From Bacteroidota bacterium (GTDB lineage Bacteria > Bacteroidota > Bacteroidia > 2-12-FULL-35-15), in contig JAJTCJ010000059.1 of NCBI GenBank assembly GCA_021323165.1, positions 1 to 44,461 of the forward strand: DNA of 44,461 nt, given 5' to 3'. Positions 1 to 44,461 of this stretch are shown in pieces. A program made the translations under genes and the position numbers. Position 1 is the stretch's first letter; the number at the start of each line of letters is the position of its first letter. The notes under the pieces are model-generated. The model worked only from the letters and a program-made list of their open reading frames with translations. It had not been told where the DNA came from and searched no databases.

Positions 1-1
1 T

Positions 2-421
2 CACCCGCAATATAATACTCAGGCTTTTGCTTTTCCTTCTAATTTACAAAGCATTGATACATTAGAAATTTTACTTGATGAGATCAAGGAGCAATTTGCT
101 TTATCAGAGCATGTATATAGTTCCATTTGGGTATGTTTAAATGAAGCAATTACGAATGCAATTATTCATGGAAATCAGCAGGATATCACTAAAAAGGTTC
201 ATTTGTCCGTTCAGCTTAAGTGGGACAACTTCATCTGCTTTACAGTAAGAGATGAAGGAGATGGATTTGATCATGATTCCATTCCGGATCCTACGAGCCC
301 TGAGTTAATTGATAAACCTCATGGTAGAGGTATATTTCTAATGAAGAAACTGGCGGATCTTGCATTATATTCGAATCACGGCACTACTGTCGACCTGTAT
401 TTCGATCTTACGAAACCGTAA
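2..421 (+). CDS. ATP-binding anti-sigma-factor-type protein (RsbW/HATPase_c_2-like), 5' end outside window
   Basis: The open frame runs in from the left edge, so the true start is not visible; about 139 residues are present. An N-box (NEAITNAIIHGN), a G1 box (DEGDGFD) and a G2 box (GRGIFLMKKLAD) appear in the order expected of small GHKL ATPases of the RsbW/SpoIIAB serine-kinase type. There is no dimerisation or receiver domain in the visible part. Such proteins usually bind and phosphorylate an anti-anti-sigma (STAS) partner, but no partner is adjacent here. The stop codon overlaps the end of the convergent ribD gene by 14 bases. The fold is secure; the regulatory target is unknown. Confidence 0.85.
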   Translation, partial: HPQYNTQAFAFPSNLQSIDTLEILLDEIKEQFALSEHVYSSIWVCLNEAITNAIIHGNQQDITKKVHLSVQLKWDNFICFTVRDEGDGFDHDSIPDPTSPELIDKPHGRGIFLMKKLADLALYSNHGTTVDLYFDLTKP

Positions 422-1466
422 CCATCGTATTTTTATACGTCAGGAGAATATCTCCGTCAATATCCTCTTTATTGGCTGGTCTGGTGTCTAAAACCGGTGC
501 ATTCACTCCGTTCTCAATTTTTTGCTGTGAAATAAATACGCGGGCTTCATCCCATAATTCATTATTAATAAAGCTGTTGATCAGCTTTGTTCCGCCTTCA
601 ACAATCAGAGACTGTATCTTTCTTTCGTGCAAAGCATCCATAATTTGCGGTAATAATTCTTCATCAAAGTTCAGTTTCTTATATTCAAGATTGATCTCAG
701 ATTTAGAATCTCCCGAAGTGAAGATCAATGTTGGAGTGCTTTTATCAAGAAGGAAATAATTGGAAGGAATTGTCAGGTTCCTGTCTATGGCTATTCGTAA
801 TGGATTCTTCCCGGGAATATTTCTTACAGTTAATTGAGGGTTATCGAATATTGCAGTTCTTTTACCAACGATGATGGCCTGTTCCATGCTTCTCCATGTA
901 TGAGAGAGTTTTAGGGATGAATCGTTCGTTATTTTTAATGGCTTTTCAAAACCTTCTTCATTTCTAAGAATATCAATATATCCGTCAGATGTCTGTGCCC
1001 ATTTAAGGATAATATATGGACGCTTCTTTTCCTGGAAGGTGAAAAATCTTTTATTAAGCTCTCTGCATTCATCTTCAAGAATGCCTGAAGTAACTTTAAT
1101 TCCTGCTTCTTTTAATTTCTTTATTCCGTTACCTGAAACCAGATCAAAAGGATCAACAGTTCCTATTACAACATTTGGTATTTTATGTTTTATGATGAGA
1201 TCCGCACATGGAGGTGTTTTCCCAAAATGAGAGCAGGGTTCAAGATTCACATATAAGGTAGATCTTTCTAAAAGTGTTTTTTCTTCTACAGAACTAATAG
1301 CAACTACTTCTGCATGCGCCTGGCCGTATTTTTCATGATATCCTTTCCCTATGATCTTATCGTCACATACAATCACACAACCTACCATCGGGTTAGGAGC
1401 AACACTGCCTTCACCTTTTTGAGCAAGTTCAAGGCATAACTTCATATATTCTTTTTCTGTTTTCAT
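408..1466 (-). CDS. ribD: Bifunctional diaminohydroxyphosphoribosylaminopyrimidine deaminase / 5-amino-6-(5-phosphoribosylamino)uracil reductase
   Basis: Catalyses the second and third steps of riboflavin synthesis from GTP. The N-terminal deaminase domain has the zinc site: HAE (H51, E53) and PCSHFGKTPPC (C78, C87). The C-terminal reductase domain shows WAQTSDGYI, an HTWRS segment and the LIVEGG motif. A longer frame opens at 1517, but the ATG at 1466 gives the usual family start (a short lead, then EKEYMKLCLELA), and a TACATTTG box lies 8 bases upstream of it. It diverges from prmC. The C-terminus overlaps the convergent upstream gene by 14 bases. The length of 352 residues is normal. Confidence 0.95.
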   Translation of the reverse strand: MKTEKEYMKLCLELAQKGEGSVAPNPMVGCVIVCDDKIIGKGYHEKYGQAHAEVVAISSVEEKTLLERSTLYVNLEPCSHFGKTPPCADLIIKHKIPNVVIGTVDPFDLVSGNGIKKLKEAGIKVTSGILEDECRELNKRFFTFQEKKRPYIILKWAQTSDGYIDILRNEEGFEKPLKITNDSSLKLSHTWRSMEQAIIVGKRTAIFDNPQLTVRNIPGKNPLRIAIDRNLTIPSNYFLLDKSTPTLIFTSGDSKSEINLEYKKLNFDEELLPQIMDALHERKIQSLIVEGGTKLINSFINNELWDEARVFISQQKIENGVNAPVLDTRPANKEDIDGDILLTYKNTMVTVS

Positions 1467-1474
1467 AATTAGTG

Positions 1475-1482
1475 CAAATGTA
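1475..1482 (-). promoter_or_regulatory. Bacteroidota-type -7 box for ribD
   Basis: TACATTTG on the minus strand matches the Bacteroidota sigma-A consensus TAnnTTTG. It ends 8 bases before the chosen ribD ATG, so the transcript would have almost no leader. No convincing -33 TTTG is present. Confidence 0.5.
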
Positions 1483-1502
1483 CTAAAACCCACATGTATT
1501 AT

Positions 1503-1510
1503 TAACTTTG
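1503..1510 (+). promoter_or_regulatory. Bacteroidota-type -7 box for prmC
   Basis: TAACTTTG matches TAnnTTTG and lies 25 bases upstream of the prmC TTG start. With the ribD box on the other strand it makes a compact divergent promoter region. A two-codon ATG AAA TAA mini-frame (1522-1530) sits between this box and the TTG start. Confidence 0.5.
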
Positions 1511-1535
1511 TGGCCATAATTATGAAATAACTATT

Positions 1536-2411
1536 TTGAAAATAGCCTCAAATAAAATAAAAGATATTGTTCGTTTTTTTAAGGATGAACTGGAAGAGAT
1601 TTATGATGCCGGTGAATTAGAAACAATGATCAGGTATTGTGTGGAAGAATTTTGTGGTATCAGATCTTTCAGTATTCTTAGAAATGCAGAAGATACGGTG
1701 AGTGAGTCTGAATTGCTGCGTTTTAACTTTGCGGTGAAAGATCTTAAAAAAGAAAAACCTTTACAATACGTTCTCGGCAAAGCTGATTTTTACGGATTGA
1801 AATTCATTGTGAATGAAAATGTTCTTATTCCAAGACCGGAAACCGAAGAGCTTGTTCAGCTTGTTATTTCTGATTTAAGATCTTCTTTCGATTTAAATGA
1901 TCTAACAGTTCTTGACATAGGTACCGGCAGCGGTTGCATTCCTATAACCATCAAACACAAACTTCCTTCTGTTGATTTGTATGCAATGGATATATCTGAA
2001 TCAGCTCTTGACATTGCCGAAAAAAATGCTGTTTTGAATGAGGCTTCTGTTAATTTTTTTCGTGATGATATTCTTGATCCTGATTATTTAAGAGGAGCAG
2101 GTAATTACGATGTGATAACAAGTAATCCTCCTTATATCAGGATCTCAGAGAAAAACTCCATGCATCCTAATGTGCTTGATTATGAACCACACCTGGCATT
2201 ATTTGTTGAAAATGATGATGCATTATTGTTCTACCGAAAGATCGCGGAATATGCTAAAAAAAAACTCAAACCGGGAGGAATGATCTATTTTGAGATCAAT
2301 GCTGCGCTTGGCCCTGAAACCAAACTTCTGATTGAAGAAAATGGCTTTAAAAATGTCATCCTAATTAAGGACATAAATAATAAAAATCGTATCTTGCGTG
2401 GTAGGCTATGA
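1536..2411 (+). CDS. prmC: Peptide chain release factor N5-glutamine methyltransferase
   Basis: Methylates the glutamine of the GGQ motif in release factors, using S-adenosylmethionine. An N-terminal helical domain precedes a Rossmann methyltransferase domain with SAM motif I (VLDIGTGSGCIPI) and the catalytic NPPY (N197). The start is TTG: no in-frame ATG exists between the upstream stop at 1503 and this codon, and the following residues (MKIASNKIKDIV) are a plausible N-terminus. The length of 291 residues is typical. Confidence 0.95.
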   Translation: MKIASNKIKDIVRFFKDELEEIYDAGELETMIRYCVEEFCGIRSFSILRNAEDTVSESELLRFNFAVKDLKKEKPLQYVLGKADFYGLKFIVNENVLIPRPETEELVQLVISDLRSSFDLNDLTVLDIGTGSGCIPITIKHKLPSVDLYAMDISESALDIAEKNAVLNEASVNFFRDDILDPDYLRGAGNYDVITSNPPYIRISEKNSMHPNVLDYEPHLALFVENDDALLFYRKIAEYAKKKLKPGGMIYFEINAALGPETKLLIEENGFKNVILIKDINNKNRILRGRL

Positions 2412-2455
2412 GTGTAATTAGTAAGTAAGTCATCCCTGTATCTTATATAATCTTT

Positions 2456-3247
2456 ATGAAAAAAACAGTTTTTGTTACACTAAATTTATTCCTTTTTTTT
2501 ACCTTAAAATCACAAAATGTTTCTGATTTTGAGTTTGCTCCGGTTAATGTAGGTGGTAAAGCTGAATTTAAAAGAGTTTTTGAACAGGAGTTAATTTACC
2601 CGAAAGCTTCCCTTGCAAAAAAAGTAGATGGAAAAGTAACAATATCATTTGTTGTAAATAAAGACAGTACGGTGCATGATATAAGAGTTAAAGAATCTCC
2701 TTCCACTGATCTCGCCAAGGAGGCATTGAGGATCTTCAAATTATATCAATGGGTTCCTGCAACTAAAGAAGGCGAATATGTTCAGGCTGCAACATATATT
2801 AACTTTAATTTCGATTCGGGAAAGTATAAACGCATTTGCAAGGAAAGAGGCTTTACCAATTTCAAATATCTTCCTAAAATGAAACCCGATACTTCAATGA
2901 TCATTTATAAAACGGCTGATCAGATGCCGATGTATCAGAAGGGTACTTTTGCATTGCAGGATTTTATTAAAGAAAATCTTGAATATCCCCGTCAAGCTCA
3001 GTTATCCAATATTCAGGGTACTGTAATAGTTCGCTTTGTTGTTGAGCCCAGCGGACTTCCAACAAATATAGGAATAGAAAAATCAGTGGGCGGAGGATGT
3101 GATCAGGAAGCTGAAAGGATCATACAGATGATAAAGTGGTATCCTGCTAAAATTGGTAATACATTGGTAAGAGCTCAAATGACTTTCCCGATATACTTTG
3201 TATTGAATGAAGATTTCAAAGACAATAGTGCGGGTGAGCAAAAATAG
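2456..3247 (+). CDS. Secreted protein with two TonB C-terminal domains
   Basis: A signal peptide (about residues 1-20, ending near LKSQ) is followed by two TonB_C-like domains, roughly residues 25-117 and 150-253. Each carries the YP(K/R)xA...GxVxxxFVV pattern and a late W-(V/Y)-PA segment. A classical TonB has an N-terminal membrane anchor and a proline-rich spanner; this protein has neither, so it is more likely periplasmic or lipid-free cell-envelope than a motor-coupled TonB. It lies between prmC and ligA on the same strand with gaps of 44 and 67 bases. The exact role is unknown. Confidence 0.8.
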   Translation: MKKTVFVTLNLFLFFTLKSQNVSDFEFAPVNVGGKAEFKRVFEQELIYPKASLAKKVDGKVTISFVVNKDSTVHDIRVKESPSTDLAKEALRIFKLYQWVPATKEGEYVQAATYINFNFDSGKYKRICKERGFTNFKYLPKMKPDTSMIIYKTADQMPMYQKGTFALQDFIKENLEYPRQAQLSNIQGTVIVRFVVEPSGLPTNIGIEKSVGGGCDQEAERIIQMIKWYPAKIGNTLVRAQMTFPIYFVLNEDFKDNSAGEQK

Positions 3248-3305
3248 TTAGGAGTCGGGAGAGCTAGGCTGAATTGTGTTTGAATTTGGTATCTGAAATT
3301 TTTGA

Positions 3306-5360
<2,055 letters not shown>

Positions 5361-5364
5361 AATT

Positions 5365-5931
5365 ATGAGTTTGATCAAAAAGATAAAGCAGCTTTTTGCT
5401 GATAATACAATAAAGGATCAGTTAAGCACAAAACGGATGATGGGCCCTAACAGGTTCAGTTTTGTGGGTGTAAGGACAGTCGGGATCCTGTTCGATGCTT
5501 CTAATACTGAAGATTATGAACTTGTAAAAAGATATGTTGTGTATCTTCGTGAACATGCAAAAAAAGTAAAAGTGATTGGTTACTTCAGTTCTAAGGAGAT
5601 TCCTGCATTTACTTATTCAAAACTTGAATATGATTTTTTTTCATCAAAAGAAACAAACTGGTTTGGGAAGCCAACCACACATATTATAGATAATTTCATT
5701 GAAGAGAATTATGACTTGCTGATCGATCTTAATATTCATGATCATTTTTCTTTGAAATATATTTCAGCTTTATCTAAGGCGAAATTCAAGGTTGGTAAGT
5801 ACAAAGAAGATGATGAGAATATTTACGATATGATGATAGATGCGGATAATACTCAAACTTTAAAATATTTTTTGAGGCAGGTTGATACTTATATTTCTAT
5901 GATGAATAAACCTGAAGTTAGTCTTAATTAA
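5365..5931 (+). CDS. DUF6913-like conserved protein
   Basis: A soluble 188-residue protein without a signal peptide or membrane segment. It resembles the uncharacterised DUF6913 family of Bacteroidota: a short basic N-terminus, an alpha/beta region starting near VRTVGILFDAS, and the motif DLLIDLN about two thirds along. It starts 4 bases after the ligA stop and ends 10 bases before the GlmU-like gene, so it is probably co-transcribed with ligA. No catalytic residues can be named. The family assignment is from memory of the pattern and is moderately sure. Confidence 0.65.
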   Translation: MSLIKKIKQLFADNTIKDQLSTKRMMGPNRFSFVGVRTVGILFDASNTEDYELVKRYVVYLREHAKKVKVIGYFSSKEIPAFTYSKLEYDFFSSKETNWFGKPTTHIIDNFIEENYDLLIDLNIHDHFSLKYISALSKAKFKVGKYKEDDENIYDMMIDADNTQTLKYFLRQVDTYISMMNKPEVSLN

Positions 5932-5941
5932 AACCCGACTT

Positions 5942-7126
5942 ATGAATTATATCTTATTTGACGATAATACACGAAACAATATGCTGCCCCTGACATTTAC
6001 CCGTCCGGTCGCAGATATCAGAATCGGGATTTTAACTATCCGCGAAAAATGGGAAAAAGTTCTGAAAACTGAAACTTCAACTTTCACTCAAGAATATCTC
6101 AGAAAAAAGTTTCCTTTAGAATTCGCTATAGATACTGATAACCTGTGGATCAACGGATCATTTTGTCCGAATGAAAAATTGCTTGAAGAGATAAATCTCC
6201 TGCAGCCTTATCATGCATTGCTTTCAGGAAATAGCGTAATTGCGGCAAATACAGGGGCAGATAAAGATTTTAATATTTCATTAAATGAAAAGTATATACG
6301 TTTTGAATCACATGCAAAAGCAATGCATGTTGCAAATCCCTGGGATATATTTTCAAAGAATGGAGAAGCTATCCAGGCAGATTTTGATCTCATCACAAAA
6401 GGACGAATTTCCCTTGCTATTAGCTCAACCAATCAGGTAATCGGAATGGAGAACATCTTTGTAGAAGAAGGTGCTAAGGTTCAGTGTTCTATCTTGAATG
6501 CTTCAACAGGCCCTATTTATATTGGAAAGGATGCTGAAGTAATGGAAGGTTCAATAATCCGCGGGCCATTTTCACTTGGAGAGCATTCTGCATTAAAGCT
6601 TGGTGCTAAGATATATGGTCCTACTACGATAGGTCCTCATTGTAAAGTGGGAGGAGAAGTTAATAACTCTGTGATTTTTGGTTATTCAAACAAAGCTCAT
6701 GACGGTTTTCTTGGTAATTCAGTTCTTGGTGAGTGGTGTAATATTGGTGCCGACAGTAATAATTCTAATCTTAAGAATAATTATGCTGAAGTAAAGCTCT
6801 GGAATTATGAAAAAGAAAGGTTTGTGAATACCGGACTTACATTCTGCGGGCTTATCATGGGTGATCACAGTAAATGTGGAATAAATACAATGTTCAATAC
6901 AGGAACTGTTGTTGGCGTAAATGCCAATATTTTTGGTTCCGGTTTTCCACGCAATTTCGTTCCTTCATTTTCATGGGGCGGAGCGGCCGGATTTACAACA
7001 TATAAAGTGAAAGATGCCTTTGACGTTGCAAGCCGTGTATTCGAACGAAGAAGCTTACAATTTGATGAAACTGAGCAGGAGATCCTTTCGCATGTATTTG
7101 AATTAACAGAAAAATACAGGAAGTAG
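5942..7126 (+). CDS. GlmU-like nucleotidyltransferase / hexapeptide acyltransferase (alternative GlmU family)
   Basis: The N-terminus (MNYILFDDNTRNNMLPLTFT, then RPVADIRIG) matches the Bacteroidota alternative GlmU family (the TIGR03991 type), thought to replace GlmU in making UDP-N-acetylglucosamine. From about residue 170 it carries hexapeptide repeats of a left-handed beta-helix (for example IGKDAEVMEGSIIRGP and GPTTIGPHCKVGGEV), ending with the NFVPSFSWGG loop. Length 394 residues. It is the last gene of the ligA group, and its TAG stop is also the first three bases of a dispersed repeat. Substrate assignment is inference from the family. Confidence 0.85.
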   Translation: MNYILFDDNTRNNMLPLTFTRPVADIRIGILTIREKWEKVLKTETSTFTQEYLRKKFPLEFAIDTDNLWINGSFCPNEKLLEEINLLQPYHALLSGNSVIAANTGADKDFNISLNEKYIRFESHAKAMHVANPWDIFSKNGEAIQADFDLITKGRISLAISSTNQVIGMENIFVEEGAKVQCSILNASTGPIYIGKDAEVMEGSIIRGPFSLGEHSALKLGAKIYGPTTIGPHCKVGGEVNNSVIFGYSNKAHDGFLGNSVLGEWCNIGADSNNSNLKNNYAEVKLWNYEKERFVNTGLTFCGLIMGDHSKCGINTMFNTGTVVGVNANIFGSGFPRNFVPSFSWGGAAGFTTYKVKDAFDVASRVFERRSLQFDETEQEILSHVFELTEKYRK

Positions 7127-7160
7127 TTGTGTGGTTATTAGTGATTAGTTATTAGTTTGG
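7124..7160 (+). repeat. TTATTAGTTATT-type dispersed repeat (family R1), copy 1
   Basis: An AT-rich block of TTATTAG/TTAGTTATT units that begins exactly at the TAG stop of the preceding gene. Related copies are at 23701-23745(-), 30598-30637, 31036-31068(-), 32201-32228, 40398-40439(-) and 44093-44132(-). Confidence 0.6.
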
Positions 7161-7246
7161 AGACGGGGAACCTTAACATGAGAACAAACAAAAAGCATAG
7201 GTGAAAAATGAACAATAACGCATAAACGTTTTGCATTAACAAAAAA

Positions 7247-7326
7247 ACTTTGCGACTTAGCGTCTTTGCGGTTAAAAAAATAATAACACTGTTATAGCGC
7301 CTTCGTGTCTTAGCGGTAAAAAAAAA
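7247..7326 (+). repeat. CTTTGCG...GGTTAAA dispersed repeat (family R2), two copies
   Basis: Two successive copies of a short intergenic repeat: 7247-7280 (ACTTTGCGACTTAGCG then TCTTTGCGGTTAAA) and 7297-7326 (GCGCCTTCGTGTCTTAGCGG then TAAA). Both end in a long A run. Diverged copies are at 20057-20100 and, reversed, at 36891-36919. The second copy runs into the start region of the small membrane-protein gene. Confidence 0.6.
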
Positions 7327-7333
7327 AGAAATT

Positions 7334-7558
7334 ATGGGATTTTCAGTTACAGAAATAATAGGTTACATAGGTTCTTTAGGAATTCTATTGTCGTTTTTAA
7401 TGAAGGATATGAATCGCTTACGAATAGTGAATACTATAGGGTGTGCTTTCTTTGTGATGTATGGAGTTCTTCTTCATTCAGTTCCTGTGGTTGTCACCAA
7501 CGGGATCATCATTTGCATAAATGTGTTTTATTTATTGAGATCAAAAGATCCTTCATAG
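7334..7558 (+). CDS. Small membrane protein, YgjV-like
   Basis: A 74-residue hydrophobic protein with two to three membrane segments (about residues 8-22, 31-48 and 50-68) separated by a short basic loop (KDMNRLRI). The pattern (EIIGYIGSLGILLSFLMKDM) resembles the N-terminal half of the Imp-YgjV inner-membrane family, which often occurs as short stand-alone genes in Bacteroidota. The function is unknown. It lies directly behind two copies of the R2 repeat and has no clear promoter box. Confidence 0.6.
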   Translation: MGFSVTEIIGYIGSLGILLSFLMKDMNRLRIVNTIGCAFFVMYGVLLHSVPVVVTNGIIICINVFYLLRSKDPS

Positions 7559-7575
7559 GTGTGATCAGAGCCGCG

Positions 7576-7613
7576 TGCCAATTTGTCCTTTTTTTTCATT
7601 GGCATATTCATTG
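7576..7613 (+). promoter_or_regulatory. TGCCAAT/ATTGGCA inverted repeat upstream of lon
   Basis: Perfect 7-base arms TGCCAAT (7576-7582) and ATTGGCA (7598-7604) flank a T-rich loop, about 55 bases before the lon ATG. The right arm continues as TGGCATATTCATTGA, which partly resembles a sigma-54 -24/-12 element (TGGCAC-N5-TTGC) but lacks the final C. It could be a repressor site or an alternative-sigma promoter for a heat-responsive gene; neither is proven. Confidence 0.35.
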
Positions 7614-7660
7614 AAAAAGGGTTGTGACTAAAATTATAATAGAATTAATACTCTCCATAT

Positions 7661-10150
7661 ATGACAGATAATTTTGATTTGAATGGCTTATCGCCACTGC
7701 TTCGTGAGAACATAATGGATGAAGAGACCGAGTTTATTCCTTTGCTTTCTTCGGAAGATGAGGACCAGATGAATTCAGAGAATGTTCCTGCTGAATTGTC
7801 AATTTTGCCTTTACGCAATACTGTTCTTTTCCCTGGTGTGGTTATTCCTATCACCGTTGGCAGGGATAAATCAATAAATCTTATAAAAGACGCTTATAAA
7901 GGTGATAAGACGATTGGTGTTGTTTCTCAAAAGAATGATTCAATTGAGGATCCCACGATTGATGATCTTAATAAGATAGGTACAGTTGCACATATTATCA
8001 AAATGTTGAGAATGCCTGATGGTAATACTACTGTTATCATTCAAGGGAAAAGAAGATTTGAGCTGAATCAGATCAAGCAAACTGAACCTTACATTAAAGC
8101 TTCGATAACAGCTTTTGCTGAAGTAAGACCGGAAAAAGACAACAAAGAATTTCAGGCCCTTGTTTCCTCATTAAAAGACCTTGCTCTTAAGATCATTAAA
8201 GAAAGTCCACAAATTCCGAGCGAAGCAGGTTTTGCATTAAAGAACATCGAAAGTCCTTCATTCCTCGTGAATTTCATCTCTTCCAATATGAATGCTCCGG
8301 TTGCGGAAAAGCAGGCGATGCTTGAAGTAGCGGATCTTTCATCGCGTGCAACAATTGTTCTTGCAAACCTTACCAAAGAATTGCAGATGCTTGAGCTGAA
8401 GAATCAGATCCAGTCGAAAGTGAAAGTGGATCTCGATAAGCAGCAGCGCGATTATTTTTTACATCAGCAGTTAAAAACCATCCAGGAAGAGCTTGGTGAA
8501 AATAATTTTGCACAGGATATCAAAGAGATGCGTGCAAAGGCTAAGGATAAGAAATGGAGCAAAGAAGTTTCACAGGCATTTGAAAAAGCGATAACAAAGC
8601 TTGAGAGAATGAATCCGAACGCTGCTGAATATTCTATCCAGACAAACTATCTCGAAGTGTTACTTGATCTTCCCTGGGATGAAAAGACACAGGATAATTT
8701 TGATCTGAAAAGAGCGGAAAAGGTTCTAAATAAAGATCATTTCGGAATGGATAAGGTGAAGGAACGTATCCTGGAGCACCTTGCTGTACTGAAATTAAAA
8801 GGTAATATGAAATCTCCTATTATCTGTTTGTACGGTCCTCCGGGTGTTGGTAAAACATCTCTTGGTAAAAGCATCGCGGAAAGCCTGGGACGTAAATACG
8901 TTCGTATGAGTCTGGGTGGATTGCGTGATGAAGCGGAGATACGCGGACATCGTAAAACCTATATTGGAGCTTTACCAGGTCGAGTTTTACAGAATATTAA
9001 AAAAGCAGGAAGTTCAAATCCGGTCTTTATATTGGATGAGATTGATAAGGTGGGTAACGATTTTCATGGTGATCCTTCATCAGCTTTGCTTGAAGTATTG
9101 GATCCGGAACAGAATAATGCGTTCTATGATAATTATGTAGAAATGGATTATGACCTTTCAAATGTTATGTTCATTGCTACAGCCAATTCTTTAAGCACTA
9201 TTCAGCCAGCTTTGCGCGACAGAATGGAGATCATTGAGATCACAGGATATACAACTGAGGAAAAGATCGAAATAGCAAAGAGGCATTTATTACCAAAACA
9301 GCTTGGGGAACAGGGTGTTAAAAAGGATCAGCTTACTCTTGATAAAAAGCTTATCGAATACATCATTGAAAATTACACAAGAGAAAGCGGTGTACGCGGA
9401 TTGGAAAAAGTGATCGCAAAAGTGGTGAGGAACACTGCGAAATCAATTGCAATGGATCAGAAATACAATGTGATCGTTACAGAAAAAGACTTGACTAAGA
9501 TCCTTGGACCTGCGCATGAAAAGGATCGTTATCAAGGAAATGATGTTGCCGGAGTTGTAACAGGTTTGGCATGGACATCAGTTGGAGGAGACATCCTTTT
9601 TATTGAAAGCAGTCTTACAAAAGGTAACGGAAAACTAACACTCACAGGAAATCTTGGTGATGTTATGAAAGAGTCAGCTATAATCGCGCTTGAGTATTTG
9701 AAATCACACAGTTCGTTTTTAGGACTAAAACCGGAGATCTTTGATCAGTGGAATGTTCATATTCACGTACCTGAAGGAGCTACACCAAAAGATGGCCCAA
9801 GTGCCGGTATTACTATGCTTACCGCTTTGGCTTCTGCATTTACACAAAGAAAAGTGAAACCGCATTTGGCAATGACAGGTGAAATAACCCTTCGTGGAAG
9901 AGTTCTGCCTGTTGGCGGAATAAAAGAAAAGATCCTTGCTGCTAAACGTGCAGGAATTAAAGAGATCATTCTGAGTGTTGATAATAAAAAAGATATTCTT
10001 GATATCAAAGCTGATTATCTCAAAGGATTGAAATTTATTTACATTGAAAAAATGATAGATGTTGTTAAGCAGGCTCTTCTTAAAGAAAAAGTGCAGGATC
10101 CTATCGATTTTAATGTGAAAGTGATCGAGAAAGAAAAAAATATTAAATAG
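7661..10150 (+). CDS. lon: ATP-dependent protease Lon (LonA type)
   Basis: Degrades damaged and regulatory proteins in the cytoplasm. Domains in order: an N-terminal LON substrate-binding domain (about residues 45-240), a central coiled region, an AAA+ ATPase with Walker [10 protein letters not shown] (around residue 392) and Walker B FILDEIDK, and a C-terminal Ser-Lys protease with PKDGPSAG (Ser714) and PVGGIKEK (Lys755). The 829 residues cover all family domains. There is an inverted repeat upstream and a rho-independent terminator just downstream, so it is probably a single-gene transcript. Confidence 0.98.
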
Positions 10151-10173
10151 GCAATTGAATAATTGATAATAAT

Positions 10174-10209
10174 AAACACTTGAGTTCAGAAAGCTCAGGT
10201 GTTTTTATT
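10174..10209 (+). terminator. Rho-independent terminator after lon
   Basis: AAACACTTGAG (10174-10184) pairs with CTCAGGTGTTT (10194-10204), with one G-T pair and a 9-base loop, followed by a T-rich run. It starts 24 bases after the lon stop. Confidence 0.8.
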
Positions 10210-10297
10210 TTCTGTTCCCTAAATCAATCACCTAATCAGCGATTTAACTGACCAGCAATATTTTTTCCCTTTTCCCGTTCAAGACCCGGAATAATTT

Positions 10298-10305
10298 TAA
10301 CTTTG
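10298..10305 (+). promoter_or_regulatory. Bacteroidota-type -7 box for porQ
   Basis: TAACTTTG matches TAnnTTTG and ends 5 bases before the porQ ATG, implying a leaderless or nearly leaderless mRNA. The -33 region lacks a clear TTTG. Confidence 0.5.
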
Positions 10306-10310
10306 TAAGG

Positions 10311-11486
10311 ATGAATGTAAAAAAGATACTCTTTGTTTTTACTCTTCTTTTGTTAAGCCTTGTTTCCACAGCTCAGGTTGGAGGAAACAATACATATGAA
10401 TTCCTTAATCTTCCTATTTCAGCCAGGGTCAGTGCCCTTGGAGGAAATCTCCTTACCGCCAGAGATGGAGATTTAAATGTCTCGCTTGTTAACCCTGCTT
10501 TACTTTCTGATTCAATGGATAATAATGTAGCCTTAAGCTATATCAACTATTTTCAGGATGTTAACTATGGTTATGCCGCTTATGCTAAAAAGTTTAAGCA
10601 GATAGGTGTTATCAGTGCCGGTATCCAATACCTTGATTACGGTAAATTCATTCGGGCTGATGAGATCGGGAATACCGATGGAACCTTTTCTGCTAATGAG
10701 ATGAGTTTTAATATTTCTTATGCAAGATCGATACTGGATTCTAATTTCACTGTCGGAGCTACTTTAAAGACTATTTATTCTCATCTTGAATCATATACTT
10801 CCTGGGGATCTGCTCTTGATCTGGGTGCTGTCTATGTTCGCCCGAAACGTGGTTGGTCTGCAGCAGTTGTGATAAAGAACCTTGGCCGTCAGTGGAGTAC
10901 TTATGCAGGTACAAGAGAAAAGCTGCCATTTGAAGTTCAGCTTGGACTTTCAATGAAACCGAAACATGTACCTTTCAGATTATCACTTGTATATGAGAAT
11001 CTTGAAAAATGGGATCTGACATATACCGATCCTGCAAACCTGCCTTTAACAGAGGATCCTCTTACTGGTGAACCCATTAAACAAAATAAATATAAACAAT
11101 GGGGTGATAAATTTATGCGTCATCTTGTAATTGGCGGAGAGTTCATCATCACAAAGAATTTTTTCTTACGGGGTGGTTACAATTATCAGCATCGTAAGGA
11201 ATTAAAGGTTCCTGAAAAACGCGGAATGACAGGATTCTCTTTTGGTTTTGGGTTTAGAGTTTATAAGTTTCATTTTAGCTATGCAAGAGCGGTTTATCAT
11301 CTCGCAGGAGCATCAAATAATTTTTCTATTAGTTTTAATCTGAATAGTTTCGCTAAGAAAAGATTTAGTTCTCCTGCAGCTTCTCCTGAAACCCCAGTGC
11401 CAGCTCCAACCGCAGAACCTACGACTGCTCCGGCACCAACGCCAGCACCTGTTCCTGAGTCCGTTCCGGAATCTTCACCAAATTAA
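10311..11486 (+). CDS. porQ: Type IX secretion system outer-membrane protein PorQ, with Pro/Ala-rich C-terminal tail
   Basis: A signal peptide (about residues 1-21, ending TAQ) is followed by the PorQ signature VGGNNTYEFLNLPISARVSA and a FadL/PorV-like beta-barrel. PorQ is needed, with other Por proteins, for moving and attaching type IX cargo at the outer membrane. cmk follows on the same strand, a pairing I know from other Bacteroidota. Odd feature: after the last barrel strand (about residue 350) there is a tail of about 35 residues rich in Pro, Ala, Thr and Glu, which makes the protein longer than I expect for the family. Confidence 0.85.
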   Translation: MNVKKILFVFTLLLLSLVSTAQVGGNNTYEFLNLPISARVSALGGNLLTARDGDLNVSLVNPALLSDSMDNNVALSYINYFQDVNYGYAAYAKKFKQIGVISAGIQYLDYGKFIRADEIGNTDGTFSANEMSFNISYARSILDSNFTVGATLKTIYSHLESYTSWGSALDLGAVYVRPKRGWSAAVVIKNLGRQWSTYAGTREKLPFEVQLGLSMKPKHVPFRLSLVYENLEKWDLTYTDPANLPLTEDPLTGEPIKQNKYKQWGDKFMRHLVIGGEFIITKNFFLRGGYNYQHRKELKVPEKRGMTGFSFGFGFRVYKFHFSYARAVYHLAGASNNFSISFNLNSFAKKRFSSPAASPETPVPAPTAEPTTAPAPTPAPVPESVPESSPN

Positions 11487-11622
11487 TCAGATCATTAGTC
11501 ACTGAAATAATTAGCGCTTGTAAAGGATTTAAATGTGCATTATTTCATAAAAAATCCTGTCCTCATTCCTGCGGAATTCATAAAAATATTGCCTATTATT
11601 GTACCACACCTCAAAGGTTCAA

Positions 11623-12318
11623 ATGTCCAAGATCACAATTGCCATAGACGGATACTCATCCTGCGGAAAGAGCACTTTAGCAAAGGCTCTGGCGGGCAAG
11701 CTTGGTTACGCGTATGTTGATTCCGGAGCTATGTACAGAAGTGTGACCCTACATGCTCTTCGTCAGGGTATTATCAAAGATCATGGTTTTATTGCTGAAC
11801 AAATCATTAAGATCCTTCCTGAAATAAATCTCTCATTCAAATTTAATCCCGGCACGGGTTCATCTGAAACTTTTTTGAACGGAGAAAACGTAGAGAAAGA
11901 ATTGAGGCATATGATTGTTTCTGAGAATGTGAGTAAGGTAAGCGCTATTCATGAAGTGCGTGTGAAAATGATCGCGATACAGCGGGAATTAGGCAAGAAC
12001 AAAGGTATTGTAATGGATGGAAGAGATATTGGAACGAATGTTTTTCCTGATGCTGAATTAAAATTATTTATGACTGCAGATCCGGATATCCGCACTCAGA
12101 GAAGATATGATGAAATGTTGGCAAAAGGCCAGCATCCCACTTTTCTTGATGTTAAAAAAAATCTGCTTGACAGGGATTATGAAGATACACATCGTAAGGA
12201 AAACCCCCTAACCCAGGCTGAAGATGCTATTGTTCTTGATAACACGGAATTAAACCGTGAGCAACAACTTGAATATGTTATGAAACTGATAACGGATCTA
12301 ACACTTTCTGTTAACTGA
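11623..12318 (+). CDS. cmk: Cytidylate kinase
   Basis: Phosphorylates CMP and dCMP. It has the P-loop GYSSCGKST, the YVDSGAMYR nucleoside-binding segment, MDGRDIGT, and the lid region RTQRRYDEMLAKGQ. The chosen ATG gives MSKITIAIDG, the usual start; a longer frame from a TTG at 11599 adds eight unrelated residues. At 231 residues it is full length. It lies 136 bases after porQ with no terminator between them. Confidence 0.95.
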   Translation: MSKITIAIDGYSSCGKSTLAKALAGKLGYAYVDSGAMYRSVTLHALRQGIIKDHGFIAEQIIKILPEINLSFKFNPGTGSSETFLNGENVEKELRHMIVSENVSKVSAIHEVRVKMIAIQRELGKNKGIVMDGRDIGTNVFPDAELKLFMTADPDIRTQRRYDEMLAKGQHPTFLDVKKNLLDRDYEDTHRKENPLTQAEDAIVLDNTELNREQQLEYVMKLITDLTLSVN

Positions 12319-12430
12319 TTCATTCCTGTATTTTTTCGCAAAAGGATATTTTTTAGTAAGTCGGACCAATCTTCCTGAATGCAACTTTTTCATTCTATTT
12401 CCATCTTTTAGTTTAATACTTCCTTTAAAA

Positions 12431-12461
12431 TTTGATTATATGAAATCTAATTTTAAATTTG
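12431..12461 (+). promoter_or_regulatory. Sigma-A-type promoter for the repeat-protein gene
   Basis: TTTG (12431-12434), a 19-base spacer, then TAAATTTG (12454-12461) match the Bacteroidota -33/-7 consensus. The gene starts at 12496. Confidence 0.55.
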
Positions 12462-12495
12462 AATATTTTACAGACACTCCCAACACCCAAATTTT

Positions 12496-15336
12496 ATGAG
12501 AAAAATAAATCCTTACCGGCTTATTTTTAGAAGCAGAATGATCAAGGTATTATTCCTTTTATTATTCTTTCCTGTAACATTATTTTCCCAGGTTTTCTGG
12601 ACAGAAAATTTTAATAATGGCTGCACAGCTGATTGTCCGGCTTCAGCTTATTCCGGAGTTAACGGAGCATGGGTTCAAACCAGTACCGGAGCAAACGGTA
12701 CTGATAAGAATATCTGGTATGTGAGCTGCGCTGAGAATGGGCATACTAACGGTGTTTGCGGAACAGGTTGTGTTGCGGCCTCAGCAACAGCAACTCTTGC
12801 TACACTGCATTTAGGTTCTAATGCATCAGTTTTTGGCGATATTGGAGCAGCATTTTTAAATGGAGGATTTGGTTTTTTCGATCCTGTTACAGATCTCAGA
12901 ATGGAATCACCTGTAATTAACTGTACAGGAAGAACCAATATAACATTAGCTTTTGATTATATTGAAAATGGGGCCGGAACAATTGATGATGCAACATTAT
13001 GGTATTTTAATGGTTCTGCCTGGTCACAAATAAACGCACTTGCAAAAACCGTCTTATGCGGAGCTCAGGGTACATGGACTTCTTTTTCAATGACTTTGCC
13101 GGCTAGTGCTGATAACAATGCCAATGTTAAAATAGGATTCAGATGGGTTAACAATGATGATGGAGCAGGGGATGATCCTTCGTTCGCAGTTGACAATATT
13201 ACATTGGCTGTTTCGTCAACAACAAATACTATTACAACAGGAACAATTACAGGAAGTCCTTTTTGTGCCTGCAGCACTGTAAATGTTCCGTTCACGAGCA
13301 CAGGAACATTCACTGCAGGAAATATTTATACTGCTCAGCTTTCGGATGCCACGGGCAGCTTTGCGGCACCGACTTCAATTGGTACTCTTGCAAGTACAGC
13401 AAATACAGGAGCTATAACAGCAACTATTCCCTGCGGCACTCCTTCAGGTACAGGTTACAGAATCAGAGTTATCAGTTCAGCTCCAGCAGCTGTAGGGAGT
13501 GATAACGGTGTGAACATTACTATAAATGCTTTGCCTGTTGCTACATTCAGTTATACAGGAACACCATATTGTTCTACAGGAGCTGATCCTTCACCAACTT
13601 TTAGCGGGGGAGGAGTTGCAGGAACTTTCACTTCAACTACAGGTCTTGTATTTGTGAGTTCATCCACCGGACAAGTTGATCTTTCAGCAAGCACAGCTGG
13701 AACTTATACTGTAACAAATACAATAGCTGCTTCGGGCGGATGTGCTGCGGTGAGTGCAACATCTTCCATCACAATTACAAATCCTCCGGTTGCAACTTTC
13801 AGCTATACTGCTTCACCGTATTGTACGAATGGAACAGATCCTTCACCAACATTCAGCGGTGGTGGAGTCGCAGGAACATTCAGTTCAACAGCGGGATTAG
13901 TATTTATTAGTACTTCAACCGGTCAGGTTGATGTTTCAGCCAGCACTGCAGGAACTTATACAGTAACTAATACAATAGGAGCTTCAGGTGGATGTGCTGC
14001 GGTAAGCGCAACATCATCAATCACAATTTCGAATCCTCCTGTAGCAACATTCAGTTATACAGGCTCTCCTTATTGTTCTAGCGATCCAGATCCATCGCCA
14101 ACATTCAATGGCGGAGGAGTAGCAGGGACTTTCAGTTCTACTGCAGGTTTGGTGTTTGTTAGTTCTTCAACAGGACAGGTTGATCTTTCTGCAAGTACTG
14201 CCGGAACATATACTGTTACTAATACAATCGCAGCATCTGGCGGATGTGCTGCAGTTACAGCAACATCTACTATCACAATAAATGCGGAACAGAATTCCGC
14301 GTTCAGCTATACCGGAAGTACTTTCTGCCAGACAGGAACTGATCCTTCACCAACGATCACAGGAGTGGCAGGAGGAACATTTACATCATCACCGGGCGGT
14401 TTGATTTTTGTGAGTTCCGCTACCGGAGCGATTGACCTGAGTGCATCTACTCTTGGAACTTATTCTGTTACATATACAACAGCAGGACCTTGTCCGGGAA
14501 GTACAACCGTTTCAGTTACTATTACTACTTCACCTGCTTCAACATTCAGTTATACAGGAACTCCTTATTGTTCTAATGAAGCTGATCCATTACCAACATA
14601 TAACGGTGGAGGAAGCGCAGGCGTGTTTTCATCCACAGCCGGACTTGTATTTGTAAGTACTTCAACAGGACAGGTAGATCTTTCAGCAAGTACTGCAGGA
14701 ACTTATACGGTAACTAATTCAATTGCTGCATCCGGTGGTTGTCCCGCCAGTACTGCAACATCAAGCATTGTCATTAATCCTGCACAGGATTCAGCGTTCA
14801 GTTATTCTTCCGGTGCATTTTGTGATCAGGGTACAACAACACCAACTATTACAGGTACTTCCGGTGGAACATTTTCGGCTTCTCCGGCAGGACTTTTTTT
14901 CGTGAACACAGCGACCGGTGAGATCAATCTGGCAACGAGTACTCTTGGTACGTATTCTGTTACCTACACAACTCCTGGCCCTTGCGCTTCTTCAATGACA
15001 GTTGTTATATCGATAACTACAAATGACTCAGGAAACTTCAGCTACACGGGAACACCATATTGTCAGGATGATGCAGATCCTTTACCGACTTTCAGCGGTG
15101 GCGGAGTAGCAGGAACATTTTCTTCAACAGCAGGATTGGTATTTATAAGTACCGCCACCGGAGAAGTAGATCTTTCTGCAAGTACACCGGGAACTTATAC
15201 CGTTACAAATACCATCCCGGCATTCGGACCATGTCCTGCAACGCCTTACACTGCAACAATCACAATCGATCCTGTTCAGGATTCTACATTCAGTTATTCA
15301 GGAAGCAGCTTTTACATTAAGTACAACAACAGGTGA
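12496..15336 (+). CDS. Large secreted repeat protein, N-terminal part (frame broken at about 15312)
   Basis: A signal peptide (the real start may be M15, MIKVLFLLLFF..., cleaved near LFSQ) leads into a lectin/MAM-like beta-sandwich region (about residues 35-240), a short linker domain, and then about 84-residue repeats from residue 351. The repeats come in two types: A (FSYTGTPYC...TVTNTI...) and B (FSY...PTITG...SVTYTT...). The order is A A A B A B A, then a truncated B. In the eighth repeat, after SGSSF, the middle of the B unit is missing and the frame ends in YIKYNNR. The rest of the gene continues in the next frame. Intact, this would be one secreted adhesin-like protein of roughly 1400 residues. 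Confidence 0.85.
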   Translation: MRKINPYRLIFRSRMIKVLFLLLFFPVTLFSQVFWTENFNNGCTADCPASAYSGVNGAWVQTSTGANGTDKNIWYVSCAENGHTNGVCGTGCVAASATATLATLHLGSNASVFGDIGAAFLNGGFGFFDPVTDLRMESPVINCTGRTNITLAFDYIENGAGTIDDATLWYFNGSAWSQINALAKTVLCGAQGTWTSFSMTLPASADNNANVKIGFRWVNNDDGAGDDPSFAVDNITLAVSSTTNTITTGTITGSPFCACSTVNVPFTSTGTFTAGNIYTAQLSDATGSFAAPTSIGTLASTANTGAITATIPCGTPSGTGYRIRVISSAPAAVGSDNGVNITINALPVATFSYTGTPYCSTGADPSPTFSGGGVAGTFTSTTGLVFVSSSTGQVDLSASTAGTYTVTNTIAASGGCAAVSATSSITITNPPVATFSYTASPYCTNGTDPSPTFSGGGVAGTFSSTAGLVFISTSTGQVDVSASTAGTYTVTNTIGASGGCAAVSATSSITISNPPVATFSYTGSPYCSSDPDPSPTFNGGGVAGTFSSTAGLVFVSSSTGQVDLSASTAGTYTVTNTIAASGGCAAVTATSTITINAEQNSAFSYTGSTFCQTGTDPSPTITGVAGGTFTSSPGGLIFVSSATGAIDLSASTLGTYSVTYTTAGPCPGSTTVSVTITTSPASTFSYTGTPYCSNEADPLPTYNGGGSAGVFSSTAGLVFVSTSTGQVDLSASTAGTYTVTNSIAASGGCPASTATSSIVINPAQDSAFSYSSGAFCDQGTTTPTITGTSGGTFSASPAGLFFVNTATGEINLATSTLGTYSVTYTTPGPCASSMTVVISITTNDSGNFSYTGTPYCQDDADPLPTFSGGGVAGTFSSTAGLVFISTATGEVDLSASTPGTYTVTNTIPAFGPCPATPYTATITIDPVQDSTFSYSGSSFYIKYNNR

Positions 15337-15703
15337 GATCGATCTTGCTTTAAGTGCTGTAGGAACTTATTCGATCACTTATACAACACCCGGGCCTTGT
15401 GCTTCCAGCATGAGTGTTTCTTTAACTATTATCGATCCTCCATCAACAACATTCAGTTATGCCGGAACTCCTTATTGTCAGAATCAATCGAATCCTTCAC
15501 CAACATTCAGCGGAACCGGAACTGCAGGAACTTTCACTTCAACATCAGGATTGGTATTTGTGAGTGCTTCAACAGGACAGGTTAATTTAAGCGGAAGCAC
15601 TCCCGGAACTTATACTGTTACAAACACTATTGCAGCTTCAGGAGAATGTCCTGCTTCAACATCAACTGCATCAATAACAATTAATGCAGTGCCTTTGATT
15701 ACT
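13546..15703 (+). repeat. Tandem coding repeats of about 250 bases, nine units of two alternating types
   Basis: Units begin with FSY and recur about every 84 (A) or 80 (B) codons. The order is A A A B A B A B(deleted) A. Repeats 1-3 are nearly identical at protein level, which suggests recent duplication, while the later A/B pairs are more diverged. The ninth unit begins at 15452. Confidence 0.9.
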
Positions 15704-16663
15704 GTGAATTCACCCACAATATGCACCGGTGAATCAGCAACATTGAGTGCAAGCGGTGCCGACAGTTATTCCTGGTCCTCAGGCGGGACAGGAAGTACAG
15801 AAGTTGTAACTCCGTCTTCAAGTTCAACCTATACAGTAACAGGTACAACAAACGGATGTTCTAATACTGCATTATCAATTGTAAGTGTTATTACTTGTGA
15901 TATACCTGAAGCAGAGTTTTCTGGTACACCAACTGTTATGTGTGAAGCCGGATGTGTTGCTTTTACAGATCTGAGTACAAACTCACCAACATCATGGAGC
16001 TGGTCATTTCCGGGAGCAACACCTGCAACCTCTACACTTCAAAACCCAACCAATATCTGTTATACTTCTGATGGAAGTTATGATGTTCAATTGATCGCTA
16101 CTAATGCAAGCGGATCTGATACACTTCTTAAGCCCGGATATATTACTGTTGGAGTTCCTGAGCAGGTAACTATATCAGGTAATCTTTTGATCACTTCCTG
16201 CGAAGAAACTGTTTTAACTGCAGTGCCATCTGACGGGACTTATACCTGGGGGCCGGCATCAACATTATCAAGCTCCAGCGGTGCTTCAGTTACAGCGAAA
16301 CCGCCTGCAACTCAACAATATTATGTCACTTATACAAGTCCTGAAGGTTGTACCGATTCAGATACAACTGTTGTAGTAGTGGATGATATCAATACCTATT
16401 TCCTTCCTACAGGTTTAACACCTAATAATGATGGAGTGAATGATGAAATCCATTTGCATGGAAGAGGAATTGATTTCTTTACATTAAAGATCTATGACAG
16501 GATAGGGGAAAAAGTTTTTGAGACCAGTGATATTAATAAAGGATGGGATGGAAGGCTTTTAGGGCTTGCAATGAATAATGGGGTATTTGTTTATGTACTT
16601 GATATTACTTTCTGTAACGGGGAAAATGTTAAGAAACACGGTGATATCACTCTTGTAAAATAA
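15410..16663 (+). CDS. Large secreted repeat protein, C-terminal part with gliding-type (CHU_C) sorting domain
   Basis: This is the continuation of the gene at 12496 in another frame. Coding similarity extends upstream of the ATG to about 15311 (STTTGEIDLALSAVGTYS is the end of a B repeat). It contains the last A repeat, an Ig-like domain, a PKD-like domain (TSWSWSFPGATP), another Ig-like domain, and a C-terminal gliding motility-associated domain with the signature LTPNNDGVND and a KIYDRIGEKVF strand. Such type B C-terminal domains direct secretion through type IX and are usually paired with a PorP/SprF protein, which follows here. Confidence 0.85.
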   Translation: MSVSLTIIDPPSTTFSYAGTPYCQNQSNPSPTFSGTGTAGTFTSTSGLVFVSASTGQVNLSGSTPGTYTVTNTIAASGECPASTSTASITINAVPLITVNSPTICTGESATLSASGADSYSWSSGGTGSTEVVTPSSSSTYTVTGTTNGCSNTALSIVSVITCDIPEAEFSGTPTVMCEAGCVAFTDLSTNSPTSWSWSFPGATPATSTLQNPTNICYTSDGSYDVQLIATNASGSDTLLKPGYITVGVPEQVTISGNLLITSCEETVLTAVPSDGTYTWGPASTLSSSSGASVTAKPPATQQYYVTYTSPEGCTDSDTTVVVVDDINTYFLPTGLTPNNDGVNDEIHLHGRGIDFFTLKIYDRIGEKVFETSDINKGWDGRLLGLAMNNGVFVYVLDITFCNGENVKKHGDITLVK

Positions 16664-16697
16664 TCGCTAAAGAAATTAAAGAACAAATTATTTACAT

Positions 16698-17732
16698 ATG
16701 AAAAATATAAAAATACTTTTTGTGATCCTTATTTCAGTTGCCTCAGTTGCAGTTGCTCAGGATCGTCACTATTCACAGCATTATCTCGCACCTCTTAATG
16801 CTAATCCAGGTAATACGGGGGTATTCAATGCTGATATTCGTGTATATACCATGTACAGGATGCAGTGGTTTACTGTGACCAATCCTTATAAAACATTTAC
16901 AATTGCGGTAGATGGTCCGATCTTCAAAAAGAAGATGCGTAATGATGATTTTTTCTCAGCAGGATTAGAGATCACAAATGATAATGTTGGCAGTACACGT
17001 TTAAAAACAAATACATACAATGCATTAGTTTCTTTCACTAAATATATCGGGGGAAGACATAAGCATAATATTACATTGGGTTACGAGATCGGTTATGCGA
17101 TCAAATCTGTGACAACTGCGGGTCTTACCTGGGATAGTCAGTGGGATGGTACAAATTATAATGGTGCATATGGTGTTAATGAAGGTGGAGGCGGAGGAAC
17201 CGGTTACCTGGATATGTCAACCGGAATTGTTTGGAATTTTACTACTACACATTTATTCAGAAGTTCGTTAGGATTTTCATTTCATCACTTCACTGCTCCG
17301 AATAATTCTATTTATGGAGGAGGAGACCGTTTGATACCTAAAATAGGAGTGCAATGGAATATTGGTTACAAGTTAAGTGAAACCAGTAATACTACTTTAC
17401 AGCCTAGTTTAATGGCCTATCAGCAGGGTTCATCTTTATTACTAAATGGAGGATTAAATATCAAATATGTTCTTGAAGAGCATTCACGTTACACGAATAA
17501 CCAGCAGGATAAAGCATTCTATGTTGGATTCTTTTACCGTTTCCGTGATGCCGCTTATGTAACGGTGAGGTATGATTATGATGCATTCTCATTCTCTGCC
17601 GCCTATGATGTAAATATTTCCGGACTAACTCCTGCAAGTAAAAGTGTTGGAGGTTTTGAGATAGCATTGCAATACAGAGGAATTTTCGGCAAGAATAAAC
17701 TGGCTAAGAGGTCCAGTGTGCGTTTTATGTAA
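16698..17732 (+). CDS. PorP/SprF-family type IX secretion membrane protein
   Basis: A signal peptide (ending VAVAQ) is followed by DRHYSQHYLAPLNANPGNTG, the typical start of PorP/SprF proteins, and an outer-membrane beta-barrel. Members are known to act with a gliding-type cargo encoded next door (as in SprB/SprF). The gene follows the repeat protein by 34 bases with no terminator, so it is probably the dedicated partner of that protein. At 344 residues it is complete. Confidence 0.9.
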   Translation: MKNIKILFVILISVASVAVAQDRHYSQHYLAPLNANPGNTGVFNADIRVYTMYRMQWFTVTNPYKTFTIAVDGPIFKKKMRNDDFFSAGLEITNDNVGSTRLKTNTYNALVSFTKYIGGRHKHNITLGYEIGYAIKSVTTAGLTWDSQWDGTNYNGAYGVNEGGGGGTGYLDMSTGIVWNFTTTHLFRSSLGFSFHHFTAPNNSIYGGGDRLIPKIGVQWNIGYKLSETSNTTLQPSLMAYQQGSSLLLNGGLNIKYVLEEHSRYTNNQQDKAFYVGFFYRFRDAAYVTVRYDYDAFSFSAAYDVNISGLTPASKSVGGFEIALQYRGIFGKNKLAKRSSVRFM

Positions 17733-17919
17733 CAGTTCGAATAACGAATAAATATTACGATCAACTAATCTTTGTGCAGGTAGCATAACTGGAAGCGCGT
17801 GTTTTCCCAGATATCCAAACGTTAACCTGTTCCACCCAGGATTCATTTATGATAGCGCTATTTTTTAATGAATAGTGCATTTACCTCCTTCATATTATAA
17901 TAATTCTGTCCATTATTTA

Positions 17920-17950
17920 TTTGTCTTTTTGCCTGACTTTTGTATCTTTT
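17920..17950 (+). promoter_or_regulatory. Probable promoter for the STAS-like / kinase-like pair
   Basis: TTTG (17920-17923), a 19-base spacer, then TATCTTTT (17943-17950; one mismatch to TAnnTTTG). The next ATG is at 17973. The rest of the 240-base gap after the PorP/SprF gene shows nothing I can name. Confidence 0.45.
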
Positions 17951-17972
17951 CATAAAAAAAATCAATCCTCTT

Positions 17973-18374
17973 ATGACTTTAAACGAAGAACAAATTATTT
18001 CCAAAGGTGTTGTCGTACCTTATTATCTGTCTCTGAGAGCTGATGGTATTATGTATATTCGGATATCACAGGAAAAAGAGGAATCGGTTGAATTGGTCAA
18101 AGAAATGGTAAAGAAGATGGGAGAAATGGTAGGCTATAATCAGGTTCCTATGTTGGCCAGACATGAAGAGTTTGCATTGCCGGGAAAAGAGAACCGCGAT
18201 TATTGGGCAACAAAGGAAGCTTGTCCTTATTCAAAAGCAGACGCGTTCATAATAAACTCAATGGCTATGCAATTTATTTCCAACTTTTATTTAAGAATCA
18301 ATAAACCTGCAAGACCAACCAGGATGTTCGTTGATGAAGACGCGGCTATCGAGTGGTTAAAAACGTTTCTCTAA
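17973..18374 (+). CDS. STAS-like (DUF7793-type) protein
   Basis: A soluble protein of 133 residues. The layout resembles the STAS/SpoIIAA-like DUF7793 family of Bacteroidota: a first strand (YYLSLRADGIMYIRI), a helix, a strand with PMLARHEEF, a helix around SKADAFIINSMAMQFIS, the motif INKPARPTRMF, and a final helix EDAAIEWLKTFL. The ATG at 17973 is preferred to a TTG at 17940 that would add eleven residues overlapping the promoter. A membrane kinase-like gene follows after 49 bases. A role in protein-protein switching is inference. Confidence 0.6.
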   Translation: MTLNEEQIISKGVVVPYYLSLRADGIMYIRISQEKEESVELVKEMVKKMGEMVGYNQVPMLARHEEFALPGKENRDYWATKEACPYSKADAFIINSMAMQFISNFYLRINKPARPTRMFVDEDAAIEWLKTFL

Positions 18375-18423
18375 ATGCGCTTAATTTAAAATAATTAAGG
18401 TTTCAAATAAATAACCATAAGCT

Positions 18424-19266
18424 ATGCCTGAAAGCCTCATTGCAAAGGAAACAGATCCTGAGTTAAACCGAAAATCATTTATTTTAATAAAAACAATTTG
18501 GAGTGTCCTTATTATTCTAAGTTTAACCTTTGTCATAAATATTTTTGTTCAAACAGAAAATATTTTAAGGTATTCGTTGATACTTCTTCTTCTGTGGTCG
18601 GTAAGTATGCCTTTGTTGTATTTGATAAAAAAGGGATATGTTTATAGGAGTGCACTTGTTTATATTTTTTTTCTCCTTGCAATGATCTTCGCATTTTCCT
18701 GGACTGGTGGAGGAATCAAAGGACATGGAATAAAGATTCTGCCGATTGTAGTGCTGTTTGCCGGCCTTACAATGGGTAAGAAAGAGATATGGTTCTGTGG
18801 TGTTATTGCAGCTTTGGGAGGACTTGCTTTGGTTCTTGCTGATCGGTTTCATTTATTGCCGGTAACCGAACCGCTTGGTGAGTCATCTATTGTGCATTGG
18901 ATTGATGTTTTTACATGTGTTTTTTTGCTTTGCTATTTAGAAAATTTGTCGGTGGAGCGTTTGCGTGAAGCTTTGGCCAAATCTCAAAAGGAGCTTGCAA
19001 TGCGTGAGAGATCTGAAAAAATGCTGGCAATGAAAAATGAAAAATTAACTGAGATCGCTTTTCTTCAATCACACCAGGTCAGAAGGCCTGTTGCGACATT
19101 ACTCGGACTTATTAATTTAATTAAACTTGAAGATCCTGCTGATCCAATAAATATGGAGGTGATTCCTAAAATTGAAGTTGTCACAAAAGAATTGGATCTT
19201 GTTATTCACGATATTGTTATTAAAACTGCAGAAGCGGAAACAATGTTTAAAGATATGCCCACTTAA
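18424..19266 (+). CDS. Membrane sensor with histidine-kinase DHp region but no ATPase domain
   Basis: About six membrane segments (residues 21-175) are followed by a coiled-coil linker (residues 180-210, VERLREALAKSQKELAMRER) and a HisKA-like region: LQSHQVRRPVATLLGLINLI with His217, then a second helix ending ELDLVIHDIVIKT. The protein stops soon after, at residue 280, with no N, G1 or G2 boxes, and no ATPase domain follows in any frame. The ending is clean and not frameshifted, and proteins ending like this occur in Bacteroidota, so it is probably natural. It may exchange phosphate with, or dimerise with, another kinase; its likely partner is the STAS-like gene upstream. Confidence 0.7.
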   Translation: MPESLIAKETDPELNRKSFILIKTIWSVLIILSLTFVINIFVQTENILRYSLILLLLWSVSMPLLYLIKKGYVYRSALVYIFFLLAMIFAFSWTGGGIKGHGIKILPIVVLFAGLTMGKKEIWFCGVIAALGGLALVLADRFHLLPVTEPLGESSIVHWIDVFTCVFLLCYLENLSVERLREALAKSQKELAMRERSEKMLAMKNEKLTEIAFLQSHQVRRPVATLLGLINLIKLEDPADPINMEVIPKIEVVTKELDLVIHDIVIKTAEAETMFKDMPT

Positions 19267-19347
19267 TTGTAGAATAGTTACCTAACCGTTTTGCATACCA
19301 TTCAAGAAAAGCAAAACCAAATATCGTTATGTTCAAGCTGATGATAG

Positions 19348-19917
19348 TTATATTAGCTCCTCATCACTTATGCTTTCTTCTTCTTCCTTTACACTGATCA
19401 GATGATTCAGTGTTATCAGGAAGTTTCCGGTCGAATCAAATGTTGCACTGCCGATTGTTTTATTTACTGTATCAACTTTAAAGTTAACAGCTGCAAGCTG
19501 AAGTACACTTCCGTTTTCAAATGAGAGGATCATTTCCATGGGCATGTAATTCTTTTGTTCCATCGGTTCGTAGTTCTCATCCAGATCATGATAAAAATTC
19601 CATTTGTATTTAACTTCAGTGATCTTATTGCCAATAAGCTTTTGTATACTTTCTACTTCATTGGCGTGTAATGGAGTTATTTCATGGTCTCCTGTGATCT
19701 CTTCTATTTTCCCAAGATGATGTTCGTAGAATTGTTTTTCGCTGTTCCAGGCAAACGTAAATATATATTCATTAAATGTTAATTGAACACCACAGTCCAC
19801 CACCCAGACTTTCTCTTCATCAAATACCCAGTACTTATCATTGATAGTGTAGAATTCGATAGCTGTAAGTTCTTTGTTCAAGAGAACATTATTAAGTGTG
19901 TTTTGAAGATCTGTCAT
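19348..19917 (-). CDS. Hypothetical protein with acidic tail
   Basis: 189 residues, not recognised. It has no signal peptide or membrane segment and is rich in aromatic residues in the first half (WVFDEEKVWVVDCGVQLTF). The C-terminus is strongly acidic (KEEEESISDEELI). It lies alone between the convergent kinase-like gene and the peptidase genes. The long open frame and Bacteroidota-like codon use make it a credible gene. Confidence 0.6.
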   Translation of the reverse strand: MTDLQNTLNNVLLNKELTAIEFYTINDKYWVFDEEKVWVVDCGVQLTFNEYIFTFAWNSEKQFYEHHLGKIEEITGDHEITPLHANEVESIQKLIGNKITEVKYKWNFYHDLDENYEPMEQKNYMPMEMILSFENGSVLQLAAVNFKVDTVNKTIGSATFDSTGNFLITLNHLISVKEEEESISDEELI

Positions 19918-20039
19918 GTTTTTTGTTTAAGGGAATAAAAGTATGAGTTTTATTTAATGAATGCTATGTGTTTGAATTTTCACAATTTCAAATCCCAACT
20001 AAAATTGATCATATTTTTTATATCAAATTTCTTTTAATA

Positions 20040-20069
20040 AAAAAGGAGCACAATTCCTTTGTGCTCCTT
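20040..20069 (-). terminator. Rho-independent terminator for the M2 peptidase
   Basis: A perfect 11-base stem, AAGGAGCACAA (20043-20053) with TTGTGCTCCTT (20059-20069), and a 5-base loop. Read on the minus strand it is followed by a T run. It lies about 35 bases past the peptidase stop. Confidence 0.8.
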
Positions 20070-20100
20070 AGTGACCTTAGTGTCTTAGTGGTAAAAAAAA
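20057..20100 (+). repeat. R2 dispersed repeat, diverged copy
   Basis: CTTTGTGCTCCTTAGTGACC followed by TTAGTGTCTTAGTGGTAAA and an A run follows the same pattern as the copies at 7247-7326. Its left end overlaps the terminator stem of the M2 peptidase. Confidence 0.5.
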
Positions 20101-20102
20101 AG

Positions 20103-20675
20103 CTATTTCAACTCAGGAAGCGTATACTTTCTTCCTTTGTTCTGTTCCTTTAAGTAATCCATTAATGGAGCAAAATAATCAAGCATTGCTTTTGCGCTCA
20201 GTTCACTGCCGGTTTTCTCTTTTAGAAGTTTTCTCCAGTCAGCGCTTGCACCCGGTTTCATGATATCTCCAATGAATTTTCCAACTTCTTTGTTCCCATA
20301 ATAGTTAGTATTGTGAGGGTCCTGGTGAAGGATGTTTTTCGCAATATGATCATGGATCTGGAAAAGCAAAATGTATGATAAGGCATAATCATAATATTGA
20401 GCAGCATCATCATTTATATGTGTTTTTGTAGCTGCATCACAATATTCTTCGCCTCTAATTTTAGCAGGAGCTATTCCCTGATATTGAGCTGCAAGCTCCC
20501 ACCAACGTTTGTTGAACTGATCTCCCGGAAGGTTGTTAGAATAGATATCATGTTCGAACATACTCATTGTTCCCGTGCTGAAAGGAATAAAAACTACATA
20601 GTTCAAAGCTTCTTTTAATAAGGTCTGCATCTCATCTGATTTAGAATTTTTAGGGATCAGATCAAGATTTTCCAT
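20103..20675 (-). CDS. M2 peptidase, C-terminal fragment (out of frame)
   Basis: The C-terminal part of the M2 (angiotensin-converting-enzyme-like) peptidase whose N-terminal part ends at 20657. Homology begins at ENLDLIPKNSK and continues through the helical C-terminal domain (YALSYILLFQIHDHIAKNIL) to the natural end. The apparent ATG at 20675 is simply the first Met after the break, so this is unlikely to be an independent protein. A terminator follows. Confidence 0.7.
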   Translation of the reverse strand: MENLDLIPKNSKSDEMQTLLKEALNYVVFIPFSTGTMSMFEHDIYSNNLPGDQFNKRWWELAAQYQGIAPAKIRGEEYCDAATKTHINDDAAQYYDYALSYILLFQIHDHIAKNILHQDPHNTNYYGNKEVGKFIGDIMKPGASADWRKLLKEKTGSELSAKAMLDYFAPLMDYLKEQNKGRKYTLPELK

Positions 20676-21886
20676 ACTTCATGATAAGCACGGTTAGCAC
20701 CTTCTCTTAAGATGACAGGAACTTCGGGATTGCTGTAGGAAAGATAATAGTAAATGTGCCCTAGCTCATGATGAGATGTTTCATACCATTCGCTGTTTGG
20801 TTCTACACTCATTAGAGAACGTACATCCTGATCATAATCCATGTGCCATGCAGAAGCATGATTGTTCTTTTTATATTTAGCATCTTTTGGTGCAGGATAC
20901 AGATCTGATTTTTCCCAGAATGTTTTTGGAAGCTCTGGAAAACCAAGGCTTACATAAAAACGTTCTCCCTGTTTTACGATCCATTCCGCATCTTTTGTTT
21001 TTAAAGCACTATCGAGGTTAATCCCTTTTACATCAACAAGGCTGCTCCAGTCCTGTCCCCAACGATTTGGAAGCCAGTGGGCGGGGATCATATCCGGAAC
21101 TTCTTTTACGCCATATTTTTTTGCGAATTCATAACGTGCATAAGTATGAAGCTCGCGAAATAAAGGTGATAGTTCTTTATTGAACTTCTGAAGCATTTCC
21201 GTCATTTCCTGAGTAGTCATACCGTAATCAGAAACCTGGTATTCGAAATAGTCTTTGTATCCAAGGCCCTGAACAGTTTTGTTACGAAGATCACGAAGAT
21301 TCAATAAGCCTTCTTTTAAACCTTTTCCGACTTCCTTACTGGCTTCCCATGCTTTTTCGCGTTTAACCAGATTTTTATCATGACCAAGGATCTCATCGAT
21401 CTGATTAGTGGTAACAGACTTTCCATCTATCTTAAAATCGAATCCGAACAGGTTCTCTGATTGTTTTGTTTCTGCTTTGATACGAGCAGAAACAAGATCT
21501 TTAAGTGTTTCAGGATTGTTTGCAGCTTTATAAATGATGCTGTTTAATTGCTTTACCTGGATCTCGGTCAGCTGATCTTTCTTTTCAAGAAATTTTCTGG
21601 CAGTCTCAATGTTTACCGTACTTCCTGTATATTTTGCCAGTTCTTCCTGCGCTTTGTTGTTTGCAACTGCGTTTGTTGAATCGCCCTCAATGATGCGGAT
21701 CTGTGTTTGCCAGGCAGCTTCGTTAGCAATGATGTTCAGCTCGCGGTATTGTTTGTTGTAAGAATCAAGATATACCTGAACGCTATCCTGGATGCCCTTA
21801 TTATCATTGTTTTTGTCATGTGTTTTATCACCACCGCATGAATAAAGTATCACTGCGCTGGCAATAAGGATAAGTTGTTTTTTCAT
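20657..21886 (-). CDS. M2-family metallopeptidase lipoprotein, N-terminal part (frame broken at about 20683)
   Basis: A dipeptidyl carboxypeptidase-like zinc enzyme. It is a lipoprotein (signal ending LYSC). The zinc motif HELGH (H373, E374, H377) and the following REGANRAYHE, whose last Glu should be the third ligand, are present. In intact relatives the HE is followed by a conserved segment (about A-M-G-x-L-x-G-L-A) leading to ENLDL. Here about 43 bases are absent, so the frame ends with VWKILI and the remainder sits at 20103-20675. As it stands it would be a truncated and probably inactive enzyme. Confidence 0.85.
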   Translation of the reverse strand: MKKQLILIASAVILYSCGGDKTHDKNNDNKGIQDSVQVYLDSYNKQYRELNIIANEAAWQTQIRIIEGDSTNAVANNKAQEELAKYTGSTVNIETARKFLEKKDQLTEIQVKQLNSIIYKAANNPETLKDLVSARIKAETKQSENLFGFDFKIDGKSVTTNQIDEILGHDKNLVKREKAWEASKEVGKGLKEGLLNLRDLRNKTVQGLGYKDYFEYQVSDYGMTTQEMTEMLQKFNKELSPLFRELHTYARYEFAKKYGVKEVPDMIPAHWLPNRWGQDWSSLVDVKGINLDSALKTKDAEWIVKQGERFYVSLGFPELPKTFWEKSDLYPAPKDAKYKKNNHASAWHMDYDQDVRSLMSVEPNSEWYETSHHELGHIYYYLSYSNPEVPVILREGANRAYHEVWKILI

Positions 21887-22021
21887 ATTATTTGTCTGTG
21901 TTTGTTCTGAGGATAAATGTAATAAAATTGATTTGTTATTTATGAAGGAAATTATGAGCGGTTAGTTATGGGGATGAAGATATATCCTTTGTATTTTATA
22001 AAAATATTTTTTTAATACTTC

Positions 22022-22437
22022 TTTAACTTTTTGAAGGCAAAAAGTTACAATCCCGCAGGTGCGGGACTTTTCATAAGGAGATTTTCAGCTTCGCTTTCGC
22101 GCGCAGAAACCGCGGCTAAATTGATTGCAAGGAAACATTTTAGGCTTTAAGTTTAATATCGGTGCAATCATTTACCGCTATCTCTTAATGAAAAGAAAGA
22201 GTCACCCCGAGAGAGGAATCTCTATTTATAAGATTCAGGTCAAATAATAATTTCGAAGCTGCGCGTTAGCTACGACCGAACGCGATGGCGTTTCGAGGTG
22301 AACCTCCTTTTACTTGAAAATCTTAGCAGAAGCTTTAGTTCTTCTGCTTTAGATTTTCTGTAAAAGGAGGAGAGGCGGGAGGAAATCGTTCGGTCTTGAA
22401 TTTTTTGTAACTTTTTGTTTCAAGACAAAAAGTTAAA
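22022..22437. repeat. Gene-free element of nested inverted repeats (MITE-like)
   Basis: The gap between 21887 and 22492 has no gene. Its ends are inverted copies: TTTAACTTTTTG...CAAAAAGTTACAA (22022-22050) and TTGTAACTTTTTG...CAAAAAGTTAAA (22405-22437), each itself a hairpin. Inside are TCCCGCA/TGCGGGA (22051-22066), TGATTGCA paired with TGCAATCA, GACCGAACG (22274-22282) paired with CGTTCGGTC (22387-22395), and a 68-base hairpin. No transposase frame is present. A non-autonomous mobile element is possible; a composite of several intergenic repeats is the alternative. Confidence 0.5.
22303..22370. repeat. Long near-perfect hairpin
   Basis: The arms at 22303-22332 and 22341-22370 pair along almost 30 bases: CCTCCTTTTAC with GTAAAAGGAGG, GAAAATCT with AGATTTTC, and AGCAGAAG with CTTCTGCT. 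Only small bulges interrupt them and the loop is 8 bases. It lies inside the larger inverted-repeat element. Confidence 0.75.
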
Positions 22438-22480
22438 ACTCGAAACGAGAAACAGAAAAACCAAATCCTTCGTTTATTTA

Positions 22481-22488
22481 TATCTTTG
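22481..22488 (+). promoter_or_regulatory. Bacteroidota-type -7 box for the glycosyltransferase
   Basis: TATCTTTG matches TAnnTTTG and ends 4 bases before the ATG at 22493. This supports that start over an in-frame ATG at 22415, which lies inside the repeat element. Confidence 0.55.
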
Positions 22489-22492
22489 TGCA

Positions 22493-23638
22493 ATGTCTGA
22501 ACAAAAGCAAAAAGTCATTATAGTAGGCCCTGCATTTCCTTTAAGAGGGGGTATTGCTAATTTTAATGAAGCATTATGCCGTGCTCTTCAGCAAGATGGT
22601 ACAGAGGTAAAGATATATTCATTCTCACTTCAGTATCCCGGGTTTCTTTTCCCGGGTAAAACTCAATATGATACGGGAAATGGGCCTCAGGATATTCAGA
22701 TCATAACCACAATCAATTCTGTAAACCCTTTGAACTGGATAAAAGTAGCAAGAGCTATCAAAAAAGAAAAACCAGATTATGTTATTTTCAGATACTGGCT
22801 TCCGTTTATGGGACCATGCCTTGGAACCATTGCAAAACTGATTAAAAAAGGTACTTCTATAAAAACCATCGCAATAACGGATAATGTTATTCCTCATGAA
22901 AAGCGGCCGGGTGATACAGCCTTTACAAAATACTTTATTAACCAAATGGATGGTTTTATTGCAATGTCACAAGCGGTTTTAGCTGATCTGAGCTTCTTTA
23001 CCAAATCAGACAAAAAGCGATTTCTGCCACATCCGATCTATGATATATTTGGAGAGAAAGCCGGAAAAGAAGAATCTTTGAAACAGTTAGGATTACCAGT
23101 TACGGATAAGTATATTTTATTCTTTGGATTTATCCGGAAATATAAAGGTTTGGACCTGTTGCTTAGTGCTATGTCAGATGATCGGATAAAAAGAATGGGT
23201 ATTAAATTGATCGTTGCAGGAGAATATTATGAGGATGAAGCACCATACAACGAGTTGATACGGAATAAAGGTCTTGAAAACTCTGTTATTTTAAGGACTG
23301 AATATATCCTTTCGGAAAAGGTTCGTTTTTACTTTTCAGCATGCGACATGGTTGCTCAACCTTACAGAACAGCAACTCAAAGCGGTGTTACTCAAATTGC
23401 CTATCATTTTGAAAAGCCAATGTTAGTAACCAATGTAGGTGGTTTGCCAGAAATTGTTCCGGATAAGGTTGTGGGATATGTTACTGACATCGATCCGAAC
23501 TCCATTGCCAGTGCTATTGTTGATTTTTACGAAAATAAACGTGAAACTGAATTTACCGTTAATACTGCCATCGAAAAACAGCGCTTTTTATGGAGCACAT
23601 TTGTAAAGGGTGTGAAGGACCTTTACGAAAAATTATAA
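22493..23638 (+). CDS. Glycosyltransferase family 4 protein
   Basis: A GT-B fold enzyme that transfers a sugar from a nucleotide donor to a cell-surface glycan or lipid. The N-terminal domain begins KVIIVGPAFPLRGGIANFNE. The C-terminal donor domain has FFGFIRKYKGLDLLL and the late segment QSGVTQIAYHFEKPMLVTNV followed by GGLPE, typical of GT4 enzymes. The chosen start gives 381 residues; the longer frame adds 26 residues read from a palindromic repeat. No other surface-sugar genes are nearby, so the substrate is unknown. Confidence 0.85.
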   Translation: MSEQKQKVIIVGPAFPLRGGIANFNEALCRALQQDGTEVKIYSFSLQYPGFLFPGKTQYDTGNGPQDIQIITTINSVNPLNWIKVARAIKKEKPDYVIFRYWLPFMGPCLGTIAKLIKKGTSIKTIAITDNVIPHEKRPGDTAFTKYFINQMDGFIAMSQAVLADLSFFTKSDKKRFLPHPIYDIFGEKAGKEESLKQLGLPVTDKYILFFGFIRKYKGLDLLLSAMSDDRIKRMGIKLIVAGEYYEDEAPYNELIRNKGLENSVILRTEYILSEKVRFYFSACDMVAQPYRTATQSGVTQIAYHFEKPMLVTNVGGLPEIVPDKVVGYVTDIDPNSIASAIVDFYENKRETEFTVNTAIEKQRFLWSTFVKGVKDLYEKL

Positions 23639-23700
23639 ATCATGTATTATAAATTATAGATTCCAACCGTTACTGACTTTGTTGAAATTCCTAAATTCAT

Positions 23701-23745
23701 TTACTTAGCCTTAATAACCATTAACCAATAACCCATTAACCTAAA
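23701..23745 (-). repeat. R1 dispersed repeat, reverse copy
   Basis: On the plus strand this reads as AGCC followed by repeated TTAATAACC, ATTAACC and AATAACCC units. It is the reverse complement of the TTATT/GGTTATT blocks found after several stop codons elsewhere in the window. The rest of the 243-base gap holds only a promoter. Confidence 0.45.
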
Positions 23746-23759
23746 TTAATGGTTTGATT

Positions 23760-23793
23760 TTTGGGAAAGACTCCCTGAAATTTCGTATTTTTG
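23760..23793 (+). promoter_or_regulatory. Sigma-A-type promoter for the MORN-protein/mnmA pair
   Basis: TTTG (23760-23763), a 22-base spacer, then TATTTTTG (23786-23793). It implies a leader of about 80 bases before the ATG at 23882. Confidence 0.55.
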
Positions 23794-23881
23794 CAGTGTT
23801 TTTACACGGAAATACTGCATTTTTCTCTACTTGTACCCTTTTATTAAATCTGCGTTATAGTAAAAACATAAACTTAGGCTT

Positions 23882-24661
23882 ATGAACAAATTAAAACTGA
23901 TCTTGTTATTCTTATGTATAACTGCTATTGGAACAGCCCAGGAAGCGCCTAATAAAACGGATGCTACCGGAAAAAAGCAAGGTCATTGGATAAAATTGGA
24001 TATTAATAAGAAAAAGGTATATGATGGTAATTTTGTAAATAACGTTCCAACCGGATTATTCACGTATTACTATCCTACAGGAGAAAAGAAAGCAGAAAGT
24101 GTTTTTTCAAAGAACGGATCAGTATCACGTACGAAAATGTTTACAGTTGGCGGAAAGATCATGGGAGAAGGTAAATATATCAATGAAAAGAAAGATAGTA
24201 TCTGGAAATTTTATGATGAGGATGGAGGCTTACTGGCAGAAGAGAATTATCTGAATGGATTAAAGGATGGAAAAAGTAAAGTTTTCTATATGAACAAGCA
24301 ATTGGCGGAGGAAAGAATGTGGAAGCAGGGTGTCCTACATGGAACAAGAATAAAGTATTTTGAAGATGGTGGAATAAAATATAAGGGTCAGTATGTGGAT
24401 GGCAAAGTAGAAGGAAAGGTCACTTTTTACCAGCCAGGCGGAAAAATCGATGCTGAAGGTGTTTATATCAATGATCTTAAGCACGGCATCTGGAAATATT
24501 ATAAGGAAGACGGGACTTTAAAGAGAACAGATACATATAATAACGGCAGGTTATTGAGCCCAAATCCAAATGAAATTCCGAAAGAACAATACGAAAAAGA
24601 AAAACAAAAGTATGAGAATTTCGAAATGAAAGATCCTACAGAAAATTACAGTCCGAATTAA
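23882..24661 (+). CDS. Secreted MORN-variant repeat protein (YwqK-like)
   Basis: A signal peptide (ending GTAQ) is followed by seven or so repeats of about 23 residues with the pattern G-x-Y-x-x-(G/D)-x-x-x-G-x-W/F-x-x-Y. Examples are DGNFVNNVPTGLFTYYYPTG, EENYLNGLKDGKSKVFY and EGVYINDLKHGIWKYYKEDG. These match the MORN_2 repeats often labelled YwqK antitoxin-like, although no toxin is present. The repeat is a structural module and does not reveal the role. Its stop and the mnmA start are one base apart, so the two genes are co-transcribed. Confidence 0.8.
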   Translation: MNKLKLILLFLCITAIGTAQEAPNKTDATGKKQGHWIKLDINKKKVYDGNFVNNVPTGLFTYYYPTGEKKAESVFSKNGSVSRTKMFTVGGKIMGEGKYINEKKDSIWKFYDEDGGLLAEENYLNGLKDGKSKVFYMNKQLAEERMWKQGVLHGTRIKYFEDGGIKYKGQYVDGKVEGKVTFYQPGGKIDAEGVYINDLKHGIWKYYKEDGTLKRTDTYNNGRLLSPNPNEIPKEQYEKEKQKYENFEMKDPTENYSPN

Positions 24662-24662
24662 A

Positions 24663-25766
24663 ATGAGCAAAAAAGGGAAAGTATTATTGGCAATGAGTGG
24701 CGGTATCGACAGTTCGATAGCAGCTTTGTTACTTCATGAGCAGGGATATGAAGTTGTGGGGATCACAATGAAAACATGGGATTATGCTTCTTCAGGCGGA
24801 TCGAGTAAAGAAACCGGCTGCTGTAGTCTTGATAGTATCAATGATGCCCGCATGCTTGCTGTAAATCTTGGTTTTCCTCATTATATTCTTGATATAAGAA
24901 ACGAATTCGGAAATTATATCATAGATAATTTTGTTGATGAATACCTTGCGGGAAGAACCCCAAATCCATGTGTTCTTTGCAATACCCACATTAAATGGGA
25001 AGCTCTCTTAAAACGTGCTGATATGCTGGATTGCGAATTCATTGCGACCGGACATTATGCAAGGATCCGTGAGGAAAATAGTCGTTTTGTTGTTTCAAGA
25101 GGATTAGATACAACAAAAGATCAGTCCTATGTGCTTTGGGGACTTACACAGGAAAGTTTAAAAAGAACCATTTTTCCTTTGCAGGATTTCCGTAAATCGG
25201 AGATAAAGCAAATGGCAAAAGATAACGGATATATTGACCTTGCAAATAAAAGTGAAAGCTATGAGATCTGTTTTGTTCCTGATAATGATTACCGTGGCTT
25301 TTTAAAGCGCAGAGTGGAGGGCCTGGAACAAAAAGTTGACGGAGGAAATTTTATTGACCGCACCGGAAAAGTCTTAGGAAAGCATAAAGGATTTCCGTTT
25401 TATACTATCGGTCAGCGTAAAGGCCTTGAGATAGCTGTTGGCGAGCCCTTGCATGTTCTGGAAATCGTTCCTGAAACAAATACTGTTGTACTTGGAAGTA
25501 AAGAAGAACTGGAAGAACAGGAAATGATTGTAGGTAAATATAATCTTATTAAATACGCCTCTCTTCCTGAGAATTTTGAAACTTTGACTAAGATCAGGTA
25601 CAAAGATGCAGGCAGCATGGCAACTGTTTCCCATAAAGGTGATAAGTTGAACGTTTTATTTCATAAGCCGGTTTCTGCAATTGCCCCCGGACAATCAGCT
25701 GTTTTTTATGAAGGGGACGATCTGGTTGGTGGAGGAATAATTGAAAGACAAAGAATAATTTTATAG
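24663..25766 (+). CDS. mnmA: tRNA-specific 2-thiouridylase MnmA
   Basis: Thiolates uridine 34 of Lys, Glu and Gln tRNAs. It has the PP-loop AMSGGIDSS, the catalytic cysteine in NPCVLC (C103), the second cysteine in SYEICFVP (C203), the GHYAR segment, and the C-terminal barrel with GQRKGLEIAVG. At 367 residues it is full length. It follows the MORN-repeat gene by one base and is closed by a strong terminator. Confidence 0.97.
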   Translation: MSKKGKVLLAMSGGIDSSIAALLLHEQGYEVVGITMKTWDYASSGGSSKETGCCSLDSINDARMLAVNLGFPHYILDIRNEFGNYIIDNFVDEYLAGRTPNPCVLCNTHIKWEALLKRADMLDCEFIATGHYARIREENSRFVVSRGLDTTKDQSYVLWGLTQESLKRTIFPLQDFRKSEIKQMAKDNGYIDLANKSESYEICFVPDNDYRGFLKRRVEGLEQKVDGGNFIDRTGKVLGKHKGFPFYTIGQRKGLEIAVGEPLHVLEIVPETNTVVLGSKEELEEQEMIVGKYNLIKYASLPENFETLTKIRYKDAGSMATVSHKGDKLNVLFHKPVSAIAPGQSAVFYEGDDLVGGGIIERQRIIL

Positions 25767-25768
25767 TT

Positions 25769-25806
25769 AAAAAAGCTCTGTGGAATAAACAGAGCTTTTT
25801 TATTTT
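25769..25806 (+). terminator. Rho-independent terminator after mnmA
   Basis: AAAAAGCTCTGT (25770-25781) pairs perfectly with ACAGAGCTTTTT (25789-25800) across a 7-base loop and is followed by T-rich sequence, immediately after the stop codon. Confidence 0.9.
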
Positions 25807-25892
25807 ATTATTATTTTTTAAGGTTTGATTTGAATATAGGAACAAGCTCCTTCAAACAAAAATTCTTATCTTAGTAACATAAACTACTTGCA

Positions 25893-26660
25893 TTGAACAG
25901 GATATTTTTAATATTGTTTTTCTCAATTCTTTTTTGCGGAATTTCATCCTGCTCAAAAGATCCCGGACCGAATCCAGATCTGGGATATAATTATTTTCCC
26001 GACCAGGTGGGCAGGTATGTTGTTTATACCGTTGATTCCTTTTATTACGATGCAAGTGCAAATCCACCTATCATCGACACAATAAAATTCCAGATCAAAG
26101 AAAAGATTCAGTCTGTTTACACAGATAATGAGGGACGTCCAACCATGAGACTGGAGAGATATATTAAATATTATGATCCACTCGTTCCTTATTCTAATAT
26201 GAGTTGGACCTTAAAAGATGTCTGGTCTCAGAATAAGACTTTAAGAACAGCAGAAAAGGTAGAAGAGAATTTACGTTATATAAAGCTTGCATTTCCGATA
26301 AAAGAAGCGCAAGAATGGAATGGGAATGCTCAGAATTCGCAAGATGCTCAGAATTATTTTTATGCTTTCTTTGATCAGGCCAGAACAATCGGGAATATTA
26401 AATTCGATTCGGTCTTACAGGTTACTCAACAAAATGAATCCAGTCTTGTACACTTGAAATATAATGAAGAAAAATATGCCCGGAATGTAGGTTTGATCTA
26501 TAAGCGCGGAATTAATATTGAGTCCCAGCCGCCTTCCAGTTGGAACTCGCTTCCTTTTGGAAGTGATTCATTGACATTATTCTTTGATAAGCTAATCTTA
26601 ACGAGGATTACTTCCGGTACACAATATACAATGACAGTTAACTCTTATGGTATTGAATAA
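25893..26660 (+). CDS. Hypothetical lipoprotein
   Basis: 255 residues with a lipoprotein signal (FCGISSC, Cys near residue 20) followed by SKDPGPNPDLGYNYFPDQVG. The start is TTG; no in-frame ATG fits ahead of the signal peptide. I recognise no domain. The beta-rich sequence with RYVVYTVDSFYYD resembles small Bacteroidota lipoproteins of unknown function. It ends one base before the subtilase start, so the two are probably one transcript, and it may assist or accompany that protease. Confidence 0.75.
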   Translation: MNRIFLILFFSILFCGISSCSKDPGPNPDLGYNYFPDQVGRYVVYTVDSFYYDASANPPIIDTIKFQIKEKIQSVYTDNEGRPTMRLERYIKYYDPLVPYSNMSWTLKDVWSQNKTLRTAEKVEENLRYIKLAFPIKEAQEWNGNAQNSQDAQNYFYAFFDQARTIGNIKFDSVLQVTQQNESSLVHLKYNEEKYARNVGLIYKRGINIESQPPSSWNSLPFGSDSLTLFFDKLILTRITSGTQYTMTVNSYGIE

Positions 26661-26661
26661 A

Positions 26662-28320
26662 ATGAAAACAAAATTATTACTCTTCTTAATTTTACTTTCT
26701 TCTAATATTTCCTTGTCACAAACCACAACAAATTACTGGATCATATTTAAAGATAAAAATTCAAGTCCCTATTCATTAGAACGTCCTGAAGAGTTCCTGT
26801 CTCAAAGAGCTATAAACAGGAGAGCAAATCAGCATATATCTCTGAAGCAAAGAGATATTCCTGTTAATCCTGCTTATGTAGTTGGTGTTTCAGAGCTTGG
26901 GGCTAAAATAAAGAACAGGTCTAAATGGATGAACGGTATCACTGTTACTGTAACAGATAATTCTATTCCTGATAAGATCGCAGCTTTACCTTATGTCAAG
27001 AGTATCACAAAAATCGTGGTAATTCCATCTTTAAAAGCTGATACTAAATTTGAAACAGAAACTAATATTATTGTTGAATCACAAGACTTACGTCAGGGAG
27101 TTGTGGGTTATAATTATGGTCCTTCTTTGAACCAGGCATCAATGATAGGTGCGGATTGTATGCATAACTGGGGTTACTCAGGGCAGGGAATGGTCATAGC
27201 TGTGCTGGATGCAGGTTTTACCAATGCAAATATTCTTCCTGCTTTTGACAGTATTCGTCTTAATAATCAGATCCTTGGCTGTCGCGATTTTGTTACAGGA
27301 GATACTATGGTATATGAGGATCATTATCATGGGATGAATGTTCTTTCCACAATGGCCGGGAATCTGCCGGGGAAAATTGTTGGAACAGCTCCTAAAGCAA
27401 GTTACTGGTTATTGCGTACTGAAGATGGATCTTCCGAAACGATCCAGGAAGAGATCAATTGGATGGTGGGTGCTGAATTTGCTGATAGCGTAGGGGCTGA
27501 TATAATTAATTCATCTTTAGGTTATACAAAATTCGATGACACAACAACTAGTCATACGTTTGCCGACATGGACGGAAATACAACTATAGTTACCAAGGCA
27601 GCCGACTGGGCTGCAGAAACGGGGATGTTTGTTGTTTCCAGTGCAGGAAATGATGGAACAAGTCCATGGAAAAAGATAGCTGCACCGGCTGATGCTGATA
27701 GTGTTCTTACGGTGGGTTCAGTTGATGCTTTTGAGAACGTAAGCAGCTTCAGCTCAAGAGGTCCAACTGCAGATGGAAGGATAAAACCAAATACAGTTGC
27801 CCAAGGAGGACCCGCTATTACAGCTGCAAATGGAGGTGACATAACTGCAAACAACGGGACTTCATTTTCCGGACCGATCACGGCAGGAGCAGTTGCCTGT
27901 TTATGGCAGGCTAATCCGGGCAGGACAAACATGGAATTGATGCTTGCAATACATCAGAGTTCAAGTCAGTACCTATCGCCTGATACTGTTAAAGGTTACG
28001 GAATACCTGATTTTTGCTGGGCTAATTTCATTCTTGCTGGAATCAATGAAAATATTCTTGAAGAAGAAATATTAAATGTTTACCCTAATCCTTTTAGTTC
28101 AGGTTTTGAAGTAAATTATTATTCAGGTACCAAACAGAATGCGGTCGTGGAATTACTGGATATTTCAGGTAGAAGCATTAGTCTGAATGAGCAATCATTA
28201 GAAATGAATGTTAAAAACAAATTCTCTGTTCAAGGGTCTGAGAAATTAGCGAATGGGATCTACATACTTCAGATCAGAACGGCTGATAAGATCCTTACAA
28301 AAAAGCTTATTAAAGAATAA
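26662..28320 (+). CDS. S8 (subtilisin-like) serine protease with type IX sorting domain
   Basis: A signal peptide (ending SLSQ), an N-terminal propeptide-like region (about residues 25-130), and the S8 catalytic domain with Asp183 (VLDAGF), His223 (HYHGM), the AGNDG oxyanion segment and Ser401 (NGTSFSGP). The C-terminal 80 residues are a Por-type secretion tail (LNVYPNPFSSGFEV ... NGIYILQI ... KKLIKE), marking export by type IX secretion. The ATG at 26662 is preferred to one at 26647, which overlaps the previous gene and weakens the signal peptide. All catalytic residues are present. Confidence 0.95.
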   Translation: MKTKLLLFLILLSSNISLSQTTTNYWIIFKDKNSSPYSLERPEEFLSQRAINRRANQHISLKQRDIPVNPAYVVGVSELGAKIKNRSKWMNGITVTVTDNSIPDKIAALPYVKSITKIVVIPSLKADTKFETETNIIVESQDLRQGVVGYNYGPSLNQASMIGADCMHNWGYSGQGMVIAVLDAGFTNANILPAFDSIRLNNQILGCRDFVTGDTMVYEDHYHGMNVLSTMAGNLPGKIVGTAPKASYWLLRTEDGSSETIQEEINWMVGAEFADSVGADIINSSLGYTKFDDTTTSHTFADMDGNTTIVTKAADWAAETGMFVVSSAGNDGTSPWKKIAAPADADSVLTVGSVDAFENVSSFSSRGPTADGRIKPNTVAQGGPAITAANGGDITANNGTSFSGPITAGAVACLWQANPGRTNMELMLAIHQSSSQYLSPDTVKGYGIPDFCWANFILAGINENILEEEILNVYPNPFSSGFEVNYYSGTKQNAVVELLDISGRSISLNEQSLEMNVKNKFSVQGSEKLANGIYILQIRTADKILTKKLIKE

Positions 28321-28335
28321 AAGTTTTTATTTCTA

Positions 28336-28385
28336 AGCGCTAAGGTTCAAAGTATATCTGCTTTGAGTTTTAGCGTTTGTTTTTA
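28336..28385 (+). terminator. Probable terminator after the subtilase
   Basis: AGCGCTAAGGTTCAAAG (28336-28352) pairs with CTTTGAGTTTTAGCGTT (28361-28377), with a few G-T pairs and mismatches, over an 8-base loop. It is followed by TGTTTTTA. Confidence 0.6.
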
Positions 28386-28441
28386 AAACCATTTTTTTTG
28401 CATCTTTACTTCTGTATTTTCCAAAACAAATTATATAGCAT

Positions 28442-30601
28442 ATGAAAAAGCTCAGCATTTTACTTTTAACATTCAATTTATTAGTATGTAATTTTTCAAA
28501 AGCAGATGAAGGCATGTGGCTTCCCTTGCTCCTGAAATCCTTAAATGAAGCTGATATGCAGAGTAAAGGATTAAAACTTACTGCAGAGGATATTTACAGT
28601 GTTAATAAGTCAAGTTTAAAGGATGCAGTTGTTCACTTCGGAGGAGGATGTACAGGCGAAATCATATCTGATAAGGGTTTATTACTTACCAATCACCATT
28701 GCGGATATGGACAGATACAGGCACATAGTACTGTAGCAAACGATTTACTTACCAATGGATTTTGGGCTATGAATCAATCGGAGGAATTACCTAATCCGGG
28801 ACTTACAGTGACTTTTATTGTACGAATGGAAGATGTTACATCAAAAGTGTTGGCAAGTGTAAGTGATGGAATGTCTGATGGAGAGCGCGATAAAAAGATC
28901 AGTGAAGCCATCACTGCAATTACAAAAGAAGCAACCGCTGGTTCTAAATTCGGAGCTTTTATTCGTCCATTCTATTATGGAAATGAATACTACATGTTCC
29001 TTACGGAAACCTTTCGTGATATACGTCTGGTCGGAGCTCCGCCATCATCAATCGGGAAATTTGGCGGTGATACTGATAACTGGATGTGGCCGCGTCATAC
29101 CGGAGATTTCTCCATGTTCAGGATCTATGCAAATAAGAACAATGAGCCTGCAGATTATTCCAAAGAGAATGTTCCGTACAAACCGAAATATGTGATCCCT
29201 GTTTCATTGAAGGGTGCTGAGCAAAATGATTTTACAATGGTTTATGGATTTCCGGGCCGTACAACAGAATACCTGAGTTCATTTGCGGTTGATATGATCA
29301 TGAATGAGAGTGATCCTGCAAAAGTGAAGATACGTGAAACTCGTTTAAGGATCCTGGATGAAAACATGAAAGCAAATGATAATGTTCGTATTCAGTATTC
29401 CGCTAAATATGCAAGTCTGGCTAATTACTGGAAGAAGTGGGCCGGTGAGATCAATGGATTAAAAAAGCTGGATGCAATCAATAAGAAAAAAGCATTTGAA
29501 AAAGAATTTCTGCAAAAAGTAAGTGCAGATAATTCGGCTAAGGAGAAATACGGCAATCTTTTCAGTGATTTCGAAAAGAACTATACTCAGTTCAGAATGT
29601 TAAACAAGCAACGTGATTATTACTCAGAGGCAATGCTGGGAATTGAAGCAGTAAATTATGCACTCACTTTCAATGAAACTGTGGATGCTATTGCCGGTGG
29701 AAAAAAAGCAAGTGATCTTGCGAAGAATATTGATAAATTAAAAGCTGATCTCCCTGCTTTTTTCAAAGATTTTGATGCTGCAACAGATGAGAGGATCTGT
29801 GCAGCAATGCTGAAAATGATCTCAGAAGACCTTGATAAATCTCAGCAGGCAGATATCTTTGAAGAGATCTCTAAAAAATACAAAGGTGATTTTTCAAAAT
29901 ATGCGAAAGAGGTATATTCCAAAACGATGTTTACCTCTAAAGAAAAAATGACTCAGGTTTTAAATGATCTTGATAAGAGCTACAAGAAGATTGTAAAAGA
30001 TCCTATTTATAAATTAATGCGAAGCGGTTATTTAAAGTACTTCAACGATGTTCGTTCAAAATATAACGATACTGATTCGCGCATTATGACACTTAACCGT
30101 ACTTATATGAAAGCAATGAGAGAGCTGGTAACATCAAAAAAATATTATCCTGATGCGAACAGCACATTACGTGTTGCTTACGGTAAGGTAAGTGGTTATA
30201 ATCCTAAAGACGGTGTATTCTATAATTATTATACAACCCTGAATGGTTTAATGGAAAAGGAAAATCCTTTGGTCGATGAATTTATTGTTTCACCTAAGCT
30301 GAAAGAACTTTATCAGAAAAAAGATTACGGACAATATGCTGATAAGAACGGGGAACTCCGTGTTGCCTTTTGTGCAAGTAATCACACAACAGGAGGTAAT
30401 TCAGGCAGCCCGGTATTCAATGGTGAAGGACATTTAATCGGAACAAATTTCGATCGTAACTGGGAAGGAACAATGAGTGATATCATGTATAATCCCGACC
30501 AGGTAAGGAACATTGTTCTTGATGTTCGTTATACGCTATTCGTGATCGATAAATATGCCGGTGCAGGTTATTTGCTGAATGAAATGAAAATTGTTAAGTA
30601 G
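28442..30601 (+). CDS. S46 dipeptidyl-peptidase, DPP11-type (Asp/Glu-specific)
   Basis: A periplasmic exopeptidase that removes dipeptides from oligopeptides. A signal peptide (about 21 residues, ending near SKA) precedes DEGMWLPLLL, the usual mature start. The catalytic triad is His85 (TNHHCGY), Asp222 (HTGDFSMF) and Ser654 (GGNSGSP). Arg672 in FDRNWEG corresponds to the arginine that, as I recall, gives Porphyromonas DPP11 its acidic P1 preference; DPP7 has glycine there. At 719 residues it is normal. The TAG stop lies inside a dispersed repeat. Confidence 0.93.
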   Translation: MKKLSILLLTFNLLVCNFSKADEGMWLPLLLKSLNEADMQSKGLKLTAEDIYSVNKSSLKDAVVHFGGGCTGEIISDKGLLLTNHHCGYGQIQAHSTVANDLLTNGFWAMNQSEELPNPGLTVTFIVRMEDVTSKVLASVSDGMSDGERDKKISEAITAITKEATAGSKFGAFIRPFYYGNEYYMFLTETFRDIRLVGAPPSSIGKFGGDTDNWMWPRHTGDFSMFRIYANKNNEPADYSKENVPYKPKYVIPVSLKGAEQNDFTMVYGFPGRTTEYLSSFAVDMIMNESDPAKVKIRETRLRILDENMKANDNVRIQYSAKYASLANYWKKWAGEINGLKKLDAINKKKAFEKEFLQKVSADNSAKEKYGNLFSDFEKNYTQFRMLNKQRDYYSEAMLGIEAVNYALTFNETVDAIAGGKKASDLAKNIDKLKADLPAFFKDFDAATDERICAAMLKMISEDLDKSQQADIFEEISKKYKGDFSKYAKEVYSKTMFTSKEKMTQVLNDLDKSYKKIVKDPIYKLMRSGYLKYFNDVRSKYNDTDSRIMTLNRTYMKAMRELVTSKKYYPDANSTLRVAYGKVSGYNPKDGVFYNYYTTLNGLMEKENPLVDEFIVSPKLKELYQKKDYGQYADKNGELRVAFCASNHTTGGNSGSPVFNGEGHLIGTNFDRNWEGTMSDIMYNPDQVRNIVLDVRYTLFVIDKYAGAGYLLNEMKIVK

Positions 30602-30637
30602 TTATTTGTTATTGAGTTATTTAGTTATTTAGGCTTG
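30598..30637 (+). repeat. R1 dispersed repeat flanking the four-helix-bundle gene (left arm)
   Basis: GTAGTTATTTGTTATTGAG then TTATTTAG twice and GGCTTG. It includes the stop codon of the S46 gene. It is an inverted match to 31036-31068 apart from one extra TTATTTAG unit. Confidence 0.7.
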
Positions 30638-30653
30638 ATTATAAGAAAATTGA

Positions 30654-31025
30654 ATGAATAGTTTTGAAGAATTAGAAGCTTGGAAACAGGCACGTATTAT
30701 AAGAAATGAAATCGCGAGCCTTGTAAAACAATTCCCATCAGAAGAAAAATTTAAATTAACAGATCAGCTGTTAAGATCAACACGTTCAGTCACTGCAAAC
30801 ATAGCAGAAGGATTTGGACGATTTCATTACCAGGAAAATATTCAGTTTTGCAGACAAGCAAGAGGATCGTTAACAGAAACGCTGGATCATTTGATCTGTG
30901 CGTCTGATTGCATGTACATAGAGGATGCAACCCTAACTAACTTTCGCTTAAAAATTAACAATAATATTAAAATTCTTAATGGATATATCTCTTATCTTAA
31001 GAAGAAGAAAGAGGAATTAGTCTAA
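30654..31025 (+). CDS. Four-helix bundle protein (23S rRNA intervening-sequence / bAvd-like family)
   Basis: 123 residues. The typical pattern is FEELEAWKQAR, then a helix with LTDQLLRSTRSV, the conserved core TANIAEGFGR, then ARGSLTETLDHL. The family was first named for proteins in 23S rRNA intervening sequences, but most members, like this one, are elsewhere. The fold also occurs in the accessory protein of diversity-generating retroelements; no reverse transcriptase or variable repeat is present here. The gene sits between inverted copies of a dispersed repeat, which suggests it entered as a cassette. Function unknown. Confidence 0.9.
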   Translation: MNSFEELEAWKQARIIRNEIASLVKQFPSEEKFKLTDQLLRSTRSVTANIAEGFGRFHYQENIQFCRQARGSLTETLDHLICASDCMYIEDATLTNFRLKINNNIKILNGYISYLKKKKEELV

Positions 31026-31035
31026 TTTTTTAAGA

Positions 31036-31068
31036 CTAGCCTATATAACTCAATAACCCAATAACTAC
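31036..31068 (-). repeat. R1 dispersed repeat flanking the four-helix-bundle gene (right arm)
   Basis: The minus strand reads GTAGTTATTGGGTTATTGAG then TTATATAGGCTAG, nearly the same as the left arm at 30598-30637. It ends 8 bases before the cinA start. Confidence 0.7.
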
Positions 31069-31076
31069 GTACTATT

Positions 31077-32075
31077 ATGCAGGTTGAAATTATAACTATA
31101 GGAGACGAAATACTTATCGGGCAAATTGTGGATACTAATTCTGCATTCATAGGTCAACTCCTGAATCTGAATGGAATGAGTGTTAAACAGATCACTTCGG
31201 TTTCAGATGATCGTGAACATATTTTAAATGCATTGGATGAGGCAAGGAATCGTGCTGATGTTATTTTGATTACAGGAGGATTGGGTCCGACCAAAGATGA
31301 TATTACTAAAAAGACACTCTGCGAATACTTCAATACCACTATGCGTTTTGATGAAGGCGCATATGAAGATGTGGTAAATATTTTTGCCACATACGGAAAA
31401 GAAGTTACGCCTTTGAACCGGCTGCAGGCTGAAGTGCCTGCTATATGTGAAGTTGTAAGAAATAAGAATGGGACCGCACCCGGAATGTGGTTCAATGTTG
31501 ATGAGAAGATCTTTGTTTCAATGCCTGGTGTGCCTTATGAAATGAAAGCCCTGATGAAGGATCAGGTTATTCCTAAGTTAATTTCTCTGTTTAAATTACC
31601 ATTTATTGTTCATAAAACTGTATTAACGCAAGGGATTGGTGAGTCCACATTATCAGAAATGATAAGTGACTGGGAAGACAGTCTGAAAGAATCTAACATA
31701 AAGCTTGCGTATTTACCTTCGCCTGGAATGGTGCGTTTGCGTTTGAGCACAAAAGGGCATAACAAGGAAGAACTGGATCTTATCACAGATAAAAAAATCC
31801 AGGAGCTGAAAGGTATTATTTCACAATACATTTATGGTTATGAAGTGTATGGTGAGGAAAAGCAAACATTGGAGATGATCGTAGGAGAGATGCTTAAAAA
31901 AAGAAACAAGACTGTTTCAACTGCAGAAAGCTGCACTGGTGGATACATTTCACATCTTATCACAAAAGTTTCCGGAAGCTCAAAGTATTATATCGGTTCT
32001 GTGATCTCTTATGCTTATGAGATCAAAGAGAATGAAGAGGAACTGCGGATAAGCCTGTTGGAACCGTTTGGATAG
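31077..32075 (+). CDS. cinA: CinA-family protein, broken by an internal deletion near 32038
   Basis: The N-terminal MoCF_biosynth-like domain is intact (ITIGDEILIGQIVDTNS, ILITGGLGPTKDDITK). It is followed by the linker domain and the start of the C-terminal nicotinamide-mononucleotide deamidase domain (STAESCTGGYISHLITKVSG). After SYAYEIKENE the frame passes directly into sequence that encodes GTADKPVGTVWIA in another frame. The middle of the deamidase domain, including the usual SGIAGP(D)G motif (about 130 bases), is missing. The listed end at 32075 is therefore a frameshift stop. It would lack the deamidase active site. Confidence 0.85.
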   Translation: MQVEIITIGDEILIGQIVDTNSAFIGQLLNLNGMSVKQITSVSDDREHILNALDEARNRADVILITGGLGPTKDDITKKTLCEYFNTTMRFDEGAYEDVVNIFATYGKEVTPLNRLQAEVPAICEVVRNKNGTAPGMWFNVDEKIFVSMPGVPYEMKALMKDQVIPKLISLFKLPFIVHKTVLTQGIGESTLSEMISDWEDSLKESNIKLAYLPSPGMVRLRLSTKGHNKEELDLITDKKIQELKGIISQYIYGYEVYGEEKQTLEMIVGEMLKKRNKTVSTAESCTGGYISHLITKVSGSSKYYIGSVISYAYEIKENEEELRISLLEPFG

Positions 32076-32203
32076 CTATAGCCACTCCGGAAAAAGTGAT
32101 CTCGGAAAAATTTCTTTTTGGAAACGATCGTGAACGCAACATTCAGAAGACGGCAAATGCTGCATTGAATATGCTTAAGAAGGAATTGGAAGGCAAAGGT
32201 TAA
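32039..32203 (+). pseudogene. cinA: cinA C-terminal remnant, out of frame
   Basis: 54 codons in a different frame from the upstream part: GTADKPVGTVWIAIATPEKV then ISEKFLFGNDRERNIQKTAN and the natural end KKELEGKG. This is the normal C-terminus of CinA. There is no start codon or ribosome site of its own. The stop TAA is followed directly by an R1 repeat. Confidence 0.85.
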
Positions 32204-32228
32204 TTGGTTATTAGTTATTTAGGCTTGG
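32201..32228 (+). repeat. R1 dispersed repeat at the end of cinA
   Basis: TAATTGGTTATTAG then TTATTTAGGCTTGG begins at the cinA stop codon and matches the end of the copy at 30598-30637. Confidence 0.6.
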
Positions 32229-32261
32229 CAAATCAGCGAATCTGCGGCTACATTTTTAAAC

Positions 32262-32322
32262 ACAGAATCATAATTTAATCATAATCGCGAAGCGATCGTA
32301 AGAACACCCAGCTATCCGTTTT
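32262..32322 (-). repeat. Palindromic dispersed repeat (family R4), copy 1
   Basis: Contains CAGAATCATAATTTAATCAT then AATCGCGAAGCGATC and CAGCTATCCG. The core ATCGCGAAGCGAT is a palindrome. Copies are at 32440-32530, 40238-40333 and, in the opposite orientation, 43865-43943. The strand is given relative to the 43865 copy. Confidence 0.65.
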
Positions 32323-32329
32323 GATCATA

Positions 32330-32357
32330 AAGATCTGGAAAGATCTGGAAAGATCTG
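32330..32357 (+). repeat. Three tandem copies of a 10-base unit
   Basis: AAGATCTGGA repeated almost three times (the last copy ends AAGATCTG). It sits between two R4 copies in the 353-base spacer before the hybrid kinase gene. Confidence 0.8.
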
Positions 32358-32389
32358 TCCTGAGCTTTTGTCGAAGGGCTTAGGATGAC
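32356..32389 (-). repeat. CCTGAGCTTTTGTCGAAGG-type repeat (family R5)
   Basis: TGTCCTGAGCTTTTGTCGAA followed by GGGCTTAGGATGACA. The reverse complement of a similar block is at 43998-44034. TGTCCT and AGGATGACA give it imperfect inverted ends. Confidence 0.6.
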
Positions 32390-32439
32390 AACATGCAAAA
32401 TAATTTTATTTCAAATCTGCGGCTGTATTTTCACACAAA

Positions 32440-32530
32440 AAAACATATTTCATCATAATCGCGGAGCGATCATAAAACCCAGCTATAAACAAATCATAAT
32501 AATCATAAAAATCCGCGTTCAAATAAACAC
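32440..32530 (-). repeat. Palindromic dispersed repeat (family R4), copy 2
   Basis: CATCATAATCGCGGAGCGAT then CATAAAACCCAGCTAT and later AAAAATCCGCGTTCAAATAA, in the same order as the copy at 40238-40333. Confidence 0.6.
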
Positions 32531-32538
32531 AGAAGGTA

Positions 32539-32546
32539 TATATTTG
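32539..32546 (+). promoter_or_regulatory. Bacteroidota-type -7 box for the hybrid kinase
   Basis: TATATTTG matches TAnnTTTG, 10 bases upstream of the ATG at 32557, at the end of the repeat-rich spacer. No clear -33 TTTG is present. Confidence 0.5.
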
Positions 32547-32556
32547 CGCATCTTAA

Positions 32557-34542
32557 ATGATCGAACAAGATAAAATATCGGAATTACACAAACGAATCGA
32601 AGAACTCGAGCGGGAGAATGCACTTCTAAAAAGAGATTTTTCTTCTCTTAAGAATGGCGATACGGTTAGTGCTCCCGGTAATATTAAACCCCTTTTTGAT
32701 CAGGCTCAAAAAACTGTTGGTGATTATTTTCGCGATCTTAAAATGGATCCTACCAGAGGAACAATTGAGATCAATGATCAGCGATATGTGTTGGTAAGAG
32801 CATCTGCATTATCTCACGACTTCTTAACTACTGTTCAGCATCTGTATGCGGATCGCGGTGAAAAAGAAGCTATGGCAATCGGCAAAAATTTCCTTTTTGA
32901 TATTGCACATGTCATCGGAATAAATGATGCAAAGAATTTTCATTCCAAGATGAACCTGAAAGATCCGATCGAAAAACTTGCTGCCGGACCAGTTCATTTT
33001 GCCTATTCAGGATGGGCCTTTGTTGATATACTACCGGAAAGCAGTCCTACTCCGGATGAGAATTATTACATGATCTATAATCATCCTTTTTCATTTGAGG
33101 CTGATTCCTGGCTCAGATCCGGTAAAAAATCAAACGTTCCTATCTGTATAATGAATGCAGGTTATTCATCGGGATGGTGTGAGCAGAGTTTTGGATTTCC
33201 GCTCACAGCAGTAGAAGTAAGCTGTAAAGCAAAAGGTGATGATAAGTGTACATTTATCATGTCTCCACCGCATAAGATCCAGAAACACGTGGAGAATTAC
33301 ACTTCGCTTTCACATGATTCTGTAAATAATAAGACCGGTTATGACATCCCAACTTTTTTTGAAAGAAAACAGGTTGAAGAAGAAATGCGTAATGCAAGGG
33401 CTAAAGCCGAAGAATCAGATAAAGCAAAATCGGAGTTCCTGGCAAACATGAGTCATGAGATCCGTACTCCGATGAATGCTATTATTGGCTATGTAGATCT
33501 GATGCTTCAGGATAAAGTATCTGCTGAACATCGCGGTTATTTAGAAACACTAAAGGATAGCGGGAAATTATTATTAAACCTGATAAATGACATTCTGGAT
33601 GTTTCCAAAATTGAAGCGGGACAATTAGTGGTAGAAAACGAAGCATTCTCTCTTAAAAATTTATTTGATTCTAAAGAGTCTGAGTTCAATGCAATCCTTT
33701 CCAGGAACGAATCAAATATTAATCTGGTAAAGAGATTTCCTTCTAATATCGCAGCGCAGATATATTCTGATAAAACAAGATTACAGCAGATTCTATACAA
33801 CCTGCTTAGTAATGCGATCAAGTTTACGACAGAGGGTACGGTTGAGTTTGGAGTTAGAGTTAAAGAGTTGAATACATTAGAATTTTATGTTAAAGATTCC
33901 GGGATCGGTGTTGAAGAAAAAGATCATAAGAAGATCTTTGAAATGTTCGGTCAGGCAGACGCTTCAAGTACCAGGATCCATGGAGGCAGTGGACTTGGAC
34001 TCACTATTTCTAAAAAACTGGTAGAATTACTTGGCGGGAAAATCTGGGTTGAATCCGGCAAAGGAAAAGGTTCGGTTTTTTATTTTACTCTGCCTTATAA
34101 TCCGGTTACAGTTTCGGGTGCTGATAATATAAACAATGATTCTGCTTCTGAAATAGAAAAGGATTGTTTGATGCTTGTAGAAGATAACATCGTTAACCAA
34201 CGCTTGACAAAACTTATTTTAGAAAAAGCAGGCTACAAAGTTATTACTGCTAATAACGGACAGATCGCGGTAGATCTTTATAAAAGTACTTCAAAGGATG
34301 TAAAACTTATATTAATGGATGTTCAGATGCCTGTTCTTGACGGACTTTTAGCCACACAGGCTATTCGTGAATATGAAGAGCAATCATCTCTTGAAAGAAA
34401 ACCTGTGATTGCTTTAACAGCTCATGCAATGAAAGGCGATAAAGAAAAATGTCTTGAAGCCGGCTGTGATTATTACCTTTCCAAACCCATTATGATGGAA
34501 GTTTTGATAGGAACTATAAAAAAATACATTAATCAGGAGTGA
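32557..34542 (+). CDS. Cytoplasmic hybrid histidine kinase with V4R sensor domain and receiver
   Basis: A short N-terminal coiled coil (residues 1-30) is followed by a XylR_N/V4R (4-vinyl-reductase-type) small-molecule domain, about residues 55-240, ending CEQSFGFPLTAVEVSCKAKG and a cysteine in DDKCTFIM. Next come HisKA (FLANMSHEIRTPMNAIIGY, His300), HATPase (NAIKFT, GIGVEEKD, GGSGLGLTIS) and a receiver domain with phospho-acceptor Asp588 (LMDVQMPVLDG) and Lys in SKPI. There are no membrane segments, so it should sense a cytoplasmic ligand. No DNA-binding domain or adjacent response regulator is present; the output is probably via phosphorelay to an unlinked Hpt protein. Confidence 0.92.
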   Translation: MIEQDKISELHKRIEELERENALLKRDFSSLKNGDTVSAPGNIKPLFDQAQKTVGDYFRDLKMDPTRGTIEINDQRYVLVRASALSHDFLTTVQHLYADRGEKEAMAIGKNFLFDIAHVIGINDAKNFHSKMNLKDPIEKLAAGPVHFAYSGWAFVDILPESSPTPDENYYMIYNHPFSFEADSWLRSGKKSNVPICIMNAGYSSGWCEQSFGFPLTAVEVSCKAKGDDKCTFIMSPPHKIQKHVENYTSLSHDSVNNKTGYDIPTFFERKQVEEEMRNARAKAEESDKAKSEFLANMSHEIRTPMNAIIGYVDLMLQDKVSAEHRGYLETLKDSGKLLLNLINDILDVSKIEAGQLVVENEAFSLKNLFDSKESEFNAILSRNESNINLVKRFPSNIAAQIYSDKTRLQQILYNLLSNAIKFTTEGTVEFGVRVKELNTLEFYVKDSGIGVEEKDHKKIFEMFGQADASSTRIHGGSGLGLTISKKLVELLGGKIWVESGKGKGSVFYFTLPYNPVTVSGADNINNDSASEIEKDCLMLVEDNIVNQRLTKLILEKAGYKVITANNGQIAVDLYKSTSKDVKLILMDVQMPVLDGLLATQAIREYEEQSSLERKPVIALTAHAMKGDKEKCLEAGCDYYLSKPIMMEVLIGTIKKYINQE

Positions 34543-34730
34543 GAACCGCTCATTCTTCCTGTTAAAAATTTCTCCACTTTATCTGCTGCATCACCAACTC
34601 TTTTAACAGCTTTCTGAAGTTCCTTTTTTGTACAATTGAACTTGATGGTCCATACCAGGACTTCGTACTGTTCTTTTAAATTTATCCTCATCCGGTAAGG
34701 TGTTTCCTTTTGTTTTTTATCCTTTAGCAT
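34533..34730 (-). CDS. DUF3606-like small protein
   Basis: 65 residues. The pattern INLKEQYEVLVWTIKFNCTK then KELQKAVKRVGDAADKVEKF matches DUF3606, a short family with a two-helix motif, where W and the AVxxVG core are conserved. The start may be M14. It overlaps the end of the convergent hybrid kinase by 10 bases. Function unknown. Confidence 0.7.
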   Translation of the reverse strand: MLKDKKQKETPYRMRINLKEQYEVLVWTIKFNCTKKELQKAVKRVGDAADKVEKFLTGRMSGSHS

Positions 34731-34786
34731 GGCCGTAGTTTTATTTCTTTCATTTCAATTATATCATTTGTTTTTCTCTATTAAAA

Positions 34787-34848
34787 ATGTGCCAGGTCTT
34801 TATGCTTGATTTTATGATACTTAGAAAAACAGCTGGCACATCTTTTCC
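34787..34848 (+). promoter_or_regulatory. ATGTGCCAG / CTGGCACAT inverted repeat
   Basis: Perfect 9-base arms (34787-34795 and 34833-34841) are 37 bases apart, upstream of the gene at 34885. The right arm reads on as TGGCACATCTTTTCC, one base short of a sigma-54-like TGGCAC-N5-TTGC layout in the -12 part. It recalls the TGCCA/TGGCA pair upstream of lon. Confidence 0.35.
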
Positions 34849-34884
34849 TGAAAATAGTTAATTCAGGTTAAAGAAAAATAGCAC

Positions 34885-35298
34885 ATGAAATTCAATTCTG
34901 AGGAGAAGAAGACTGCAGGGGACGCGATATTCGTGGCACTAGCGGATCTGATGACAACAAATAGATCCAAAGCCGATACTATAGCCGTATGGGGATTTAT
35001 ACTTAGAAATTATATACTACTGGATCAATTGCCAAAATTTGGGCACTTAGATGAGAAGGATATTAACCGAAATTTGCTTCAGCTTTTATTTCTTTTCAGG
35101 GAAAACATGTATCAAAAAATAAGAGAAAAGGAACAGATACCGGAAGCTTTCACACCATTAAAATATGTGTATACTCTTGAGGCTAAAATTGATCCTGAAG
35201 GAACAACTGTGCCTGCACAAACTCTTAAAATAAATATTACACCAAAGATGATAATGGATGTTAACGCCTTAATTAATAAGTTGGGACAAGAAGTGTAG
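34885..35298 (+). CDS. Hypothetical protein
   Basis: 137 residues, mostly helical, with no signal peptide or membrane segment. I recognise no family. Notable stretches are a helical N-terminal half (AGDAIFVALADLMTTNRSKA) and a beta-like segment near the C-terminus (LKYVYTLEAKIDPEGTTVPA). It ends 3 bases before the stop of the convergent membrane-protein fragment. The upstream inverted repeat may be its control site. Confidence 0.6.
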   Translation: MKFNSEEKKTAGDAIFVALADLMTTNRSKADTIAVWGFILRNYILLDQLPKFGHLDEKDINRNLLQLLFLFRENMYQKIREKEQIPEAFTPLKYVYTLEAKIDPEGTTVPAQTLKINITPKMIMDVNALINKLGQEV

Positions 35299-35301
35299 GA
35301 A

Positions 35302-35760
35302 TTATTTCCTTAGGCTTAAAAACGAATCCCAGTATTTTTCCTTAGTCATATCTTCCCAATGAATAATATAATACCTGTATTGATATGTCTGGAACTGGCA
35401 AATTCCTATCATTAAAACGATAAGAGGTGCAAGTGCGAATCTGAATATTTTTTTAGATGTATTCTGTATCAAAACACTTAACAATATCGCAAATAGGGAA
35501 AGGTAGTCCAGATATACCCTTGAAGAGAAACTTCCTCCATACCACCAATTCCACCAGGAAGATAGGATGTAAGTCAGGACTAAAAAAAAGAAAATGAAAG
35601 TGAAGAATTCAAATTTTCTTTTCTTCCAGAAAGTATATAAACCAACAAGTGCAAGTAAATACATAGGAGTGTAAAGAAACAATCCCTTTTTATAACTGAA
35701 GAGAATATCGATCATGTGAGGTTCATTAAAATGAAATTCTTCTCCGGGATATGAATCCAC
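35302..35760 (-). CDS. Polytopic membrane protein, C-terminal fragment (out of frame)
   Basis: The continuation of the gene at 35783-36523. Before the GTG at 35760 the same frame already reads KISTGHFWVDSYPGEEFHF, an internal segment of the protein family, so the GTG is not a true start. It has about four membrane helices, and the motif LFSYKKGLFLYTPMYLLAL is typical of a Bacteroidota family of predicted GT-C-like membrane proteins. It reaches the normal C-terminus. Confidence 0.65.
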   Translation of the reverse strand: MDSYPGEEFHFNEPHMIDILFSYKKGLFLYTPMYLLALVGLYTFWKKRKFEFFTFIFFFLVLTYILSSWWNWWYGGSFSSRVYLDYLSLFAILLSVLIQNTSKKIFRFALAPLIVLMIGICQFQTYQYRYYIIHWEDMTKEKYWDSFLSLRK

Positions 35761-35782
35761 CCAAAAATGTCCGGTTGAAATT

Positions 35783-36523
35783 TTATTTAAAAACTATAAA
35801 AAAACGATAAGGATCACCTGATAAGAATGGCACAGCAAACAGGATTATTAAGTTGGCGGGTCTGATAAGAAAGATTAATCCAAGTAATACCATGCTGTTC
35901 AGAACATATTTTGGTTTAGCAGAAAGGAAGAGTTGTTTGATTGAATAACAAAATATCGTCATTATGGAAAAAGAATAAACATGCGACATTCCCATTTCAC
36001 AAACAGAATAAAAGAACAGATTGCTGCCGAATAAGATCGCAATAATTGTAAATGAACGAATGTTGTCCCTGGTAGTATATAGAATTAATAGTTTGTTAAT
36101 GTACCAAAGGCCCAGAAACAAATAAAAGATTCCGGCCAGCGTTATTGCTAACATGTAGATGCGGGAATAACCGTCTGAGTTGTCGCTATCATCCATAAGG
36201 CTTAAACCATGAGCAATTAGAAAAAAAGGAGACTGCAGAATTGCTGTACCACAAAAATATTTATCGATCATCCTGCCTTCTGCCAGCACTCTATAGTCGT
36301 AGTTGAAAGCAGTATTGTATTTCTTCTTTTCCACTGTATCGTAAAACGTAAAATTAAGATCCTGGTAAATAAATACAGCAGGCAGATAAGAATAATACCC
36401 GCGCGCATCCGCTTCAATGATGTTCTGCCATTTATCCTTTCCCCAATGAATATTCGTAGTAATGAACACACAGAGTGTGATACATACCATAATGATTATT
36501 TTCGGGTTAAAGAGCTTTTGCAT
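35783..36523 (-). CDS. Polytopic membrane protein (GT-C glycosyltransferase-like), N-terminal part (frame broken at about 35785)
   Basis: The first helix and the loop IIEADARGYYSYLPAVFIYQ are typical of large Bacteroidota membrane proteins of the predicted glycosyltransferase-C type, where the acidic residue in the first loop is thought to be catalytic. Further helices lead to RPANLIILFAVPFLSG, after which the frame ends (IVFK stop). The remainder, starting KISTGHFWVDSY, is in another frame at 35302. A stretch of about 25-30 codons, probably one membrane helix, is missing. It starts one base after the end of the MmcQ/YjbR gene, so the two form an operon. Confidence 0.7.
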   Translation of the reverse strand: MQKLFNPKIIIMVCITLCVFITTNIHWGKDKWQNIIEADARGYYSYLPAVFIYQDLNFTFYDTVEKKKYNTAFNYDYRVLAEGRMIDKYFCGTAILQSPFFLIAHGLSLMDDSDNSDGYSRIYMLAITLAGIFYLFLGLWYINKLLILYTTRDNIRSFTIIAILFGSNLFFYSVCEMGMSHVYSFSIMTIFCYSIKQLFLSAKPKYVLNSMVLLGLIFLIRPANLIILFAVPFLSGDPYRFFIVFK

Positions 36524-36524
36524 T

Positions 36525-36872
36525 TTAGAGAAGGCCGTTTTCTTTCAGTACTTTTTTAGGCAATTGCGCCTTAATTAATTCATATGACTGACGAATATAA
36601 TGTTCCCATTCCTTTTTTGTAAGCCGATCAGGATTTTGAATAAGAATCCATTTGTAACGTCCAACATACGGAGCTGAAATAATATGCTGTGTATTGGTAA
36701 GCTCTTCAAACTGCTCATCCTGAACTTTAAAAGAAACCTGTATTGGCGGTTCCAGACCGGTTACACAAAACATTTTCTTTCCGACTGAGAAACAGAGATC
36801 ATGTCCCCATTTAATATCTTCCGTAACTCCGGGAAGACTTTTACAGAAAGATTGTAGTTGTTCGATATTCAT
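36525..36872 (-). CDS. MmcQ/YjbR family protein
   Basis: 115 residues with the family layout: LPGVTEDIKWGHDLCFSVGK near the start, a central FCVTGLEPPIQVSFKV strand pair, and YVGRYKWILIQN. The family has a double-wing DNA-binding-like fold but no proven function. It is the first gene of a two-gene run with the broken membrane protein. Confidence 0.85.
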   Translation of the reverse strand: MNIEQLQSFCKSLPGVTEDIKWGHDLCFSVGKKMFCVTGLEPPIQVSFKVQDEQFEELTNTQHIISAPYVGRYKWILIQNPDRLTKKEWEHYIRQSYELIKAQLPKKVLKENGLL

Positions 36873-36890
36873 TTTGTTTACAGAGTTTGT

Positions 36891-36919
36891 TTATCGCGAA
36901 GGCAGAAAGGCACAAAGTT
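36891..36919 (-). repeat. R2 dispersed repeat, reverse copy
   Basis: The minus strand reads AACTTTGTGCCTTTCTGCCT then TCGCGATAA, the same pattern as 7247-7280. It lies just upstream of the MmcQ/YjbR gene. Confidence 0.5.
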
Positions 36920-36987
36920 ATAGATTTGTTTAATTTGAAAAGTCATTCCGTGCCCCGCCAATGGTTCTTCATTAATTGATAGAAAAA

Positions 36988-37677
36988 CTATTCACTTGTC
37001 TTTTTTCTGTCCTTCAAAAAATTATATTTAAGGCCGAATGTTAGTTGTTCTATTCGCTCTTTTTTAGATGGGTAGTTGCCAGCTACGTTATTCGTTCCAA
37101 TGTAATAATTACACTCTATAGCTATTCTCTTACTTATATTATACCCCACTTTTAATCTGGCACCTAAGTCCACTCCTTTACCTAGATCTGAACTTCGGTA
37201 GCTTTTCCAGGAAGTGGGATTTTGACCATTACTGTATTGGTTTTTTCCTTCAGCATTAACCAGGTTCATTAATATTACGGATGCTTGGATTCCGACATCA
37301 ATTGATATTTTTTTAAAATTTCTTCCGTAATATATTGGCAAGCCTAAATAAGCTAGTTTGCGGTAGTAATCACTTTGGGAGTAGATAACAACTTTCCCGC
37401 TTGTCGATGTAGATGTCTGGGACACCTCCAAATGTTCATGACCCTGAATTATTAATAAAAGAACATCACTTCCAACGTAAGAGTTTTTTCCAAAATTGAA
37501 GTTGTAATACATTCCACCACCACCGGAAAATTTCAAATAGGATTTATAATCAGAATTGTTTTTCTCGGTTCTGGTAATTCTGCTTGTTCCGCCATTGATT
37601 TTAGCACCAAATTGATGTTGGCTAAATGCAGTTAAACTCAGAATTAAGGATGTTATGAATATAAAGGGTGTTTTCAT
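36988..37677 (-). CDS. Outer-membrane beta-barrel protein (porin/PorT-like)
   Basis: A signal peptide (MKTPFIFITSLILSLTAFSQ) is followed by HQFGAKINGG and an eight-strand-type barrel of alternating hydrophobic residues, ending in LTFGLKYNFL. These are the hallmarks of the outer membrane protein beta-barrel families in Bacteroidota. The ATG at 37677 is chosen because the signal peptide starts there; a longer frame from 37713 adds twelve residues. 229 residues. No substrate can be inferred. Confidence 0.8.
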   Translation of the reverse strand: MKTPFIFITSLILSLTAFSQHQFGAKINGGTSRITRTEKNNSDYKSYLKFSGGGGMYYNFNFGKNSYVGSDVLLLIIQGHEHLEVSQTSTSTSGKVVIYSQSDYYRKLAYLGLPIYYGRNFKKISIDVGIQASVILMNLVNAEGKNQYSNGQNPTSWKSYRSSDLGKGVDLGARLKVGYNISKRIAIECNYYIGTNNVAGNYPSKKERIEQLTFGLKYNFLKDRKKTSE

Positions 37678-37747
37678 AAATTGTTTACTTACCTTAAGCA
37701 ATAAGCTTATCATGGATTCTTACGTTTGTGCGGATTAGTTATAGTAA

Positions 37748-38626
37748 TTATTTATTAAAGTCAAGGTTAGGTTCAGTAGGTTTTTTGTTTGGAGTAGTAG
37801 GAACGGATTTATTAACCACTTCGAAAGTAAATTTTTCAAACCAAATTTGTCCTGTTCCAGTTAATAAGGCACCGAAAGCTATATTAGTTGCAGAAGGAGC
37901 AACATCGAGAACTATTTCGTATTTCTTCCATTCAGTTGTTCCTATGACAGCACGATCATGCATGTTGTCGAACGCAAGGGACTTTTTAGAATTTTCTGGT
38001 CCGTCAATTCTAAGCCAGAAACCAGCCCTTTTTTCTACGTCTTTTGACTTCATGTATCCGGTCATACGAATTCTTTTACCCCGATACTTCTCCGGAGAAA
38101 AATCCTGCATTAAAGTACCGAAACCATTAATGTTCTTATCAACTGATTGTATAGTGAGGACTTTTCTTTTTTCATTATCGGCAAGGCTGTCCAGGATCAT
38201 TTTATAGCTTGCAGGCTTACTTCCAGCTCTGAACCACCCTGTAGGTAATTTATTATGTCGTATCTGCCCAAGTAATGGTTGCCATCTCTTATCACTGTGC
38301 AGAGATTTTAAATCTTCATCATTACTTATTTGCTCGTATTGTGCATAGTATAATTTATCTGCAATACGCTGAAGATTAAAAAAGGCACTGTCTGCATTAT
38401 TGATTAATGCCCAGGCACGCGCAGCATTGTACCGATCAGTTTCCTGACCTTTCCATCCGAGTGTTTTAAAAGCAGATGAATAAGTAAGCGCAGAATTTTT
38501 ATAATCTTTTAGCTGGAATAAACTATCTGCTCTTTTTACTAAGTTAGTATATTCAGGAGGATTTTTTTGACCATATGTAACCGTTAACCCGATAAAAAAG
38601 AGGAAAGCGAGAAGTGTTTTTTTCAT
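37748..38626 (-). CDS. Secreted protein with helical repeat region and CBM-like domain
   Basis: A signal peptide (ending VTYGQ) is followed by a TPR-like helical region (residues 25-115, ADSLFQLKDYKNSALTYSSA) and then a beta-sandwich domain (about 150-270). That domain carries RGKRIRMTGYMKSKDVE, LAFDNM and GTGQIWFEKFTFE, a pattern seen in several Bacteroidota proteins that I regard as carbohydrate-binding-like. There is a short Pro/Lys/Asn-rich tail. No catalytic domain is visible. It is upstream of the beta-barrel gene in the same direction (70 bases apart). Confidence 0.7.
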   Translation of the reverse strand: MKKTLLAFLFFIGLTVTYGQKNPPEYTNLVKRADSLFQLKDYKNSALTYSSAFKTLGWKGQETDRYNAARAWALINNADSAFFNLQRIADKLYYAQYEQISNDEDLKSLHSDKRWQPLLGQIRHNKLPTGWFRAGSKPASYKMILDSLADNEKRKVLTIQSVDKNINGFGTLMQDFSPEKYRGKRIRMTGYMKSKDVEKRAGFWLRIDGPENSKKSLAFDNMHDRAVIGTTEWKKYEIVLDVAPSATNIAFGALLTGTGQIWFEKFTFEVVNKSVPTTPNKKPTEPNLDFNK

Positions 38627-38756
38627 TTATTTCGGATTTGGTTAATTGTATGTCTAGGATTATAACAAGCAGAAGGTGACAACAATATACATTAAATTTA
38701 CAAAATGAAATCAGTAAATTCGGGAACCAAGAGGAATTAAATTTATAAAATAGATC

Positions 38757-39401
38757 CTACTTCTTTCTCTTCGCAACTTCAATAGAGATATAGTCAGGTA
38801 AATAATTCGGAGTACATCCTCTTGAAACCATTTCATCTTTGTATAATCCGATTCGCTTTCCAATTGCTATACATCTTGATCTATACTCCGGCTGATGAAC
38901 ACCAATTTGTGCAGTAGTGAAATTCATTGCCCATTGAACTTCTGGTTTTTCACTTTCCATTTTTGCTTCAACTGATGCAAGCAGATGCTCAGTGTTTGGA
39001 GGAGGCGCTTGTCCCATCCAGCGTAAGCGCCCCTGGTAATACCAGAAAATTCGTCTTTGAAGAGCTGAAGGACTATTTTCCCAGGATTCCATAAGTGCAA
39101 CCAACTTCTTATCTTTTGAAAATTGGTTTGCCATTAACCAATCTATTAATTGAGTTTGTTCTTCTGACTTATGTTTTTGAATGTCTTTATCAAGCTTATC
39201 AATAAATTCCCTGGAGAGAAGTTTTTTATCCATTATAAGGATTGACAACTGTCTTGGTAAATAGTCACCTGTGGACCATAATTCCATTGCTAAGTTATGA
39301 TCCTTGTTGATCTCCTTTGCAATTGTTCTTAAGTCGCCTAGTTTGGTTGTTTTGCTGTTGATCTTACCCAGGATGTTTTCTGCTTTCAAAGAAAGTTTCA
39401 T
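38757..39401 (-). CDS. DNA alkylation repeat (AlkD-like) protein
   Basis: 214 residues made of helical repeats. The segments ELWSTGDYLPRQLSILIMD and VQWAMNFTTAQIGVHQPEYR, and the C-terminal IGLYKDEMVSRGCTPNYLPD, match DNA alkylation repeat proteins, whose known members flip or excise alkylated bases. It is somewhat shorter than AlkD. Activity cannot be confirmed from sequence alone. Confidence 0.8.
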   Translation of the reverse strand: MKLSLKAENILGKINSKTTKLGDLRTIAKEINKDHNLAMELWSTGDYLPRQLSILIMDKKLLSREFIDKLDKDIQKHKSEEQTQLIDWLMANQFSKDKKLVALMESWENSPSALQRRIFWYYQGRLRWMGQAPPPNTEHLLASVEAKMESEKPEVQWAMNFTTAQIGVHQPEYRSRCIAIGKRIGLYKDEMVSRGCTPNYLPDYISIEVAKRKK

Positions 39402-39498
39402 TTCGCCTTTGTTTTGTAATTAACAGAGATTTATATCGCGTGAAAGGTTGTGATTAATACTAAAGATGGAGATCCATTTTTCAATAATTCAAGATGAA

Positions 39499-39975
39499 CT
39501 ATTTCTCATCAATACCTGTTTTATGTTTCTCCACCAACTTTTGCTTCCATCTTAAATACCATTTGTAGCGGTACAGCGAAAGCAGGAAATAGAGGATAAC
39601 TGTACCCGCTGCTGCAATAAAGAACATATCCATACCTACGGCAACACCTAAAGCTGCTGTACACCATGCTGTAGCAGCTGTAGTAAGTCCCTGAGAAGAT
39701 CCAGCTTCATCATTGCGGTAAATAATACCAGCACCTAAAAAACCAACTCCTGTAATTATATTCGCTATAACACGTGATTCGGCAGTTGGATCAGTTGCCA
39801 TGAATCCTGCCAGACAAGTAAAAATAGCTGAACCAATGCAAACAGCAGCGTAAGTACGTATCCCCGCATCCTTACCATGCCTTTCACGGTCCAAACCAAT
39901 AATAGCTCCGAGTAATAAAGCAAACAGGATCTTTGCGATAATTATTAACTCAAATGAAAAGTCTTTATAGCTCAT
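39499..39975 (-). CDS. MgtC/SapB family membrane protein
   Basis: Membrane helices and the typical motif LLLGAIIGLDRERHGKDAGI, then RTYAAVCIGSAIFT and ITGVGFLGAGIIYRN ... GLTTAATAWCTAALGVAVG. The ATG at 39975 is preferred: a longer frame to 40086 reads through a copy of a dispersed intergenic repeat and adds a non-family N-terminus. 158 residues. These proteins are linked to magnesium stress and virulence in other bacteria; the role here is unknown. Confidence 0.9.
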   Translation of the reverse strand: MSYKDFSFELIIIAKILFALLLGAIIGLDRERHGKDAGIRTYAAVCIGSAIFTCLAGFMATDPTAESRVIANIITGVGFLGAGIIYRNDEAGSSQGLTTAATAWCTAALGVAVGMDMFFIAAAGTVILYFLLSLYRYKWYLRWKQKLVEKHKTGIDEK

Positions 39976-40052
39976 ATGTTTTTTGAATCTGATATGATGT
40001 TTATCAAATATAAGGATTGTTTGGTTCTGATTAATCAATTCACTAATTCTCA

Positions 40053-40101
40053 CCCACGTTCTCGATACATTTTTCCGAAAAGGCAAAACACTCGAACTGA
40101 C
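40053..40101 (+). repeat. TCTCGATACATTTTT...ACTCGAACTGAC repeat (family R3), copy 1
   Basis: A direct repeat of 40335-40385 (CCCACGTTCTCGATACATTT ... CACTCGAACTGAC). This copy has a decayed central palindrome (TTTTCCGAAAAGGCAAAA). Confidence 0.8.
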
Positions 40102-40156
40102 TGCCTATTAAAACTAGCTTCAGAATAAATCTAAAAAATCTGGATTCGATTATAAG

Positions 40157-40233
40157 CAGCTCACACACAGAATAAGATCCCTGTGCCACCGCTAAAGCTA
40201 TGGCGACACACGGTCGGGCAAGCTCGGGATGAC
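40157..40233 (-). repeat. 77-base inverted repeat flanking the amidohydrolase gene, left copy (family R6)
   Basis: Its reverse complement matches 43778-43854 at 72 of 77 positions by hand alignment. The block starts GTCATCCCGAGCTTGCCCGA and ends GTGAGCTG. Confidence 0.85.
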
Positions 40234-40237
40234 AACA

Positions 40238-40333
40238 CGCAGAATCATAATTTAATCATAATCGCAAGCGATCATAAAACACAGCTATCCGTGTAAATAA
40301 AATAATCCGCTAAATCTGCGTTCTAATAAACCC
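40238..40333 (-). repeat. Palindromic dispersed repeat (family R4), copy 3
   Basis: CGCAGAATCATAATTTAATC then ATAATCGCAAGCGATCATAA, CAGCTATCCG and AATCCGCTAAATCTGCGTT. It directly adjoins the left copy of the 77-base repeat. The 350-base gap 40087-40436 consists almost entirely of repeats. Confidence 0.65.
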
Positions 40334-40334
40334 G

Positions 40335-40385
40335 CCCACGTTCTCGATACATTTTTGCCGAAGAGGCAAAAACACTCGAACTGAC
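40335..40385 (+). repeat. TCTCGATACATTTTT...ACTCGAACTGAC repeat (family R3), copy 2
   Basis: A direct repeat of 40053-40101, with an intact central hairpin (TTTTTGCC and GGCAAAAA around GAAGA). Confidence 0.8.
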
Positions 40386-40397
40386 ACGCCCGCAACC

Positions 40398-40439
40398 ATA
40401 CTCAGCCTATAACCTAATCTGCTAATCAACCAATAACTA
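40398..40439 (-). repeat. R1 dispersed repeat at the stop codon of the amidohydrolase
   Basis: The minus strand reads TAGTTATTGGTTGATTAG then CAGATTAGGTTATAGGCTGA. It begins at the TAG stop of the amidohydrolase. Confidence 0.6.
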
Positions 40440-43400
40440 GTCTCCAAACTCACATCCCTGCATAAAACTTTTCGTTTCTTCATGCCAAGGGAAATTATTA
40501 TTCGACTTTGAATTTTCGAAATAGAACTTACCTCTCTTTACATCATAATTTCCGATCTCATTCATAGATTCCGAATCAAACAATCTTCCATTCACCATTA
40601 CATATTTTATGCTCTCAGTATTGCGGATATCTTCTAACGGATTTTTATCCATTACTAAAAGATCCGCAAGTTTTCCTTTTTCGAGTGAACCTATCTGATC
40701 ATCCATACCGATATAATGAGCCCCATTCATTGTTGCACATCTGATCGCTTCAAGCGGAGTCATGCCGCCTGCCTGCAGCATCCACAATTCCCAATGAGCG
40801 CCAATTCCCTGGATCTGTCCGTGTGAACCGAGATTTACTTTTACACCTGCATCAGTCAATTTTTTGCATGAGCGGGAAACCTGCATCCATCCGTTCACAT
40901 ATTCTTCTTCCGGAATGATCTTGCGGTGACGGGAACGGGAATCAATTAATGATCGCGGATAGAAATTCAACAAACGTTTATTCTCCCAGACATTTGTTTT
41001 TTGGTACCAATAATCTTCACCGTTGATAGCTCCATAAGTAACAATAAGAGTAGGAGTGTAGCCTGTCTTACTCGCAGACCATAATTTAATAACATCATTG
41101 CTAAGATCAGCGATAGGAATGTTGTGCTCTATTCCTGTATGTCCGTCAATGATCTCACTCATATTATGATAGAAAGTTGATCCGCCTTCCGGAACAACCA
41201 TTATCTTAAGATCGCGTGCCGCTTGTATAACCTGCTGACGCTGTTCTCTGCGAGGCTGGTTGTAACTTTTCACAGAGAATGCTCCGAATGCTTTTGTGCG
41301 TGCTATTGCAGAACGTGCATCGTCAAGACTGTTAATAACTGCTTTGAAATCGCCTTCAGCACCGTACAGAATTGTTCCGGTAGAAAAAACACGTGGGCCA
41401 ACCATGTAACCAGCTTTCACCATTTCTGACTGAGAGAAAACCATTTCAGAAACAGACGAAGGATCATGAGTTGTTGTAACACCAAAAGCGAGATTCGCAT
41501 AATAGCTCCATTGTTTCTGAGGGCTTGGTCCTAATCTCCAGGTGTTCAAATGTGAGTGAACATCCACCATTCCCGGCATTATTGTTTTACCGTTACAGTC
41601 AATAGTTTTTACATCAGCAGGAATTTTGATCTCATCGGCTTTCCCAATCGCTTCAATTTTATTTTCATTGATAATGATAACTCCATTCTCAATTATTTCA
41701 TCGCCTTTCATTGTTATGATGCGTGCATTTTTAAATGCTAATTTTCCTTTAGGTTTATCAGTCGGAATCTCAAGGTTGATCTTAATTCCTACAGAGTCCA
41801 TTGCCTGCGCTTTTTCAGGCGCACCTTCAAGGAAAGTAAAATGATTCTTTAATTCGGTTGTGAAATATTCATCGCTGTAGGTCCAGTGGATCTTTTTATT
41901 ATCAGCGCTCCATTCAAGATTTAATCCTGCATCTTTTGCTACCTGTGTCACAGGCACTGTTCCCATCTGCGCGCTCAGGTCAACCGGTTTTCCTGTAAGA
42001 GGGAATGCAGAAACATATACTTTGAACAACTCTATGAACGCTACCCATTTTCCATCGGAACTTGGAACAACAGAAGTTGCATACTTGGAAGTGAAGTTTA
42101 TTCTAAGATCTTTTCCGTCAACAGAAATACTTTTGAAAGCTTTGTCTTCTCCTTCTGAGCTTTGGAAAAAGATCCTGTCGTTGCCGATAAAACGCGGATC
42201 AAAACCTTCCTTGGTTACCAGTTTTGGTTTTGCACCCGCTTTGTTCTCTATCACATAAATTCCGGGATCAACACTGTATGTGAATCCCATGTGGTCATTC
42301 CCTTCTTCTTTTTGATAAACGATCCATTTGCCGTCAGCAGAAAAACGAGGTGTACGGTAAATACCTTTTTCTGATGTGATCTTTACCGGCTTTTTATCCT
42401 TAAGGTTCATTTTATATACAGCACCCATGTTGTCATCATTCCAGGTGGTGTAAACTATTTCATCTCCCTTCAAAGAAAACGAAGGTTCGAATTCAAAATC
42501 CTTTGATGTTGTTAATCTAACAGGTGCTGAATTAGGTAAATCCTTTTTCCATAAGTAACCAACAGAATTAAAGACAAGTGTTTTTTCATCTGCGGAAGCA
42601 GTAGCATTACGGATCACTTTTACATTTATTTTTTCAGGAGCTACTTCCTGACGAAATCTTAATGCATCAACAATTGTATGTTTTGTTTTTACATTGAATG
42701 GAATTTCAGTCGCTGCTGTAGTGGTAGTATTTATATTCCAGATCTTTCCGTTCGCCCAGATGATAATATGACTTGCATCCAGCCAGTTGAAATTGCTGTA
42801 AACACCGAAGATTGCCCATGCTTCTTGCTGATCCTTGCTTAGTTTATCATAAACAGGCCATTCTTCACCGGTTTCCATGTTACGTAAATAAAGTACGCTT
42901 GCGGTGCGGACACGTCTTACAAAAGCAAGTGTCTTCCCATCCCTTGAGATCTGAGGGCGAAATGCGCCACCTGGACCGCCAGTTATAGTCTGGCTCTCTC
43001 CGGAAGTTCTGTCAAGGCGTTTAATTACGTAGATCTGGCTGTTCGGATCTTTATTATATTGAAAATATCCGCCTGGATACATATCCTCGCTGAAGTAAAC
43101 ATACCTTCCGTCAGGAGAAATATTTGGCTCCCCGGCATCCTGCTGAGCGTTCTTTTTAACAGTTAGCTGGGAGCCTTCACCACCAGTGATATGATACATC
43201 CACATTTCACCTGCTCCAAGAGAGCGGGTAGAAGAGAAGTGTTTACGTGCAATAAGGAATTGTCCGTCCGGAGTCCACACCGCATTATTCAATAGCCTGA
43301 AATTTTCTTTAGTGATCTGCTTTGCATCTGATCCATCGGCATTCATTGTCCAGATATTATCTCCGCCACCAGCATCACTTGTGAAAGAGATCTTTTTTCC

Positions 43401-43691
43401 ATCAGGACTGAACCGGGGCTGCACTTCATACGGAAAACCGTTTCTTAATACTTTGGCTTCTCCGCCTGTTATCGGCATACTATATATATCGCCAAGCATA
43501 TCAAAAATGATGGTTTTACCATCCGGACTCACATCCAGTCCCATCCAGGTTCCTTCATTTGTGCTGATCTCAATCTCTTTGGTAGTTCCTTTAGGAGCAG
43601 AAACATTCCATTTATCTTTTTCTTTATCGGTTTGAGCAAACAGACCCGTACTGCAAATCGCAGCAGCAAATAATAATTTGTAAGAATTCAT
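40437..43691 (-). CDS. Secreted amidohydrolase with N-terminal TolB-like beta-propeller
   Basis: 1084 residues. A signal peptide (ending GLFAQ) is followed by a long beta-propeller of PD40/TolB-type repeats (about residues 40-640, for example RPQISRDGKTLAFVRRV and FSADGKWIVYQKEEG). An amidohydrolase domain follows (about 650-1060): a first metal motif GMVDVHSH, then HDPSSVSEM, and a composite ending GSLEKGKLADLLVMDKNPLE. It is probably periplasmic and may act on cyclic amides or peptides; the substrate is unknown. No operon partner is visible. The gene is flanked by inverted copies of a 77-base repeat. Confidence 0.9.
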   Translation of the reverse strand: MNSYKLLFAAAICSTGLFAQTDKEKDKWNVSAPKGTTKEIEISTNEGTWMGLDVSPDGKTIIFDMLGDIYSMPITGGEAKVLRNGFPYEVQPRFSPDGKKISFTSDAGGGDNIWTMNADGSDAKQITKENFRLLNNAVWTPDGQFLIARKHFSSTRSLGAGEMWMYHITGGEGSQLTVKKNAQQDAGEPNISPDGRYVYFSEDMYPGGYFQYNKDPNSQIYVIKRLDRTSGESQTITGGPGGAFRPQISRDGKTLAFVRRVRTASVLYLRNMETGEEWPVYDKLSKDQQEAWAIFGVYSNFNWLDASHIIIWANGKIWNINTTTTAATEIPFNVKTKHTIVDALRFRQEVAPEKINVKVIRNATASADEKTLVFNSVGYLWKKDLPNSAPVRLTTSKDFEFEPSFSLKGDEIVYTTWNDDNMGAVYKMNLKDKKPVKITSEKGIYRTPRFSADGKWIVYQKEEGNDHMGFTYSVDPGIYVIENKAGAKPKLVTKEGFDPRFIGNDRIFFQSSEGEDKAFKSISVDGKDLRINFTSKYATSVVPSSDGKWVAFIELFKVYVSAFPLTGKPVDLSAQMGTVPVTQVAKDAGLNLEWSADNKKIHWTYSDEYFTTELKNHFTFLEGAPEKAQAMDSVGIKINLEIPTDKPKGKLAFKNARIITMKGDEIIENGVIIINENKIEAIGKADEIKIPADVKTIDCNGKTIMPGMVDVHSHLNTWRLGPSPQKQWSYYANLAFGVTTTHDPSSVSEMVFSQSEMVKAGYMVGPRVFSTGTILYGAEGDFKAVINSLDDARSAIARTKAFGAFSVKSYNQPRREQRQQVIQAARDLKIMVVPEGGSTFYHNMSEIIDGHTGIEHNIPIADLSNDVIKLWSASKTGYTPTLIVTYGAINGEDYWYQKTNVWENKRLLNFYPRSLIDSRSRHRKIIPEEEYVNGWMQVSRSCKKLTDAGVKVNLGSHGQIQGIGAHWELWMLQAGGMTPLEAIRCATMNGAHYIGMDDQIGSLEKGKLADLLVMDKNPLEDIRNTESIKYVMVNGRLFDSESMNEIGNYDVKRGKFYFENSKSNNNFPWHEETKSFMQGCEFGD

Positions 43692-43777
43692 AGTGTAAAT
43701 TTTGAAGGACTAAATAAGGAATAAAAAATGGAAATTTTGGAAAATTATGATGAAAGGTTAATTGATAGAACGTGTTT

Positions 43778-43854
43778 GTCATCCCGAGCTTGCCCGACCG
43801 CGTGTCGCCTTAGCTTTAGCGGTGGCGCAGGAATCTTATTCTGTGCGTGAGCTG
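43778..43854 (+). repeat. 77-base inverted repeat flanking the amidohydrolase gene, right copy (family R6)
   Basis: GTCATCCCGAGCTTGCCCGA ... CTGTGCGTGAGCTG. It is the partner of 40157-40233 in opposite orientation and lies about 90 bases upstream of the amidohydrolase start. Confidence 0.85.
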
Positions 43855-43864
43855 TGTGTAATGG

Positions 43865-43943
43865 AACGCAGATTTAGCGGATTTTTATGATTATAAACGG
43901 ATAGCGGTGTTTGTTATGATCGCTTCGCGATTCTTATTCTGTG
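43865..43943 (+). repeat. Palindromic dispersed repeat (family R4), copy 4
   Basis: AACGCAGATTTAGCGGATTT ... GGATAGCGGTG ... TTATGATCGCTTCGCGATTC then TTATTCTGTG. It is in the opposite orientation to the other copies. The 452-base gap 43692-44143 holds this, the 77-base repeat, an R5 copy and an R1 copy, and no gene. Confidence 0.65.
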
Positions 43944-43997
43944 TTTACTATAGCCGCAGATGCGCAGATTTAAATAAGATTATTGATGTTAGCAGGT

Positions 43998-44034
43998 TGT
44001 CATCCCGACTCCTTCGACAAAAGCTCAGGACAGG
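43998..44034 (+). repeat. CCTTCGACAAAAGCTCAGG-type repeat (family R5)
   Basis: TTGTCATCCCGACTCCTTCG then ACAAAAGCTCAGGACA, the reverse complement type of 32356-32389. Confidence 0.6.
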
Positions 44035-44092
44035 CTACGCGGAGGGATCTTTTGTCTACGAAGCACTGTTTTAAATGGAACGCAGATTTATT

Positions 44093-44132
44093 AAGCCCTA
44101 ATTAACTCAATAACCAATTAACTAATTAACTA
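44093..44132 (-). repeat. R1 dispersed repeat, reverse copy
   Basis: The plus strand reads AAGCCCTAATTAACTCAATA then ACCAATTAACTAATTAAC, just upstream of the small gene at 44144. A TATCTTTA box (44131-44138) follows it and may serve as that gene's -7 element. Confidence 0.5.
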
Positions 44133-44143
44133 TCTTTACACTC

Positions 44144-44290
44144 ATGAAAAAGTCGATTTTTAGAGTTCTGGCTAAGATAAACAAGGCCATTTTGCCCAAA
44201 TACTACAAAAAAGACCTGAAAAACCTTAAAAAGTGGGAAATGGCAATTGTAGGTTATAAGTATTGGGTAACCACCAATGCTTTGGGATAA
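44144..44290 (+). CDS. Small basic conserved-type protein
   Basis: 48 residues beginning MKKSIFRVLAKINKAILPKY, then basic KKDLKNLKK and ending WEMAIVGYKYWVTTNALG. Short basic proteins with this layout, ending YxxTxNAL, are common in Bacteroidota and are sometimes labelled SsrA-binding protein without good reason. A TATCTTTA box lies 5 bases before the ATG. Function unknown. Confidence 0.65.
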   Translation: MKKSIFRVLAKINKAILPKYYKKDLKNLKKWEMAIVGYKYWVTTNALG

Positions 44291-44320
44291 TTCAGCTAGA
44301 GACTAGAGTGCGGTTGGAAG

Positions 44321-44345
44321 GTCATCCTGAACTTGTTTCAGGATC
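44321..44345. repeat. Short palindromic REP-like repeat
   Basis: GTCATCCTGAACTTGTTTCA then GGATC. TCCTGAA pairs with TTTCAGGA around CTTG, giving a small hairpin 3' of the small gene. Confidence 0.55.
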
Positions 44346-44382
44346 CGCACGCAGATTTGATTGAAAAAAATAACATAAAATA

Positions 44383-44412
44383 TTGCAGATTTAATACAAT
44401 TATGTATCTTTG
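44383..44412 (+). promoter_or_regulatory. Sigma-A-type promoter for rpmE
   Basis: TTG (44383-44385), a 19-base spacer, then TATCTTTG (44405-44412). The ATG follows 28 bases later, after an A-rich AAAAGAAGAA leader. Confidence 0.65.
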
Positions 44413-44440
44413 CAATCCTAAATTAAAAATAAAAGAAGAA

Positions 44441-44461
44441 ATGAAACCAGGAATTCACCCA
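44441..44461 (+). CDS. rpmE: Ribosomal protein L31, first seven codons only
   Basis: The window ends after MKPGIHP, which matches the conserved N-terminus (MKxGIHP) of bacterial L31. The promoter just upstream fits a strongly expressed ribosomal gene. Whether it is the type A or type B form cannot be told from seven residues. Confidence 0.6.

Follow-up and report, generated by a model that had tools for sequence, protein, structure and literature searches.

An intergenic palindromic stretch of a Bacteroidota genome is probably an old copy of a MITE-like element that ends in a conserved pseudoknot

Background

The window considered here (the whole of the DNA analysed, 44,461 nucleotides of a Bacteroidota contig) carries an intergenic palindromic stretch of 416 bases, at 22022-22437, that raises a simple question: what keeps so much structure in DNA that encodes no protein? 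The stretch has a peptidase M2 gene running leftward on its 5' side and a glycosyltransferase gene running rightward, with its start at 22493, on its 3' side, and thus lies between divergent genes. The peptidase gene (20103-21886) is split in two overlapping frames, matching positions 6-377 and 395-575 of the Pfam profile, which is a frameshift or an assembly error. A sequence-only reading of the window had proposed that the stretch may be a mobile element of the non-autonomous type, or else may encode a strongly folded RNA.

Results

Structure of the stretch

No open reading frame of 60 amino acids or more was found within the 416 bases, in agreement with the absence of genes noted earlier, and every inverted pair named by the sequence-only reading was recovered in its place. 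The outermost pair joins TTTAACTTTTTG (22022-22033) to CAAAAAGTTAAA (22426-22437) and a second outer pair joins CAAAAAGTTACAA (22038-22050) to TTGTAACTTTTTG (22405-22417), both with 100% complementarity; each end can also form a hairpin (left, 22024-22033/22038-22047; right, 22405-22418/22425-22438). Further inside are a 68-base hairpin (22303-22332/22341-22370) and the inner pair of GACCGAACG (22274-22282) with CGTTCGGTC (22387-22395). The same reading held this structure to exceed chance and suggested folding both strands. Using dinucleotide shuffles of both strands as controls, we obtained a folding energy of -151.7 for the plus strand against -102.7 +/- 6.1 in shuffles (z -8.1) and a z of -8.8 for the minus strand, so that either strand folds some 8 standard deviations better than its shuffles, and 0 of 100 shuffles was as good as the real stretch.

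Copies in the genome and a two-module map

A similarity search of the source genome with the 416 bases returned 28 matches, the best apart from the query itself being 71% identical over 395 bases, and 18 of the 41 genomes searched (the source included) gave matches. The whole interior recurs, and not just the end hairpins around a unique interior, the outcome that would have spoken against the proposal. Covariance models found 21 copies of a right module (R; model R1) and 12 of a left module (L; model R2) in the source genome, with identities of about 70-80% among copies; those inspected sit between ordinary, unrelated genes. In these own-genome matches the order is fixed: L, preceded by the left hairpin, then R.

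On the plus strand of the window, the left hairpin occupies 22022-22049 and is shared by almost all left-half copies in the genus; its sequence AACTTTTTGAAGGCAAAAAGTTACA occurs exactly at 6 places in the source genome, against 0 for a reversed-pattern control. It is followed by a 16-bp palindrome, TCCCGCAGGTGCGGGA (22051-22066), standing where most other copies have a AAAACCTTTT segment, and by the L module (22066-22197, plus strand), a folded unit closed by 22067-22082/22180-22195. An A+T-rich, unconserved linker (22198-22252) leads to the R module (22253-22435, plus strand), which begins with CGAAG, has a pseudoknot at its end and is often found alone. Within it, the inner pair named above forms a helix, P1 (22274-22395), enclosing the long hairpin (22303-22370), which is short or missing in mini forms. 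The "hairpin" of the right end does pair and is better read as part of a 3' H-type pseudoknot (22395-22435), made of the stems S1 (22395-22400/22419-22424) and S2 (22408-22418/22425-22435) and the loop L1 (22401-22407).

At many loci, the window's 22051-22066 included, a 16-bp palindrome, TCCCGCANNTGCGGGA, has been swapped in for short A/T-rich segments at several places of the element, namely the left hairpin region, the L1 loop of the pseudoknot and the tip of the long hairpin, which gives it the look of a very small independent repeat.

Selection on the fold

In 35 right modules, a structure of 44 pairs has 95.3% of its cells paired, against 80.8 +/- 0.5 when shuffled; once the partners are shifted by 1-3 columns, pairing falls to 46-61%. 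Both sides have changed in 32 of the 44 pairs against 19.6 +/- 1.8 in shuffles, a level reached by 0 of 500; such changes affect 8 of the 9 pairs of P1 and 15/17 and 6/7 pairs of the long hairpin. The left module, judged from 23 copies, has compensatory changes in 15 of its 28 pairs. Compensatory changes of this extent across copies show that the fold itself is under selection.

The 3' pseudoknot

The pseudoknot was studied in 195 unique sequences, collected with a search pattern consisting of its 5' half plus (T/C)AAG only. Directly after P1, the order is CTTGA(A/T), L1, the first strand of S2, (A/T)TCAAG and the second strand of S2. Among the 168 whose loop has 6 bases, S2 is paired in 1672 of 1680 cells (1505 +/- 7 when permuted) and the two outer positions of S1 in 333 of 336 (244 +/- 6 when permuted). 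The two stems interleave and therefore form an H-type pseudoknot, and the joint pairing that a triple-helix pseudoknot calls for is thus kept by covariation. L1 is a pyrimidine run with the length of the proximal S2; it runs parallel to the purine strand of S2 in a fixed register, and its T faces an S2 A. At the variable position of L1, C goes with an S2 G in 11 of 16 cases (non-G in 5) and T with G in 1 of 152 (non-G in 151). This association (Fisher p 9e-13) comes from related sequences that are not independent, part of them fetched with a pattern that fixes L1 as T but not the S2 base, and mutation by slippage could mimic it in part. Base triples of the U.A-U and C.G-C kind predict such co-variation, and L1 and S2 probably form a major-groove triple helix. 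In most elements of one genome of the same genus (G197), L1 is deleted or exchanged for a 16-bp palindrome, so that there, at least, the triplex can be dispensed with.

The 3' end shares features with SAM-II, preQ1-II, telomerase RNA and ENE elements, which are major-groove triple-helix structures; unlike them, it closes a repeat on the 3' side, outside any ligand or protein context, and its triple helix is predicted from covariation. It also resembles SAM-V (PMC6061858) in its H-type topology, in a U-rich first loop parallel to a purine strand and in the covariation of U.A-U with C.G-C.

Evidence of mobility

The orthologous intergenic site is empty in four genomes (G006, G001, G010 and G007). 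In a fifth, G009, it holds a mini right module without the long hairpin, on the opposite strand (C11:200300-200800, L100); the same intergenic region was there struck independently, or was rearranged.

G197 contains 15 complete elements of 358-521 bp with the left hairpin and the L module, most also with an R-type end, bounded by terminal inverted repeats (TIRs) of about 27 bp, AGTCTTGCATTAGWAAAATGTAGGTTTT. Target site duplications (TSDs) are exact over 8-9 bp in 8 of the 15 and over 6 bp in one, and the best-scoring 8 bp show one mismatch in 2-3 more; in total 11 of 15 have an exact or nearly exact duplication of about 8 bp and the rest have none, while mismatched pairings used as a control score 6 or more in 1%. 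These elements are a genuine family of non-autonomous transposons. Since these younger relatives reach about 40-90 bp further, to true inverted repeats, the outer "ends" of the window stretch are internal hairpins of the element type: the earlier description of them as inverted and foldable holds, and their role as element ends does not.

Two other genomes carry the modules between other ends. G173 has at least 150 module matches and 336 TIR-like ends of a different kind, with a 3-bp TSD in 5 of 8 readable copies; at C2:132-749 and C22:1583-2059, its elements form head-to-tail arrays with a unit of about 240 bp. G275 has at least 63 copies with a third kind of TIR and AT-rich duplications of perhaps about 10 bp, as read by eye. 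The differing terminal repeats of G197, G173 and G275 indicate that a single fold moves in vehicles whose ends differ.

At the window copy, resemblance to the G197 ends was not significant (z 0.85 and 0.6), no target duplication was recognised, and TIRs of the G197 type were likewise not significant at the other copies of its kind. The expectation of copies sharing ends and target duplications was thus borne out in relatives, with duplications in G197 and G173, and not at the window copy itself, which must then be old or derived. In G197, TIR matches pair at about 360-520 bp or stand single, and spacing revealed no autonomous partner; no obvious transposase was seen on inspection of three G173 regions, and plasmid and phage searches with the element gave no match.

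Distribution in Bacteroidota

At E <= 1e-3, model R1 matches 100 of 296 genomes of the class and 67 of 165 genera, the weakest matches covering the pseudoknot alone; at E <= 1e-6, 43 class genomes remain. P1 accompanies 106 of 201 pseudoknots (15 when permuted), with 51 distinct P1 sequences. The left module hardly occurs outside the source genus, with matches in 4 of 197 genomes of the class. When 84,980 species were scanned for the pseudoknot, all 80 matches listed bore titles of Bacteroidota or its genera, including Flavobacterium, Chryseobacterium, Pedobacter, Mucilaginibacter, Segetibacter, Aequorivita and Bacteroides luti. Outside the class, R1 gives weak matches of 34-40 bits and one strong match of 66 bits (G566). 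Copy number per genome ranges from none detected to at least 150. In Bacteroides, Pedobacter and Flavobacterium (L200, L190, L192, L196 and others), this pseudoknot comes after a second, different kind of conserved upstream part (ggcctc..gcgttaag..ctgtttgagcgaagcgagtt). Several Chryseobacterium species keep copies beside the same genes, with up to three beside one gene at locus L287; across genera, no recurrent neighbour gene of the copies was found.

Discussion

Relation to known repeats and RNAs

Rfam 15 gave no credible match in the elements at gathering score; a group I intron, obtained with lax thresholds, was rejected as a chance-level match (17 bits against a cut-off of 50, E 0.17). A literature search, for the most part of papers open without subscription, gave no description by sequence or by matching features.

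The elements are close to bacterial MITEs. They are short, gene-less and dispersed in multiple copies, and the G197, G173 and G275 relatives have TIRs, with target duplications in G197 and G173; the window copy lacks both, so that its place among MITEs is drawn from these relatives. Unlike MITEs, the element has no parental IS that we could find, no autonomous partner with the same ends having been found in G197, and its fold is conserved across genera in vehicles with different TIRs. The mobile/repeat sequence candidates (MRSC; PMC11109978) are similarly multi-copy and structured, inconsistent in gene orientation and possibly active as DNA. The example described among them, MRSC-65-2, occurs across diverse phyla and carries UYCCGG repeats (PMC11109978), whereas our element has the P1 helix and the 3' pseudoknot and was seen in Bacteroidota only, among the matches listed. 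REP and the GTAG- and CGTC-tagged palindromes are also high-copy intergenic palindromes, of 20-40 bp (PMC3733652), while the element measures 80-500 bp and has a pseudoknot, and no Y1/RAYT transposase was found in the source genome.

Proposed origin and use

Taken together, the stretch is probably an old, end-eroded copy of a MITE-like non-autonomous element of two folded modules, whose core would be used as read-through RNA. Its identity as a mobile element is the strongest step, and one of which we are highly confident. The original proposal is supported by the recurring interior, the TIRs and target duplications of G197 and the compensatory changes. Movement would proceed by DNA transposition, with a transposase supplied in trans and acting on the TIRs.

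The use of the core as RNA is the weakest step, and we consider it evenly balanced. It is suggested by the geometry of the pseudoknot and triplex, by GT cells outnumbering AC cells (80 to 28, in favour of the plus strand; 27 to 23 per pair) and by the avoidance of divergent intergenic regions: of 88 copies, 8 lie between divergent genes and 26 between convergent ones (p 0.003), the window copy being in the rarer setting. A promoter motif, TANNTTTG, was found upstream of 0 of 35 R modules, so a dedicated RNA is not indicated, and read-through transcription would be the most likely source. The exchange or deletion of L1 in most G197 elements likewise speaks against a use as RNA. The purine-rich 3' strand, the pyrimidine loop and the S2 stem would then build a triple-helix pseudoknot that may cap and shield the 3' end, or separate neighbouring transcripts, and in this role could make insertions between genes tolerable.

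More tentatively, the fold might be a Bacteroidota-wide structured RNA with a triple-helix pseudoknot end, riding unrelated miniature transposons with different TIRs and TSDs of 3, 8 and perhaps about 10 bp. With the same reserve, this RNA might help the element or make its insertions harmless, which would make it the bacterial equivalent of the triple-helix elements that stabilise transposon RNAs in eukaryotes.

Alternative explanations

The fold could instead act as single-stranded DNA bound by a recombinase or an HUH transposase, as attC sites and IS200/IS605 ends do. The hairpins at both outer edges, the few G-T pairs (about 4% of cells) and the even GT/AC balance at the level of pairs fit this idea, which we nevertheless consider unlikely, given the GT excess at the level of cells, which favours one strand, and the outcome of the search for a Y1 (HUH) transposase as driver (PF01797), with 0 matches in the source genome (89.6% complete) and in G011 (99%). 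IS200/IS605 elements have neither TIRs nor target duplications; membership in that family fails, as the G197 relatives have both.

A conserved structured RNA that serves the host or regulates genes, passed on vertically and merely picked up by mobile elements, would account for the strong compensatory evolution over tens of genera and for the shared neighbour genes in Chryseobacterium. It is quite unlikely in view of neighbours that do not recur across genera, a copy number running from none detected to at least 150, empty orthologous sites and the missing promoter motif. Very unlikely too is a REP-like terminator or attenuator repeat that is not itself mobile: divergent intergenic regions are avoided and a U run follows P1, but at a distance of 5 nt, a terminator has no need of a conserved pseudoknot, and the relatives with TIRs and TSDs show mobility. 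A SINE-like retroelement, with an RNA that the 3' triplex protects and a reverse transcriptase copies, is highly improbable, for although the shared sequence in the source genome stops at the 3' strand of the pseudoknot and an RNA intermediate would be well served by a triple helix at its 3' end, the TIRs and fixed-length target duplications of G197 fit a DNA transposase.

Conclusions

The right module of this MITE-like element is a multi-genus repeat, sometimes with more than 100 copies per genome, for which we found no description in Rfam or the literature searched. If our reading is true, many Bacteroidota genomes, among them those of Flavobacterium, Chryseobacterium, Pedobacter, Bacteroides luti, Mucilaginibacter and others, carry a class of repeats that Rfam lacks and whose fold is precisely conserved; many intergenic palindromes, and some contig breaks, would then have an explanation. 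The use of a triple-helical 3' end by a bacterial mobile repeat would also become testable, and since cultured carriers exist, such as Chryseobacterium jejuense and Pedobacter cryotolerans, RNA-seq and deletion work are possible.
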